Below, piece after piece: positions 1 to 64,000 of a stretch of DNA of 64,000 nucleotides (positions within the stretch are counted from its first letter, which is position 1; each line of letters begins with the position of its first letter). The notes beneath the pieces were generated by a model that saw only the letters and a list, made by a program, of their open reading frames with translations, was not told the DNA's origin and made no database searches. This DNA is from Roseibaca sp. Y0-43 (GTDB lineage: Bacteria > Pseudomonadota > Alphaproteobacteria > Rhodobacterales > Rhodobacteraceae): contig NZ_JAFMPR010000002.1 in the NCBI RefSeq assembly GCF_020667835.1, positions 186,001 to 250,000 of the forward strand, given 5' to 3'. The position numbers and the translations under genes are program-made.

Positions 1-495
1 GGCGGCGCGGTCCACGGCATCTATGTAATTGTCGCAATAGTGGAAGAAATCGCGCACCTCTTCCCACGGGCTAAGCCGCAGCGAGCTGTCCTCGCGCCCG
101 AGTGCTTCATCCAGCGCGCCAAGCTGTTCCTGCGCTTGCCGATAGGCGCGGTGCAGGTCCAGAAACGCGCGGGCGAAGCTGGACGCATTCGCGCCCACCA
201 GCCGCAGATCGGGCAGGGATGGCGTGGCATTGGCGAAAAGCGGGTCGGCCAAAGCCTCGCGCAGGTCCGAGACCAGGCGCTCGCTATCGCCCGCCGACAG
301 CTCTGTCACATCCAGCCCGAACTCGCGCGCCAGTGCCAGCACGACCGAGGTGGACAGCGGGCGGTTATTATTCTCCATCTGGTTCAGATAAGGCAGCGAC
401 ACGCCCAGCCGCGCGGCGAAATCCTTTTGCGTCAGGCCGATCTGGTTGCGAATCTCGCGCAGTTTCGCACCGGAATAAAGCTTTTGTTGCGCCAT
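1..495 (-). CDS. pccR: ScfR/PccR-type short-chain acyl-CoA regulator (3' end beyond window)
   Basis: This is an XRE-family transcriptional regulator, cut by the left edge; 165 codons are visible. The N-terminus (about residues 8-62) is a helix-turn-helix with the pattern LREIRNQIGLTQKDFAARLGV. It is followed by the start of the longer C-terminal region of the RamB/ScfR family, which senses short-chain acyl-CoA. In Rhodobacter such a protein (PccR) controls propionyl-CoA carboxylase and binds TTTGCAAA boxes. Two such boxes lie in the 53-nt gap before its start, suggesting autoregulation, and more lie before pccB. The ATG at 495 begins MAQQKLYSGAKLRE, the usual family start. The role is inferred from family and context. 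Confidence 0.82.
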   Translation of the reverse strand, partial: MAQQKLYSGAKLREIRNQIGLTQKDFAARLGVSLPYLNQMENNNRPLSTSVVLALAREFGLDVTELSAGDSERLVSDLREALADPLFANATPSLPDLRLVGANASSFARAFLDLHRAYRQAQEQLGALDEALGREDSSLRLSPWEEVRDFFHYCDNYIDAVDRAA

Positions 496-504
496 GGGGC
501 ACCC

Positions 505-534
505 TTTGCAAACCAGTTTCGCATGGTTTGCAAA
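505..534. promoter_or_regulatory. Probable PccR autoregulatory site
   Basis: Two perfect TTTGCAAA palindromes lie at 505-512 and 527-534, just upstream of the pccR start (495). A degenerate copy, TTTCGCAT at 517-524, stands four bases after the first, giving the box-N4-box geometry remembered for ScfR regulators. Binding is inferred. Confidence 0.65.
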
Positions 535-548
535 GCCATGCCCGCCGG

Positions 549-1760
549 TCAAGCCCCAATCGCGCGGGCGCGGGCCATGACATACAGAATACTGCCGACC
601 GCCAGCCCCGTGGTGATGAACAGCATCGCGATCAGCGGGTCGGCCCCGGTTTCTGGCGTCAACATGACCCCGGCAAGCGCTGACAGCGCCGCGCCCGCCC
701 CGATCATGATCGCGCCGCCGATACCGCTGGCGGTGCCCGCCAGATGCGGGCGCACCGACATCATGCCTGACGTGGCCGAGGGCAGGATCATGCCATTGCC
801 AAGGCCCACGAAGACGAAACAGCCGAAAAACACCCATTCGCTGCGCAGCCCAAGGGCGAATAACAGGCCAAGCAGCGCCATGCCGCTGAAATTTATCAAG
901 GCGCCGGTCAGGATCATGCGGTCGATGCCCACGCGCGCGGCAAAGCGTCCCGACAGGAAATTGCCCGCCGCGTAGCCCAAGGCGGGCGCGCCGAAGAACA
1001 GGCCCAACACCGAGGGCGACATCTCGAAAATCTGCGCCCCGACGAAGGGCGCGCCGCCAAGGTAAGCAAAGAACGCGCCAGAGGCGAAGGACGAGGTCGC
1101 CACATAGCCCCAGAAGCGGCGCGAGCGCATGAGTTCGGGCATTTCCGCAGCCTGCGCCCGGAACGATCCCCCGCCGCCTTGGCGCGTCTCTCCCATGTCG
1201 CGCCAGCTGAGGGTCAGCACCAGCGCGCCCACGCCCAGCATCAGCGCGAAGCTGCCGCGCCAGCCGAAAGCTTCGTCCAGCAGTCCACCCAGGGCCGGGG
1301 CCAGCATGGGCACGACGGCCATGCCCATGGTCACATAGCCGATGCGCGAGGCGGCCTCATCCGCGCCCATGACATCGCGGATCGCCGTGCGCGACAGAAC
1401 GACGCCCGTGACGACCGCGGCTTGCAGCATCCGAAACAACAGGAACACCACCACATTCGTGGCCAGAAGCGTGCCGAGCGTGGCCAGAACGAAAACCCAA
1501 AGTGCCGCCAGCATGACCGGGCGGCGCCCGTAGCGGTCCGACAGCGCGCCGATGAACACCTGCAACAGCGCGTTGACCGCCAGATAAAGCGAGACCGACA
1601 ATTGCACCACCGCGTAATCGGTCTGGAAATAGGCCGCCATGCTGGGCAGCGATGGCAGGAAGACATTCATCGCCAGCGCCGCGACAGAAGCTTGGGCGAC
1701 CAGAGTCGCCACATGGGGCGGTGTTGTTGCGTCCAGAAAGCGGGCCTCGGGGCTGGGCAT
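549..1760 (-). CDS. Bcr/CflA family multidrug efflux MFS transporter
   Basis: A 403-residue inner-membrane major facilitator predicted to have 12 helices and to export drugs by proton antiport. After a short cytoplasmic N-terminus the first helix carries the Bcr/CflA pattern AMNVFLPSLPSMAAYF. The loop between helices 2 and 3 has the MFS motif GALSDRYGRRPVML. Helix 5 has the antiporter-like PMLAPALGG. The ATG at 1760 follows AGGTG. The gene is transcribed toward pccR, 53 nt away, and diverges from pccB. A 12-bp palindrome 19 nt upstream suggests control by a TetR-like repressor that is not in this window. The substrate is unknown. Confidence 0.85.
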   Translation of the reverse strand: MPSPEARFLDATTPPHVATLVAQASVAALAMNVFLPSLPSMAAYFQTDYAVVQLSVSLYLAVNALLQVFIGALSDRYGRRPVMLAALWVFVLATLGTLLATNVVVFLLFRMLQAAVVTGVVLSRTAIRDVMGADEAASRIGYVTMGMAVVPMLAPALGGLLDEAFGWRGSFALMLGVGALVLTLSWRDMGETRQGGGGSFRAQAAEMPELMRSRRFWGYVATSSFASGAFFAYLGGAPFVGAQIFEMSPSVLGLFFGAPALGYAAGNFLSGRFAARVGIDRMILTGALINFSGMALLGLLFALGLRSEWVFFGCFVFVGLGNGMILPSATSGMMSVRPHLAGTASGIGGAIMIGAGAALSALAGVMLTPETGADPLIAMLFITTGLAVGSILYVMARARAIGA

Positions 1761-1779
1761 GGCGCACCTGTGCTAGTGT

Positions 1780-1791
1780 TGAACATGTTCA
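1780..1791. promoter_or_regulatory. Palindrome upstream of the Bcr/CflA gene
   Basis: TGAACATGTTCA is a perfect 12-bp palindrome, flanked by near-matching TAGTG/CACTA arms. It ends 19 nt before the transporter start. Position and symmetry suggest a dimeric repressor operator; the regulator is unknown. Confidence 0.4.
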
Positions 1792-1839
1792 CTAAGCGCG
1801 CCGGCGCGGGAATTCAAGTGCGCCGCTTTCGGGCGCGTG

Positions 1840-1879
1840 TTTGCAAATTAGCCAGCCGATTTGCAGACGGTTTTGCAAA
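1840..1879. promoter_or_regulatory. PccR-type binding region of pccB
   Basis: Three TTTGCAAA-like boxes lie at 1840-1847 (perfect), 1860-1867 (TTTGCAGA) and 1872-1879 (perfect). The last two form TTTGCAGA-N4-TTTGCAAA, the tandem arrangement remembered for PccR activation of pccB in Rhodobacter sphaeroides. The group lies 80-120 nt before the pccB start. Confidence 0.7.
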
Positions 1880-1959
1880 TTATCAAAACTGTCCTTTTCA
1901 ACCCCGGTTTGCGCAAGTATGTTGCGCCAAACCGATCTGCCGCCAAGGAGGGGGAGCGC

Positions 1960-3492
1960 ATGAAGGACATCCTGCAACAGCTAGAAGCGCAGCGTCAGGA
2001 AGCCCGCATGGGCGGGGGCGAAAAGCGCATCGCGGCGCAGCATTCCAAGGGCAAGCTGACCGCCCGCGAACGCATAGAGCTGTTGCTGGACGAAGGCAGC
2101 TTCGAGGAATTCGACATGTTCGTCGCCCATCGCTGTGTCGATTTCGGGATGCAGGCCAGCCGCCCCATGGGGGATGGCGTCGTCACCGGCTGGGGTACGA
2201 TCAATGGCCGCGTGGTCTATGTGTTCAGTCAGGATTTCACCGTCATGGGCGGGTCTGTGTCCGAAACCCATGCCGCCAAGATCTGCAAGATCATGGATAT
2301 GGCCATCCAGAACGGCGCGCCGGTCATCGGCCTGAACGATTCGGGCGGTGCGCGCATTCAGGAAGGGGTGGCCAGCCTTGCCGCCTATGGCGAGGTGTTC
2401 CAGCGCAACATCACCGCCTCTGGCGTGGTGCCGCAGATCAGCGTCATCATGGGGCCATGCGCAGGCGGCGCGGTCTACAGCCCTGCCATGACCGATTTCA
2501 TCTTCATGGTGAAAGACAGCTCTTACATGTTCGTCACCGGCCCCGATGTGGTGAAAACCGTGACGAATGAGCAGGTGACGGCAGAAGAGCTGGGCGGCGC
2601 GCTCACGCATACGCGCAAATCCTCGGTCGCCGATGCGGCGTTCGAGAATGACGTGGAAGCGCTGATCGAAGTGCGCCGTCTGGTGGACCTGTTGCCGCTC
2701 AACAACCGCGAAAAGCCGCCCGTGCGGCCGTTCTTTGATGATCCGGCCCGGCTGGAGCCAAGCCTTGACACGCTGATCCCCGACAACCCCAACACCCCCT
2801 ACGATATGAAGGAGTTAATCCTGAAAATCGCGGATGAGGGGGATTTCTACGAGCTTCAGGAAGAATTCGCCAAGAACATCATCACCGGCTTCATCCGTCT
2901 GGAAGGGCGCACCGTGGGCGTGGTCGCCAACCAGCCGATGGTGCTGGCGGGGTGTCTGGACATCGACAGCTCGCGCAAGGGCGCGCGTTTCGTGCGCTTC
3001 TGCGATGCGTTCGAAATCCCGATTCTGACGCTGGTTGACGTGCCGGGCTTCCTGCCGGGCACCGGGCAGGAATATGCGGGCGTCATCAAACACGGCGCGA
3101 AACTGCTTTACGCCTATGGCGAAGCGACCGTGCCGAAAGTGACCGTGATTACCCGCAAGGCCTATGGTGGCGCTTATGTGGTGATGGCGTCCAAGCATCT
3201 GCGGTCGGATTTCAACTATGCTTGGCCCACCGCAGAGATTGCCGTGATGGGCGCGAAGGGCGCGGTCGAGATCCTCTATCGTTCAGAACTGGGCGATGCG
3301 GAAAAGACCGCCGCGCGGATCGCGGAATATGAAGAACGCTTCGCAAACCCTTTCGTGGCCGCGGAAAAAGGCTTTATCGACGAGGTCATCATGCCACAAT
3401 CCACGCGCAAGCGGGTAGCGCGGGCTTTCGCATCTCTGCGTAACAAGTCCGACAAGATGCCTTGGAAGAAACACGACAACATCCCCCTGTAA
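1960..3492 (+). CDS. pccB: Propionyl-CoA carboxylase, carboxyltransferase (beta) subunit
   Basis: This subunit moves the carboxyl group from carboxybiotin on PccA to propionyl-CoA, making (S)-methylmalonyl-CoA. The protein is 510 residues, the normal length, with two crotonase-fold halves. The N-terminal half carries the glycine-rich loop SGGARIQEG (residues 128-136). The C-terminal half has [16 protein letters not shown] and the [20 protein letters not shown] signature of acyl-CoA carboxylases. The start at 1960 is chosen because AAGGAGGGGG stands just before it and the protein begins [12 protein letters not shown] like its relatives. It is the first gene of the pcc operon, downstream of PccR-type boxes. 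Confidence 0.96.
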
Positions 3493-3502
3493 GGAACGCG
3501 CC

Positions 3503-3889
3503 ATGCTGCTGCCCCTGGCCTGTCTTGCTTTCATCACCGACTCGGGCGCGCCCGAGCAATGGTTGCGCCTGCCTTCCGGGGCAAGCGCCATCCCGCTGGA
3601 CCTGATCGTGGAGGAGGGGGTCCAGCGGGTGCGGATGATCGGCCAGGGGCTGGCGCAGGATGTGGCGGGCTACCAACGCGACCCGCAACGCCTGTTCGGC
3701 GACATGCAAGACATCTGCACCCGGCATGTGGCGTCTTCGGCGGTGCCCGAGGGCACGAATGTCGTGGTCACGATCATGGACAAGGAAGTGCAGTTCGGGC
3801 TGAGCGATCCGACCGCGATCCAGTATTTCGAATCCTTCATCATCCGTGACGGCTTGTGCACGCTGGACGATGCAGAGTTCCTGCACTGA
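3503..3889 (+). CDS. Small pcc-operon protein, DUF6497-like
   Basis: A 128-residue protein of unknown function, 10 nt after pccB in the same direction. A short hydrophobic N-terminus (MLLPLACLAFITDSG) could be a weak signal peptide. The rest is soluble and ends with paired cysteines in ICTRHV and GLCTLDDAEFLH, consistent with a periplasmic disulphide. I associate it with DUF6497, which occurs beside pccB in many Rhodobacteraceae; this is memory, not a search. AGGAACG precedes the ATG. Co-transcription with pccB is likely; a catalytic role in propionyl-CoA metabolism is not supported by any motif. Confidence 0.75.
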   Translation: MLLPLACLAFITDSGAPEQWLRLPSGASAIPLDLIVEEGVQRVRMIGQGLAQDVAGYQRDPQRLFGDMQDICTRHVASSAVPEGTNVVVTIMDKEVQFGLSDPTAIQYFESFIIRDGLCTLDDAEFLH

Positions 3890-4078
3890 CATGCCTGTCC
3901 AACGCGATATTGATGCAGTTGCGCCACAAGCGCCCGCAGCCGTTGAATTTTCATGGCCAGCGAATCGGTTTCGCGATATGGTTGCGGGGCTGTTTCCCGG
4001 TTATGGGGCAGCGAAGCAACAAGCGTGGCCACGCCAAGACAAGAAGCCGCGCCACGCATACATGAGCAGGAGAAATTC

Positions 4079-4225
4079 ATGTCCAAACTCGTTCTGGCCG
4101 CTGGCATGGTGGCAGTCGTCTCGCTGGGCGCTTGCGCAAAGCATTCCGGCAAAACCGAAACCGTCTATGCCGAGCCGATCCCGGCCCCGGTTTATGTCGA
4201 GCCGGTCGCGACCAAGAAATACTGA
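4079..4225 (+). CDS. Small lipoprotein 1 of the pcc operon
   Basis: A 48-residue lipoprotein. Residues 1-18 are a signal peptide and LGAC places the lipidated cysteine at residue 19. The mature part is about 30 residues, rich in proline, valine and glutamate, ending VEPVATKKY. AGGAG stands 6 nt before the ATG. A paralogue with the same cysteine position and the same last nine residues lies 230 nt downstream. No catalytic function is expected; it may be an envelope structural peptide. A 189-nt gap without an obvious gene separates it from the preceding gene. Confidence 0.8.
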   Translation: MSKLVLAAGMVAVVSLGACAKHSGKTETVYAEPIPAPVYVEPVATKKY

Positions 4226-4245
4226 TCTTTCGGTAGCGTATCGTG

Positions 4246-4281
4246 GCCCGAAGCGGGGGCGTGCCCTTGCTTCGGCGCCGC
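4246..4281 (+). terminator. Hairpin between the two lipoprotein genes
   Basis: CCGAAGC pairs with GCTTCGG, with inner pairing of GGGGC to GCCC. The T-run after it is interrupted, so this is a partial terminator or mRNA-processing hairpin rather than a clean intrinsic terminator. Confidence 0.4.
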
Positions 4282-4329
4282 TTGGTTTTGTAGCACCCCG
4301 CGCAGCATCTGCGCCGGAGAAGTTTGTTG

Positions 4330-4337
4330 TTTGCAAA
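4330..4337. promoter_or_regulatory. Single TTTGCAAA box upstream of lipoprotein 2
   Basis: A perfect TTTGCAAA box in the 231-nt gap between the twin lipoprotein genes, after the hairpin. No clear tandem partner is seen. It may mark a second PccR-responsive promoter serving lipoprotein 2 through pccA. Confidence 0.35.
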
Positions 4338-4456
4338 ACCCTGTGGCCAAGTGGCTATTTGTCGTCTAACCTGCGTGTGAGGGGTCGCTGCCGCGCCCTC
4401 GTCCTTCATGCACCGGGGGGAGTTTGCCCGGTCGATCGACACGACAGGAGATGCGC

Positions 4457-4588
4457 ATGTCGAAATTTGTTATCCTCACCGCTTTCGGTGCAACCCTCGT
4501 TCTTGGTGCCTGCTCGAAGCACCGCGCCGCACCCGAGCCGGTTCCGGCCCCGGTCATGGTGGAACCGGTCGCAACCAAGAAATACTGA
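4457..4588 (+). CDS. Small lipoprotein 2 of the pcc operon
   Basis: A 43-residue lipoprotein. The signal peptide ends LGAC, with the lipidated cysteine at residue 19, followed by about 24 residues rich in proline and alanine that end VEPVATKKY. It is a paralogue of the gene at 4079-4225: both begin MSK, both have Cys19, and the tail is the same. ACAGGAG lies 6 nt before the ATG at 4457; an in-frame ATG at 4451 sits too close to that site. Function unknown. The pair probably arose by local duplication. Confidence 0.78.
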   Translation: MSKFVILTAFGATLVLGACSKHRAAPEPVPAPVMVEPVATKKY

Positions 4589-4663
4589 TCTGACACAGAT
4601 CACGGCCCCGGCGCATGTCGCGCCGGTGGCCCTTGCCCCCGTTGCAACACGAAAGGGGGCACC

Positions 4664-5044
4664 ATGCTGAAGCATCGCGGCTTTCCCGGTCGCCTTCCCA
4701 GCACCGATTACCAATTCACCATTCGCCGCGCGAACCCCAAGGGGGTGACGCCCATCACGGCGCGCAAGCGCTTTGCCGACCGTCGCGCGCCCGACCGCCG
4801 CGCCGATGAGGCGTTTCTGGGCGCGCTGATCGCCCATTTCGGCGACGCCCCCTTCGAGCGTGGCAATCTGGATGCAGGCCGCCTGTCATGGCTGTTTGGC
4901 CGTGAAGTCGTGCCCGCCGAAGACCCGTTCGACCCGGCCAGTTACGACGCGCTGCTGCGGGTCGATATGCGCGCCGCGCAAGCCAGTTTTCCGCAGCTTT
5001 TCGACGGGTCGAGCGAATTCGCCTTCGACACATGGGAGGAGTGA
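4664..5044 (+). CDS. Hypothetical pcc-operon protein, 126 aa
   Basis: A soluble, arginine-rich 126-residue protein with no signal peptide, membrane segment or domain I recognise. The N-terminal third is basic (RRANPKGVTPITARKRFADRRAPDRRAD) and the C-terminal two-thirds are acidic and aromatic, ending FAFDTWEE. AAGGGGG precedes the ATG. It stops 41 nt before pccA and codon use matches its neighbours. Its place between pccB and pccA suggests a role linked to carboxylase expression or assembly, which is inference only. Confidence 0.7.
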   Translation: MLKHRGFPGRLPSTDYQFTIRRANPKGVTPITARKRFADRRAPDRRADEAFLGALIAHFGDAPFERGNLDAGRLSWLFGREVVPAEDPFDPASYDALLRVDMRAAQASFPQLFDGSSEFAFDTWEE

Positions 5045-5085
5045 ACCATGCCGTCGTTCCCCAATTCCAATGCAACGAGGACCGC

Positions 5086-7086
5086 ATGTTCAAAAAGATC
5101 CTGATCGCCAACCGGGGTGAAATCGCCTGCCGCGTCATCAAGACCGCCCGCAAGATGGGGATCGCGACGGTTGCGGTCTATTCCGACGCCGACCGCCATG
5201 CGCTGCATGTGCAGATGGCGGATGAGGCGATCCATATCGGGCCCGCGCCCGCGAACCAGTCCTATATCGTGATCGACAAGATCATGGACGCGATCCGCCA
5301 ATCGGGGGCCGAAGCCGTGCATCCGGGCTACGGGTTTCTGTCCGAGAACATGAAATTCGCAGAGGCTTTGGCGAAAGAGGGCGTCGCCTTCATCGGCCCG
5401 CCCGCTGGCGCGATCGAGGCGATGGGCGATAAGATCACGTCGAAGAAGCTGGCGCAGGAAGCGGGTGTCAGCACGGTTCCGGGCTATATGGGCCTGATTT
5501 CCGACGCCGATGAAGCCGTCAAGATCTCGGCCGAGATTGGCTATCCGGTCATGATCAAGGCCAGCGCCGGGGGCGGCGGCAAGGGGATGCGCATCGCGTG
5601 GAATGACGATGAGGCGCGCGAGGGGTTCCAGTCATCCAAGAACGAGGCGGCTAGTAGCTTTGGCGATGACCGCATCTTCATCGAGAAATTCGTGACGCAA
5701 CCGCGCCACATTGAAATCCAGGTTCTGGCCGACAGCCACGGCAACACGGTCTATCTGCACGAGCGCGAATGCTCTATCCAGCGCCGCAACCAAAAGGTCA
5801 TCGAAGAAGCGCCGTCGCCGTTTCTTGATGAGGCCACCCGCAAGGCCATGGGCGAGCAGGCTTGTGCGCTTGCAGCCGCCGTGGGTTATACCAGCGCGGG
5901 CACGGTCGAGTTCATCGTCGATGGCGAGCGCAATTTCTACTTCCTAGAAATGAACACGCGCTTGCAGGTGGAACACCCTGTGACCGAGTTGATTACCGGG
6001 GTCGATCTGGTCGAGCAGATGATCCGGGTTGCCGCGGGTGAGAAGCTGCCCTTCACCCAGTCCGACCTGAAGATCAACGGCTGGGCGATTGAATCGCGGC
6101 TTTATGCCGAAGACCCGTATCGCAACTTCCTGCCCTCGATCGGGCGTCTGACCCGCTACCGTCCGCCGGCCGAGATTGCAGAGGCAACCCGCGCGGTGCG
6201 CAACGATACCGGCGTCTATGAAGGCGGCGAGATCAGCATGTATTACGACCCGATGATCGCCAAGCTCTGCACATGGGCACCCACGCGCGACACCGCGGTG
6301 GAAGAGATGCGTCTGGCTTTGGATGAATTCGAGGTTGAGGGCATCGGCCACAACCTGCCCTTCCTGTCGGCGGTCATGGACCATCCGCGTTTCGCGTCCG
6401 GAAACATCACCACGGCGTTCATTGCCGAAGAATATCCCGAAGGGTTCGAGGGGGCCGCGCTGCCCGAAGACCTGTTGAAGCGCGTGGCCGCCTGCGCCTG
6501 CGCCATGAACCGCGTAGCCGAAATTCGCCGCGCGCGGGTCTCGGGGCGGATGGACAACCACGAGCGCGTTGTCGGCACCGATTGGGTCGTCAACTTGGGC
6601 GGCAACAGCTATTCCGCCAGCATCAAGGCCGACCGCGAAGGCGCGACCGTGACGCTGGATGGCAGCGACTACCGGGTGACGTCCGACTGGCTGCCGGGTC
6701 AGCCGCTTGCGCGCCTGACGGTCAATGGCACGCCCTTGGTGATGAAGGTCGCCCGCCAGCCCGGCGGCTACCGCCTGCGCCTGCGCGGGGCCGATCTGAA
6801 AGTGCGCGTTTTCTCGCCGCGTCAGGCGGAACTGGCAGCGCTCATGCCCGAAAAACTGCCGCCCGACACGTCGAAGCTGCTTTTGTGCCCGATGCCGGGG
6901 ATGGTCGTGTCCATCGCCGTGGAAGAGGGGCAAGAGGTTTATGAAGGGCAGGCGCTGGCCACCATAGAGGCCATGAAGATGGAAAACATCCTGCGCGCAG
7001 AGCGCAAGGGCAAGGTCGCCAAGATCAACGTGGCGGCAGGCGACAGCTTGGCGGTGGATGAAATCATCATGGAGTTCGAGGGATGA
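5086..7086 (+). CDS. pccA: Propionyl-CoA carboxylase, biotin carboxylase/carrier (alpha) subunit
   Basis: This subunit carboxylates its own biotin using ATP and bicarbonate and passes the group to PccB. The protein is 666 residues. It has an N-terminal biotin carboxylase domain beginning MFKKILIANRGEIACRVI, an ATP-grasp loop KASAGGGGKGM at residues 158-168, a central linker, and a C-terminal biotinyl domain with EAMKMEN in which Lys631 is the biotin site. The start at 5086 is the family start and follows ACGAGG; an upstream in-frame ATG at 5032 overlaps the previous gene and adds non-homologous residues. The stop overlaps the next gene by 4 nt. Confidence 0.96.
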   Translation: MFKKILIANRGEIACRVIKTARKMGIATVAVYSDADRHALHVQMADEAIHIGPAPANQSYIVIDKIMDAIRQSGAEAVHPGYGFLSENMKFAEALAKEGVAFIGPPAGAIEAMGDKITSKKLAQEAGVSTVPGYMGLISDADEAVKISAEIGYPVMIKASAGGGGKGMRIAWNDDEAREGFQSSKNEAASSFGDDRIFIEKFVTQPRHIEIQVLADSHGNTVYLHERECSIQRRNQKVIEEAPSPFLDEATRKAMGEQACALAAAVGYTSAGTVEFIVDGERNFYFLEMNTRLQVEHPVTELITGVDLVEQMIRVAAGEKLPFTQSDLKINGWAIESRLYAEDPYRNFLPSIGRLTRYRPPAEIAEATRAVRNDTGVYEGGEISMYYDPMIAKLCTWAPTRDTAVEEMRLALDEFEVEGIGHNLPFLSAVMDHPRFASGNITTAFIAEEYPEGFEGAALPEDLLKRVAACACAMNRVAEIRRARVSGRMDNHERVVGTDWVVNLGGNSYSASIKADREGATVTLDGSDYRVTSDWLPGQPLARLTVNGTPLVMKVARQPGGYRLRLRGADLKVRVFSPRQAELAALMPEKLPPDTSKLLLCPMPGMVVSIAVEEGQEVYEGQALATIEAMKMENILRAERKGKVAKINVAAGDSLAVDEIIMEFEG

Positions 7087-7460
7087 AACGCAGCCCGCTG
7101 CGCCTGTTCCTGACCTATATGCTGTCTTTCGTGGCAGCGCTTGTGCTGGCCTATATCATCCTGACCCGCATCGCGCCGGGCCTGCAAAAGGGGCATTACG
7201 TGCTTCTGTTGCTGCCGCCCTTGGGCGGGATGGCGGTGTTTCACGGCCTGTTCCCGCTGCTCAGCCGCATTCGGCTGGGGCTGGAATATCTTAGCGTGGG
7301 CGGCGGGCTGGTCTTTGGCTTGGGGGGTGCTGTGGCGCTTGCGGCTTGGGCCGGGCTTATCAGCCCAAGCGCTGCGCTGGTCATCTGGCTGGTGGGCGTG
7401 TTCGGCCCTGGCTGGTGGCTGATTTCGCAACGCGCCGAGAAGATAGGCTACTACCAGTGA
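7083..7460 (+). CDS. Small integral membrane protein coupled to pccA
   Basis: A 125-residue membrane protein with about four hydrophobic segments (near residues 8-28, 38-55, 70-92 and 95-112) and a basic C-terminal tail (RAEKIGYYQ). It overlaps the pccA stop by 4 nt (ATGA), so it is translationally coupled. I do not recognise a named family. Coupling suggests a connected role, perhaps in membrane localisation or transport of a short-chain acid, but nothing in the sequence proves it. Confidence 0.75.
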   Translation: MKRSPLRLFLTYMLSFVAALVLAYIILTRIAPGLQKGHYVLLLLPPLGGMAVFHGLFPLLSRIRLGLEYLSVGGGLVFGLGGAVALAAWAGLISPSAALVIWLVGVFGPGWWLISQRAEKIGYYQ

Positions 7461-7524
7461 CCGCGTTTCCCGGCCAGACATGCCCGCGCGGGACCGAGGG
7501 CAGCGCCCCCGGTGCCCGTCCGGG

Positions 7525-8046
7525 TCAGCGTCCGGCGGGGTTGCGTTCCAATATCTCTTGGCGGCGCAGCGGGAATTTGTCGATCACCGCCATCAATTCG
7601 CGGCCAGAGCGGACGGCGGGGCGGCGTGCCTTCACCTCGCCATCCTTGTCGATGATCGCGGTCATGAAGCCGTTGGGCCGCAACACCTGGCGCAAAGGGC
7701 TGCGATCTTCCGGGTTCGCGTCGAAAATCACGACCACGTCGCGGATGACCATCTCGTCGGCCCGTTCGCGCAATTCGTCCAACTGGCGGCTGAATTGCGG
7801 GTTGTCAGGCGTATCGGCCATGACCACGATCAGCCGGTGGTTCCAGACATATTCGCGCACGTCGATCTCGCGCGCGTCCAGAAACAGCAGCTCGTCCTCT
7901 GGCATGGGTGCAGCTTCCTGCACATCGGCCAAGGGCGCATCGGTTGCGACGGCGGGGGCTGCGGTGCCATCGGCAGCAATGCTTTGCGCAGCACCCGTGG
8001 TCGCTGCGAAAAGACCCGCGAAAACAAGGGTAAAGATCGGTTTCAT
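7525..8046 (-). CDS. DUF4174 domain periplasmic protein
   Basis: A 173-residue exported protein. Residues 1-24 form a signal peptide (MKPIFTLVFAGLFAATTGAAQS). An acidic linker leads to a DUF4174 domain of about 110 residues with the pattern NHRLIVVMADTPDNPQFSRQL and GEVKARRPAV, a thioredoxin-like fold without a CxxC. The start at 8046 is chosen for AGGAGG four bases upstream and for the signal peptide; the longer frame to 8502 runs antisense into mcm. It is transcribed against the pcc operon and divergently from mcm. Function unknown. Confidence 0.82.
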   Translation of the reverse strand: MKPIFTLVFAGLFAATTGAAQSIAADGTAAPAVATDAPLADVQEAAPMPEDELLFLDAREIDVREYVWNHRLIVVMADTPDNPQFSRQLDELRERADEMVIRDVVVIFDANPEDRSPLRQVLRPNGFMTAIIDKDGEVKARRPAVRSGRELMAVIDKFPLRRQEILERNPAGR

Positions 8047-8151
8047 AACGCCTCCTGCTTGGCAGACATATAGGCGTTTTTCGTTTGAAAACACCATGGC
8101 GCGCGCGCTTTTTGCGCCTTTGCGTGCCCAAGACCTCAGAAAGGACCAGCC

Positions 8152-10287
8152 ATGAGCGATGCCAAAGACGCTTGGGCCGCGCTTGCCGCAAAGGAATTGC
8201 GGGGCCGCCCGCTTGACAGCCTGACATGGGACACGCTCGAAGGCATTCCCGTGCAGCCGCTCTACACCGAAGAGGACATCGCGAACCTGCCGCATCTGGG
8301 CAATATGCCGGGCTTTGCGCCCTACACGCGCGGGGTAAAGGCCACGATGTATGCAGGCCGCCCCTGGACCATCCGGCAATATGCGGGCTTTTCCACCGCC
8401 GAAGAGTCGAACGCTTTTTACCGCCGCAACCTTGCCGCCGGGCAGCAGGGCGTGTCCGTCGCTTTCGATCTGGCCACGCATCGCGGCTATGACAGCGACC
8501 ATCCGCGCGTGCTGGGCGATGTGGGCAAGGCGGGTGTGGCCATTGATAGCGTCGAGGATATGAAAATCCTGTTCGACGGTATCCCGCTCGACAAGGTGTC
8601 TGTGTCAATGACCATGAACGGCGCGGTCATCCCGATCTTGGCGAATTTCATCGTGACGGGCGAAGAGCAAGGCGTCGACCGCAAGCTTTTGTCGGGCACC
8701 ATTCAGAATGACATTCTGAAAGAATTCATGGTGCGCAACACCTATATCTACCCGCCAGAGCCGTCGATGCGGATCATCGCGGATATCATCGAGTACACCT
8801 CGGCGGAGATGCCCAAGTTCAACTCGATCTCTATCTCCGGCTATCACATGCAGGAAGCGGGCGCGAATTTGGTGCAGGAACTGGCCTTCACCTTGGCCGA
8901 TGGGCGCGAATATGTCCGCACCGCCATTGCGCGGGGTATGGATGTGGACGCATTCGCGGGGCGGCTGAGCTTCTTCTTCGCCATCGGCATGAATTTCTTC
9001 ATGGAAATCGCCAAGCTGCGCGCCGCGCGGTTGCTGTGGTCACGGGTGATGGAAGAATTCAACCCCAAAGACCCCAAGTCCAGCATGTTGCGCACGCATT
9101 GCCAGACCTCTGGCGTGTCCTTGCAAGAACAAGACCCCTATAACAACGTCATCCGCACCGCTTACGAGGCGATGTCGGCGGTCTTGGGCGGCACGCAATC
9201 GCTGCACACCAATGCGCTGGACGAGGCCATCGCCCTGCCCACCGATTTCAGCGCCCGCATCGCCCGCAACACACAGCTTGTTTTGCAAGAGGAAACGGGC
9301 GTCACCAAGGTCGTCGACCCGCTGGCGGGCAGCTATTACATCGAGAAGCTGACGCATGATCTGGCAGAAGCCGCCTGGGCGCTGATGCAAGAGGTCGAGG
9401 AGTTGGGCGGCATGACCAAGGCCGTGGCCTCGGGTATGCCCAAGCTGCGGATAGAGGAAACCGCCGCGCGCCGTCAGGCCGATATCGACCGGGGCGACGA
9501 GGTAATCGTCGGCGTCAACAAGTATCGTAAGGACAAGGAAGACCCGCTCGATATTCTGGATATCGACAACGTAGCGGTGCGCGATGCGCAGATCGCGCGG
9601 CTGGAACGTATCCGCGCCAGCCGCGACCAATCCGCCTGCGATGCGGCATTGGCGGAAGTGACCCGCCGCGCCACCGAGGGCGGCAACCTGTTGGAAGCCG
9701 CGGTCGAAGCCGCCCGCGCACGGGCCTCTGTAGGGGAAATCAGCATGGCGATGGAAAAAGTGTTCGGGCGTCACCGCGCAGAGGTGAAAACCCTCGCCGG
9801 GGTCTATGGCGCGGCCTATGAGGGCGATGACGGCTTTGCTGCCATTCAGGCCGATGTCGAGGCTTTCGCCGAGGCAGAGGGCCGCCGCCCGCGTATGCTG
9901 GTGGTGAAGATGGGGCAAGACGGGCATGACCGGGGCGCGAAGGTCATCGCCACCGCCTTTGCCGATATCGGCTTTGACGTGGATGTCGGCCCCTTGTTCC
10001 AGACGCCTGCCGAGGCCGCGCAGGACGCGATCGACAATGATGTGCATATCATCGGCATCTCGTCACAGGCGGCGGGGCACAAGACGCTTGCGCCGGAACT
10101 GGTGAAAGAGCTGAAAGCGGCAGGGGCCGAGGATATTCTAGTCATCTGCGGCGGCGTGATCCCGCAGCAGGATTACAAATTCCTGTTCGACGCGGGCGTG
10201 AAAGCCATTTTCGGCCCCGGCACCAATATTCCCGAGGCGGCGAAAAAGATCCTCGATCTTGTGCGCCAAGCGCGCGGGCACGGGTAA
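8152..10287 (+). CDS. mcm: Methylmalonyl-CoA mutase
   Basis: An adenosylcobalamin-dependent mutase converting (R)-methylmalonyl-CoA to succinyl-CoA. At 711 residues it is the homodimeric single-gene type (scpA/bhbA-like). The N-terminal TIM barrel carries [18 protein letters not shown] (70-87), part of the substrate pocket. The C-terminal Rossmann domain has the B12 signature DGHDRG with His592 as the lower cobalt ligand. AAAGGA precedes the ATG. No small subunit or MeaB chaperone gene is next to it. It ends at a strong terminator shared with the convergent DoxX gene. Confidence 0.96.
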
Positions 10288-10316
10288 GCCCGAGCGTCCG
10301 CTCAGATATGAAACAA

Positions 10317-10344
10317 AAACGGCAGGCCGATGGGCCTGCCGTTT
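10317..10344. terminator. Bidirectional terminator between mcm and the DoxX gene
   Basis: A 12-bp perfect stem (AAACGGCAGGCC with its complement) closes the 4-nt loop GATG. A-rich and T-rich flanks allow function on both strands. It lies between two convergent genes. Confidence 0.85.
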
Positions 10345-10368
10345 CGCTTTTCAGGTATGTGATGGCGC

Positions 10369-10764
10369 TCAAGCGGTGCGCAGAGTGCCTTGACCCAGTT
10401 TCGCATCGACCGAATAGGCGCCGGCACCAGCAGCGGCGATGGCAACGTAACCACCGGCCAGAGCAAGGTTCTTCAGCAGTTGCGTCACCTGCATCTGGTT
10501 GGCCAGATCAAAGTGATAGAGCAGGCCAGAGACGACACAGAACGCGCCCAGTGCATAGGCCACGATCTTGGTCTGGAAGCCCACGATCAGCGCCAGGCCA
10601 AAGATGATCTCGAACAGCACCACCGGCCATGCCAGGAAGGCAGGAATGCCGCCCGATGCCATGTAACCGCCGAAGCCGGCCACATCGCCTAGTTTGCCGA
10701 AACCGGCCATGACGAACAGAAGACCCATCAGGATACGGGCCACGAGAAGTTGGGTATTGGTCAT
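10369..10764 (-). CDS. DoxX family membrane protein
   Basis: A 131-residue inner-membrane protein with four helices and the DoxX-like N-terminus ARILMGLLFVMAGFGKL, followed by GIPAFLAWPVVLFEIIFGLALIVG. Members are loosely connected with redox or quinone processes; a specific role here is unknown. It converges on mcm across a shared terminator and diverges from the acetyltransferase gene. The ATG at 10764 is the natural start, with GAAAGGA about 6 nt upstream. Confidence 0.88.
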   Translation of the reverse strand: MTNTQLLVARILMGLLFVMAGFGKLGDVAGFGGYMASGGIPAFLAWPVVLFEIIFGLALIVGFQTKIVAYALGAFCVVSGLLYHFDLANQMQVTQLLKNLALAGGYVAIAAAGAGAYSVDAKLGQGTLRTA

Positions 10765-10939
10765 TGTTTAATCCTTTCGCGCTTGCTTTGCTGCGGTGCA
10801 ACATAGGGCGGGGACAGGGGGTGCGGCCATTCCCGAAACATGCGCAAGCCCTGTGCATCTGTGCAGGGGGCAATCCGGGCTTGACGGCGCGCGGGCCATG
10901 GCTCAGGAAGCCGCGCCAGACCCAGTTTCGGAGCAGTCC

Positions 10940-11431
10940 ATGGTCACGATCCGCCCCGCCACCGCCCAAGACGCCCCCGCGATTTGCGCGCTGTGGAACC
11001 CGATCATCCGCGACACGGTCGTGACCTTCAACCCGGTCGAGCGCACGCCCGAGGACATTGCCGACATGATCGCCACCCGTCAGGCCGGGCCGGGCGCGTT
11101 TTTCGTGGCCGAAGCGGCGGGCACCATGCTGGGATTCGCGACCTATGGCCAGTTTCGCGCGGGGCTGGGCTATGGCCGCTGCATGGAGCATTCGATCAAC
11201 CTTGCCCCAGAGGCGCGCGGGCAGGGCTTGGGCCCGCGCCTGATGGCAGCACTTGAAGATCACGCGCGGCAAGCGGGGCATCATGTGATGGTCGCGGCGA
11301 TCACCGGGTCGAATGACGGATCGGTGCGCTTTCATGCAGCGCTTGGTTATGTGCATGTCGGCACCATGCCCCAGGTGGGCTGGAAATTCGGCCAATACCA
11401 CGACCTTGTGCTGATGCAGAAAATCCTGTGA
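10940..11431 (+). CDS. GNAT N-acetyltransferase, phosphinothricin-acetyltransferase-like
   Basis: A 163-residue acetyl-CoA-dependent acetyltransferase. It begins MVTIRPATAQDAPAICALWN, has the acetyl-CoA loop EARGQGLGPRLM (around residues 92-103), and ends with the Pat/Bar-like run GYVHVGTMPQVGWKFGQYHD. Relatives acetylate phosphinothricin, methionine sulphoximine or related amino acids. The start at 10940 follows CGGAG; upstream in-frame starts add residues unlike the family. Its stop overlaps a possible GTG start of the next gene. The substrate is unproven. Confidence 0.87.
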   Translation: MVTIRPATAQDAPAICALWNPIIRDTVVTFNPVERTPEDIADMIATRQAGPGAFFVAEAAGTMLGFATYGQFRAGLGYGRCMEHSINLAPEARGQGLGPRLMAALEDHARQAGHHVMVAAITGSNDGSVRFHAALGYVHVGTMPQVGWKFGQYHDLVLMQKIL

Positions 11432-11463
11432 CGCGGGCCGTGCTTTCGCGTAACCTGCGCCCC

Positions 11464-12147
11464 ATGTCGATCTGGACCCGCATTGCCGAAATTCTTGCCG
11501 CCCTCCGCGCCGGAGAGCCGCTTTCTGCCGTGTTCGAACGCCTGCGCACCCCGCCAGAGCGCAGCGTGGGCTTTACCATCGCGGTCATCGCCTTGGGGGC
11601 GAAGCTTGCCAAGGCCGATGGACAGGTCACGCGCGGCGAGGTGGCGGCGTTCCGGCGCGTCTTTACCATCCCGCCCGAGGAAGAGGCGAATGCCGCGCGC
11701 GTCTTCAACCTTGCGCGGCAGGATGTGGCCGGGTTCGACCAATATGCCCGCAAAATCGCCGATATGTTTACCCAAGGCGACAAGGTTCTGGTCGATGTGC
11801 TGGAAGGGCTGTTCGAAGTGGCCTTTGCCGACGGCAATTTTCACCCCGCCGAAGAAGCCTTCCTGACCGAAGTGGCGCAAATTTTCGGGCTGGATGAGCG
11901 CTGTTTCAACTGCCTGCGCGCTCGGATCGTGGGCGATATCGCGCCCGACCCCTACGCGGTTCTGGCCGTGCCGCAGGATGCGCCCTTGGACCAGATCAAG
12001 GCCGCCTATCGCGCCGCCGTCCGCGACAGCCACCCCGACCGCATGGCCGCGCGCGGCGTGCCCGCAGAGGCCGTGCGCTTGGCTGAAAACCGCCTGCGCG
12101 ACATCAACCGCGCATGGGAAGACATTCAGGCCGCCCGCGCCGCTTGA
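11464..12147 (+). CDS. TerB-DnaJ (DjlA-like) co-chaperone
   Basis: A 227-residue protein with a TerB-like helical domain (about 35-150, with KADGQVTRGEVAAF and FADGNFHPAEEAFL) followed by a C-terminal J domain (about 162-227) whose HPD motif is His190-Pro191-Asp192. Such proteins stimulate DnaK ATPase. No membrane helix is seen, unlike E. coli DjlA. The start at 11464 gives the family N-terminus MSIWTRIAEIL; a GTG at 11428 overlapping the previous stop is an alternative. The client is unknown. Confidence 0.88.
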   Translation: MSIWTRIAEILAALRAGEPLSAVFERLRTPPERSVGFTIAVIALGAKLAKADGQVTRGEVAAFRRVFTIPPEEEANAARVFNLARQDVAGFDQYARKIADMFTQGDKVLVDVLEGLFEVAFADGNFHPAEEAFLTEVAQIFGLDERCFNCLRARIVGDIAPDPYAVLAVPQDAPLDQIKAAYRAAVRDSHPDRMAARGVPAEAVRLAENRLRDINRAWEDIQAARAA

Positions 12148-12179
12148 GCGGGGCTGTGCCTGCGTGGTATCGTCGCCCC

Positions 12180-12536
12180 ATGAAACGTATCGCGCCGATA
12201 GCCCTTGCCCTTTGTCTTGCGCTGCCCGTCCATGCGCAGGATGACCCGCCCGCGGGCGAGGGGCTGTTCAACTTCATGGAGCGGATGCTGCGCGATTTCA
12301 TGACAGAGGCAGAGCCGCAACTGCGCGAGCTGGAACGCGGGCTGAACGCGATCACGCCGGAAATGGAACGCCTGATGGAGCGGATGCGCGACGCGACGCA
12401 ATATTACCCGCCCGAAGTGCTGCCCAATGGCGATATCCTGATCCGCCGCCGTCAACCCGGCGAAGATGCGCCGGACCCTTCGCCAGACGCATCGCCCGAT
12501 GCGGCCCCCGACGGCGAGGAACCGTTCGAGCTGTGA
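12180..12536 (+). CDS. Small secreted protein of unknown function
   Basis: A 118-residue exported protein. Residues 1-20 are a signal peptide ending VHAQ. A helical central part is rich in Met, Glu and Arg, and the tail is acidic and proline-rich with [17 protein letters not shown]. Relatives in Rhodobacteraceae are sometimes misnamed AAA ATPases; there is no Walker motif here. It lies 32 nt after the TerB-DnaJ gene, probably in the same transcript. Its last 85 nt overlap the 3' end of the convergent Ppx/GppA gene. Confidence 0.8.
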   Translation: MKRIAPIALALCLALPVHAQDDPPAGEGLFNFMERMLRDFMTEAEPQLRELERGLNAITPEMERLMERMRDATQYYPPEVLPNGDILIRRRQPGEDAPDPSPDASPDAAPDGEEPFEL

Positions 12537-14092
12537 CGCAACACGCGCACCTTCGGTGTCGCGCGCAACTGGTTGGCCAAAGAGCGGAAGCGCTGTTCGG
12601 CCACTTCTGTGTAAAGCCCCGCCATCTGGCGCGACAGGATCAGCTCGACCTCTGCCTTTTTCGGGAAATACCGCAGCTCTGCGGTGCGCGACAGGTGGTC
12701 CATGGTCAACATGGCCCCGAAACGCAGCGCGCGGCCCAGTGTCTTGGCCTCTTCCAGATCGGCCTCTGACAACAGCCCCGCCACATCCTTGATGCGAGGG
12801 CGCAATCCGCCGGTCTTGTAGCGATACATCAGCGCAATGCCCAAGAACACGCGCCCGGCATGGGACAAGCCGCCAAGGTTCGCGCGGGTCGCGGTGTCGA
12901 AACAGGCATCGGCCCGATAATCCGGGTGCGCGCGCCAGTTCACGTCATGCAGCAAGCAGGCCGCGCGGATCAGCCGCCGCCGCTCTGCCGGCCGCGAGCG
13001 GAACAGCGGGCGCAAAAACGCGTAGAGCTGGGCGCCGAAACCGGGGATGCGCGCGCTCGACTTTTCCATGAAGCTGCACGCCTCTATCAGCGGATCGCGG
13101 GCGCGCAGGGCAGGGGGCATTTGTTCGTAGAGGATGCCCTCGCGAATGCCGTAGCTGGAGATGTAGATCTTCTTCGGCCCGAAGATATGCACCAATTGCC
13201 GCAAGACTTGGCTGGCCAAGGGCACAAGGCTCATCCGCTCGTTGGAAATGCCCGTCTGACTGCGCAGTTCTTGGATCGAGTTTTCTTCGATCCATTCCAG
13301 TGTCTTGCGCACGGATTTGGGCGTCATCTCGTATTCGTGCAGCACTTTCAGCGGGTAGTCGCGCCGCTCCATGTCCAGCCGGGCGATCGCCCGCCATGAC
13401 CCGCCGACCAGATAGAGCGCGTCATGGTGTTTGCCGATCTGCGCGCGCAGGTCTTTCAGGATGCTGCCGATATGCTTGTGCAAGCCCTTCTTGCCGCCCG
13501 GAACCTGTTGCAGACGGAACGGTCCCAAGGGCGAGGTGACGGTGTTATGCACCTGCCCATCGCCGATGACCGCCAGCTCCATGGACGAGCCGCCGATGTC
13601 GCAGACCAGCCCTTTGGCCCCCGGCCAGCCGGTCAGCACGCCTTGCGCCGACAGCCGTGCCTCTTCCGCGCCGTCGATGACGCGCATCCGCAGGCCCGTG
13701 TCATGTTCGACCTGCGCGCGGAATTCGGCACCGTCCTCGGCCTCTCGCATGGCGGCGGTGGCGACCATGGTCAGGTTGGACATGCGCATCCCCTGCGCAA
13801 GCAGCGCGAATCGCTTGATCGTCGCGCGCGCACGCTCGCGCCCGTCGGGGTTCAGCCGCCCGCTTTCGACAAAGCCGCGTCCCAGCCCGCAGAGCACCTT
13901 TTCGTTGAAGAAATAGGCCGGGCTGCGCGCCGCGCCGTCGAACACGACCAGTCGGACAGAGTTCGACCCCACGTCGATCACCCCGACCTGATTCAGGTCG
14001 CGGTCGCTGGCGTTGTGAAACAGGGGTTCATCGAACAAACCGCCGCCCGTTGGGCGAAGGGTTTCTGTCTGCGGGGGGGAGTTGCCATCCAT
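12452..14092 (-). CDS. ppx: Ppx/GppA family exopolyphosphatase
   Basis: A 546-residue phosphatase of the sugar-kinase/Hsp70 fold that hydrolyses polyphosphate or pppGpp. It shows the phosphate-1 loop [17 protein letters not shown] near residue 37, the second phosphate loop DIGGSSMEL, and a C-terminal HD-like helical half ([19 protein letters not shown]). The C-terminal 35 residues, rich in Ser and Gly, overlap the opposite-strand gene at 12180-12536. An AGGATG lies upstream of the ATG at 14092, with rather long spacing. Substrate preference between polyphosphate and pppGpp cannot be decided from sequence. Confidence 0.9.
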
Positions 14093-14245
14093 AAGGGGCG
14101 CACATCCTGTCTGACAGTTCTTCAGACCGCTTTTAACGGCTTGGCGCGGGGGCGGTCAATGACAGATGCACGCGCCCTTCCGTGCGCCGCGCCATTGCGG
14201 CATAACGGGCGCGAACTGATTCGACCCAAAGCCAAGAGAGTTCCC

Positions 14246-15538
14246 ATGCACGATATTCGCGCCATTCGTGACAATCCCGACGCCTTTGATGCGGGCTTGG
14301 CCCGGCGGGGTCTGGCACCCATGGCGGCGCAGGTGTTGCAGATAGATGCGGATCGCCGCGCGGCAATTGCGCAGGCGGAAACCGAGAAAGCGGCGCAGAA
14401 CGCGGCATCGAAGCAGGTGGGCGCAGCCAAGGCCAAGGGGGACGAGGCCGAGTTTGAGCGCCTGCGCGCTTTGGTGGCCGAGAAAAAGGCCGAACTGGCC
14501 CGGCTGGACGAGGTTGCGCGCACCAAGGATGCGGACCTGTCTGACCTTCTGGCCACGATCCCGAACCTGCCGCTGGCGGATGTGCCCGAAGGCGCGGATG
14601 AGGCGGACAATGTGGAATTGCACCGCTGGGGCACTCCCCGCAGCTTCGATTTCGCCCCGAAAGAGCATTTCGAAATCGCGGGCATTTCGCGCGACATGGA
14701 TTTCCAACTGGCGGCGAAGCTCTCCGGCTCGCGCTTCGTGGTGCTGCGTGGCGCGGTGGCCCGTGTGCACCGGGCACTGGCGCAATTCATGACCGATCTG
14801 CATGTGGACAGCCACGGCCTGACAGAGGTCAACAGCCCCGTTCTGGTCCGCGATGACGCCATGTTCGGCACGGGCCAATTGCCCAAATTCGCCGAGGACA
14901 GCTATCAGACCACCAATGGCTGGTGGCTGATCCCCACATCCGAGGTGACGCTGACCAATTTCGCCGCCGGCGAAGTGCTCGATGGCAGCGCGCTGCCCTT
15001 GCGCTTCTGCTCGCATACGCTCTGTTTCCGGTCTGAAGCGGGAAGCGCGGGCAAGGATACCACGGGCATGTTGCGCCAGCACCAGTTCGAGAAGGTCGAG
15101 ATGGTGTCGATCACCCGCCCCGAGGAGAGCCTTGCAGAGCACGCCCGCATGGTGCGCTGCGCCGAAGAGGTGCTGGAAGCGTTGAACCTGCCTTACCGCA
15201 CCATCGCGCTGTGCACCGGGGACATGGGCTTTGGCGCGCAGAAAACGCATGACATCGAGGTGTGGCTGCCGGGACAGAACACCTATCGCGAGATTTCCAG
15301 CGTTTCGACCTGCGGCGATTTTCAGGCGCGGCGCATGAATGCGCGCTTCCGCCCAGAGCCGGGCGCAAAGCCCGACTTCGTCCACACGTTGAACGGGTCG
15401 GGCGTCGCGGTGGGGCGCTGCCTGATCGCGGTGCTGGAAAACGGCCAAACCGCCGATGGCGGGGTGGACCTGCCGGGCGCGCTGCACCCTTACTTGGGCG
15501 GCAAGACGCGGATCACGCCAGAGGGCGCACTTGCCTAA
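14246..15538 (+). CDS. serS: Seryl-tRNA synthetase
   Basis: A 430-residue class II synthetase that charges tRNA-Ser. The N-terminal two-helix coiled coil (about 1-110, [21 protein letters not shown] and [21 protein letters not shown]) binds the long variable arm of the tRNA. The catalytic domain has motif 2 ([27 protein letters not shown]) and motif 3 ([16 protein letters not shown]). The start at 14246 is the conserved [15 protein letters not shown], preceded by AAGAGAG. It diverges from ppx across 153 nt. Confidence 0.96.
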
Positions 15539-15656
15539 AGGGAGGGCATTTCGGCAACGCGGGCGTTAAACTTGGTTAAATACCTGTTTACTGCCCGAAA
15601 CTTGCCACATTCGCGTGGCGCAATGGGGAATGGTTTTTGTAACAGGAGTGTTTCCC

Positions 15657-15809
15657 ATGCGCCCCGATCCAGAGCAATTCAAGATCCGCACCCCCCGCGA
15701 CCCGCGCCGCCCCGGTCCTGTGCCCGCGCTCAGCGCCGATAGCCGCCCCGGCCATCCGCGAAATACCGCCGAGACGCCCGCGCCGATCACCGACTGGGCG
15801 ATTATCTGA
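15657..15809 (+). CDS. Small proline-rich protein, 50 aa
   Basis: A 50-codon frame with a good ribosome site (ACAGGAG, 8 nt before the ATG), rich in proline and arginine (MRPDPEQFKIRTPRDPRRPG) and ending ITDWAII. No signal peptide or known domain; it looks disordered. It sits alone between serS and the TfoX-C gene. The ribosome site favours a real gene; an opposite-strand frame at 15566-15790 lacks one. Conservation was not testable. Confidence 0.55.
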   Translation: MRPDPEQFKIRTPRDPRRPGPVPALSADSRPGHPRNTAETPAPITDWAII

Positions 15810-15847
15810 CTTGGCGGGGGCCTTATGCGGCTGTAACGCTATGGCCC

Positions 15848-16189
15848 ATGTCAGGCACGCCCATATCCAGCATTCGCAATCTTGGCCCCGCGACAGAGGC
15901 CGAGTGCATCCGTGCCGGTATCCCTGACGCCGAAACCCTGCGCGCGCTTGGCACCGATGCCGCCTATGCCAGATTGCTGGCCAGCGGCACGAAACCGCAT
16001 TTCATCAGCTATTACGTTCTGGAAATGGCGCTGCAAGGGCGGCCTTGGAACGATTGCAAAGGCGCCGAGAAGGACGCGCTGCGCGCGCGCTTCGACGCGC
16101 TGAAGGCGCAAACACCCAGTAAATCTGATGGCATGGAGGCTATCTTGAACACGATCGGTGTAATCCCGGCGGCACAGGTGCAGCCATGA
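15848..16189 (+). CDS. TfoX C-terminal domain protein
   Basis: A 113-residue protein carrying only the TfoX/Sxy C-terminal helix-hairpin-helix-like domain (SIRNLGPATEAECIRAGIPDAETLRALGTDAAYARL). In gammaproteobacteria TfoX activates competence genes; stand-alone C-terminal domains are common in alphaproteobacteria and their role is unclear. It overlaps the next gene by 4 nt (ATGA), so the two are translationally coupled. Confidence 0.88.
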   Translation: MSGTPISSIRNLGPATEAECIRAGIPDAETLRALGTDAAYARLLASGTKPHFISYYVLEMALQGRPWNDCKGAEKDALRARFDALKAQTPSKSDGMEAILNTIGVIPAAQVQP

Positions 16190-16674
16190 AAGCGGCGCTG
16201 GCCTTGGTGTTGGTGGCATCGCTTGCCGCCTGTGGTGGCGGCCCGGACGTGTCGCGCGCGCCTGCGCCCGTGGCAAACCTTTATCCCGGTGAAACCCCGC
16301 AAATGCGCGCGCTGATCCGGCAATACGCCGCGCGCCACCAGATACCAGAGGCGCTGCTGCACAAGGTCATCCAGCGCGAAAGCGATTACCGGGCTGAAGC
16401 GCGCAATGGTCCCTATTGGGGGCTGATGCAAATCCTGCCGCAAACCGCCCGCCAGATGGGCCACCAAGGCCCGCCCGAAGACCTGCTGCGCGCCGAGGTC
16501 AATCTGGAATATGCCGGCCGCTACCTGAAAGGCGCCTATCTGGTCGCGGATGGCGATCTGGACGAGGCCGTTATGTGGTATGCGCGCGGCTATTATTACG
16601 AGGCGCGCGACCGCTGCCTGCTTGTGGAAACGGGCTTGCGCGACCGTGAAGTTCGGCGCGAGTGCCGGGGATAG
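16186..16674 (+). CDS. Lytic transglycosylase lipoprotein (SLT domain)
   Basis: A 162-residue peptidoglycan lytic transglycosylase that cleaves glycan between MurNAc and GlcNAc. The signal peptide ends LAAC, making Cys16 the lipid site. The SLT domain has the catalytic Glu65 in VIQRESDYR and the GLMQILPQTA motif. It is shorter than E. coli MltC or Slt and has no extra domain. It is coupled to the TfoX-C gene and followed by a group of strong hairpins. Confidence 0.9.
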   Translation: MKAALALVLVASLAACGGGPDVSRAPAPVANLYPGETPQMRALIRQYAARHQIPEALLHKVIQRESDYRAEARNGPYWGLMQILPQTARQMGHQGPPEDLLRAEVNLEYAGRYLKGAYLVADGDLDEAVMWYARGYYYEARDRCLLVETGLRDREVRRECRG

Positions 16675-16680
16675 GAAAAA

Positions 16681-16700
16681 GGGGGGCGCTCGCGCCCCCC
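16681..16700. terminator. GC-rich hairpin after the transglycosylase gene
   Basis: GGGGGGCGC pairs with GCGCCCCCC over a very short loop. The A-run before it (16676-16680) becomes a T-run on the minus strand, so it is best placed to terminate leftward transcription from the DsrE-like gene. Confidence 0.6.
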
Positions 16701-16796
16701 TCGCCAGCCCAAGGGGGGCTGGCTCACCCCGCACAAGCATGGCGCGCAAAAGTGGTTCGCGGTTTTGCTCAAAAGACATGCGTCCCAAAAGGGAAA

Positions 16797-16830
16797 GGGG
16801 GCGGGCGCATGCCAATGCGCTCGCCCCCTT
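16797..16830 (+). terminator. Long hairpin with T-tail after the transglycosylase gene
   Basis: A 14-bp stem (16797-16810 with 16815-16828, one G-T pair) closes the loop GCCA and is followed by TTTT on the plus strand. It is an intrinsic-terminator candidate for the TfoX-C/transglycosylase transcript. Confidence 0.65.
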
Positions 16831-16832
16831 TT

Positions 16833-16854
16833 GGATATTTTTGCAAGGATGAAA
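16833..16854. repeat. Intergenic repeat motif, copy 1
   Basis: The 22-nt sequence starting GGATATTTTTGCAAGG recurs exactly at 59285-59306, and a variant lies inverted at 59434-59455. It abuts the stop of the DsrE-like gene and follows a GC-rich hairpin, as the second copy does. It looks like a REP-type element of this order. Confidence 0.6.
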
Positions 16855-16856
16855 GG

Positions 16857-17297
16857 TCAGAAGGACCAGACTTGGGTGCCTGCATCGAGCATGGCACCGG
16901 CCATGGCGGGCGGGGCAGCGACGCCCACACCTTCGAGCAGGACAGATTGATCCGCGCCCAGACCGGGCAGGTAGATGGCGCACACCTCGACCGTGACGCC
17001 GCGCGACATCAGCATTTTCATCAGGCCTTGGGGCGAGGCATCGCGCGGCGGCTGGGGGGCGGTCGCGCTTTCGGGCGCATCGGCCAGCGCGATGTCACCA
17101 CCTGCGCCGCACAGCAGGATGCGCGCCTCTGCCCCTTGCTCGACCGCCTGCGCGGTCAGCACCATGGACATGAGCTGGGTCTGGGCGTTGTCGCTGGTCA
17201 CGATGGTGACGAGCTTTTCAGCCGGGTCGGCATAGGCCGCGCCCGAGCTGGCAAGGGCGACGGCAGCGGCTGCGAAAAGCGAGCGGGTGATCGACAT
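16857..17297 (-). CDS. DsrE-like exported protein
   Basis: A 146-residue protein with a signal peptide (MSITRSLFAAAAVALASSGAAYA) and a DsrE/DsrF-like domain with KLVTIVTSDNAQTQLMSMVLTAQAVEQGAEARILLCGAGGD and GVTVEVCAIYLP. Two cysteines are present (LLCG and EVCA). Members are linked to sulphur-transfer or peroxiredoxin-like folds, but an exported form has no assigned reaction. The start at 17297 is chosen for AAGGA eight bases upstream; an ATG three codons earlier has no spacing for a ribosome site. Confidence 0.8.
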   Translation of the reverse strand: MSITRSLFAAAAVALASSGAAYADPAEKLVTIVTSDNAQTQLMSMVLTAQAVEQGAEARILLCGAGGDIALADAPESATAPQPPRDASPQGLMKMLMSRGVTVEVCAIYLPGLGADQSVLLEGVGVAAPPAMAGAMLDAGTQVWSF

Positions 17298-17402
17298 GGA
17301 AGGCATCCTTTATCCAGAAATCAAACCGGTATATCCGGTTCGACTTTGGTTTGCCTTACCCATGCAAGAATTCAAACATGACGATCTGACGCAGCCTGTG
17401 GT

Positions 17403-19220
17403 TTAGTCCTCGTACCACCAGACATCGGGCTGGAAGCCGATCCAGTCGCCATAAGCGGGCAGGGTGGCGGGGTAGCGCAGTTCTGCAACATGGGCGATGC
17501 GCGCGCGGTCGGAAAACCAGAACGGCACCACATGGCGTCCGGCGGTCAGCACCCGGTCCAGCGCGCGGGTGGCCGCGACGAAATCGTCGCGGTCCTCGGA
17601 AGTCAGAAGCCGGGCCACCAGCGCATCGACCGCCGGGTTCTGCACCCCCATCCAGTTGCGCGAGCCAGGGGTTTCGGCAGCCTCGGACCCCCAGTAAAGC
17701 CGCTGTTCGGCACCGGGGCTAAGCGACAGGCCACGGATGTAATAGGTCATGTCGAAATCGAAGGCGTTGGTGCGTTCGGTATACTGGGCCGCGTCGATTT
17801 CCGTGACCGTCACCGTAATGCCCAGCCGTTCCAGCGCGCCGCGATAAATCTCGGCAATCGCTTGCAGATCCGCCGCGCCCTGACGCAACAGCAGGGTGAA
17901 TTCGAACGCCTCGCCCGCCGCGTTGCGCAGCACGCCCGCGTCATCGGCCTGCCAGCCGGCCTCTGCCAGCAGGCGGGTGGCCGCGCGCATATTGCCGCGA
18001 TTGGCGACAGACCCGTCAGAAACGGGCAGGGTATAGCCCTCCAGCGTGCCGGGGGTCAGGCTGTCGGCAAAAGGTGCCAGCAGCTCGGCCACGCGGCCTT
18101 GGGCGGGACCGGGCCGCATGGCCAGGTCCGAATTCGAGAAATAAGAGGTGATGCGCGGGTCCACACCGTCATTCACCACCTGCGAGATATATTCGAAATT
18201 GAAGGCATGGATCATCGCCTCGCGCACGCGCCAATCTGCGAAAAGCGGGTTGCGCTGGTTCATCACGAAGCCCGCCATGCCAGAAGGGCGGCGATGCGGG
18301 ATTTCGGATTTCACCACTTCGCCCGATTGCACCGCCGGAAAGTCGTAGCGGCTGTTCCATGCATTGGCGCTTGTTTCGCGCATGGTGGTCAATAGCCCTG
18401 CGGTAAAGGCTTCGAACATGGCGGTCGCGTCGCCGAAGAATTCCATGCGGATTTCGTCCAGATTGGCCTGACCGCGCATGAAAGGCAGGTCTCGGCCCCA
18501 ATAGTCGGGATTGCGGCGCAACACGACAGAGCGCCCGGCCTCGAACCGGTCAACCACATAGGGGGCTGAAGTAATGGGAATGACCGAGGTGCCCGATTCG
18601 GCGAAATCAATGCCATCCCATTGCGCCTTCTTCAAAATTGGGCGCAGGCCAAGGATCAGCGGCAATTCGCGGTCGGGTTCGGTGAATGTGAAGCGAATAC
18701 CTCGCTCGCCCACCGCTTCGGCGCGGGCCACGCGGTTCCAGGTGCCGTGATAGCGCGGGTGGCCCTGGGTGCCCAGCGTCTCGAAGGACCACAGCACATC
18801 TTCGACCGTGACGGGGCTGCCATCCGAGAATCGGGCTGCCGGGTTCAGCGTGAATTCGACCCAAGAGCGGTCTTTGTCCACCTCTACCGATTCGGCCAAT
18901 AGCCCGTAAAGCGTAAACGGCTCGTCCCAAGAGCGGCCCATCAGCCCCTCATAAGCAAGGTATTGCAGCTGCCAAGGCGCATTGCCCTTCAGGATATGCG
19001 GGTTGAGAGAGTCGAAACTGCCGACCTCTCCCTGCACGATGCGCCCGCCCTTGGGGGCGTCGGGGTTCACATGCGGCAAATGCGCAAAATCTTGCGGCAG
19101 GGCAGGCTCGCCATACATAGCTATGCCATGCGCGGGCTGCGCCGCCGCGCTTGCGGGCAGCACGGCCCAAAGCGCAACCACGGCAAGCGCGGCAAGAACG
19201 GGGCGGAACGGGGTTTGCAT
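17403..19220 (-). CDS. YejA-type extracellular solute-binding protein
   Basis: A 605-residue periplasmic binding protein of ABC family 5, like YejA of the YejABEF peptide/microcin C importer. The signal peptide ends ASAAAQ, and the mature N-terminus HGIAMYGEPALPQDFAHLPHVNPDAPKGG is characteristic of YejA. Family landmarks include FSDGSPVTVEDVLWSFETL and the C-terminal PFWFSDRARIAHV. The start at 19220 follows GGAG at 8 nt; the longer frame to 19280 lacks one. No yejB, yejE or yejF permease gene is adjacent, so it is an orphan within this window. The ligand is probably a peptide. Confidence 0.9.
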   Translation of the reverse strand: MQTPFRPVLAALAVVALWAVLPASAAAQPAHGIAMYGEPALPQDFAHLPHVNPDAPKGGRIVQGEVGSFDSLNPHILKGNAPWQLQYLAYEGLMGRSWDEPFTLYGLLAESVEVDKDRSWVEFTLNPAARFSDGSPVTVEDVLWSFETLGTQGHPRYHGTWNRVARAEAVGERGIRFTFTEPDRELPLILGLRPILKKAQWDGIDFAESGTSVIPITSAPYVVDRFEAGRSVVLRRNPDYWGRDLPFMRGQANLDEIRMEFFGDATAMFEAFTAGLLTTMRETSANAWNSRYDFPAVQSGEVVKSEIPHRRPSGMAGFVMNQRNPLFADWRVREAMIHAFNFEYISQVVNDGVDPRITSYFSNSDLAMRPGPAQGRVAELLAPFADSLTPGTLEGYTLPVSDGSVANRGNMRAATRLLAEAGWQADDAGVLRNAAGEAFEFTLLLRQGAADLQAIAEIYRGALERLGITVTVTEIDAAQYTERTNAFDFDMTYYIRGLSLSPGAEQRLYWGSEAAETPGSRNWMGVQNPAVDALVARLLTSEDRDDFVAATRALDRVLTAGRHVVPFWFSDRARIAHVAELRYPATLPAYGDWIGFQPDVWWYED

Positions 19221-19299
19221 GGCGGAAACTCCAAGGTCATACCGGGGCATCGTTTCGCGCAACGCTACAGTGCGTTCCATGGCTTTTCAAACTTTTAGC

Positions 19300-19328
19300 T
19301 TGGAACCTTCGCGTAACAGGGTTATATA
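19300..19328 (+). promoter_or_regulatory. Sigma-70 promoter of a candidate small RNA
   Basis: TTGGAA at 19300-19305 and TATATA at 19323-19328 are separated by 17 nt. Predicted transcription start is about 19335-19337. This is one of the best promoter matches in the window and no gene start lies immediately downstream. Confidence 0.6.
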
Positions 19329-19336
19329 TTACGCAC

Positions 19337-19409
19337 TGCTCGATAGGTTTCTTGCCTGTATGAAACCTGCCTCAATGACTTGCGCCCGCCTTGTGCGGGC
19401 GCTTTTTTT
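19337..19409 (+). ncRNA. Candidate small RNA (about 73 nt) or bdhA leader
   Basis: Downstream of the promoter at 19300-19328 lie two hairpins. The first pairs AGGTTTC (19345-19351) with GAAACCT (19362-19368). The second pairs GCGCCCGC (19382-19389) with GCGGGCGC (19395-19402) around CTTGT and is followed by seven T residues (19403-19409), a classical intrinsic terminator. A 13-nt single-stranded stretch, GCCTCAATGACTT, separates them. No frame of note is present. It could be a free trans-acting small RNA, or an attenuated leader of bdhA, whose start is 97 nt after the terminator. I know no family for it. Confidence 0.55.
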
Positions 19410-19505
19410 GGCCTTGGCGCGTGCGATCCATCGCGCCGCTTTCATCCCCAACGCGGTTTGCTATGCTGCATGACAGCGAACACGCACAAGGCATAGGGGA
19501 AAGAC

Positions 19506-20279
19506 ATGCAGCTTTCGGGAAAACGCGCCATCGTCACCGGGTCGAATTCGGGCATTGGTCTGGGGATCGCGTGGGAATTGGCGCGCGCCGGGGCAGAGGT
19601 GGTTCTGAACTCTTTCACCGACAGTGCCGATGACCACGCCCTTGCCGCGAGGATGGCAGAGGAAACCGGCGTTTCGGTGCGCTATATCCAAGCCGACATG
19701 TCCAAGCCCGACGACTGCCGCGCGCTGATCGCCAAGGCGGGGGGCTGCGATATTCTGGTGAATAACGCAGGCATTCAGCATGTCGCCAAGCTGGAAGAGT
19801 TCCCGACAGAGAAATGGGATGCGATTATCGCGATCAACCTGAGTTCGGCGTTTCACACCACGGCGGCGGCGCTGCCGGGCATGTATGCGCAGGGCTGGGG
19901 GCGGATCGTGAATATCTCCTCTGCGCATGGGCTGACCGCCAGCCCCTATAAATCGGCCTATGTTGCGGCCAAGCATGGTATTGTGGGCCTGACCAAGACC
20001 ACCGCGCTGGAAGCGGCGGGCAAGGGCGTGACCTGCAACGCCATATGCCCCGGCTATGTGCTGACGCCAATCGTGGAAAACCAGATCCCCGACCAGATGA
20101 AAACGCATGGGATGGACCGCGAAACGGTCATCAAGGAAGTCATGCTGTCGCGCCAGCCCTCGAAGGAATTCGCCACCGTCGAGCAGATGGGCGGCACGGC
20201 GGTGTTCCTGTGCTCTGACGCGGCGGCGCAGATCACCGGCACGACCATTTCCGTCGATGGCGGCTGGACCGCGCTTTAG
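19506..20279 (+). CDS. bdhA: 3-hydroxybutyrate dehydrogenase
   Basis: A 257-residue short-chain dehydrogenase that interconverts (R)-3-hydroxybutyrate and acetoacetate with NAD, the last step of PHB breakdown. It shows the nucleotide loop TGSNSGIG (11-18), the NNAG motif (86-89), catalytic Ser139 in NISSAHG, and Tyr152-x3-Lys156. The stretch GYVLTPIVENQIPDQMK and the C-terminus TISVDGGWTAL are typical of bacterial BdhA. The ATG at 19506 follows AGGGGAAAG. It starts a block with patatin, bktB and glcG-like genes. Confidence 0.93.
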   Translation: MQLSGKRAIVTGSNSGIGLGIAWELARAGAEVVLNSFTDSADDHALAARMAEETGVSVRYIQADMSKPDDCRALIAKAGGCDILVNNAGIQHVAKLEEFPTEKWDAIIAINLSSAFHTTAAALPGMYAQGWGRIVNISSAHGLTASPYKSAYVAAKHGIVGLTKTTALEAAGKGVTCNAICPGYVLTPIVENQIPDQMKTHGMDRETVIKEVMLSRQPSKEFATVEQMGGTAVFLCSDAAAQITGTTISVDGGWTAL

Positions 20280-20295
20280 GAGCCGGACAGCAAAA

Positions 20296-20324
20296 CGCCC
20301 CGGCGGCCAAGGGCTGCCGGGGCG
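20296..20324. terminator. Terminator hairpin after bdhA
   Basis: CGCCCCGGC pairs with GCCGGGGCG (9 bp) around an 11-nt loop, between convergent bdhA and the small secreted-protein gene. No long T-run follows. Confidence 0.6.
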
Positions 20325-20344
20325 CTTGCGAGGCGAAAGGTGGT

Positions 20345-20581
20345 TTACCCTTCGATGACGGTGCGGATGCGCTGCGCGGCATCCGTATCTTTAATGTCAC
20401 CCGATGCGATCAGTGCATGGATGAACGCTTCCTGCGAGACGGTCAGGTCAGAGGCCTCGACACCCGTCAGCCGCTCGACGCGCTGGATGTCGGCATCGCT
20501 GAGGAAGGCCGCAAAGCTCGGCGCGGCAAAGCTGGTGGCGGTTGCGGTGGCCAGTGCGATGGTTGCGATCGTACGTTTCAT
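20345..20581 (-). CDS. Small secreted protein, 78 aa
   Basis: A 78-residue protein with a signal peptide of 24 residues (MKRTIATIALATATATSFAA, ending PSFA). The mature part of about 54 residues is helical and acidic: FLSDADIQRVERLTGVEASDLTVSQEAF. No family is recognised. AAGGAG seven bases before the ATG at 20581 fixes the start; longer in-frame starts have no such site. It converges on bdhA. Confidence 0.75.
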   Translation of the reverse strand: MKRTIATIALATATATSFAAPSFAAFLSDADIQRVERLTGVEASDLTVSQEAFIHALIASGDIKDTDAAQRIRTVIEG

Positions 20582-21029
20582 AAGGAAACTCCTTTTCATT
20601 TCTTCTTTTTTGTCCGGGTGTTGGCCCGGTGAAGCGTCGCGCTTCATGCCAAACCAAATTGGGTCGCAGGCCCGGTTTGTGAAGTCACGCATCGCTCGCG
20701 ATACGCTCTCCCGGATGTGACCCTGCGTGAGTGAAACCAAAGCGCGTGTTATGCGTAGAGAGCCGCTCAAAACACTGATTTCATGGTGTTTTAGCGCTCA
20801 CAGCCGCGCGACTGGGCGGGCTTGCTTGCCCCCGAATAGCCCGGTTCAACAAATTGTGCACGCGTTAAATATGCTCGCAGAGCGCTGACATTGAGCGCTT
20901 TGGCGGCAAACTAAGCGCGTTTTTGGGCATTAGATGCGCAGACCTGCCGCCCGCCATACCCCAAGCCAATCCGCCTTGGCGAGTTGCCACGAGGTCGCTA
21001 AGTCACGGAAAAGCGCGAAAGGGTAGGGC
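20582..21029. other. 448-nt intergenic region before the patatin gene
   Basis: No convincing gene is seen. There is a short hairpin, CCGGG-N6-CCCGG, at about 20613-20628, several AGCGCT hexamers (for example near 20880 and 20896), and mixed A/T-rich runs that may hold divergent promoters for the flanking genes. No tRNA-like or long inverted structure was found. Confidence 0.5.
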
Positions 21030-22064
21030 ATGAGCATTCGGATCAATCTGGCATTGCAAGGCGGTGGCGCGCATGGCGCTTTTACTTGGGGCGTTCTGGA
21101 CCGGCTGCTACAAGAGCAAGACATCGAGATCGCGGCCATTTCGGGCACATCGGCGGGCGCGTTGAATGCGGCGGCGCTGAAAGCAGGCATGGTGCAAGGT
21201 GGGGCCAAGGGCGCGCGCGCCGCGCTCGACACGCTTTGGCACAAGGTTGGCGCGGTGCATGACCTGCGGCTGACCGGCTGGATTGCGCAGGCCTTGCCGC
21301 CCGTGGGTGTTCTGAACGCGTGGGCCGAACGGCTTATGCCCGTCTCTGCCGCCGATGCGGCGTCGCTTGTGGCCAGTCCCTACGCGCTGGGCCCGCTTTA
21401 TCGCAACCCGCTGCAATCCATTGTCGAAGGGCTGTCCTATGACCGTGTCTGCGCGGGCGAGGGGCCAGAGCTGCACATCGCCGCCACCAATGTGCGCAGC
21501 GGCAAGATCAAGGTGTTTTCCGGCGCGCGCATCGCGCCAGAGGTCATTCTGGCCAGCGCCTGCCTGCCGACCCTGTTTCAGGCGGTCGAGATCACCGACC
21601 CCGACACCGGCGAAACCGACGCCTATTGGGACGGTGGCTATACCGGCAATCCTGCGCTGTTTCCGCTTTTCGCGCCCGATCTGCCCGATGACATTCTGGT
21701 CGTCAGCCTGAACCCGCTTTACCGCGACGATGTGCCGACCACCCCGCAAGACATCCAGAACCGTATCAACGAGATCAGCTTCAACTCGTCGCTCTTGCGC
21801 GAATTGCGCGCCATTCGCTTCGTCAAACGCCTGATCGCCGAAAGCCGGGTCGAACGTGGGGCGATGAAAGACGTGCTGATGCACATGATCGCGGATGACG
21901 CGCTGATGACCAGCCTGTCGGTCAACACCAAGCTGACCCCCACGCCTTATCTGCTGCACAGCCTGAAAGAGGCCGGGCGCAAGGCCTGCGATGCGTTCCT
22001 GTCCCGCCACAAGGGCGATCTGAACACCCGCGCCTCGCTGGATCTGGAGGCGATGTTCGACTGA
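21030..22064 (+). CDS. Patatin-like phospholipase
   Basis: A 344-residue lipid acyl hydrolase of the patatin fold. It has the oxyanion loop LQGGGAHGAF (residues 9-18), the nucleophile Ser41 in GTSAG, and the catalytic Asp201 in DGGYTGNP. There is no signal peptide, so it is cytoplasmic or peripheral. Its place between bdhA and bktB suggests work on membrane lipids or PHB granules, which is inference from context. GGGTAGGGC precedes the ATG. Confidence 0.92.
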   Translation: MSIRINLALQGGGAHGAFTWGVLDRLLQEQDIEIAAISGTSAGALNAAALKAGMVQGGAKGARAALDTLWHKVGAVHDLRLTGWIAQALPPVGVLNAWAERLMPVSAADAASLVASPYALGPLYRNPLQSIVEGLSYDRVCAGEGPELHIAATNVRSGKIKVFSGARIAPEVILASACLPTLFQAVEITDPDTGETDAYWDGGYTGNPALFPLFAPDLPDDILVVSLNPLYRDDVPTTPQDIQNRINEISFNSSLLRELRAIRFVKRLIAESRVERGAMKDVLMHMIADDALMTSLSVNTKLTPTPYLLHSLKEAGRKACDAFLSRHKGDLNTRASLDLEAMFD

Positions 22065-22168
22065 TTGCAACAATCCTTGGTTGTTGTTTCCATTTTGGTA
22101 AATCAGGGGTTGATCGGCCGGTGGATGCCCCTTCTTATGCCCTTGGGTAAACCTTTGGGCGTAGGTGC

Positions 22169-23326
22169 ATGAAAGATTTGTTTATTTTATCCGGGCTGCG
22201 CACGCCCATCGGCATGTTTGGCGGTGGATTGTTGGGCGTTTCCGCGTTGGAGCTTGGCACATGGGTCGCGCGGGAAAGCATTCTGCAATCAGGGGTTGAT
22301 CCCGCGCAGATCGAGCATAGCGCTTTCGGCATGGTCAGCCTGACAGAGCCGAATGACCTCTACCTGTCGCGCATCGTGGCCATGGGCGCGGGCGCGCCCG
22401 ACACGGTCAGCGGGGTGAATGTGAACATGCTCTGCGGCTCTGGCCTGCAAGCGGTGGTGCAGGGCGCGCAGGCGCTTGCGCTTGGGCAGGCGCAGGTGGC
22501 GCTGGTGGGGGGCGTGGAAACCATCAGCCGCACAACGCATCTGTTCCCGGCGGTGCGCTTTGGCAAACGCATGGGCGACACGCCCGTGGTGGACCTGCTG
22601 GATGCCGCGCTGACCTGCCCCTTTGGCCGCTACAAGCTGGGTGTCACTGCCGAAACACTGGCCCAAGAGTTCGGGATCAGCCGCGAAGCACAAGATGCTT
22701 GCGCGCTGGAAAGCCATACCCGAGCCAGCGCCGCGATAGAGGAGGGGCGGCTCGACGCGCAGATCGTCCCGATCGCGCTGCCCGATGGCCGGGTGATCGC
22801 GCATGACGAAGGGCCGCGCGCGACCTCTGCCAAGCTGTTGGGCCGCTTGCCTGCGGCTTTCGTCGCGGATGGCACGGTCACGGCGGGCAATTCCGGGGCG
22901 TTGGGTGATGCGGCGGCGGCCTTGGTGCTGGCGCGGGCGGTGCCGGCAGGTCGCACGCCCTTGGCGCGGATCACGGGCTTTGCCCAAAGCGGCGTCGACC
23001 CCGCGCGCATGGGCTACGGCCCGGTGCTGGCGGTGCGCAAGCTTTTGGCGCAGACGGGCCTGTCCATCGACGATTTCGACCTGATCGAATCGAACGAGGC
23101 TTTTGCCGCCCAAGCCCTTGTCGTGGCGCAGGAATTGGGCTTTGACCACGCCCGCGCCAACCCCGATGGCGGCGCAATTGCGCATGGCCACCCGGTCGGG
23201 GCCACGGGGGCCATCCTGACCGTGAAGGCCGCGCATGGGCTGGCCCGGATGGGCCGGGGCCGCGCGCTGGTCGCGATGTGCGTGGGCGGCGGGCAGGGGA
23301 TTGCGGTTTCGCTTGAAGCGGTCTGA
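22169..23326 (+). CDS. bktB: Beta-ketothiolase (acetyl-CoA C-acyltransferase)
   Basis: A 385-residue thiolase that condenses or cleaves 3-ketoacyl-CoA, including acetoacetyl-CoA and probably 3-ketovaleryl-CoA. The catalytic residues are Cys89 in NMLCGSG, His341 in AHGHPVGATG and Cys371 in MCVGGGQG. The N-terminus MKDLFILSGLRTPIGMFGG is BktB-like. With bdhA and the propionate genes at the window start, it fits mixed C4/C5 acyl metabolism and polyhydroxyalkanoate turnover. The ribosome site before the ATG is weak. Confidence 0.9.
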   Translation: MKDLFILSGLRTPIGMFGGGLLGVSALELGTWVARESILQSGVDPAQIEHSAFGMVSLTEPNDLYLSRIVAMGAGAPDTVSGVNVNMLCGSGLQAVVQGAQALALGQAQVALVGGVETISRTTHLFPAVRFGKRMGDTPVVDLLDAALTCPFGRYKLGVTAETLAQEFGISREAQDACALESHTRASAAIEEGRLDAQIVPIALPDGRVIAHDEGPRATSAKLLGRLPAAFVADGTVTAGNSGALGDAAAALVLARAVPAGRTPLARITGFAQSGVDPARMGYGPVLAVRKLLAQTGLSIDDFDLIESNEAFAAQALVVAQELGFDHARANPDGGAIAHGHPVGATGAILTVKAAHGLARMGRGRALVAMCVGGGQGIAVSLEAV

Positions 23327-23373
23327 GAAAGCAGGCTTTACTGCCCGCGCACCCCAAGCAAAGGACATATCCC

Positions 23374-23796
23374 ATGACACTGACGCTGGATCACGCCCGC
23401 ACCATCATCGCCGCCACCCGCGCCAAGGGCCGCGAGATGGAGCTGAAGCCGCTTTCCGTCGTTGTGCTGGATGCGGGCGGCCATGTCGTGGCCTTCGAGC
23501 GCGAGGATGACGCAGCACCGGGCCGCTTTGCCATTGCCCATGGCAAAGCCTATGGCGCGGTCATGCTGGGTATGGCGGGCCGCGCACAAATGGCGCGCGC
23601 CGAGGCGCAGGGCTATTTCATGGCCGCCGTGAACGGGGTCTATGGCGGGCAAGTGGTGCCGGTGCCGGGGGGTGTGCTGGTGCGGGACAAAGGCCGCGTG
23701 ATCGGCGCGGTCGGGGTCACGGGCGACACGTCCGACAATGACGCCGAAGCCGCCCTTGCCGGGATCGCGGCGGCGGGGTTCGTCGGCGAGGAATAG
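23374..23796 (+). CDS. GlcG/HbpS family protein
   Basis: A 140-residue protein of the GlcG/HbpS (DUF336) family, with the pattern SVVVLDAGGHVVAFEREDDAAPGRFAIAHGKAYGAV and the C-terminal GVTGDTSDNDAEAALAGI. Relatives bind haem or cobalamin-like ligands or act in glycolate and diol operons. No signal peptide. It follows bktB by 47 nt, likely in the same transcript. Confidence 0.9.
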   Translation: MTLTLDHARTIIAATRAKGREMELKPLSVVVLDAGGHVVAFEREDDAAPGRFAIAHGKAYGAVMLGMAGRAQMARAEAQGYFMAAVNGVYGGQVVPVPGGVLVRDKGRVIGAVGVTGDTSDNDAEAALAGIAAAGFVGEE

Positions 23797-23807
23797 CGCC
23801 ACGCAAA

Positions 23808-23834
23808 AAGGGGCCGCGCCGGGCGCGACCCCTT
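23808..23834. terminator. Bidirectional terminator between the glcG-like and dsbA-like genes
   Basis: AAGGGG pairs with CCCCTT, continuing through a mismatch into CGCGCC/GGCGCG. A-run before and short T-run after. It lies between convergent genes. Confidence 0.65.
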
Positions 23835-23853
23835 GCATGGCTTGTCGCAAGGG

Positions 23854-24693
23854 TTATTGGCGTTCTGCCGCAGCCGCCTCGATCAGCGCATCGGCGGGCA
23901 CGAAGCCGCGGATCATCGTCTCGCCCATCACGAAGGTCGGTGTGCCCGAGATCTGCAAACGTTGCGCCAGCGCGCGGTTGTTGTCGATCACGCCGGTCAC
24001 GGTGTCGCTATCCATATGCGCCACGATCTCATCGAGGGCGAGGTCCAGATCGCCCGCCACCTCTTCGAGGTATTCGGGCGTGATCGCGCCGTCATAGCCC
24101 ATCAGTTCCACATGCACGGCGTCATAGGCCTCTGGCCCGGCCAGATCCAGAACCGAGATGGCGAAACGCGCGGCCAGGTCGGATTCCGGCCCAAGGATCG
24201 GCAATTCCTTGACGATCACGCGGACATTGCCATCCGCTTCCAGCAGCGCGTCCACCTCGGGCATGGCGCGTTTGCAGAAACCGCATTTGTAATCCAGAAA
24301 CTCGACCAGCGTGACATCGCCTTCGGGGTTGCCGCCGACCCATGACATGGGATCATTGAACAGCGCATCGGCATTTGCCTGCACCAGCGCCACGTCCATA
24401 TCGGCCTGGCTTTGGGCATTGCGGCGCTCGAACTCGGCCACCGCCTCGAAAATCACTTCGGGGTTTTGCAACAGGTAGGCGCGGACCTGCGCGCCGAATT
24501 CGGGATCGACCGCGCCGCCAGTCGCGGGCGTTGCACCCAGTGGCAGGGCTTCGGCGGTCTCATGCGCCTCGGCGGGTGCGTCGCTTGCAGGTGCGGCCCC
24601 ACTCCCGCCGCCGCTGGTCAGCACGACCAGCCCCAGCGCGGAAGCTGCAAGGCAGGTGCCAATCAGGCCGGAATCGCTAAGGGGTAGGGACAT
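23854..24693 (-). CDS. DsbA family thiol-disulphide protein
   Basis: A 279-residue protein with an N-terminal hydrophobic anchor or uncleaved signal (about 8-27), an alanine-rich linker, and a DsbA-like thioredoxin domain whose redox site is Cys137-Gly-Phe-Cys140 and whose cis-proline loop is SGTPTFV. CGFC and FLDYKCGFCKRAMPEV match the ScsC/DsbA-like group of alphaproteobacteria. It acts in the periplasm in disulphide formation or isomerisation. AGGAG precedes the ATG at 24693. It converges on the glcG-like gene. Confidence 0.9.
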   Translation of the reverse strand: MSLPLSDSGLIGTCLAASALGLVVLTSGGGSGAAPASDAPAEAHETAEALPLGATPATGGAVDPEFGAQVRAYLLQNPEVIFEAVAEFERRNAQSQADMDVALVQANADALFNDPMSWVGGNPEGDVTLVEFLDYKCGFCKRAMPEVDALLEADGNVRVIVKELPILGPESDLAARFAISVLDLAGPEAYDAVHVELMGYDGAITPEYLEEVAGDLDLALDEIVAHMDSDTVTGVIDNNRALAQRLQISGTPTFVMGETMIRGFVPADALIEAAAAERQ

Positions 24694-24900
24694 GTCTTGC
24701 TCCTGTCAGACCATTGGGGGCGCCATGATGCGCAACGGCCCTAGTTAAATAACGCCAGCCCCCCGGAATCAACCCTGCGCGACGGGCGATTTCGGCTTGT
24801 TTGCATCAAGTTGCACAAATTCCCGTGTGCCCGGCGCGGTTGGGCTTTGCCCGCCCGGCGCTGTCACCCTATTGTGCCCGCCAAAGGGGCACCGCAGCAG

Positions 24901-26124
24901 ATGACACGCTTTTTGCACATGGTATTGGCGCTTTGCCTGTCGGGGCTGGCCTGCACCGGGGCCATGGCCCAAGGCAGCGTGCAAGCGCGGCTTGTGCCAG
25001 AGGACACGCGGCTGCAAGGCACGCGCGATGGTGTGTCGCTGCACTTGGCGCTCAGCCAGCCTGTCCCCTACCGCCTGCGCCTGTTGCCCGCGCCGCCCCG
25101 CGCGGTGCTGGAGTTCAACACGCTCGACTTTCGCGCGATGGACTGGCCAGAGATCGACGCCCTGCGCGGCCTGCGCACCGGCACGCGCGGCGATGGCTGG
25201 ACGCGGCTGGTGCTGGACCTAGCCTATCCCATGCTGCCGGAGCAGGTGGAGCAGGTGGTTGACCCGGACACAGGCCAAGCCGTGATCACGCTGAATTTGC
25301 GCCGCGCCGAGCTGGACGCGTTCGAGGCCCGCACGGTGGACGAGGCCGCTTTCGCCCAAAGCTATTCCGATTACCTGCTGCACCCCGACACCGCGCCGCC
25401 CCGCACCGACACCGGCCCCGCGCCGTTGCGTGTCTTGCTGGACCCCGGCCATGGCGGGGTCGATCCGGGTGCCGTGCGCGACGGCGTGACAGAGGCCGAG
25501 ATCGTGCTGGCCTTCGCCAAGGTCTTGCAGGAAGAACTGGCGCGGCGCACAGGCTTCGATGTCTATCTCAGCCGCGAGGATGACAGTTTCGTCTCGCTCG
25601 ATGGGCGGTTGCGGGCCGCGCGTGCGGTGCGGGCTGACCTGTTCCTGTCCATCCATGCCGACGCGTTGCCCGAAGGTCTGGCCACGGGTGCTGCCGTCTA
25701 CACGCTGTCGGAAGAGGCCAGCGACGAAACCGCCGCCCTTCTGGCAGAGCGCCATGACCGCGACGACCTGCTGGCGGGGGTGGACCTGTCGCGCAACACC
25801 GACGAGATAGCCTCTGTGCTGATGTCGGTCGCGTGGCAAGATACCAAGCTGCGCAACGCGGCCCTTGCCGACGCGTTGATCGACGGGATCGGGGCCGCGG
25901 GGCTGCGGCTGCATTCGCGGCCCGAGCAATCGGGCGCGTTTTCGGTCCTGCGCGCGCCAGACATGCCGTCCGCCTTGCTGGAGCTGGGTTTCATGTCCAG
26001 CCCGCGCGATCTGGCCCGGCTGCGCGACCCGGAATGGCGCGCGACCATGGCGGCGGCGGTGGCCGACGGGCTGGAAATCTGGGCCGCGCGCGACCGCGAA
26101 CGGCGCGCGCTTTTGGACAGGTAA
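24901..26124 (+). CDS. amiC: N-acetylmuramoyl-L-alanine amidase with AMIN domain
   Basis: A 407-residue periplasmic amidase that cuts the peptide stem from MurNAc during cell separation. After a signal peptide ending AMAQ comes an AMIN targeting domain (about 28-130) and an Amidase_3 domain. The latter carries zinc and catalytic residues in LLDPGHGGVDPGA, TEAEIVL, LSIHADA and LLELGFMSS. The start at 24901 places the signal peptide at the N-terminus; longer in-frame starts add unrelated residues. PBP1A lies about 0.9 kb downstream on the same strand. Confidence 0.93.
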   Translation: MTRFLHMVLALCLSGLACTGAMAQGSVQARLVPEDTRLQGTRDGVSLHLALSQPVPYRLRLLPAPPRAVLEFNTLDFRAMDWPEIDALRGLRTGTRGDGWTRLVLDLAYPMLPEQVEQVVDPDTGQAVITLNLRRAELDAFEARTVDEAAFAQSYSDYLLHPDTAPPRTDTGPAPLRVLLDPGHGGVDPGAVRDGVTEAEIVLAFAKVLQEELARRTGFDVYLSREDDSFVSLDGRLRAARAVRADLFLSIHADALPEGLATGAAVYTLSEEASDETAALLAERHDRDDLLAGVDLSRNTDEIASVLMSVAWQDTKLRNAALADALIDGIGAAGLRLHSRPEQSGAFSVLRAPDMPSALLELGFMSSPRDLARLRDPEWRATMAAAVADGLEIWAARDRERRALLDR

Positions 26125-26176
26125 ACACCCGAAACCATCAAAAGGTGAGCGGTTTGTCGAGTTGCCAGTTTGCCGC

Positions 26177-26410
26177 CTATTCCGGAGCGGTCCCGAGCGT
26201 GCCGAGCGTAGCGACCTGCGCGTTGCTGAGTGTTGTCTGCACCTCAACCCCAAGTGGTTCTACCCCGTTGTGCACTTGGCTCATGGTGGCAATGGCCGTG
26301 CCGAGGATTGCTGCGCCGACAATGATCGATTCAGTGGTTATTGCGCCGCGTTCTGAAAGTAGAAACCTTGCCAATGGCAAGACGATAGCGTTTTTGCGTG
26401 CTCTTTTCAT
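26177..26410 (-). CDS. Flp/Fap-type pilin-like protein
   Basis: A 77-residue protein with a type IVb prepilin pattern: a basic leader (MKRARKNAIVLPLARFLLSERG), a predicted cleavage after Gly22, Glu27 at +5 of AITTE, and a hydrophobic helix (SIIVGAAILGTAIATMS). The C-terminal half ends GVEPLGVEVQTTLSNAQVATLGTLG. The usual Flp motif EYGLIA is replaced by ESIIVG. No tad/cpa assembly genes are nearby. A shorter paralogue lies 177 nt upstream on the same strand. Confidence 0.7.
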   Translation of the reverse strand: MKRARKNAIVLPLARFLLSERGAITTESIIVGAAILGTAIATMSQVHNGVEPLGVEVQTTLSNAQVATLGTLGTAPE

Positions 26411-26522
26411 GTGACACCGTTGGTTTGACCCACAACTCGGTTACGCAGAAAACCCGCACTCACACGCGCAATCGTGCTGTCTAATTGAGATCGAAACGCG
26501 GCGCTGAAATGGAAACAGTGTG

Positions 26523-26537
26523 TTAACCATTCTTAAC
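26523..26537. promoter_or_regulatory. CtrA-like TTAA-N6-TTAA element
   Basis: TTAACCATTCTTAAC lies 113 nt before the pilin-like start at 26410. CtrA boxes are TTAA-N7-TTAA; this copy has N6, so it is a near match only. Confidence 0.25.
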
Positions 26538-26586
26538 GCGCTGTTGCGGTCGTGTCAGGATCCAGCGGTCGTCCGCGGTCGGGCGA

Positions 26587-26751
26587 TCACTCAGCCTGGC
26601 CCGCGCCCAATTCGCCCAAGGCCACGACATCGGCATCTGTCAGCGAGTTTTGCAGATCAGAGCGCAACGGCTCGACCCCGGTCCAGACAGCCACGAAAAC
26701 CGCAAGGCACAAACCGCTCAGCGCAGAAGCCAGAATGACGGATTCGGTCAT
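26587..26751 (-). CDS. Short pilin-like paralogue, possibly degenerate
   Basis: A 54-residue frame beginning MTESVILASALSGLCLAVFVAVW, then GVEPLRSDLQNSLTDADVVALGELG. It aligns with the mature part of the protein at 26177-26410 (TES, GVEPL, then a Q-x-x-L pattern and LG-x-LG). If the frame is read further upstream the residues TERTMTE replace GAITTE, so the prepilin leader and cleavage Gly are missing. No good ribosome site is seen. It may be a decayed duplicate or use an unusual start. Confidence 0.5.
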   Translation of the reverse strand: MTESVILASALSGLCLAVFVAVWTGVEPLRSDLQNSLTDADVVALGELGAGQAE

Positions 26752-26956
26752 GGTGCGTTCGGTCCCGCAGGGCGCAAGGTGGACAGGCAAGGGGCGCGCG
26801 GGCGCGGCCCCGATGGTGGCGCATCCACACGGATGCAGGCACTGGAACAGACAACGCTCCATCAGAACGCGGCAATCCCGGCCCATTCATGGCAGAAGCG
26901 CGACGAAATTAAGAAAACGTGAAGAAAAATGCCCCGTCACGAAAGGCGGCGATGCT

Positions 26957-26985
26957 TTGACCTGACCGCGCGATCTGCCTATAAG
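26957..26985 (+). promoter_or_regulatory. Sigma-70 promoter of mrcA
   Basis: TTGACC (26957-26962) and TATAAG (26980-26985) are 17 nt apart. A second TATAAG follows at 26990. The predicted start lies about 20 nt before the GTG of the PBP1A gene. Confidence 0.65.
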
Positions 26986-27012
26986 CGGCTATAAGCAAAA
27001 CAGGGTCCGAGT

Positions 27013-29532
27013 GTGCTGCGCGCGTTTTTCTCTTTCTTTGGCGGTATCTTCAGCTTCCTCATCACGGGGATGCTTGCGGCTGCGCTGCTGATTGCCGGTG
27101 TGTTCTGGTATTATGCCCAAGACCTGCCCAGCCATGAACAGCTTGCCAATTATGCGCCCCCCTCGATCAGCCGCATCTATTCGGGCGAGGGGCGTCTGAT
27201 CGACGAATTCGCGCAGGAACGCCGCCTGTTCACCCCGATCGAGGATATTCCCGATCTGGTCAAACACGCATTCATCTCTGCCGAGGACCGAAATTTCTAC
27301 GTCCATGGCGGGTTCGACCTGCGCGCCATCGGCGTGGCCGCCTATCAGGCAATTGAATCGCGCGGGCGTAATGTGCGCGGCGCGTCCACCATTACGCAGC
27401 AGGTGATGAAGAACTTCCTTCTGTCGGGCGACCGGACGGGCGAGCGCAAGATCAAGGAGTTGATCCTTGCCAGCCGGGTCGAAGGGACGCTGACAAAGGA
27501 CCAGATTCTGGAGCTTTACCTGAACGAGATTTTCCTCGGCCAGAACAGCTATGGCGTGACCGCCGCCGCGCAGACCTATTTCAACAAGACGCTGGACGAC
27601 CTGACGCTGGAGGAAGCGGCGTTTCTGGCCGCCCTGCCGCAAGCGCCGTCCAACTACCACCCGGTGCGCAATTACGACCGCGTTGTGGCGCGGCGCGACT
27701 ATGTGCTGGGCGAGATGCTGCGCAACGGCTATATCGACCGCCCCACGCATGACGCGGCCAAGGCGCTGCCCTTGCGCACCGTGCAATCGGGCGATTTCCC
27801 GTCCCCGCGCGACGCGATGCCGCCGCGCGACTATTTCACCGACGAGGTGCGCCGCCAGTTGTCCGGCACCTTTGGCGAGGATGAATTCTTCGGCGGAGGC
27901 TTGAGCATTCGCGCAACCGTCGATCCCGAGATGCAGCGCGAAGCCGCCCATGCGCTGCAACGCGCGTTGGAGCAGTATGACCGTGGCCTTGGCCGCCTGC
28001 GCACGACGGGCCAGACCATTGCGCCAGAATTGCTTGGCAATGAAGAAGACTGGCGCGCCGCGCTTGCAGAACTGGAACTGGCGCGTGACGTGACCTTGGG
28101 CAATCGCTGGTATCCTGCTGTCGTGCTCGAGGTGTCACCCGACCGCGCGCGGCTGGGTATCGAAGACGTGCCCTCGGACGTGAACGCTCCGCATGTGGTG
28201 GACCGCCCCGATATCTCTTGGGCGCGCGGGTCGCTGTCGGACAATCTGAATGTCGGCGATGTCGTCTATGTGCGCGCCATCACCTCGGACAGCGATGGCA
28301 GCTTCCAGCGCTGGTCCTTGCGCCAGATCCCCGAGATCCAAGGCGGCTTCATGGCGATGGACGTCAATAATGGCCGCGTCATCGCCATGCAGGGCGGCTT
28401 TTCCTACCAGCATTCGGTGTTCAACCGCGCGACGCAGGCGCAGCGCCAGCCCGGTTCTGCCTTCAAGCCCTTTGTCTATGCGGCGGCCTTGGATAGCGGC
28501 TTTACCCCCGCGACCATCGTGATCGACGCGCCCATTGAGATCAACACGCCCCAAGGCGTGTGGCGCCCGACCAATGCCAGCAACCAGTTCTACGGCCCGA
28601 CCCCGGTGCGGCGCGGGATCGAGATGTCGCGCAACCTGATGACCATTCGCCTTGCGCAGGAAGTGGGCATGGATGTCGTGGGCGGTTATGCCGAACGCTT
28701 CGGCGTTTATGACCGGGCGCAGCAATTCCTGGCCAACGCGCTCGGGTCACAGGAAACCACGCTGTTCCGCATGGTCGCGGCCTATGCCATGTTCGCCAAT
28801 GGCGGCGAGCGGGTGGAGCCGACGCTGGTGGACCGCGTGCAGGACCGTTACGGGCGCACCATCTACCGCCATGACCAACGCAACTGCGTCGATTGTGACG
28901 AGGCAGGGCTGGCCGAGGGGCGCAAGCCATGGATCACGTCCGACCGTGCGCGGGTAATGGATGCGGTCACGGCGTATCAGCTGACCTCTATGATGCAGGG
29001 TGTGGTCGAACGCGGGACGGCGGCGCGCACCGTCAACCTGCCGGTGCCCACTGCCGGCAAGACCGGCACCACGAACGAGGCGCGCGATGTCTGGTTCGTG
29101 GGCTACACATCGAACATCGTGGCGGGCTGCTATCTGGGCTATGACCAGCCGCGACCCTTGGGCCAAGGGGCAGGGGGCGGCACCATGTGTGGCCCGGTCT
29201 TCAACGAATTCATGCTCGAAGCCGTCAAGAAATACGGCGGCGGGCGTTTCCGCGTGCCCGAAGGCGGCTATTTCCTGAAAATCGACCGCAATACCGGCGC
29301 GCGACTGCCCGATGACGCCTCCGGCCCCAATGTCGTGGCCGAATTCTTCCGCGAGGGCGAAGAGCCGATCTTCGGTCTGGCCGCCATCATTGACGGTGGC
29401 TTTGCGATGGGGGGCGATCTGCCCATGTTCGCACCGGGCGAGGAATACGAGGCGCTCGAGCGTGAAGACGCAGGCCGTGGCACCCCGCCCCCCGCCAGTT
29501 TCGGCACCGTCACCACGGGTGGGCTTTACTGA
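27013..29532 (+). CDS. mrcA: Penicillin-binding protein 1A (bifunctional)
   Basis: An 839-residue class A PBP that polymerises and crosslinks peptidoglycan. A cytoplasmic stub and membrane helix (about 5-34) are followed by the glycosyltransferase domain with catalytic Glu91 in SAEDRNFYVHGG and GASTITQQVMKNFLL. An OB-like insert follows. The transpeptidase domain has Ser482-x-x-Lys485 (SAFK), SRN, and KTGTT beginning at Lys683. The start is a GTG at 27013, giving MLRAFFSFFGGIFSF. A short CVDCDE insert is notable. The C-terminal tail is acidic and proline-rich. Confidence 0.95.
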   Translation: MLRAFFSFFGGIFSFLITGMLAAALLIAGVFWYYAQDLPSHEQLANYAPPSISRIYSGEGRLIDEFAQERRLFTPIEDIPDLVKHAFISAEDRNFYVHGGFDLRAIGVAAYQAIESRGRNVRGASTITQQVMKNFLLSGDRTGERKIKELILASRVEGTLTKDQILELYLNEIFLGQNSYGVTAAAQTYFNKTLDDLTLEEAAFLAALPQAPSNYHPVRNYDRVVARRDYVLGEMLRNGYIDRPTHDAAKALPLRTVQSGDFPSPRDAMPPRDYFTDEVRRQLSGTFGEDEFFGGGLSIRATVDPEMQREAAHALQRALEQYDRGLGRLRTTGQTIAPELLGNEEDWRAALAELELARDVTLGNRWYPAVVLEVSPDRARLGIEDVPSDVNAPHVVDRPDISWARGSLSDNLNVGDVVYVRAITSDSDGSFQRWSLRQIPEIQGGFMAMDVNNGRVIAMQGGFSYQHSVFNRATQAQRQPGSAFKPFVYAAALDSGFTPATIVIDAPIEINTPQGVWRPTNASNQFYGPTPVRRGIEMSRNLMTIRLAQEVGMDVVGGYAERFGVYDRAQQFLANALGSQETTLFRMVAAYAMFANGGERVEPTLVDRVQDRYGRTIYRHDQRNCVDCDEAGLAEGRKPWITSDRARVMDAVTAYQLTSMMQGVVERGTAARTVNLPVPTAGKTGTTNEARDVWFVGYTSNIVAGCYLGYDQPRPLGQGAGGGTMCGPVFNEFMLEAVKKYGGGRFRVPEGGYFLKIDRNTGARLPDDASGPNVVAEFFREGEEPIFGLAAIIDGGFAMGGDLPMFAPGEEYEALEREDAGRGTPPPASFGTVTTGGLY

Positions 29533-29616
29533 CCATTCGCCCCGCACCCTTGCCCAACCCGATGCGCCAAGCTATGCACCGGGACCAACATCTTTTCTGG
29601 AACATGGACCGTCGCA

Positions 29617-30744
29617 ATGCGCTCTGAAACGCTTGGCCTGATCGAGCAGATCCGCAAATCCCTGGCCCTGTTGGGGCAGCGCATGGACATAGAGACCGCG
29701 CCCCACCGGCTGGAAGAGTTCGACGCCATGACGGAGAACCCCGAGCTCTGGAACGACCCGGCCCGCGCGCAGGCGCTTATGCGCGACCGCCGCATGTTGT
29801 CGGATTCGCTGGAAACCTACCGCTCCATCTCGCAAGAGCTGGAAGACCAGATCGGCCTGATCGAACTGGGCGAGGCCGAGGGCGATGCCGATGTGGTGGC
29901 AGAGGCCGAGGAAGAGCTGCGCAAGCTGGCCAAGACCGCGGGCGAAAAGGAATTGGAAGCGCTGCTGAATGGCGAGGCCGACGCCAACGACACCTTCCTT
30001 GAGATCAACGCGGGCGCGGGCGGCACGGAAAGCTGCGACTGGGCGTCGATGCTGGCGCGGATGTATGTGCGCTGGGCCGAGAAAAAGGGCTACACGGTCG
30101 AATTGATGTCGGAAAGCCCCGGCGAAGAAGCGGGCATCCGGTCCGTCGCCTACAAGATCAGCGGGCATAACGCCTATGGCTGGCTGAAATCGGAATCGGG
30201 CGTGCACCGCCTTGTGCGCATCTCGCCCTATGACAGCTCTGCGCGGCGGCACACGTCTTTCAGCTCTGTCTGGGTCTACCCGGTCGTCGACGACAATATC
30301 GAGATCGAGATCAACCCGTCCGACATCCGCATCGACACCTACCGCTCATCCGGCGCGGGCGGGCAGCATGTGAACACCACCGACTCTGCCGTGCGGATCA
30401 CGCATATTCCGACCGGGATCGTGACCACCTCCAGCCAGAAATCGCAGCACCAGAACCGCGAAATCGCCATGAACGCGTTGAAATCGCGGCTGTATGAGCT
30501 GGAACTGCGCAAGCGGACCGAAGCGATCGAGGCCGCGCATGACGCCAAGGGCGAGGCGGGCTGGGGCAACCAGATCCGGTCCTATGTGCTTCACCCCTAC
30601 CAGATGGTGAAAGACCTGCGCACCAGTTTCGAGACATCGGACACCCAAGGCGTGCTGGATGGCGCGCTGGACGGGTTCATGGGCGCGACGCTCGCAATGG
30701 ACGTGGCAGGCAAGTCACGCGCAGAGGCGAACGCAACCGATTGA
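29617..30744 (+). CDS. prfB: Peptide chain release factor 2
   Basis: A 375-residue release factor that ends translation at UGA and UAA. It has GGQ at residues 248-250 ([16 protein letters not shown]) for peptidyl-tRNA hydrolysis. The codon-recognition tripeptide is SPY at 203-205 ([15 protein letters not shown]) where E. coli has SPF; this form is usual, as I recall, in alphaproteobacteria. The frame is continuous from the ATG, with no in-frame UGA frameshift site as in E. coli. It follows mrcA by 84 nt. Confidence 0.95.
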
Positions 30745-30768
30745 CGGACAAATTGTCGCAGGTATCAT
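30741..30768 (+). promoter_or_regulatory. Promoter with palindromic operator, DUF2189 gene 1
   Basis: TTGACG (30741-30746) and TATCAT (30763-30768) are separated by 16 nt. Inside the spacer lies the palindrome GACA-AAT-TGTC (30747-30757). The -35 overlaps the prfB stop. The same GACA-N3-TGTC sits in the promoter of the paralogous gene. Confidence 0.55.
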
Positions 30769-30795
30769 GTCCTCTTCCTAACAAGGGAGAGTGCC

Positions 30796-31566
30796 ATGAC
30801 GACGACAGAATTTTCCAATACGTCCCATCGCCCCCAGGTTCACCAGCTAAGCACCGATGACCTGCGCGCCGCGCTTGCCGCAGGTTGGGCCGACTTCCGA
30901 CGCGCGCCGGCCTACGGGCTGTTCTTCGCGCTGGTCTATGTGGCCGGGGGCCTTGCCTTGTGGTTCGGTCTGGGTGCCATGGGCCAGCCCGTCTGGTTCG
31001 TGCCCATCGCCGCCGGGTTCCCGCTTTTTGCACCCTTCGCCGCCATAGGCCTCTACGAGGTCAGCCGCCGCCTGGAGCAGGGCGCGCCGCTCTCATGGTC
31101 GCCGATCCTTGGCGCGTTACGCGGACGCGGTGACGGGCAGTTGGCCCTTGTGGCAGTGGGTGTTTTGCTGGCTTTCGGCTTCTGGATCGTTCTTGCGCGC
31201 AGCATTTTCGCGATATTCATGGCCCGCAGCGGTATCGGTTTCGACAGCCTTGGTCTGCTGCTTAGCGCCGATGGCGTCAGCATGTTGATGCTTGGCGGCG
31301 CGGTGGGTGCGGCGCTGGCCTTCGCGCTCTTCGCGGTGACGGTCATGTCGCTGCCCATGTTGCTGGACCGCGAGGTGGATTTCGTGACCGCGATCATCAC
31401 CAGCGTCGAGGCCGTGCGCCAGAACCTGCATGTCATGCTGGTCTGGGCGGCAGTGATCGCAGGCCTGATTTTCGCGGCGATGATCCCGGCATTCCTGGGC
31501 CTGTTCGTGGTGCTGCCGGTGCTGGGCCACGCGACATGGCACCTGTATCGGCGGGCGGTCGCTTAA
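30796..31566 (+). CDS. DUF2189 membrane protein 1
   Basis: A 256-residue integral membrane protein of the DUF2189 family. A cytoplasmic start containing DLRAALAAGWADFRRAPAYGLFFALVYVAGG leads to about six helices. GLYEVSRRLEQG and SLPMLLDREVDFVTAIITS are conserved signatures. The end is GLFVVLPVLGHATWHLYRR. Function unknown. It is about half identical in signature regions to the next gene, indicating tandem duplication. AAGGGAGAG precedes the ATG. Confidence 0.88.
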   Translation: MTTTEFSNTSHRPQVHQLSTDDLRAALAAGWADFRRAPAYGLFFALVYVAGGLALWFGLGAMGQPVWFVPIAAGFPLFAPFAAIGLYEVSRRLEQGAPLSWSPILGALRGRGDGQLALVAVGVLLAFGFWIVLARSIFAIFMARSGIGFDSLGLLLSADGVSMLMLGGAVGAALAFALFAVTVMSLPMLLDREVDFVTAIITSVEAVRQNLHVMLVWAAVIAGLIFAAMIPAFLGLFVVLPVLGHATWHLYRRAVA

Positions 31567-31575
31567 GCACGAAGG

Positions 31576-31606
31576 ACGGCAGGTCAATAGGCCTGCCGTA
31601 TTATTT
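31576..31606 (+). terminator. Terminator after DUF2189 gene 1
   Basis: ACGGCAGG pairs with CCTGCCGT (8 bp, 8-nt loop), followed by the A/T-rich ATTATTTAT. It separates the two paralogous transcription units. Confidence 0.7.
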
Positions 31607-31609
31607 ATC

Positions 31610-31639
31610 TTGCATGACAATATGTCGCAGCCCTATCCT
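31610..31639 (+). promoter_or_regulatory. Promoter with palindromic operator, DUF2189 gene 2
   Basis: TTGCAT (31610-31615) and TATCCT (31634-31639) are 18 nt apart. GACA-ATA-TGTC (31616-31626) starts right after the -35, as in the first copy, and GCAG follows the palindrome in both. Confidence 0.5.
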
Positions 31640-31661
31640 TTTCTCAAAGGGAGGAACCGTC

Positions 31662-32444
31662 ATGACCGATAACCCAGCCGCACCCGCGCATCTGCCACCA
31701 TCCGCCATTCCCGAACCGCAATCAATTGCGATCAGCGACCTGTTCGACGCCCTGCGCGCCGGCATCGCCGATTTCAAGCGCGCACCGCTTTACGGCTTGG
31801 CGTTTTCGCTTGTCTACGTGGTAGGCGGGATCATCCTCTATGCCGTTTTCATGGCCTCTGGCCAAAGCTGGTGGTTCATCCCGGTCGCCGTGGGCTTCCC
31901 GCTTCTGGCACCTTTCGCCGCCACCGGCCTCTATGAGGTCAGCCGCCGCCTGGAAGAGGGCGAGGCGCTGGATTGGTCCGGGATCATGAGCTGCGTTCTG
32001 GCCCAGAAAGACCGGCAAGTGCCGTCCATGGCGATGGTCATCATGCTGGCCTTCATGTTCTGGGTTTTCGTGGCGCATACGGTCTTTGCGCTGTTCTTCG
32101 GCCTGCAACCGATCACCACATCCACCACCGCGATGCTGCTTAGCCCCACGGGCCTGAGCATGTTGGCCGTGGGCGGGGCGATCGGCGGGGCCATGGCGGC
32201 GATCATGTTCTCGCTGACGGTCATCAGCCTGCCGCTTCTGCTGCACCGCGAGGTCGATTTCATCACCGCGATGATTACGTCGGTGCGGGTAGTTATGTCG
32301 AGCCTTGTGCCCATGTCCCTTTGGGCGCTGGTCATTTCCGGGCTGCTCTTCGTGGCTATGCTGCCGGCATTTCTTGGGCTGTTTCTGGTTCTGCCGGTGC
32401 TAGGGCATACGACATGGCATTTGTATCGTCGCGTTTTGCCGTGA
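31662..32444 (+). CDS. DUF2189 membrane protein 2
   Basis: A 260-residue paralogue of the preceding gene, with a longer proline-rich N-terminus (MTDNPAAPAHLPPSAIPEP). It shares ALRAGIADFKRAPLYGLAFSLVYVVGG, GLYEVSRRLEEGEALDWS, SLPLLLHREVDFITAMITS and the end GLFLVLPVLGHTTWHLYRR. About six membrane helices. The start at 31662 follows AAGGGAGG; the frame upstream to 31536 overlaps gene 1. It has its own promoter and operator-like palindrome, so the pair may be co-regulated rather than co-transcribed. Function unknown. Confidence 0.88.
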   Translation: MTDNPAAPAHLPPSAIPEPQSIAISDLFDALRAGIADFKRAPLYGLAFSLVYVVGGIILYAVFMASGQSWWFIPVAVGFPLLAPFAATGLYEVSRRLEEGEALDWSGIMSCVLAQKDRQVPSMAMVIMLAFMFWVFVAHTVFALFFGLQPITTSTTAMLLSPTGLSMLAVGGAIGGAMAAIMFSLTVISLPLLLHREVDFITAMITSVRVVMSSLVPMSLWALVISGLLFVAMLPAFLGLFLVLPVLGHTTWHLYRRVLP

Positions 32445-32699
32445 TGATCTTGGCGTCTTCGCGAACAATCCTACCACTGGACCCCAGATTGGCCTTGCCT
32501 TTGCAACAGTAACTGGGGTGAGTGTTTGAAAAACCGGGTAAGGCCATATTTTCGCCCTTTTTTATTGGCAACTTGAAACTCGATTGTGATATGGAACGTT
32601 ACGTGTGCGTGGGTGATTGTGTCCGCGTGCAGGGTGCGGTGGGCCAGATTACTGGGTTTTTATGTGCGAATGTCGCGCAGCCGATTTTGAGGTGGGAAG
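32445..32699. other. AT-rich spacer before the Hint-domain gene
   Basis: A 255-nt region of clearly lower GC (24 of 60 bases in 32521-32580). A frame starting GTG at 32522 gives 61 residues with no recognisable feature and overlaps the next gene, so I do not call it. The promoter of the Hint gene is probably here. Confidence 0.45.
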
Positions 32700-33788
32700 A
32701 TGCCTGAAGTTATCGCGAACGGATTGTTATTGCTTGGTGAAGGTGCAGCGGTTGACTCCGAAAGCCTTGGTGAAGTTTACACCTGTGGCTGCACTGATCC
32801 AACCCGTGAACTAGACTCTGTTGTGAATGGTCTTGTGTTTGACGTGCCCGAGGGCACTGCTGAGGGAACTATAAATTATGGAGCTGATGTAGTCGTTGAT
32901 GGGGTCACCTACGAGCTAACGGAGGTCTATAGTTTCTGGGGCACCTACACTTTTATCGACACGGAAACAGGCGAACTCGTTGAATATAGCGGCCAGTCAG
33001 TTGCACTAACAGTAACCGCAGCGGATGGCAGCACGCTTTCTTACGTGCGCCCTAGTGACGATGTTATTCGCGACCCGGATTTTCCATCTGATGGTTTTGC
33101 GCTCACTTCGGTCGAGATTGCTTCGGAACCGTTTTTAGCACCCGCGGTTACGTCTGGTATCGATGGCGAAGTAAAAATTTCGCTGATAACAGACATCGAA
33201 CTCAGCTGTTTTGTTGTTGGTGCATATGTTGATACTAGCACGGGCACCGTACCTGTGGAACATATCAGACCTGGTGATTACGTACTAACCCGCGATAACG
33301 GCTATTGCGAAGTGAGATGGGTCGGACGCCACGTCCAGACTCAAGCTTCATTTGCTGCACGCCCGGACCTTGCGTCTGTTATCGTGCGTCAAGGGGCCCT
33401 TGGGGCTGGGTTGCCGTTGCGCGACATGCGCGTCTCGCCATGGCATCGCCTGCTTATCTGTGGTCAACGTGCCGAGTTATTGTTCGGTGAATATGAAGTG
33501 CTTGTGCCGGCTGTCCATCTTGTCGGCCAGCCCGGAATCGAGCGCGAAACCGCCCCCCAGACCTATATCCACCTGATGTTCGATGAGCACCAGATTATCC
33601 GCGCCGATGGCGCTTGGAGCGAAAGCTTCCAGCCGGGTGTGAAAACCCTTGCCGGTATGGGCGACGAGCAGCGCGCTGAAATCTTCGCCCTGTTCCCGGA
33701 ACTGGCTATGAAATCTGGACAGGATGGCTATGTCGCTGCGCGTCTGTCTTTGAAAGAACACGAGGCGCGCGCGCTTCTGGGCGCCTGA
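32700..33788 (+). CDS. Hint-domain (Hedgehog/intein-type) protein
   Basis: A 362-residue protein. Residues 1-165 are of unknown type, beta-rich and acidic, with GVTYELTEVYSFWGTYTFIDTETGE. From Cys170 (SCFVVGAYVDTSTGTVPVEHIRPGDYVLTRDNG) it is a Hint_2-type domain, running through VSPWHRLLI and LFGEYEVLVPAVHLVG to the end. Such domains in Rhodobacterales sit at the C-terminus of presumed exported proteins; self-cleavage is not proven. No signal peptide. The first half of the gene is AT-richer (47-52 percent GC in two 60-nt samples) than the second (58-63 percent). AGGTGGG lies just before the ATG. Confidence 0.8.
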   Translation: MPEVIANGLLLLGEGAAVDSESLGEVYTCGCTDPTRELDSVVNGLVFDVPEGTAEGTINYGADVVVDGVTYELTEVYSFWGTYTFIDTETGELVEYSGQSVALTVTAADGSTLSYVRPSDDVIRDPDFPSDGFALTSVEIASEPFLAPAVTSGIDGEVKISLITDIELSCFVVGAYVDTSTGTVPVEHIRPGDYVLTRDNGYCEVRWVGRHVQTQASFAARPDLASVIVRQGALGAGLPLRDMRVSPWHRLLICGQRAELLFGEYEVLVPAVHLVGQPGIERETAPQTYIHLMFDEHQIIRADGAWSESFQPGVKTLAGMGDEQRAEIFALFPELAMKSGQDGYVAARLSLKEHEARALLGA

Positions 33789-33819
33789 TCTGCCCAAAGG
33801 CTGGTTACTGACTGCTTGA

Positions 33820-33844
33820 CCCCGCCAATCTGGCGGGGTTTTGC
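33820..33844 (+). terminator. Terminator after the Hint-domain gene
   Basis: CCCCGCCA pairs with TGGCGGGG (8 bp, loop ATC), followed by TTTTG. Confidence 0.8.
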
Positions 33845-33934
33845 GTTTCTGCCCGTCAAAGCCGGAACCGATCAAGGGCTGGACACTCGGAAGCTGCCAA
33901 GGCAATCTGGACCAAACCGGGGAAGGATTCCGCT

Positions 33935-34375
33935 ATGCCAGTTCAAAGCAACCGCAGTGTCATGATTACGCTGTTCGCCGTGGTCGGTTGCCTTTGGTTC
34001 GGCCTGCACGCCGCCGAATATGTCGCGGCACGCTATGAACCCATCGGCAGCCTGCTGTCGCTGCCAGAGGGCTATGGCCTGTCGTCGCTGATCCAGTCGG
34101 TCCCGGCCTGGGCATCGGGCGCGATCGGGGCCACGGTCTGGCTGGGTCTGCTTGGCTCTGTCCTGCTTCTGTTGCAAGATCGCGCGGCGGTGCTGGTTCT
34201 GTCGCTGACCTTTCTGGCCTCGCTCGTGGCGTTGGTGTGGTCGGTCATGGCCATGGCCGATGGCCTGCTGATCTTGGGCGGGGTGAATGTCGTCCAGTTC
34301 GCCGCCGCCCTTGCCGCGGTGTCGGGGGGCTGCTGGCTATACGCGCGCGTCGCAAAGCGCAGCGGCACCCTGTAA
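33935..34375 (+). CDS. Small integral membrane protein, 146 aa
   Basis: A 146-residue protein with four hydrophobic helices (near 10-30, 60-82, 84-106 and 110-136) and a basic C-terminus (YARVAKRSGTL). An AEYVAARYEP loop lies between helices 1 and 2. I do not recognise the family. GGAAGGA precedes the ATG. It stands between two terminator-like structures and is probably a single-gene transcript. Confidence 0.7.
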   Translation: MPVQSNRSVMITLFAVVGCLWFGLHAAEYVAARYEPIGSLLSLPEGYGLSSLIQSVPAWASGAIGATVWLGLLGSVLLLLQDRAAVLVLSLTFLASLVALVWSVMAMADGLLILGGVNVVQFAAALAAVSGGCWLYARVAKRSGTL

Positions 34376-34383
34376 CACAAGCT

Positions 34384-34430
34384 TTGACACCGGGGTGGCA
34401 CGCCTGCGCTGGTTCGCGTGAACCAGCGCA
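34384..34430. promoter_or_regulatory. TTGACA element and perfect inverted repeat before cysK
   Basis: A consensus -35, TTGACA, lies at 34384-34389 without an obvious -10. At 34405-34430 TGCGCTGGTTC and its exact complement (11 bp) flank GCGT. The repeat could be an operator for cysK or a T-less terminator of the gene before it. Confidence 0.45.
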
Positions 34431-34456
34431 CTACCCTTCTTGCATGGAGAGCGTTC

Positions 34457-35491
34457 ATGTCAATTCGGACCAACCTTGCCGACGCCGTCGGAAACACACC
34501 GCTGATCAAGCTGAACAAGGTCAGCGCGGCCACAGGCTGCACGATCCTTGGCAAGGCCGAGTTCCTGAACCCCGGTCAATCGGTCAAGGACCGCGCGGCG
34601 CTCTATATCATTCGCGACGCGGTGGCGCGGGGCGCGCTGAAACCGGGTGGCACGATTGTCGAGGGCACCGCCGGAAACACCGGTATCGGGCTTGCGCTGG
34701 TCGGCGCGTCGATGGGGTTTCGCACCGTCATCGTCATTCCCGAAACCCAAAGCCAGGAAAAGAAGGACATGCTGCGCCTTGCCGGCGCGCAACTGGTCGA
34801 GGTGCCGGCGGTTCCCTACAAGAACCCGAATAATTACGTGAAATATTCCGGGCGTCTGGCCGCAGAGCTTGCGAAAACCGAACCCAATGGTGCGATCTGG
34901 GCCAACCAGTTCGACAACACCGCCAACCGTCAGGCGCATATAGAGACCACCGGCCCAGAGGTCTGGGCACAGACCGAAGGCCGCGTCGACGGCTTTATCT
35001 GCGCTGTCGGCTCTGGCGGCACCTTGGCCGGGATGGGCGCCTATCTTCAACCCAAGGGCGTGAAGGTCGGTCTGGCCGACCCCGAAGGCGCGGGTCTGTT
35101 CAAGCTCTATACCGGGCAGGACAATCCCGGCGACTCTATCACCGAAGGGATCGGGCAGGGGCGGATTACCGCTAATCTGGAAGGGTTTACGCCCGATTTC
35201 TGCGTCCGTATCCCCGATGCCGAAGCGCTTCCCTACACGTTCGACCTGCTGGCCGAGGAAGGCTTGTGCCTTGGCGGGTCATCGGGCGTGAATATTGCCG
35301 GTGCCGTGCGCATGGCCCAGGAAATGGGGCCGGGCCACACCATCGTGACCATCCTGTGCGACTATGGCACCCGGTATCAATCCAAACTCTACAATCCGGA
35401 ATTCCTGCGCGCCAAGGGGCTGCCTGTGCCGTCATGGCTGACCCGCCCCGCCGCCGCGCTGCCGGATGTTTTCCAAAAGGACACTGACTGA
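34457..35491 (+). CDS. cysK: Cysteine synthase A
   Basis: A 344-residue PLP enzyme that makes cysteine from O-acetylserine and sulphide. The PLP lysine is Lys44 in NPGQSVKDRAA. The substrate loop EGTAGNTGIGLALVG and the glycine-rich phosphate loop GSGGTLAGM are present. The C-terminus is slightly longer than in E. coli CysK. The start at 34457 follows GGAGAG and begins MSIRTNLADAVGNTPLIKL. Its stop is two bases before the next gene's ATG, so the two are almost surely co-translated. Confidence 0.94.
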   Translation: MSIRTNLADAVGNTPLIKLNKVSAATGCTILGKAEFLNPGQSVKDRAALYIIRDAVARGALKPGGTIVEGTAGNTGIGLALVGASMGFRTVIVIPETQSQEKKDMLRLAGAQLVEVPAVPYKNPNNYVKYSGRLAAELAKTEPNGAIWANQFDNTANRQAHIETTGPEVWAQTEGRVDGFICAVGSGGTLAGMGAYLQPKGVKVGLADPEGAGLFKLYTGQDNPGDSITEGIGQGRITANLEGFTPDFCVRIPDAEALPYTFDLLAEEGLCLGGSSGVNIAGAVRMAQEMGPGHTIVTILCDYGTRYQSKLYNPEFLRAKGLPVPSWLTRPAAALPDVFQKDTD

Positions 35492-35493
35492 CT

Positions 35494-37974
35494 ATGACAC
35501 TTCGCAAAGCCATTCTTGCGCTCTGCCTTGGATTGGTGCTGCCGCTGGGCGCGTTCGCGCAGACCGAACCGCCAGCAACGCCCGCGCCCGCAGCTTCTGC
35601 ACCCGCGGCCAACGCCACCCCCGATTACGCGGCGTGGAATACCCGCGCCGACGCGATCGAGGCAGAGATCGCAGCCGAAGACACCAGCATCGACCGGCTG
35701 GAACGGCTGCGCGGCGAGTTGGTCGCGTTCCGCACGCAATTCCAGGCCGCGCAATCGGTGAATGGTCCGCGCATAGATTCGATCCGCCAACAGCTTGAAG
35801 CGCTGGGCCCGCCGCCCGAGGACACCGCGACAGAAGCGCCGGAAGTGGCCGAGCGCCGCGCGGTGCTCAACACGGAACTGGCCACGCTGCAAGCCCCGCG
35901 CGTCGCCGCCCAAGAGGCCTTCAGCCGCGCCGACGCCCTGATCGCACAGATCGACACGACGCTGCGCGCCCGCCAGACCGACATGCTTCTGGCGGTCGAA
36001 CCCTATCCATGGAACCCGGCGAACTGGGTCACGGCGCTGACGGCGGTGTTCGATTCCTCTGCCGCGCTGGTGCGCGAAGGAAACAATATCCGCACCAGCC
36101 AATTGCGGCTGCGCCAGTTGCGCGAGAACCTGCCGCTAATTGTCGGACTTCTGGCCTTTGGCGGCTTCGTGCTGCTGCGCGGTCGTAGCTGGATCGAAAG
36201 CTTCGTGTTGCGGATGCGCAGCGGTCGCATCGGGATGAGCGTGCTCAGCAACTCTCCCAAAGGGCAGGGGCTGCTGGGGCTGATCCTGTCCTTCAGCCAG
36301 GTCATCGTGCCCAGCCTTGCGGTGCTCGCGCTCTATAACGCGGCGCTCGCGTCCTCCATGCTGGGCGTGCGCGGTGACGAGTTGGCGCGCGGCGTGGCGG
36401 TCATGGGCGTGATCTATTTCATCGCGCGCTGGGTCGGGCAATGGCTGTTCCCGGCCTCTGCCGATTTGCGCGCACCGCTCATGTTGACCGATGGCCAACG
36501 CCGCCAAGGCCGTGTTTTCGTGAATCTGCTGGGCCTGTTCATGGGCCTTTACGAGGTGGTTCTGATCTTCATCCGCGACGGCGAAGCCGACCGCGCCGCC
36601 GTGTCGGTCGTGGCCTTTCCGGTCATCATCCTGACCGCGCTCGCGCTGTTCCGCCTGTCGCAACTGTTCCTGAAACATGCGCGCGCCAATGCCGCGTCAG
36701 AGCAGGACACCTTGTTCAAGGACCGCGCCATCGGGCTTGTGGGGCGCGCGGGCATGGCGATTGCCTTTGCATCGCCGGTTCTGGCGGGCTTGGGCTATCT
36801 GAACGCCGCAGAGGCGCTCTTGTTCCCGACCATCGCCTCTTTCGCGCTGTTCGCGGTGCTGCTGCTGATCCAGCGCATCGTGGCCGATATTTACGATCTT
36901 GTCACCAAGCGCCCGGATGACGCGCCAGAGCCGCTGTTGCCCGCGCTTTTCGGCTTCGTGCTGTCGCTGGCGTCGCTTCCGCTGTTCGCGCTGGTCTGGG
37001 GCGTGCGTGCGACCGATCTGGGCGAAGTCTTCAGCACCGTGATGTCGGGCTTCCAGATCGGCGAGACGCGCATCGCGCCAAGCGCACTTCTGGTGCTGCT
37101 GTTAGTCTTCACTTTGGGCTATTACGCGACCCGGCTGTTGCAAGGCGCGCTCGGCTCGACGGTGCTGCCCAAGACCAAGATCGACAAGGGCGGGCAAAAG
37201 GCCATCATCTCTGGCACCGGCTATGTCGGGATTTTCGCCGCCGCCTTGATCGCGATCTCGACCGCGGGCATTGACCTGTCGGGCCTTGCCATAGTTGCCG
37301 GTGCGCTGTCGGTCGGCATTGGTTTTGGCCTGCAAAACATCGTGTCGAACTTCATCTCGGGGCTGATCCTGCTGATTGAGCGGCCCATTGCCGAAGGCGA
37401 CTGGATCGAGGTCGGCCCGACCATGGGCACGGTGAAATCCATCTCCGTGCGCTCGACCCGGATAGAGACCTTCGACCGCACCGACGTGATCGTGCCCAAT
37501 GCCGACCTGATCGCGCAATCCGTTACCAACTGGACCCGCTACAACAAGACCGGCCGCATCATCGTGCCGGTGGGCGTGGCCTATGGCAGCGACACCCGCC
37601 GCGTGCAAGAGATCTTGCAAGAGATCGGTGATGCGCAACCCTTGGCGCTGCTCGACCCGGCCCCGTCGGTCGTGTTTACCGATTTCGGCGCCGATGCGCT
37701 GATGTTCGAGTTGCGGATGATGCTCAGCGACATCAGCCTTGGCCTGTCGGTGCGCACCGAATTGCGCCACCAGATTGCCGAGCGCTTCAAGGAGGAGGGT
37801 ATCGAGATCCCCTTCGCGCAGCGCGACATCTGGCTACGCAACCCCGAGGTCTTGCGCCCGGACTATAAGGCACCAGAGCCTGCCGAACCGATCGCTATCG
37901 AACGTCGCCCGGTCGAGATGCGCCGCGACGAGATCGACACCGGCTATCAGGACGAAGGCGGCGAGAGCCGCTAG
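35494..37974 (+). CDS. DUF3772 mechanosensitive channel (MscS family)
   Basis: An 826-residue inner-membrane channel. A signal peptide ends GAFAQ, followed by a periplasmic coiled-coil DUF3772 region (about 45-165). About ten further helices follow, then the MscS pore and vestibule: SGLAIVAGALSVGIGFGLQNIVSNFISGLILLIERPIAEGDWIEVG and VRSTRIETFDRTDVIVPNADLI. It resembles MscK/YbdG-type large channels that release solutes on hypo-osmotic shock. The tail is acidic. It begins two nt after cysK, and its 3' end overlaps the rhomboid gene by 4 nt. Confidence 0.92.
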   Translation: MTLRKAILALCLGLVLPLGAFAQTEPPATPAPAASAPAANATPDYAAWNTRADAIEAEIAAEDTSIDRLERLRGELVAFRTQFQAAQSVNGPRIDSIRQQLEALGPPPEDTATEAPEVAERRAVLNTELATLQAPRVAAQEAFSRADALIAQIDTTLRARQTDMLLAVEPYPWNPANWVTALTAVFDSSAALVREGNNIRTSQLRLRQLRENLPLIVGLLAFGGFVLLRGRSWIESFVLRMRSGRIGMSVLSNSPKGQGLLGLILSFSQVIVPSLAVLALYNAALASSMLGVRGDELARGVAVMGVIYFIARWVGQWLFPASADLRAPLMLTDGQRRQGRVFVNLLGLFMGLYEVVLIFIRDGEADRAAVSVVAFPVIILTALALFRLSQLFLKHARANAASEQDTLFKDRAIGLVGRAGMAIAFASPVLAGLGYLNAAEALLFPTIASFALFAVLLLIQRIVADIYDLVTKRPDDAPEPLLPALFGFVLSLASLPLFALVWGVRATDLGEVFSTVMSGFQIGETRIAPSALLVLLLVFTLGYYATRLLQGALGSTVLPKTKIDKGGQKAIISGTGYVGIFAAALIAISTAGIDLSGLAIVAGALSVGIGFGLQNIVSNFISGLILLIERPIAEGDWIEVGPTMGTVKSISVRSTRIETFDRTDVIVPNADLIAQSVTNWTRYNKTGRIIVPVGVAYGSDTRRVQEILQEIGDAQPLALLDPAPSVVFTDFGADALMFELRMMLSDISLGLSVRTELRHQIAERFKEEGIEIPFAQRDIWLRNPEVLRPDYKAPEPAEPIAIERRPVEMRRDEIDTGYQDEGGESR

Positions 37975-38735
37975 CGCAGCCACGGGTTGCGCAGCTTGCC
38001 CGCGCGCGGAATATCCGTGCGGCCAATGCGATAGCGCGCATCGGGATGGGGCGGGTGACCGTGGGTCTTGGCCCATAGCGCCCGCCCGCCTTGGCGCAGC
38101 CACAGGGGCAGAGCGATAACCACACCGGCTATGAATCCGCCGATATGCGCCCAGTAGGCCACGCCATCCTCTGCGGCGCTGGGGCCAAGCCCGGCGAAGA
38201 CCTGCATCCCGAACCAGCCGCCCAGCACCAGCCAGGCCGGGATAGGGATGATGCGGAAATAGACCAGCAGGAACAGGAACATGTCGATTCGCGCGCGCGG
38301 GTAAAGCAGGAGGTAGCCCCCCAGCACGCCCGCAATCGCGCCGGATGCGCCGACCATGGGGATATAACTCTGCGGCTCTGACAGGTATTGCGCAAGACCG
38401 GCGGCTATGCCGCAAGCCAGGTAGAAGGCCAGAAAGGGCAGGTGGCCCCACGCCTCTTCCATGTTGTCGCCGTATATCCACAGAAACAGCATGTTGAAGG
38501 CCAGATGCGCGATGCCGCCATGCAGGAATTGATGCGTCAGCAGCGTATCAAGCCCAAGCCCCGCATCAATGGCCGCGGGCACCATGCCCCATTGCATGAA
38601 GAAGCGCATAAGCGCCGCCTCGTTGCTGAACAGGCTGTAATAGCCGAGAAAAATCAGGATATTGGCGGCCAGCAGCGCATAGGTCACATACGGGATGCGT
38701 TGGCTGGGGTTATGGTCCCGGATCGGGATGAGCAT
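37971..38735 (-). CDS. Rhomboid family intramembrane serine protease
   Basis: A 254-residue membrane protease with about six helices. It has the catalytic Ser131 in GASGAIAG and His197 in AHIGGF, and the HGGIAHLAFNMLFLWIYGDNMEE loop. It cleaves membrane-spanning substrates, which are unknown. The ATG at 38735 is chosen because GGAGG lies 8 nt upstream; the GTG two codons earlier abuts that site. It converges on the DUF3772 channel with a 4-nt overlap and lies about 60 nt downstream of clpA. Confidence 0.92.
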   Translation of the reverse strand: MLIPIRDHNPSQRIPYVTYALLAANILIFLGYYSLFSNEAALMRFFMQWGMVPAAIDAGLGLDTLLTHQFLHGGIAHLAFNMLFLWIYGDNMEEAWGHLPFLAFYLACGIAAGLAQYLSEPQSYIPMVGASGAIAGVLGGYLLLYPRARIDMFLFLLVYFRIIPIPAWLVLGGWFGMQVFAGLGPSAAEDGVAYWAHIGGFIAGVVIALPLWLRQGGRALWAKTHGHPPHPDARYRIGRTDIPRAGKLRNPWLR

Positions 38736-38796
38736 TCTCACACCCTCCGGGCGGAACGATTTGGCCCGCGCCTGTGGGGGCGCGGGCCTGTGTTGC

Positions 38797-41115
<2,319 letters not shown>

Positions 41116-41264
41116 GTCAGACGCTCCTGTTTCTGGATGGCGGCGGGGCCGAGCCTCGCATCACCATGTTCGCCTCATAGTGTTAAACTTCGGTTTTATT
41201 CCTCTTCCTTCAAGTGTTTTTTTGGGGAAAGCGGGCTTGCGGGCCGTCTTGTCGGGAAAAGTGA

Positions 41265-42032
41265 TTAGAAACGGTCCTTGCGCGCGCGCAATTCGGCAAA
41301 GGCTTTGGCATCGCTGGCCCCGGCCATGCCAAGCGCGGCTTTCATCTGCGGATCGCTGGCGCGCAGGAAAGGGTTCGTGGCCTTTTCCTCGGCGATGGTC
41401 GCGATGGCCATCGGTTCGCCCTTGGCGCGCATCTCGTCCAGCTTGTCCATGCGTGCGGCCAGCGCCGGGTTCGCGGCATCGACGCTTTGCGCGAAGGCCG
41501 CGTTGCCGGCAAGGTAGTCATGGCCAGAGCAGACGCGGGTCTGGTCGGGCAGGGCAGTCAGCTTGGATAGGCTCGTCCACATCTGGTCGGCCGTCCCCTC
41601 GAACAGCCGCCCGCAGCCAAGCGCCATCAGGCTGTCGGCCGTAAAGACAAGCGCGCTTTGCGGGAAGTGAAAGGCGATATGGCCGATCGTGTGGCCCGAC
41701 ACGTCGAGGATTTCGGCCTCTTCGCCGCCAAAGGCCACGCGGTCGCCCTCTGCCAGCGCGAGGTCAAGCGGGGGCAGGCGGTGGGCATCGGCCTTGGCAC
41801 CCCAGACCTCGGCCCCGGTGGCCGCGCGCAACTCTTCCACGCCGCCGATATGGTCGTTGTGGTGATGGGTAATCAGGATATGCGACAGCGCCCAGCCCGT
41901 GTCGGCCAAGGCGGCAAAGACCGGGCCGGCTTCGGGCACATCGACCACGGCGGTCTGGCCGCTGACCGCGTCATGCAGCAGGTAGGCGTAATTGTCGCTC
42001 AGGCAGCGCAGGGCAAGCAGTTCAAGGGGCAT
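41265..42032 (-). CDS. gloB: Hydroxyacylglutathione hydrolase (glyoxalase II)
   Basis: A 255-residue metallo-beta-lactamase-fold hydrolase that splits S-lactoylglutathione to lactate and glutathione. The binuclear metal site is THHHNDH (residues 55-61), with further ligands in SGHTIGHIAF, FTADSL and CSGHDYLAGN. The C-terminal HAGH domain (about 175-255) has TNPFLRA. The start at 42032 follows GGAAA; longer in-frame starts lack homology. It diverges from the methyltransferase gene. Confidence 0.93.
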   Translation of the reverse strand: MPLELLALRCLSDNYAYLLHDAVSGQTAVVDVPEAGPVFAALADTGWALSHILITHHHNDHIGGVEELRAATGAEVWGAKADAHRLPPLDLALAEGDRVAFGGEEAEILDVSGHTIGHIAFHFPQSALVFTADSLMALGCGRLFEGTADQMWTSLSKLTALPDQTRVCSGHDYLAGNAAFAQSVDAANPALAARMDKLDEMRAKGEPMAIATIAEEKATNPFLRASDPQMKAALGMAGASDAKAFAELRARKDRF

Positions 42033-42117
42033 GGCGTTTTCCATCGCTTGGGGTATGGTCGACCCCAAGCTAGCGCGACCCTGCCGCCAGATCAAACGCG
42101 CGGCCAAGAGGACCGAT

Positions 42118-42879
42118 ATGCACCATGACGTGATCGCCCTGCGCGATTTCTATTATACCACGTCCTTGGGGCGGGCGGCGCAAAAGGCGTTGCGCGACCA
42201 GTGTTTGCTGCATTGGCCCGACCTTGCGGGCAAGGATGTGGCGGGGTTCGGCTTTGCGGTGCCGCTGTTGCGCCCGTGGCTTGCGCCCGCGCGGCGCGTG
42301 ATCGCGCTGATGCCCGCGCAGCAAGGCGTCATGCATTGGCCGGCAGAGGCCGCGAACCATTCCGTCCTGACTGAGGAAACCAGCTGGCCGCTTGCGACCG
42401 ATAGCATCGACCGGCTGGTGATGCTGCACGGGCTGGAAACCAGCGACCGGCCTGCGGCGCTGCTGGAAGAAGCCGCGCGCGTGCTGCGCGTGGGCGGCGA
42501 GGCGCTGTTCATCCTGCCCAACCGGTCGGGTCTGTGGGCGCGGATGGATGGCACGCCATTCGCGCTGGGGCGGCCTTATTCCAGCGGCCAGATCGCGACG
42601 CTCTTGCGCGATCACGGCTTCCAGATTTCCGACACGGGCGGCGCGCTGTTCTTTCCGCCGCGCGACACCCGCCGCTGGCTGCGATGGGCGATGTGGCTGG
42701 AGCGACTTGGCAGCCGCATGGTGCGGCTGCGGGCAGGCGGCGTTCTGGTGGTGCGCGCGCGCCGCGTGGCCGATACGCCGACAAGCGGGCTGGCCGTGAA
42801 GGACCGCCGCCCGCTGCGAATCCTCGACGGGGTGGCGCAACCGGCAGGCACACGTCCGGCCTGGCGCGACCAACGCTAG
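42118..42879 (+). CDS. SAM-dependent methyltransferase (type 11-like)
   Basis: A 253-residue class I methyltransferase-like protein. It begins MHHDVIALRDFYYTTSLGRAAQKALRDQ, has a degenerate SAM-binding region (GKDVAGFGFAVPLLRPWL) and the post-motif run LVMLHGLETSDRPAALLEEAARVLRVGGEALFILPN. The classical glycine loop is altered (AGFGFAV), so catalytic activity is less certain. It is 86 nt from divergent gloB, a pairing common in this order as I recall. GAGG precedes the ATG. Confidence 0.85.
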   Translation: MHHDVIALRDFYYTTSLGRAAQKALRDQCLLHWPDLAGKDVAGFGFAVPLLRPWLAPARRVIALMPAQQGVMHWPAEAANHSVLTEETSWPLATDSIDRLVMLHGLETSDRPAALLEEAARVLRVGGEALFILPNRSGLWARMDGTPFALGRPYSSGQIATLLRDHGFQISDTGGALFFPPRDTRRWLRWAMWLERLGSRMVRLRAGGVLVVRARRVADTPTSGLAVKDRRPLRILDGVAQPAGTRPAWRDQR

Positions 42880-43143
42880 GAACCGCGGCAAAGAATCGTT
42901 TCCGCGGACAGGCCCGATGCGCGGTTTTTCGGCGCTCCAGGGCATGATAGCGCAAGCGCAAGATGCAATGGCGCAGCCAACATGCAGTTTTCGTCACGCT
43001 TTGGGCCCAACATGTGGCCTTGGCGGTTGCAGCATCAAAAGGGCTCTGCTAAACCCGCGCCGATTTCACATGCCGCGACAGCGTTGCACTTCTGGCATCG
43101 GGCCAGGGCGCAGGGTGCGGTGCAACCAGATGGAAGGGTGGAC
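42880..43143. promoter_or_regulatory. Upstream region of the atp operon
   Basis: A 264-nt gap before atpH that should hold the operon promoter; I cannot place a convincing -35/-10 pair. CCGCGG at 42883-42888 and 42902-42907 may form a weak hairpin ending the methyltransferase transcript. Confidence 0.4.
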
Positions 43144-43704
43144 GTGTCCGAACCAGCTTCGATCTCCTCCGGCATCGCACAGCGCTATGCCACAGCCATT
43201 TTCGAGCTGTCGAAGGAAGCCAAGGCGCTGAAGGCGCTGGAAAACGATGTTGACGCGCTGGATGGCGCGCTGACCGACAGCGCAGAGCTGCGCGACCTGA
43301 TTTCCTCGCCGATCTATTCCCGCGACGACGTGACCCGCGCGATCACCGCGCTGGGTGCGAAGATGAAACTGTCGCAAGCCGTGGCGGGCGGGCTTGGCCT
43401 GATGGCCAGCAAGCGCCGCATGTTTGCCTTGCCGCAGGTTCTGGCTGCCTTGCGCGCCATGATCGCGGAAGAAAAGGGCGAAGTCACAGCCGAAGTGACC
43501 TCTGCCAAGGCGCTGAGCAAGGCGCAGGAAGCCGAACTGGTCAAGACGCTGAAAGCGCGTGTTGGCAAAGAGATCAAACTGAAACTGGTCGTCGATGAAT
43601 CGCTCATCGGCGGTCTTGTCATCAAGGTGGGCTCGCAAATGATCGACACGTCGATCCGCGCGCAGCTCGCGGCCCTCAAGAACAGCATGAAAGAGGTCGG
43701 ATAA
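43144..43704 (+). CDS. atpH: ATP synthase F1 delta subunit
   Basis: A 186-residue subunit of the ATP synthase peripheral stalk, joining F1 to the b subunits. The N-terminal helical domain includes [26 protein letters not shown], and the C-terminal OSCP signature is [30 protein letters not shown]. The start is a GTG at 43144, giving [10 protein letters not shown] after GGAAGGG; the longer ATG frame at 42982 adds about 54 residues unlike the family. First gene of atpHAGDC, with no F0 genes here. Confidence 0.93.
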
Positions 43705-45243
43705 ATGGGTATCCAAGCTGCTGAGATTTCTGCCATCCTGAAGGAGCAGATCAAGAACTTCGGTCAGGATGTCGAAGTCGCCGAAGTGGGCCGTGTGCTC
43801 TCGGTCGGTGACGGTATCGCCCGTGTGCATGGTCTGGACAATGTTCAGGCCGGCGAGATGGTCGAATTCCCCGGCGGTGTGCGCGGCATGGCGCTCAACC
43901 TCGAAGCCGACAACGTGGGTATCGTTATCTTCGGCGACGACCGCGGAATCAAGGAAGGCGACACCGTCAAGCGCACCAAGTCCATCGTGGACGTGCCGGT
44001 CGGCGACGAGCTGCTGGGCCGCGTTGTCGACGGCCTTGGCAACCCCATCGACGGCAAGGGCGAAATCAAGACCACCAAGCGTTCGGTCGCGGACGTGAAA
44101 GCCCCCGGCATCATCCCGCGTAAATCGGTGCATGAGCCGATGGCAACCGGTCTGAAATCCGTGGACGCAATGATCCCGGTTGGCCGTGGCCAGCGCGAAT
44201 TGATCATTGGTGACCGTCAGACCGGCAAAACCGCCGTGGCGCTCGATACGATCCTGAACCAGAAATCCTACAACGAAGCCGCTGGCGACGACGAGAGCAA
44301 GAAGCTCTATTGCGTCTATGTCGCGATCGGTCAGAAGCGCTCGACCGTGGCACAGCTGGTGAAGAAGCTGGAAGAAACCGGCGCGATCGACTACACGATC
44401 GTGGTGGCTGCAACCGCATCCGACCCTGCACCGATGCAGTTCCTCGCGCCCTATGCCGCAACCGCAATGGCCGAGCATTTCCGCGACAACGGCCGCCACG
44501 CGCTGATCATCTATGATGACCTCTCTAAGCAGGCCGTGGCTTATCGCCAGATGTCGCTGCTGCTGCGCCGTCCGCCGGGCCGCGAAGCTTACCCCGGCGA
44601 CGTGTTCTACCTGCACTCCCGCCTGCTGGAGCGTTCGGCCAAGCTGAACGAAGATCACGGCGCAGGTTCGCTGACCGCGTTGCCGATCATCGAAACGCAG
44701 GGCGGCGACGTGTCGGCCTTCATTCCGACCAACGTGATCTCGATCACCGACGGCCAGATCTTCCTTGAAACGGAACTGTTCTATCAGGGTATTCGTCCGG
44801 CTGTGAACACCGGTCTGTCGGTGTCTCGTGTGGGCTCGTCCGCACAGACCAATGCCATGAAGTCGGTCGCAGGCCCGGTGAAGCTGGAACTGGCGCAGTA
44901 TCGCGAAATGGCGGCCTTTGCGCAGTTCGGTTCCGACCTGGATGCGTCGACCCAGAAACTGCTGAACCGTGGCGCACGCCTGACCGAGCTGATGAAGCAA
45001 GGCCAGTATTCGCCGATGACCAACGCGGAAATTGTCTGCGTCATCTATGCGGGCACGCAGGGCTATCTGGACAAGATCGCCGTCAAGGACGTGGGTCGCT
45101 ACGAGGCTGGCCTGCTGGCGCATCTGCGCGGTAAGCACAAGGCGCTTCTGGACGACATGACCGTCAATGACCGCAAGGTGAAAGGCGAGTTGGAAGACAA
45201 GATCCGCGCAGCACTCGACGAATTCGCGAAAGATTTCGCCTGA
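43705..45243 (+). CDS. atpA: ATP synthase F1 alpha subunit
   Basis: A 512-residue non-catalytic nucleotide-binding subunit. The P-loop is GDRQTGKT (169-176). ISVTDGQ is represented by [23 protein letters not shown], and the arginine finger lies in VSRVGSSAQ. The N-terminal region [19 protein letters not shown] contacts delta. The ATG follows the atpH stop with no gap, so coupling is tight. It works with beta in the catalytic hexamer. Confidence 0.97.
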
Positions 45244-45264
45244 GGGCGGTGAGAGGACAAGCGT

Positions 45265-47573
<2,309 letters not shown>

Positions 47574-47630
47574 GACGGGTCTTGGATATGGGGCGGTCCG
47601 CCGCCCCGATCCTGCCAAATGGAGGGCCGT

Positions 47631-48026
47631 ATGGCTGATATGTTGCAATTCGATCTGGTCAGCCCAGAGCGCAAGCTGGCCTCGGGTCAGGCGCGGGCCG
47701 TGCAGATCCCCGGTGCCGATGGCGACCTGACCGCCATGCCCGACCACGCGCCCACCATCACCACTCTGCGCCCCGGCGTGCTGGTGGTCGAAGGGGCCAA
47801 TGGCGAAGAGCGTTTCGTTGTGACTGGCGGTTTCGCCGAGATCAGCCCGGAAGCCACGACGGTTCTGGCCGAACGCGCTTTCCCGGCGGCTGGCGAAGAA
47901 GCCCGCACGGCACTGCAGGGCATCCTTGAAGAGGTGCGCGGCAAAGCCGGCTCCGCTTCGGGCGAGGATAAGGACGCGCTCGACAAGGCCGCCGATGATC
48001 TGATGCGGGTCATCGACGGGCTGTAA
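47631..48026 (+). CDS. atpC: ATP synthase F1 epsilon subunit
   Basis: A 131-residue subunit at the base of the gamma shaft that can inhibit ATP hydrolysis. The N-terminal beta barrel has LQFDLVSPERKLASGQARAVQIPGADGDLTAMPDHAPTITTLRPG. The C-terminal helical part is short and acidic (SASGEDKDALDKAADDLMRVIDGL). The start at 47631 follows GGAGGG; the in-frame ATG at 47619 has no ribosome site. Last gene of the operon, ended by a strong terminator. Confidence 0.95.
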   Translation: MADMLQFDLVSPERKLASGQARAVQIPGADGDLTAMPDHAPTITTLRPGVLVVEGANGEERFVVTGGFAEISPEATTVLAERAFPAAGEEARTALQGILEEVRGKAGSASGEDKDALDKAADDLMRVIDGL

Positions 48027-48050
48027 GCCGAGTATAGCATTTGCATTTGA

Positions 48051-48083
48051 AAACCCCGGTCCGAAAGGTCCGGGGTTTTTGTT
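48051..48083 (+). terminator. Terminator of the atp operon
   Basis: AAACCCCGG pairs with CCGGGGTTT (9 bp), with inner GG/CC pairing, followed by TTTTTGTTTTG. Confidence 0.88.
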
Positions 48084-48129
48084 TTGTCGCTGGAACTGGC
48101 GCGGAATCAAGCGCGAAGCGCGCCGCGCC

Positions 48130-48158
48130 ATCGGCGGGCCGTCCCGCGGCCTGCCGAT
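48130..48158. repeat. GC-rich palindromic (REP-like) hairpin
   Basis: ATCGGCGGGCC pairs with GGCCTGCCGAT (11 bp, one G-T) around GTCCCGC. It looks like a repeated intergenic palindrome; other copies of this type were not found in the window. Confidence 0.4.
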
Positions 48159-48242
48159 TGGTTGATCAATACGCGTAGCTATGGCGTTCGACGGACATGG
48201 CAGCCATAAAGCGCACAGGCTCGAAGGCAGGATCGGCAGTCC

Positions 48243-48280
48243 CCGGCCCGCCGACGGCGCGGCGCGGGCCGGTTTTGTTT
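48243..48280 (+). terminator. Hairpin with T-tail near the tyrS 3' end
   Basis: CCGGCCCG pairs with CGGGCCGG (8 bp), followed by TTTTGTTT on the plus strand. It may be a second barrier to atp transcription entering tyrS from the antisense side. Confidence 0.5.
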
Positions 48281-48294
48281 GTGACGCACCTGCC

Positions 48295-49545
48295 TTAGCC
48301 CAGAACGACCAACGCGTGCCGCTTCTTGCCCGCCGACAGCTTCATCGGTTCCGCCAGTGCTGCCGCATCGACCATCTGGCCCGCATCGCTGACGGCGACG
48401 TCATTGGCTTTTGCTCCGCCCTCGGCAATCAAGCGTTTTGCCTCTTTGCCCGAAGAGGCGAGCCCCGCGCGCACGAAAAGCTGCGCCATCGACACCCCGT
48501 CGCCCAGATCGGCGGGCGAGAGGGTCAGCGTCGGCAAATCGTCGCCCGCGCCGCCCTTCTCGAACACCTCGCGCGCGGTTGCCTCTGCCGCCGCCGCGGC
48601 CTCGGCGCCGTGGCAGAGCGTCGTCACCTCGTTGGCAAGGATGATCTTCGCCGCGTTGATCTCGGACCCTTCCAGCGCACCCAGACGGTCGCATTCCGCA
48701 ACCGGCAATTCGGTGTAAAGCTTCAGGAATCGGCCCACATCGGCATCGGTCGTGTTGCGCCAGAATTGCCAGAATTCATAAGGGCTCAGCATATCGGCAT
48801 TCAGCCAGATCGCACCGCCTTGGGACTTGCCCATCTTGCGCCCGTCCGAGGTCGTCAGCAAAGGCGTGGTCAGCCCGAAAATCTGGGTATCGGCCATGCG
48901 CCGGGCAAGGTCGATCCCGTTCACGATATTACCCCACTGGTCCGACCCGCCCATCTGCAACAGGCAGCCATGGCGGCGATTGATTTCAACGAAATCATAG
49001 GCTTGCAGGATCATGTAGTTGAATTCGAGAAAGCTCAGCGACTGCTCGCGGTCCAGCCGCGATTTCACGCTCTCGAAGCTCAGCATCCGGTTGACAGAGA
49101 AATGCCGCCCCACATCGCGAAGGAAATCGAGGTAGTTCAACCCGTCCAGCCATTCGGCGTTATTGAGCATGATCGCGCCATCGGGCGCATCGTCATAGCG
49201 CAGATACTTGGCAAAAACCGCCTGCATCCCCTTGATATTGCTGTCAATCGCGGCCGCGTCCAGAAGCGGGCGTTCTTCCGACCGAAACGAAGGGTCGCCC
49301 ACCTTGGTCGTGCCGCCGCCCATCAGCGTGATCGGCTTGTGCCCGGTTTTCTGCAACCAGCGCAGCAGCATGATGTTCAGCAAATGCCCCACATGCAGCG
49401 ATTTCGCCGTCGCGTCATAGCCGATATAGGCGGGCACGACGCCTTTCAAAAGCGCTTCGTCCAGCCCTTGCAGATCGGTGCAATCGGCCAGAAAGCCGCG
49501 CTCGATCAGGGTTATCAGGAAATCCGATTTCGGCTTGTAGGTCAT
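48295..49545 (-). CDS. tyrS: Tyrosyl-tRNA synthetase
   Basis: A 416-residue class I synthetase that charges tRNA-Tyr. The HIGH motif is HVGH (51-54), KMSKS appears as KMGKS (237-241), and the tyrosine pocket is in [12 protein letters not shown] and [11 protein letters not shown]. The C-terminal S4-like RNA-binding domain (about 350-416) has [24 protein letters not shown]. It diverges from anmK, as is common in alphaproteobacteria as I recall. Confidence 0.96.
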
Positions 49546-49610
49546 TTTCGCTTGTCCCGGACAACAGATTGCGCGTTTCTATACGCGTGGCGGCGGACAA
49601 GGGAAAGCCC

Positions 49611-50699
49611 ATGTTGAAACAACAGGTCACGCGGGCCTTGGGGCTGATGTCGGGCACATCGCTGGACGGGGTCGATGCCGCGGTGCTGGACACGGATGGA
49701 GAGGTGATCCACGGCTTCGGCCCGACCGCGTTCCGTCCCTACAGGCCAGACGAGCGCGCGGCGCTCTTCGCGGCCCAAGGGCTTTGGCCCGGCGATCCGG
49801 GGGTCGAGCCGGTTGCTGAACTGATCGAGACCGCCCATGCCGAGGTGATGGCGCGGTTTTCCGGCATCCAGATCGTAGGCTTTCACGGCCAGACCCTGGC
49901 GCATGACCCGGCCGGGCGGCGCACGCATCAGGCCGGGTCGGGCGCGGTTCTGGCGCTGGTGTCTGGCCTGCCGGTCGTGTGGGATTTCCGCAGCTCCGAC
50001 ATGCAACTGGGCGGGCAGGGGGCACCCTTGGCCCCGTTCTACCATTTCGCATTGGCCAAGTATCTGAAGGCCGACGCGCCGGTCGCCTTTCTGAACTTGG
50101 GCGGTGTCGGCAACCTGACTTATGTGGACCCAAGCTTTGACCGGCCCGAAGACCCCGGCGCGCTGCTGGCTTTTGACACGGGCGTCGCAAACGCGCCCAT
50201 GGACGACCTTTGCCAGACCCGCCTTGGCCAGCCGCGCGACACGGGCGGCGCGCTGGCGGCCCAAGGCACGACGGATGACGCCATTGTCGCGGGATACCTG
50301 GCCGAGGGGTATTTCCGGCGCATCCCGCCCAAATCGCTGGACCGCGCGACGGACCTTGTGACCCGCGTGGCCCATCTGGACACGCCCGATGCGCTGGCCA
50401 CGCTATCAGCCTGCGCGGCGGGCGCGGTGGCGGCGGGCTTTGAACACTTGCCTGACGCCCCTTCGCGCCTGTTGGTCTGCGGCGGCGGGCGGCACAACCC
50501 GGACCTGATGCGCCGGATCGCGGCGCTGGTGCCGTCAGACGTTGTCTCGGTCGATGATCTGGGCCTGAGTGGCGACATGCTGGAAGCGCAAGCCTTCGCC
50601 CATCTGGCGGTGCGGGTCGCACGCGGCTTGCCTACATCCTGCCCCGGCACCACGGGCGTGGCGGCGGCAGTGGGGGGCGGACAGATCAGCCATCCTTGA
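49611..50699 (+). CDS. anmK: Anhydro-N-acetylmuramic acid kinase
   Basis: A 362-residue sugar kinase of the actin-like fold that phosphorylates and opens 1,6-anhydro-MurNAc during peptidoglycan recycling, giving MurNAc-6-phosphate. The N-terminal phosphate loop is [12 protein letters not shown] (11-22). Further motifs are [21 protein letters not shown] and the C-terminal [17 protein letters not shown]. The start at 49611 follows AAGGGAAAG. It pairs functionally with the transglycosylase and amidase encoded elsewhere in the window. Confidence 0.94.
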
Positions 50700-50752
50700 C
50701 GAAGCACGCGCAAAACGTCCATCAAAGAATAAAACCTACAGGGAGTAACGAA

Positions 50753-51883
50753 ATGAAAAAACTGCTGATGACGACCGCGCTTCTGGCGCTGGCCAGCACG
50801 GCGCAGGCCGAGGTGAAGGTCGGCATGATTACCACGCTCTCGGGCGGCGGCGCGGGTCTGGGGATTGACGTGCGCGACGGCTTCTTGCTGGCGCTGGCGC
50901 AATCGGGCCGCGACGATATCGAGCTGGTGGTCGAGGATGACCAGCAAAAGCCCGACATCGCCGTGCAACTGGCCGACAAGATGATCCAGTCCGACCGCGT
51001 GGATGTGATGACGGGCATCATCTTCTCGAACCTCGCCATGGCCGTGATCCCGGCGGCGGTCAATCAGGGCGTGGTTTATCTGTCGCCCAATGCGGGCCCG
51101 TCGCAACTGGCCGGGCGCGGCTGTCATCCGAATTATTTCAACGTCGCATGGCAGAATGACAACCTGCACGAAGCGGCGGGTGCCTATGCCAATACGGCGG
51201 GCTATGCCAACAGCTTCATCCTTGCGCCGAATTACCCGGCGGGCCAAGACGCGCTGACAGGCTACAAGCGCATGTATGAAGGCGCGCTTGCGGGCGAGAT
51301 CTACACGCAACTGGGCCAGACCGATTACGCGGCCGAAATTGCGCAGATCCGCGCGTCGGGCGCCGATAGCGTTTTCTTCTTCCTGCCCGGCGGCATGGGC
51401 ATTTCGTTCCTGAAACAATATGCCGATAGCGGGGTGGATATTCCGGTGGTAGGGCCCGCCTTCAGCTTTGACCAAGGCATTCTACAAGCGGTGGGCGAAG
51501 CGGCGCTGGGGGTTGTCAACACCTCGCAATGGTCGAAAGACATCGACATTCCGGTGAACGCGGCCTTTGTCGAAAGCTTTCAGGCCGAATACGGGCGGCT
51601 GCCCTCGCTTTATGCCAGCCAAGGGTTCGACACGGCGAACCTGCTGATCTCGGCGCTGGAAAAGGCCGACCCGTCGGATAACGCCGCCTTCCGCGCCGCG
51701 CTGCGCGAGGCGGATTTCGACAGCACCCGCGGCGAATTCCGCTTCGGGCCGAACCAGCACCCGATCCAGACCATCTACGCGCGCGAGGTCATCCGCGAAG
51801 GCGATGTCTTCACCAACCGCATCATCGGGGTCGCGCTGGAAGATCATGCCGACGCCTATGCGGCAGAGTGCCAGATGGATTAA
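50753..51883 (+). CDS. livK: Branched-chain amino acid ABC transporter, substrate-binding protein
   Basis: A 376-residue periplasmic binding protein of the type I (Leu/Ile/Val) fold. The signal peptide is MKKLLMTTALLALASTAQA. The mature protein begins EVKVGMITTLSGGGAGLGIDVRDGFLLAL. A disulphide-type pair occurs (GRGCHPNYF and the C-terminal AAECQMD). The ligand may be a branched-chain or aromatic amino acid or another small acid. CAGGGAG lies before the ATG at 50753. First gene of a five-gene transporter operon. Confidence 0.9.
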   Translation: MKKLLMTTALLALASTAQAEVKVGMITTLSGGGAGLGIDVRDGFLLALAQSGRDDIELVVEDDQQKPDIAVQLADKMIQSDRVDVMTGIIFSNLAMAVIPAAVNQGVVYLSPNAGPSQLAGRGCHPNYFNVAWQNDNLHEAAGAYANTAGYANSFILAPNYPAGQDALTGYKRMYEGALAGEIYTQLGQTDYAAEIAQIRASGADSVFFFLPGGMGISFLKQYADSGVDIPVVGPAFSFDQGILQAVGEAALGVVNTSQWSKDIDIPVNAAFVESFQAEYGRLPSLYASQGFDTANLLISALEKADPSDNAAFRAALREADFDSTRGEFRFGPNQHPIQTIYAREVIREGDVFTNRIIGVALEDHADAYAAECQMD

Positions 51884-51893
51884 GCCCCAGGCG

Positions 51894-51969
51894 CCCCGGC
51901 CTTGAGCCGGGGCCTTGCCGGCCGCGCGGTCGGTGCGAGGTCCGCAAGGTCCCGGATCAAGCCCGGGAC
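51894..51969. repeat. REP-like double hairpin between binding protein and permease genes
   Basis: Two stems flank a central stretch: CCCCGGC/GCCGGGG (51894-51912, loop CTTGA) and GTCCCGG/CCGGGAC (51949-51969, loop ATCAAGC). CCTTGC and GCAAGG between them can also pair. Such palindromes between a binding-protein gene and its permease genes often protect the upstream mRNA and lower downstream expression. Confidence 0.6.
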
Positions 51970-51982
51970 GGGAAGCCCTGTC

Positions 51983-52903
51983 ATGTCAACGATCCTCATC
52001 ATCGAACAGGTTCTGAACGGCCTGCAATCCGGCGTCATGCTGTTCCTGATGGCAGCGGGCCTGACGCTGATTTTCGGCGTCATGGGGTTGATAAACCTCG
52101 CCCATGGCTCGCTTTACATGGTGGGCGCGTTTGCAGCGGCCGCCGTTGCGGGGGCCACGGGATCGTTCCTGCTGGCGCTTCTAGGCGCGCTTGTGGCCGC
52201 CGCCGTCGCGGGCGTTCTGGTGGAAATGCTGGTCATCCGCCGCCTTTATGCCGCCGACCATCTGGACCAGGTGCTCGCGACCTTCGCGCTGATCCTGATT
52301 TTTTCCGAAGGCACGCGGCTGATTTTCGGGTCGTTCCCGCTTTATCTGGACATCCCCGACTGGCTGTCCGGCCCCGTCACGCTGCCGGGCGGCATTCAAT
52401 ACCCGCTTTACCGGCTGGCGCTGATCGGCGCGGGGCTGGCGGTGGCGCTGACGCTTTGGGCGCTGATCGAGCGCACGCGCATCGGCATCCAGATCCGTGC
52501 GGGCGAGAATGACCGCGAGATGATCGCGGCTCTTGGTGTTGATATATCAAGGCTTTACACGCTGATCTTCGCCTTGGGTGCCGCGCTTGCCGGGCTGGCC
52601 GGGGCCCTAGTGGGCGCGATCCAGTCGGTGCAGGTCGGCATGGGAGAGCCGGTGCTGATCTTGGCCTTCGTCACCATCGTCATCGGCGGCATCGGGTCGA
52701 TCAAGGGGGCGTTTGTGGGCGCTCTCCTTGTGGGGCTGACGCAAACCCTTGGCAGCGTCTTTCTGCCCGCCTTCTTCCGCCTGTTTCTGGACCCCGCCAC
52801 GGCCATGTCGGTGGGATCGTCGCTCGCCAACATGGCGGTCTATATCCTGATGAGCCTTGTGCTGATCTTCCGCCCCACCGGCCTGATGGGCGCGCGCGCA
52901 TGA
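51983..52903 (+). CDS. livH: Branched-chain amino acid ABC transporter permease LivH
   Basis: A 306-residue inner-membrane permease with about eight helices. It begins MSTILIIEQVLNGLQSGVMLFLMAAGLTLIFGVMGLINLAHGSLYMVGA, the LivH signature. The coupling loop is RAGENDREMIAALGVDISRLYTLIFALGAALAGLAGALVG. The start at 51983 is the family start; the longer frame reads through the REP-like sequence. The stop overlaps livM by 4 nt. Confidence 0.94.
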   Translation: MSTILIIEQVLNGLQSGVMLFLMAAGLTLIFGVMGLINLAHGSLYMVGAFAAAAVAGATGSFLLALLGALVAAAVAGVLVEMLVIRRLYAADHLDQVLATFALILIFSEGTRLIFGSFPLYLDIPDWLSGPVTLPGGIQYPLYRLALIGAGLAVALTLWALIERTRIGIQIRAGENDREMIAALGVDISRLYTLIFALGAALAGLAGALVGAIQSVQVGMGEPVLILAFVTIVIGGIGSIKGAFVGALLVGLTQTLGSVFLPAFFRLFLDPATAMSVGSSLANMAVYILMSLVLIFRPTGLMGARA

Positions 52904-53880
52904 TCCGCGAGCGCCATCTGAACATCCTGCTGCTGGCCGGGTTTTTGGCCGTGCCGCTCTATGCGCTTGCGGTCGATGAGCCGTTTACCATCACGCTCGC
53001 CACCCGCGCCGCAATCCTGGCGCTTGCTGCTGTGGGGCTGAACATCGCGCTTGGCTGGGGCGGGCTGGTCAGCTTCGGCCATGCCGCGTTTTTCGGGATC
53101 GGCGGCTACAGCATGGGCATTCTGGCCTTTCATGCGCAGAATTACATGCCGCTCGATCTGGGCTTCGCGGTGCTGGAGGGCACGAAATCCATGCCGGTTA
53201 TCTGGCTGGTGGCGACCCTCACCTCGGCCCTTGCCGCGCTTGCCATCGGGGCGCTCAGCCTGCGCACGAGCGGGGTCTATTTCATCATGATAACCCTCGC
53301 CTTCGCGCAGATGTTTTATTACTTCGCGATCTCTTGGTCGCGCTATGGCGGAGAGGACGGGATTTCCATCTATGTCCGAAATGAGTTTCCGGGGCTGAAC
53401 ACGCTCGCGCCCATCCAGTTCTTCGGCCTGTGTTTCGCGGCGCTTCTGCTGGCGCTGTGGCTGAACGCGCGGCTTGTGGCCTCGCCCTTCGGGCTGGCGC
53501 TGAACGCGGCGCGCCAAGTGCCGGTGCGGGTGCAAACCGTGGGGCTGGACCCAACCCGGCTGAAGCTGGTGGCCTTTGTCATCTCCGGCGCGATCACGGG
53601 GCTGGCGGGCGCGCTGTTTGCCGACCTGAACCGCTTTGTCAGCCCGTCCATGTTCAGCTGGCACCTGTCGGGCGAATTGATCGTGCTGATTATCTTGGGC
53701 GGTGTCGGGCGGTTGATGGGGCCGGTCATTGGCGCAATCCTGTTCGTGGCGCTTGACCATATCCTTGGCGGCTGGACCACGCATTGGCATATCGCGCTGG
53801 GGGCGATCCTTCTGGGCGTGGTGCTGTTCGCGCGCGGCGGTGTGATCGGGCTTTTGTGCGGGCCAAAGGGGCAGGCATGA
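52900..53880 (+). CDS. livM: Branched-chain amino acid ABC transporter permease LivM
   Basis: A 326-residue second permease with about nine helices and the LivM pattern GLNIALGWGGLVSFGHAAFFGIGGY. The ATPase-contact loop is NAARQVPVRVQTVGLDPTRLKLVAFVISGAITGLAGAL. It pairs with LivH to form the channel. The starts and stops overlap both neighbours by 4 nt (ATGA), showing tight coupling. Confidence 0.94.
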   Translation: MIRERHLNILLLAGFLAVPLYALAVDEPFTITLATRAAILALAAVGLNIALGWGGLVSFGHAAFFGIGGYSMGILAFHAQNYMPLDLGFAVLEGTKSMPVIWLVATLTSALAALAIGALSLRTSGVYFIMITLAFAQMFYYFAISWSRYGGEDGISIYVRNEFPGLNTLAPIQFFGLCFAALLLALWLNARLVASPFGLALNAARQVPVRVQTVGLDPTRLKLVAFVISGAITGLAGALFADLNRFVSPSMFSWHLSGELIVLIILGGVGRLMGPVIGAILFVALDHILGGWTTHWHIALGAILLGVVLFARGGVIGLLCGPKGQA

Positions 53881-54626
53881 GCGAAATTGTTCTGGAAACC
53901 TGTGGCATCACCAAGTCCTTCGGCAATCTGCGGGCCAGCGACGGCATTTCCATCGACCTGCGCGCGGGCGAAATCCATGCCGTGATCGGGCCGAACGGGG
54001 CGGGCAAATCGACACTCATTCACCAGATCAGCGGCGGGTTGCGGCCCGATGCGGGGCAGGTCTGGCTGAATGGGCGCGATGTGACCGCCTTGGCCACGCC
54101 CGCCCGCGCGCGGCTTGGGCTGGGGCGCACATTCCAGATTTCGGCGCTGGCGATGGAAGACACGGTGCTGGAAAACGTGCTTCTGGGCGCATTGGGGGCC
54201 AGCGGGCGGGTGTGGCGGTTCTGGTCGCAGGTCATGGCGGACCGCGCCTTGCGCGAGCGGGCAGAGGCGGCGCTCGCGCGTGTGGGCCTGAGCGAGCAGA
54301 TGCACACCCGGACCTCGGCGCTCAGCCATGGCCAGCGGCGGCAGCTAGAGGTCGCGGTGGCGCTGACCCTGCGCCCGCGCGCCTTTGTCATGGACGAACC
54401 CATGGCGGGGCTGGGTGCCGAAGGGTCGAAGACGCTCACGGGCTTTCTGGACGGGCTGCGGGCCGAAGCGCCGATCCTTCTGGTAGAGCATGACATGGAC
54501 GCGGTTTTCGCGCTTGCGGACCGCATCAGCGTGCTGGTTTACGGTCGCATCATCGCCACCGGCAGCGTTGACGACATTCGCGCCAACCCCGAGGTGCGCG
54601 AAGCCTATCTGGGGGACGGGGCATGA
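53877..54626 (+). CDS. livG: Branched-chain amino acid ABC transporter ATPase LivG
   Basis: A 249-residue ATPase. Walker A is GPNGAGKS, the signature is LSHGQRRQLEVA (LSxGQ type), and Walker B is AFVMDEPMAGL with the His switch in LLVEHDMDAVF. It powers uptake together with LivF. The ATG at 53877 overlaps the livM stop by 4 nt; the longer frame from 53784 lies inside livM and is not used. Confidence 0.95.
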   Translation: MSEIVLETCGITKSFGNLRASDGISIDLRAGEIHAVIGPNGAGKSTLIHQISGGLRPDAGQVWLNGRDVTALATPARARLGLGRTFQISALAMEDTVLENVLLGALGASGRVWRFWSQVMADRALRERAEAALARVGLSEQMHTRTSALSHGQRRQLEVAVALTLRPRAFVMDEPMAGLGAEGSKTLTGFLDGLRAEAPILLVEHDMDAVFALADRISVLVYGRIIATGSVDDIRANPEVREAYLGDGA

Positions 54627-55309
54627 CGCTTCTGCGTGTCGAAAATCTGACCGCCAGCTATGGCGCGTCACAGGCGCTGTTCGGGGTGGATTTCACGCTG
54701 GCAGAGGGCGAGGTTCTGGCGCTGATGGGCCGCAACGGCATGGGCAAAACCACCACCGTCAAGGCCATCTGCCGCATGATCCCGTCGCAAGGCGGGCTGC
54801 ATTTCGCGGGCCAGAACCTGCATCACCTGCCCAGCTTTCGCGCGGCCCGCTTTGGGCTGGGGCTGGTGCCAGAAGGGCGGCGCTGTTTTGCCAGCCTGAC
54901 CGTGGCCGAGAACCTGATCGCCGCCGCGCGGCCCGGCCATTGGACCATGGCGCGGGTGACAGAGCTGTTGCCGCGCTTGGGCGAGCGGACGGGCCAGCGC
55001 GCGGCCTCGCTGTCGGGGGGCGAGCAGCAGATGCTGGCCATTGGCCGCGCGCTGATGACCAACCCACGCTTGCTGATCTTGGATGAAGCGACCGAAGGGC
55101 TGGCCCCACTGATCCGCGCCGAGATCTGGGCCACCATTGCCCAATTGAAACACGACAGCGGCATGTCGATCCTTGTCATCGACAAATCACTGCGGGAACT
55201 GGGGCAAGTGGCCGATAGCGCGGTCATCTTGGCACGCGGCAAAACCGTGTGGTCGGGCGCTATGGAGGATCTGAGCGCCGATGTGTCGGAAGCGTATATC
55301 GGCGTCTAG
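54623..55309 (+). CDS. livF: Branched-chain amino acid ABC transporter ATPase LivF
   Basis: A 228-residue ATPase with Walker A GRNGMGKT, signature LSGGEQQMLAIGRAL, Walker B LLILDEATEGLAP and the switch region ILVIDKSLREL. In the switch a lysine (IDKS) stands where most ABC ATPases have histidine (EHD/DQN-H), an unusual feature of this copy. Overlaps livG by 4 nt. Last gene of the operon. Confidence 0.94.
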   Translation: MTLLRVENLTASYGASQALFGVDFTLAEGEVLALMGRNGMGKTTTVKAICRMIPSQGGLHFAGQNLHHLPSFRAARFGLGLVPEGRRCFASLTVAENLIAAARPGHWTMARVTELLPRLGERTGQRAASLSGGEQQMLAIGRALMTNPRLLILDEATEGLAPLIRAEIWATIAQLKHDSGMSILVIDKSLRELGQVADSAVILARGKTVWSGAMEDLSADVSEAYIGV

Positions 55310-55350
55310 CAGGGCAGGGCGTGCGCCTGTCGTCTGCCACATGTCCTTTA

Positions 55351-55363
55351 TGAATGATTTTCA
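55351..55363. promoter_or_regulatory. MetR-like box upstream of the metH genes
   Basis: TGAATGATTTTCA fits TGAA-N5-TTCA, the MetR half-palindrome known from enterobacteria. It lies 86 nt before the first metH gene. Other methionine regulators such as SahR are possible. Confidence 0.5.
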
Positions 55364-55448
55364 TATTCAGCGTGAAGAACATGGGGTTTTTTATCAGATC
55401 GCGGGGGGCTATATGCTGCACAACCCGCAATGATGGAAAACGCCCAAG

Positions 55449-56494
<1,046 letters not shown>

Positions 56495-56498
<4 letters not shown>

Positions 56499-59218
56499 CC
56501 CGTTATCTTCGCCTCTCCGGTCTGGAACCTTTTGTCCTGACGCCCGACATTCCCTTCGTGAACGTGGGCGAGCGCACGAATGTCACCGGAAGCGCCAAGT
56601 TCCGCAAGCTGATCGTCAACCGCGACTATGCGACCGCGCTGGATGTCGCGCGCGAGCAGGTCGAAAACGGCGCGCAGATCATCGACGTGAACATGGACGA
56701 AGGGCTGATCGACAGCAAAAAGGCGATGGTCGAATTCCTGAACCTTGTCGCCGCAGAACCCGATATCGCCCGCGTGCCGATCATGATCGACAGCTCCAAA
56801 TGGGAGGTGATCGAGGCCGGCCTGCAATGCGTGCAGGGCAAATCAGTCGTGAACTCGATCTCCATGAAAGAAGGCGAGGACCAGTTCCGCGAACAGGCGC
56901 GGCTGTGCATGGCCTATGGCGCGGCGGTCGTGGTCATGGCCTTTGACGAGAAGGGGCAGGCCGACACGTTCGCGCGCAAGACCGAAATCTGCGCTCGCGC
57001 CTACCGCATCCTGACCGAAGAGGTGGGCTTTCCGCCCGAAGACATCATCTTCGACCCGAATATCTTTGCCGTCGCCACCGGCATCGAAGAGCATGACAAT
57101 TACGGCGTCGATTTCATCGAGGCCACGCGCTGGATACGCCAGAACCTGCCCCATGCGCATGTCTCGGGCGGCGTGTCGAACCTGTCCTTCAGCTTTCGCG
57201 GCAATGATACCGTGCGCGAAGCGATGCACGCGGTGTTCCTCTATCACGCCATCAAGGCGGGTATGGATATGGGGATCGTCAACGCGGGGCAATTGGCGGT
57301 CTATGACCAGATCGACCCGGACCTGCGCGAGGCCTGCGAGGACGTCGTTCTGAACCGCAAGCCCAAATCCGGCGGCACGGCCACCGAGAACCTGCTGGAC
57401 CTTGCCGACCGCTTCAAGGGCGGCAAGCGCGAGGAACGCGTGCGCGACCTCGCGTGGCGCGACTGGCCCATCGAAAAGCGGCTGGAACACGCGCTGGTCA
57501 ACGGTATCACCGAATTCATCGACGCCGATACCGAAGAAGCGCGTCTTGCCGCCGAACGCCCGCTCGACGTGATCGAGGGGCCGCTCATGGCCGGCATGAA
57601 CGTGGTGGGCGACCTGTTCGGCGCGGGCAAGATGTTCCTGCCGCAAGTGGTGAAATCGGCCCGCGTGATGAAACAGGCCGTGGCGGTGCTGCTGCCCTAT
57701 ATGGAAGAAGAAAAACGCCTGAACGGCGGCGAGGGGCGCCAGTCGGCGGGCAAGATCCTGATGGCCACCGTCAAGGGCGATGTGCATGACATCGGCAAGA
57801 ATATCGTCGGCGTCGTTCTGGCCTGCAACAATTTCGAAGTGATCGACCTGGGCGTCATGGTCCCGCCGCAAAAGATCTTGCAGGTGGCCAAGGACGAACA
57901 GGTCGATGCGATTGGCCTGTCGGGTCTGATTACACCGTCCCTGGACGAAATGGTGCATCTGGCGTCCGAGATGGAACGCGAAGGCATGGACCTGCCGCTG
58001 CTGATCGGGGGCGCGACCACGTCAAAAGTGCACACGGCGGTCAAGATCGCCCCGCGCTATTCCGGGCCTGCCGTCTATGTGCTGGATGCCAGCCGCGCCG
58101 TGGGCGTGGTCAGCAACCTTTTGTCACCCGCGAACAAGGCCGATTTCATCGCAGGCCTGAAAGCGGACTATGCCGAAGTCAGCGCCCGCCACGCCCGTGC
58201 CGAAGCCGCCAAGGACCGCCTGCCGCTGGCCAAGGCGCGCGAGAATGCGCTGACGCTCGACTGGGACAGCTACACGCCCACCGCGCCCAAATTCACCGGC
58301 ACCCGCGTGATCGACGATTGGGACTTGGCCGATCTGGCCGAGTATATCGACTGGACCCCCTTCTTCCAGACATGGGAAATGAAAGGCGTCTACCCGAAAA
58401 TCCTCGATGACCCGAAACAGGGCGAAGCCGCACGCGCGCTGCTGACCGATGCGCAAGCGATGCTGAAACGCATCATCGACGAGCGCTGGTTTACCCCCCG
58501 CGCCGTGCTGGGCTTCTGGCCCGCCAATGCGGTCGGCGACGATATCCGCCTGTTCACCGATGCGGCACGCGGCACGGAACTGGCCACGCTGCACACGCTG
58601 CGCCAGCAACACAGCAAACGGGCAGGGCGGCCCAATCTGGCACTGGCCGATTTCGTGGCACCTCAGGGCGTGGCCGACCATATCGGCGGCTTTGTCGTCA
58701 CGGCCGGCCCCGAAGAAACCGAGATCGCCGCCCGCTTCGACCGCGAGAACGACAATTACAGCGCCATCATGGTCAAGGCGCTGGCGGACCGTATCGCCGA
58801 GGCAATGGCCGAAGCGCTCCACGCCCGCGTGCGCCGCGACTATTGGGGCTACGCCCCGGATGAAAGCTTCACCCCGCAAGAGCTGATCGGCGAACCCTAT
58901 GCCGGCATCCGCCCCGCGCCGGGCTACCCGGCCCAGCCCGACCACACTGAAAAACGCACGCTGTTCAAGCTGTTGGATGCAGAGGCAACCACCGGCGTCA
59001 CCCTGACCGAAAGCATGGCGATGTGGCCGGGATCGTCGGTCTCCGGCCTCTATATCGGGCATCCGGACAGCTATTATTTCGGCGTGGCAAAGGTTGAACG
59101 CGACCAGGTTGCGGATTACGCGGCACGCAAGGGCATGGACCTGTCCGAGGCTGAACGCTGGCTGGCCCCGGTGCTGAATTACGACCCGGCGGCGAAAGCC
59201 AAGGTCGCAGCGGAATAA
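56495..59218 (+). CDS. metH2: Methionine synthase, folate/cobalamin/activation part
   Basis: A 907-residue protein containing the rest of MetH in order. The pterin-binding domain has [19 protein letters not shown]. The cap domain lies around [11 protein letters not shown]. The B12-binding domain has DVHDIGKN with His431 as cobalt ligand, and the C-terminal activation domain (about 580-900) binds SAM ([22 protein letters not shown]). It moves methyl from methyltetrahydrofolate to cobalamin and on to homocysteine held by the first protein. The 4-nt overlap implies equal synthesis. Confidence 0.94.
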
Positions 59219-59623
59219 GCGCGCGCTTCTGGCGCAGGTCGCCGGGGGCGCTGCCCCCGTCGCGCGTGCCGCGCGACTCCCCCGGGATATTTTTGCAAGG
59301 ATGAAAAGGGTTTCTTTACCTTTTCGCGCCACTCTGATGCCGCGGCACAGGGAGGGATCCCGATGGCCGCCAAGGGTGAAAGCACCGCGTCCTCCCCGAG
59401 CGATCGGACCAGGGCGCGGTGCCGACATATGCCATTCATCCTTGCCCAAATATCCCCGCCGGAGGCGCATGTCAGCCATCCCGCGATAGCGCCGGGCTGG
59501 GGCGTATCCTGAAATTTCAAAAAAGATACGATTGGCTCTTGAAGCGCGGGAATCTTCCTCCCAGATATGTAAATGTGAATAACATTCACAATGTAACGTG
59601 ACGCAACATATGAAAGGGATACC
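59219..59623. repeat. Repeat-rich 405-nt spacer after metH2
   Basis: GGGGGC/GCCCCC (59244-59258) and TCGCGCG/CGCGCGA (59260-59276) hairpins are followed by the 22-nt motif at 59285-59306, identical to 16833-16854. A second copy of the motif, inverted and varied, lies at 59434-59455 and ends CCCCGCCGGAGG. No gene is convincing. The right end holds the DUF2852 palindrome. Confidence 0.6.
59574..59590. promoter_or_regulatory. Perfect palindrome upstream of the DUF2852 gene
   Basis: TGTGAATAACATTCACA has 7-bp perfect arms around AAC and lies 33 nt before the ATG. It resembles a CRP-type site (TGTGA-N6-TCACA) but with N7. It is probably the operator for the following gene. Confidence 0.55.
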
Positions 59624-60028
59624 ATGACAACGCTTGCCGCCGCCCCGTCGAACTGGTTTCGCCGCGCCGAATACTGGCTTGACGGCTATGGAAAACCAGC
59701 CTGGATCGCCGCGATGGTCCTTGGCTTCATCGTCTTTTGGCCCGTGGGCCTTGCACTTCTTGCTTACATGATCTGGGGGAAATCCATGTTCAAATCGTCC
59801 TGCCGCAAATCCAGCCGCATGAAAACCGTCTACGGATCGTCGGGCAACAGCGCCTTCGACGCCTACAAGGCCGAAACCCTGCGCCGTCTGGAAGACGAGC
59901 AGGCCGCCTTCGACGCCTTCCTGACCCGCCTGCGCGACGCCAAGGACAAGGCCGAGTTCGACGCCTTCATGGCCGAGAACCGCAAACGCCGCGAGACCGA
60001 GACGGCAGAGGTCACGCAAGACGCCTGA
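59624..60028 (+). CDS. DUF2852 membrane protein
   Basis: A 134-residue protein with one or two helices in the N-terminal half (AWIAAMVLGFIVFWPVGLALLAYMIWGKSMF), a basic stretch, and a soluble helical C-terminal half (NSAFDAYKAETLRRLEDEQAAFDAFLTRLRDAKDKAEFDAFMAENRKRR). This is the DUF2852 layout. Function unknown. GAAAGGGA precedes the ATG. The palindrome upstream suggests tight regulation. Confidence 0.87.
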   Translation: MTTLAAAPSNWFRRAEYWLDGYGKPAWIAAMVLGFIVFWPVGLALLAYMIWGKSMFKSSCRKSSRMKTVYGSSGNSAFDAYKAETLRRLEDEQAAFDAFLTRLRDAKDKAEFDAFMAENRKRRETETAEVTQDA

Positions 60029-60193
60029 TCCTGACGGATCGCGCCCTTCAAGCCGCCCCCAAGGGGGCGGTTCAATTTTGTGCCCAAGCTGCCGCGACAC
60101 ACAATATTTTGCGGCCCGCCCCGGAAATCGGCATTGGCAGGTATTTCTTTCGCCTTTATGGTCAGCGCAAAGCAATGGACCAAGGCAAGACCA

Positions 60194-61396
60194 ATGGCCC
60201 GATCCCAGTTTGGGGCCCAGTTTGGGGCAAAAACGCAGTTTTCCAGGCCCGTGCGGCAGATCACCCTGATGCTTCTTGTCATCGCTTTGGTGGCCATCGG
60301 ATCTTATTTCGCCTTCCCGCGCGTCTCTGGCATTTTCCTTGCGAATGTCTGGCTCAACGGGGTGATTTTCCTCGTCTTCATCATCGGCGTTCTGGCGACC
60401 ATCTGGCAAGTTATCCAGCTGAACCGCTCGATCGTCTGGATCGAGGGCTTCGCCGCCGAACGCGTGGGCCATGAGGCGACGGTGCCGCCGGGCTTGCTGG
60501 TGCCGCTGGCGGCATTGCTGCGCGGGCGGGGCAGGGGGGCGCAGATCGGCTCTGCCTCGGCGCAATCCATTCTTGAGTCGGTCGCCACACGGCTGGACGA
60601 ATTGCGCGACATCACGCGCTACATCATCAGCCTGCTGATTTTCCTGGGCCTTCTGGGCACGTTCTACGGGCTGGCCACGACCGTGCCGGCGGTGGTGGAA
60701 ACCATCCGCTCGCTTGCCCCGGACGACTCGCAAACCGGGATCGAGGTCTTCGCCAACCTCATGTCGGGGCTAGAGGCACAGCTGGGCGGCATGGGCACGG
60801 CGTTTTCCTCGTCGCTTCTGGGGCTTGCGGGGTCGCTGGTCGTGGGCTTGCTGGAGTTGTTCGCAGGCCATGGCCAGAACCGCTTTTACCGTCAGCTGGA
60901 AGAATGGCTGTCCTCGATCACCCGGCTTGGCTTTGCCGGTGGCGAGGTCGAGCAGGGGCAAGAACTTGGTGCCATCGTGCAGGTGCTCGATTCCATGGCC
61001 GAGCAGATGGAGGCAATGCGCCGCCAGCAGCTTCAGGCCGATACAGAGCGCGCGCAACTCGATCAGGCGCTTGGCCTGCTGGTCGAAGCGATCGACCGCC
61101 TTGCCGCGGGTGGCATGGGCGGGGCCGAACCGACGCTGGAGCGTATCGCCGCCAGCCAGGAACAGATCCTGTCCTATTACCAGCGCGAGGACGCGCAAGG
61201 CGGCCCGCATTCAGATGCCGAGATCCGACTGCGGCTGCGCAATATCGACAGCCAGCTTCTGCGCATCGCCGAAGAACTCTCGGCGGGACGGCTGGAAACC
61301 ACGGCCGATTTGCGCTCTGACCTCTCGACTCTGACCTTGGCGGTGCGGCAATTGTCGCGCGGTGGCTTTGGCGCGCCGCGCAAGGACGGGGGCTAG
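60194..61396 (+). CDS. MotA/TolQ/ExbB-like ion-channel protein
   Basis: A 400-residue inner-membrane protein. Predicted helices are at about 22-41, 54-75, 143-168 and 200-224. The last two match the MotA/TolQ/ExbB pore (IISLLIFLGLLGTFYGLATTVPAVVETI and GMGTAFSSSLLGLAGSLVVGLLELF). A long helical cytoplasmic C-terminus (about 240-400) follows. It should pair with the next gene as a proton-driven stator or motor. The start at 60194 gives MARSQFGAQFGAKTQFSRPVRQ after AAGG; earlier in-frame ATGs lack ribosome sites. Not flagellar MotA: the sequence is closer to the ExbB-like group of this order. Confidence 0.85.
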   Translation: MARSQFGAQFGAKTQFSRPVRQITLMLLVIALVAIGSYFAFPRVSGIFLANVWLNGVIFLVFIIGVLATIWQVIQLNRSIVWIEGFAAERVGHEATVPPGLLVPLAALLRGRGRGAQIGSASAQSILESVATRLDELRDITRYIISLLIFLGLLGTFYGLATTVPAVVETIRSLAPDDSQTGIEVFANLMSGLEAQLGGMGTAFSSSLLGLAGSLVVGLLELFAGHGQNRFYRQLEEWLSSITRLGFAGGEVEQGQELGAIVQVLDSMAEQMEAMRRQQLQADTERAQLDQALGLLVEAIDRLAAGGMGGAEPTLERIAASQEQILSYYQREDAQGGPHSDAEIRLRLRNIDSQLLRIAEELSAGRLETTADLRSDLSTLTLAVRQLSRGGFGAPRKDGG

Positions 61397-61398
61397 GC

Positions 61399-63108
61399 AT
61401 GGCGCTGTCACGCAGGGGCAGCCAACGCGATGTCAGCGGCGCGATCTGGCCGGGCTTTGTCGATGCGATGACGGCCCTTTTGCTGGTGCTGATGTTCGTG
61501 CTCTCGATCTTCATGATCGTGCAATTCGTGCTGCGCGACACGATCAGCGCGCAGGACACGCAACTGGAAGGGCTGAGCGCAGAGGTCGCGCAACTGGCGA
61601 ATGCCTTGGGCCTGTCGCGGGCGCGCGTGGCCAATCTGGAAAGCGAAGTGTCGGGGTTGCGCGCGGACCTTGGCGGGGCAGAGGCGCAGATCTCGGCACA
61701 GCTTGCAACCATCGCGGGCTTGACCCGCGATCTTGCGGCAAGCGAGGACGACTTGGCGAGTGCGCGCGCGCAGATCACCGATTTCGAAGCGCAGGTCGCC
61801 GCCCTGATCGGGGCGCGTGACAGCGCCTTGGCCGAAGGGCAGGCCTTGCGCGCGGACCTGGCCGAGTTGGAAGCGGCGCAAGCGGTGCTGATCGACGAGC
61901 AAGAGGCGCTGCAACTGGCACTGGCCAATCTGCGCACCGAACTGGACGCAGAGGCAGAGGCCGCGCGCTTGGCCGCGGCCCGCGCCGATGCGGTCGAAGC
62001 GGCGCTCGCAGATGCGCAGGCCGAAGCCGCCGGGCGCGATGCGACGCTGGCGCAAATGGCCAACCTTCTGGACGAGGCCGAAGCCGCGCGTCTGGCCGAA
62101 GCGGCGGCGGCGGAAGCCCTGCGCGCGCGCTTGGCCGATGTGGAAACCGCGCTCAGTGACGAAGAACAGACCCGGCTGGCAGAGGCCGCCGCTGCCGAAG
62201 CCCTGCGTGCACGTCTGGAAGAGGCCGATACCGAATTGACCGCGCTGACCTTGGCGCTGGAAGCCGAGCGCGCGCGCGCCGAGGAAACGCTGACGCTTCT
62301 GGCCGCCGCCCGCGCGGCGCAGGCAGAGCTGGAGGCCGATCTGCAGGCCGAGACCACCGCCCGCGACCGCGAGGCGGCGCTTTTGGCCATGGCGCGCCAG
62401 ACCTTGGCCGAGCAGGACGCCGCCAGCGCTGACGATGCGCGGCGGTTGGAATTGCTGAACCAGCAGGTCGCGGCGCTGCGCGGTCAGGTTGGCGGCTTGC
62501 AAGACCTGCTGGGCGAGGCCCGTGCGCGCGAGGATGCGGCGAATACGCAGATCGAGGCGCTTGGCGCCGATCTGAACCTTGCGTTGGCGGAACTGGCCGC
62601 CGAGCAAAAGGCCCGTGCCGATCTGGAAGCGGCAGAGCGCGCGCGGCTGGAGCGCTTCCAGTCGGAATTTTTCGGGCGGCTGCGCGATGTGCTGGAAGGG
62701 CGCGACGAGATCCAGATCGTGGGCGACCGTTTCGTGTTTTCGTCAGAGGTGCTGTTCGAACTCGGTTCTGCCGATCTGGCCGCCGAGGGCCGCGCGCAGA
62801 TCACCAATGTGGTGAATATCCTGCGCGAGGTGTCTGACCGCATCCCCGACGACATCGACTGGATTTTGCGGGTCGATGGGCATACCGACAATCTGGCGCT
62901 GGCACCGGGGGCCGAATTTGCCGACAACTGGGAGCTGAGCCAAGCCCGCGCGCTGTCGGTCGTGCGCTTCATGACAGAAAGCCTTGGCTTTCCGCCGGAA
63001 CGGTTGGCGGCCACCGGTTTTGGCGAATACCGTCCCGTGAACACGGCCAACACGCCAGAGGCGCGGGCGCAGAACCGCCGGATCGAGTTGAAGCTGACCG
63101 AGCGTTAA
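61399..63108 (+). CDS. MotB/OmpA-like protein with very long coiled coil
   Basis: A 569-residue protein. One N-terminal helix (about 19-45) carries Asp22 in GFVDAMTALLLVLMFVL, matching the proton-carrying aspartate of MotB. Residues about 50-425 are an almost unbroken Ala/Glu/Leu-rich coiled coil that includes a 28-residue repeat (LAEAAAAEALRARL at 232-245 and 260-273). The C-terminus (about 445-569) is an OmpA peptidoglycan-binding domain (VLFELGSADL, VDGHTDN, NWELSQARALSVVRFM, ARAQNRRIELKL). It starts 2 nt after its partner. The coil could span the periplasm. Its stop overlaps fliG by 4 nt. Confidence 0.87.
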   Translation: MALSRRGSQRDVSGAIWPGFVDAMTALLLVLMFVLSIFMIVQFVLRDTISAQDTQLEGLSAEVAQLANALGLSRARVANLESEVSGLRADLGGAEAQISAQLATIAGLTRDLAASEDDLASARAQITDFEAQVAALIGARDSALAEGQALRADLAELEAAQAVLIDEQEALQLALANLRTELDAEAEAARLAAARADAVEAALADAQAEAAGRDATLAQMANLLDEAEAARLAEAAAAEALRARLADVETALSDEEQTRLAEAAAAEALRARLEEADTELTALTLALEAERARAEETLTLLAAARAAQAELEADLQAETTARDREAALLAMARQTLAEQDAASADDARRLELLNQQVAALRGQVGGLQDLLGEARAREDAANTQIEALGADLNLALAELAAEQKARADLEAAERARLERFQSEFFGRLRDVLEGRDEIQIVGDRFVFSSEVLFELGSADLAAEGRAQITNVVNILREVSDRIPDDIDWILRVDGHTDNLALAPGAEFADNWELSQARALSVVRFMTESLGFPPERLAATGFGEYRPVNTANTPEARAQNRRIELKLTER

Positions 63109-64000
63109 TCCTCCTCTTCCTCGTGCTTGATTAGCGTGATCGTGCCCGCATCCGCCATCGCGCGCACCGCGCCCGCGACGCGGGATTGCGCGGCGTCGAG
63201 CGCCTTGGCCGTCGGGCGGGGCAGGGTGGCCGCATCTTCACGCAGCCCTTCGGCCAGACGTTTGCTCATGTTGGACAGCAAGAATTCCATCGTCGGGGTG
63301 CAGCCGGGGTCTTGCGCGGCAAGGATCAGGCGCAGATCATCCTCGGCCACCGCGCGCACGACACTGGCCACATCGCGCGGATTGACCCGCGCCGGGATGT
63401 CCTGAAAGGTGAAGATCGCCTTGCGCACGCCGGTGGCGAAGGCCGCATCCGACCGCTCCAACCCTTGCAGCAGTTCGTCGCGCAAACCGGCGGCGGTAGA
63501 GTTCAGAATTTCGCCCACACGCCGGGTCGAGGGGGTGGCAAAGGCGCGCGCGGGTTTGTCACGCAGCTGTTCGGCCAGCGCCGCGCCAATGCGCGCCACG
63601 GCATCGGGCGCGATGGTTTCAGTGCGCGCGACCGCCAGCGCCAGCACTTGCGCCAGATCGCCGGGCAGCGCGGCCAGAAGGCCCGCCGCCTTTTCGGTGC
63701 TCAGCTTCGACAGAACGACCGCTCCCACGACCGTGCTTTCCTGCTGAAGGATGCGCAACAGCTCTGCATCATCGGCCAATTCGATATCGGTCCAGGGGTC
63801 GGCCCCATCGCCGCCGCGCGCGAGCGCACGTAACTGCTTGGTGGCCTGCGCATCCAGCTTGCCATCCAGCAGTTTCAACGCCTCTTCCAAACTGTCGGGA
63901 AAGGACAGCCCGACCTGTTCCAGCATCTCGACGAATTCCTCGACCACCGCGCACATGGTGGGCCGGTCGATCAGCCGCAAGGACGCCAGCGCGCGCGTCA
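63105..64000 (-). CDS. fliG: Flagellar motor switch protein FliG-like (5' end beyond window)
   Basis: At least 298 codons are visible; the frame is open at the right edge. The middle domain has EVEEFV-type helices and STVVGAVVLSKLSTEKAAGLLAALPGDLAQ. The C-terminal torque domain has RKAIFTFQDIPARVNPRDVASVVRAVAEDDLRLILAA and GCTPTMEFLLSNMSKRLAEGLREDAA. It ends with an acidic tail, IKHEEEED. FliG couples stator torque to the rotor and controls switching. This copy is divergent from E. coli FliG. It converges with the OmpA-like gene with a 4-nt overlap. Confidence 0.8.
   Translation of the reverse strand, partial: TRALASLRLIDRPTMCAVVEEFVEMLEQVGLSFPDSLEEALKLLDGKLDAQATKQLRALARGGDGADPWTDIELADDAELLRILQQESTVVGAVVLSKLSTEKAAGLLAALPGDLAQVLALAVARTETIAPDAVARIGAALAEQLRDKPARAFATPSTRRVGEILNSTAAGLRDELLQGLERSDAAFATGVRKAIFTFQDIPARVNPRDVASVVRAVAEDDLRLILAAQDPGCTPTMEFLLSNMSKRLAEGLREDAATLPRPTAKALDAAQSRVAGAVRAMADAGTITLIKHEEEED

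Follow-up and report, generated by a model that had tools for sequence, protein, structure and literature searches.

A conserved gene pair of Alphaproteobacteria encodes a putative envelope motor with a long periplasmic coiled coil

Gene layout and predicted structure of the two subunits

Near its end, the window (the whole stretch of 64,000 nucleotides analysed here, from Roseibaca sp. Y0-43) carries two genes, A and B, which lie on the same strand 2 bases apart and occupy the range 60194-63108, where the initial annotation had placed them. The start codon of A is uncertain, as its open frame begins further upstream (GTG at 60080). The next gene, just beyond the range first annotated, is fliG, which converges on B and overlaps its last 4 bases. 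The features are as follows:

60194..61396, plus strand: A subunit gene, 400 aa, predicted TolQ/ExbB/ZorA-fold channel protein
61399..63108, plus strand: B subunit gene, 569 aa, NF006542 (PRK09039.1-1) 'peptidoglycan-binding protein', 721.5 bits (E 1.2e-216) against a curated cut-off of 388 bits
61462..61464, plus strand: Asp22 of B (motif WPGFVDA), presumed to carry the ion; invariant in 28/28 aligned sequences
61534..62694, plus strand: coiled coil of B, residues 46-432, from heptad and proline analysis and AlphaFold2
62089..62217, plus strand: 28-residue (84-bp) duplication in B; RLAEAAAAEALRARL occurs at residue 231 and again, identically, at residue 259
62752..63078, plus strand: predicted OmpA/MotB-type peptidoglycan-binding domain of B, residues 452-560 (PF00691, E 3e-17)
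63105..64000, minus strand: fliG, 369 aa in all, continuing past the window end; adjoins the A-B pair but is not counted among its components

Hydrophobic stretches of A, read by eye, lie at about residues 24-42, 56-77, 143-163 and 200-223; AlphaFold2 models residues 20-87 as one helix despite the two stretches there, which may instead form a TM1-TM2 hairpin like that of MotA, and the C-terminal part (257-388) is a helical tail, presumably cytoplasmic. Over its channel core A is predicted to adopt the TolQ/ExbB/MotA/ZorA fold. Comparison of the model with solved structures (VIA) matched it to TolQ (Z 11.5, rmsd 3.9 Å, 192 residues aligned), ExbB (Z 11.3, 4.2 Å, 184), ZorA (Z 11.0, 4.0 Å, 192) and MotA (Z 9.2, 4.5 Å, 190), and the best 23 rows were TolQ, ExbB or ZorA without exception (Z 9.9-11.5, 181-236 residues aligned, rmsd 3.6-5.3 Å save for one ZorA row at 29.8). 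The TolQ/MotA-superfamily fold initially proposed for A is upheld by this comparison together with Foldseek. Two points count against the motor reading given below: the best Foldseek E was 0.011, with no match under 0.001, and a designed three-helix bundle scored above MotA (Z 9.3).

By sequence, A matches no Pfam family, MotA_ExbB (PF01618) included. Alignment of its profile with the genome's own MotA and ExbB (hhalign) gave probabilities of 0.3 and 1.3 per cent, a profile search of solved structures returned coiled-coil matches to the tail only and no channel, and the NCBIfam matches, all weak, were to ZorA models and one chance-like domain. T156 and S207 are invariant in the alignment, as are glycine/threonine/serine motifs in the membrane helices, and D341, R349, D352, E360, R366 and R374 of the tail are nearly so. 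A threonine or serine facing the aspartate is known from TolQ and ExbB.

In B, Asp22 lies where the single membrane helix begins, and the motif W-P-G-x-x-D is invariant, in agreement with the MotB-like partner originally described. The hydrophobicity of the coil has a period of 3.5, reached by 1/500 shuffles; the best a/d phase is identical in 16/16 overlapping 42-residue windows, the heptad register running without break over the 357 residues tested (46-402), and residues 46-420 contain no proline. AlphaFold2 returned one helix from residue 20 to 432 (mean pLDDT 74.8, pTM 0.36), with block means of only 46-62 for residues 221-300. The coil, first estimated at about 375 residues and 55 nm, is thus real, its length being nearer 387 residues (46-432), or 57.5 nm if straight. 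The duplication reported within it is the best self-match of B (score 239, against 199 for the best of 200 register-keeping shuffles). The solved structures closest to the C-terminal OmpA-type domain are those of MotB, PomB and MotS (best E 5.8e-27), and D497 and R517, which we take to be the conserved ligand-contacting Asp and Arg of peptidoglycan-binding OmpA-like domains, are invariant in 28/28 aligned sequences. The domain appears to keep its wall-ligand residues, and this end of B, already annotated as wall-binding, would probably bind peptidoglycan.

Distribution of the pair and length of the coil

Among 148 genomes sampled from the window's family, B exceeds the NF006542 cut-off in 147 and A was found in 147; the genome without the pair (G006) has an estimated completeness of 100 per cent, a point against the housekeeping motor proposed below. 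The two genes are adjacent in 100/100 loci from 95 family genomes and, in a second set, in 74 of the 76 loci with an identified B, the remaining two having a 469-base gap (L204) and overlapping open frames that failed the adjacency rule (L244). Since relatives of the pair run through the class Alphaproteobacteria, it is not peculiar to this order, as the initial annotation had supposed; 100/240 class genomes, however, fall below the NF006543 cut-off, which also counts against that reading. A search for a third component in the window's family found none, profile A4 matching weakly six times across 61 genomes and not at all in genome G000.

The coil of B, described at first as far longer than in MotB or TolR, is of ordinary length within its own family of relatives, where the distance from Asp22 to the coil end varies from 142 to 824 residues. 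These distances favour one class modulo 7. Outside the family 56/80 fall in it (90 class loci, of which 10 without a recognised anchor were dropped). Inside the family the rule is much weaker, with 26/63 distances and 18/52 different lengths; these 63 remain from 70 loci after removal of one without an anchor and six repeated C-termini (five duplicate genomes), and leave out the window's own B. For different lengths in the class and family sets together the figure is 37/88. A count with a stricter anchor pattern gave 21/28 and, when the window's own B was included, 27/64. The second set comprised 80 loci, of which four without B (contig ends or not found), six without an anchor and one repeat were dropped; with a slightly looser anchor pattern, 54/69 loci and 28/40 different lengths fell in the favoured class, counting a distance of 66 that looks a false anchor, was kept and falls in that class. 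The two sets partly overlap, at least two records seeming to be shared (L206/L161, L197/L138), and we therefore counted separately the lengths absent from the first class set, of which 15/24 were in the favoured class.

The sequences behind these counts are related, so that binomial p-values make the result look more certain than it is. Control distances within A were also uneven in raw counts (32/74, 27/61 and 18/56 in the commonest modulo-7 class; for the A tail at class level, a single sequence was usable as control), indicating that relatedness alone can cause unevenness, and we accordingly base the conclusion on distinct lengths and on other moduli. No modulo-7 class stands out among the different control lengths, few as they are (13, 7 and 12), and none of the moduli 5, 6, 8, 9, 10 and 11 was significant for B, 14 following from 7. 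Tandem repeats point the same way: among 237 genes (some genomes entered twice) TRF found 22 arrays with a period of at least 30 bp, 20 of them multiples of 21 bp, and arrays of this size are the stronger evidence because a heptad coil alone favours 21-bp periods. In four long coils (L055, L063, L064 and L175) the phase shifts by +4 steps, a stutter that lets a coiled coil continue. Given the favoured class and the heptad-multiple duplications, it seems that coil continuity is under selection and coil length is not. New here are the unbroken register of B and the preference for changing coil length by heptads.

Possible roles of the pair in the envelope

We think it probable that A and B make up a housekeeping motor of the alphaproteobacterial envelope, seated in the inner membrane, driven by ions and of the same kind as TolQR, ExbBD, ZorAB and MotAB. 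By analogy with such motors, five A subunits would surround two B helices, and ions passing by Asp22 would make A rotate about B. Both B chains would join in a single parallel coiled coil with a wall-binding domain at the end of each, and this coil would be a stiff shaft or tether through which torque or tension is transmitted between membrane and wall. The periplasm is some 20-30 nm wide. Straight coils of 57 nm, as here, to about 120 nm exceed this width and would have to run obliquely or follow the wall layer, along it or round it, so length could be no simple ruler and continuity would be what selection keeps. The pair would most likely serve to maintain the envelope mechanically while cells grow and divide, parallel to Tol-Pal. 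We advance a more specific version tentatively, at somewhat less than even chances: a core alphaproteobacterial rotary motor, the housekeeping relative of the Zorya defence motor, that uses a two-stranded coiled-coil shaft of about 20-120 nm to drive the cell wall or put it under tension. In this version the shaft would lengthen and shorten by tandem duplication in units of 7, 14 and 28 residues, since torque could not be passed on through an interrupted register, and in a Rhodospirillales-type branch a secreted OmpA-domain protein would be the third, outer component.

Other readings account for part of the evidence. The pair could be a wall sensor, housekeeping and Zorya-like, in which B rests unbound until its OmpA domain catches peptidoglycan of a moved or damaged wall, the catch opening the ion path and A signalling by its cytoplasmic tail. 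The nearly invariant tail residues would suit this role, as would the position of ZorA and ZorB as the nearest of the families met by sequence, and a resting/engaged scheme is proposed for ZorAB in the extract of PMC11890865; no cytoplasmic partner gene shared by every order was found, however, the neighbours differing between the family and the second set, and we judge this reading unlikely. We give still less credence to a passive tether, in which B would hold membrane to wall and A would merely stabilise it with no flow of ions. The OmpA domain and the coil are the best-supported parts of the pair, but a tether would not need the invariant Asp22, the W-P-G-x-x-D motif or the Gly/Thr/Ser motifs in the membrane helices of A.

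That the pair belongs to an anti-phage defence system of the Zorya kind appears very improbable. Its closeness to ZorAB, pointed out from the outset, does hold: ZorA1 (46.9 bits) and ZorB3 (83.2 bits) lead the PADLOC matches of A and B. Against the NCBIfam model of full-length ZorA, however, A scores 15.1 bits where the cut-off is 500, presence in 147/148 genomes does not resemble the scattered occurrence of a defence island, B and not A carries the long coil, and, as initially noted for zorC, zorD and zorE, no Zorya protein occurs among the nine neighbouring proteins scanned against PADLOC models. The recurrent neighbours of 40 family loci are likewise other genes, not Zorya effectors. One of the nine neighbours, an ABC ATPase, does match models of ATPases, for instance mad3 at 70.5 bits.

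The adjoining fliG, the sole FliG_C match in the genome, together with the resemblance of A and B to MotA and MotB, raises the idea of a second flagellar stator, which we find scarcely credible. The genome has its own flagellar motA (contig C54) and a motB with plug (contig C2), and all eight family genomes without a FliG_C match retain both A and B. The flagellar link suggested by the converging fliG was rejected, fliG lying within 20 kb of the pair in few genomes (at least six of about 131, by distances read by eye, with 41 position pairs recomputed, 40 on one contig and one on two contigs). In Phaeobacter, a transposon motility screen hit fliG and motB, and TolQ, OmpA and peptidoglycan are absent from the main text of that report (PMC12363192), although an essential gene would escape such a screen.

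The known ion-driven A-B motors are few and intensively studied (flagellar stator, Ton, Tol, gliding, Zorya). If the housekeeping motor is real, the pair would fill a gap in what is known of the envelope in a large bacterial group: a further motor, almost universal in the family sample and frequent among other Alphaproteobacteria, whose shaft exceeds the width of the periplasm. The heptad preference bears on whether its coiled coil passes rotation or only holds, and the closeness to ZorA type III on the origin of the Zorya motor.

Comparison with known systems

By NCBI's own cut-off, B is a member of the NCBIfam group NF006542-NF006546 (PRK09039). Among open PMC papers, our search found neither a described function for this family nor a study of the A-B pair, in keeping with the description of an uncharacterised envelope motor.

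With TolQR(A)-Pal the pair shares the predicted fold of A and the presumed link to the wall, and the long helical coil of B recalls TolA, which sends a long helical arm across the periplasm; in contrast to that system, B has its own terminal OmpA/MotB domain. The alternative first allowed for, an ordinary TolQR substitute, is argued against by a separate tolQ-tolR-tolA-tolB-pal operon elsewhere in the genome (contig C11; genes named by eye, TolQ and Pal backed by Pfam matches). The Sinorhizobium polar-growth Rgs proteins were considered for their Tol-Pal contacts, and in the extract of PMC7327166 none has the layout of A or B. The MotAB/PomAB stators are nearest in the OmpA-type domain of B among solved structures, whereas B has a coil in place of their plug and linker and gave no match to MotB_plug (PF13677).

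By sequence, the nearest outsiders found are the Zorya type III ZorA proteins, which supplied all five of the weakest matches when the A profile was run on 299 proteobacterial genomes at E 1e-10. ZorAB is likewise a two-gene core, with the same predicted fold in A and a MotB-like B that has an Asp in its membrane helix and an OmpA-type domain. Unlike Zorya, the A-B pair has a core distribution with no effector genes found, and whereas in the extract of PMC11890865 the long tail sits on ZorA in the cytoplasm, the long coil of the A-B pair is on B, on the periplasmic side.

The gene pair, its distribution and its neighbourhood

The two genes lie in a genome of 3.03 Mb (54 contigs; the window is C22:186001-250000) in which flagellar genes are present and whose gene content points to the Rhodobacterales:

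60194-61396: A, TolQ/ExbB/ZorA-fold protein, 400 aa
61399-63108: B, MotB-like partner of A, 569 aa, starting 2 bases after A

B scored 721.5 bits against the NCBIfam 'peptidoglycan-binding protein' model NF006542 (cut-off 388). A Pfam search of A matched no family, and its top model in PADLOC was a ZorA (46.9 bits).

In a sample of 148 genomes taken from the order, all labelled as the same family, A was present in 147 genomes and 72/72 genera, and B was above its cut-off in 147. The sole genome devoid of A (G006, 100 per cent estimated completeness) matches the model of B weakly only, and has FliG. A and B were adjacent in 100/100 loci (95 genomes), as well as in 74 of the 76 loci of a second set made of named records, many of them from Rhodospirillales, at least two genomes of which were already in the first count. 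At the level of the class, NF006543 was above cut-off in 140/240 genomes, and none of 14 named control genomes, including E. coli and Caulobacter vibrioides, exceeded the cut-off of either NF006542 or NF006543. The A profile (E 1e-10) retrieved 69 of the 299 genomes of a phylum sample, 59 within the class, and five strong and five weak matches outside it. Strong relatives outside the class (L276, L277, L278 and L279, in G636, G521, G444 and G540) had E values of 9e-97 to 3e-143, and at L276, L278 and L279 a B-like frame carrying WPG(F/Y)VDA adjoins the A relative, pointing to transfer or to genomes that have been misplaced. The class genomes G378, G277, G162, G372 and G269 each carry two B-type genes scoring close to or above the NF006543 cut-off, indicating that the motor has paralogues in places. 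A divergent pair at L286 (G624) has the reverse order, a 261-aa B apparently lacking the coil followed by a 573-aa A, and adjoins a probable ABC exporter (identified by eye).

A ChaC-like gene lies directly upstream on the same strand in 38/40 family loci, and the fully read ones have hisC, tyrC, an extensin-like gene and DUF2125 upstream, and clpA and gloB downstream (hisC, tyrC and gloB named by eye). In the window's genome the usual upstream neighbours are replaced by DUF2852 and metH, the latter (55449-59218) being split over two open frames of 349 and 907 aa, named by eye and by Pfam, respectively. Among the 80 named loci L181-L260, a proline-rich, secreted-looking protein with a C-terminal OmpA domain is encoded directly upstream of A in 55 by BLAST and in 43 by stricter clustering. 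L285:334-1575 (PF00691, 4e-14) is one of its aligned examples. This protein is a candidate third component; a search of the window's genome found none.

Length and register of the coil

B is conserved at both ends, with a middle that is free in length and much less free in register. The hydrophobic period of the window's B is 3.5 residues, a value reached by 1/500 shuffles, and its best heptad phase was identical in 16/16 overlapping 42-residue segments. In relatives, coil length was counted from Asp22 up to the glycine in a conserved motif, LGxxLNxAL, and ranged from 142 to 445 outside the family and from 227 to 824 inside. Outside the family, 56/80 lengths equalled 3 modulo 7 (about 11 expected by chance), as did 25 of 43 different lengths, with p-values for all heptad counts inflated by the relatedness of the sequences. 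Within the family, home of the longest coils, the preference is clearly less marked (26/63; 18 of 52 different lengths). The second set placed 54/69 in the favoured class (28/40 different lengths); of the 24 lengths absent from the first class set, 15 also fell there. Moduli 5, 6, 8, 9, 10 and 11 gave no significant preference, and that of modulus 14 follows necessarily from 7. Control distances inside A were uneven in raw counts because of relatedness, and their different lengths, though few, were not uneven.

Several long coils contain phase steps of +4, a stutter that continues a coiled coil, and other coils are less regular. Tandem Repeats Finder, run on 237 B genes, returned periods of 21, 42, 84, 105 and 168 bp; multiples of 21 bp made up 69/87 arrays with a period of at least 18 bp and 20/22 with at least 30 bp, the 28-residue duplication of the window's B being one such case. 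A middle free in length and constrained in register matches the expectation for a continuous coiled-coil shaft. At 0.1485 nm per residue, the window's coil would be 57.5 nm long, against about 122 nm for the longest one. Since the periplasm is some 20-30 nm wide, the long forms cannot span it straight, and must lie oblique to, along or round the wall layer.

Relation to known motors

The AlphaFold2 model of B (mean pLDDT 74.8, low over 221-300) is a single helix (20-432) plus an OmpA domain, which is nearest by sequence to those of MotB, PomB and MotS. With the model of A (52 sequences, mean pLDDT 82.4), Foldseek ranked TolQ, ZorA and ExbB first, but with a best E no lower than 0.011. VIA-align gave Z 11.5 for TolQ (rmsd 3.9, 192 aligned), 11.3 for ExbB (4.2, 184), 11.0 for ZorA (4.0, 192) and 9.2 for MotA (4.5, 190), against a background level of 9.3 set by a designed helix bundle (5.0, 181). 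On this predicted structure, TolQ, ExbB and ZorA are thus tied as matches of A.

The pair is not Tol-Pal, as a tol-pal operon is present in the same genome (genes named by eye), nor the flagellar stator, as this genome has separate motA and motB of its own. Eight of the 148 family-sample genomes have no FliG_C match, and all of these retain the pair. fliG adjoins the pair here, and only six genomes, this one included, were found to have it within 20 kb. The gene (63105-64000) is the genome's sole FliG_C match; it is convergent with B, overlaps it by 4 bases and is separate from the flagellar cluster read on contig C54. In Phaeobacter, a motility screen is reported to have hit fliG and motB, with fliG far from the flagellar cluster (PMC12363192). 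No Zorya proteins were found among nine neighbours of the pair. The five weak A-profile matches outside the class were nevertheless all Zorya type III ZorA (814-1293 bits), and NCBIfam ZorA_4 weakly matched 12/21 aligned family members (best E 2.5e-6), making ZorA the nearest known relative of A among those met.

Asp22 of B is invariant in aligned relatives, as are T156 and S207 of A, and from this we infer an ion-driven motor. Such a motor would turn or pull against the cell wall, and its function is most likely the mechanical upkeep of the envelope. The pair is apparently unstudied so far: searches of open PMC papers yielded no study of it. Tol-Pal and Rgs proteins are the subject of PMC7327166. 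A paper on A-B motors (PMC12505986), whose main text does not contain the word Alphaproteobacteria, distinguishes a flagellar from a generic group and counts some proteins of unknown function in the generic group. ZorAB is described as a 5:2 complex that requires D24 of ZorB and wall binding (PMC11890865). Alongside these systems, the pair is a real, conserved example of an already known type of machine, marked by a feature that is unusual and can be measured.
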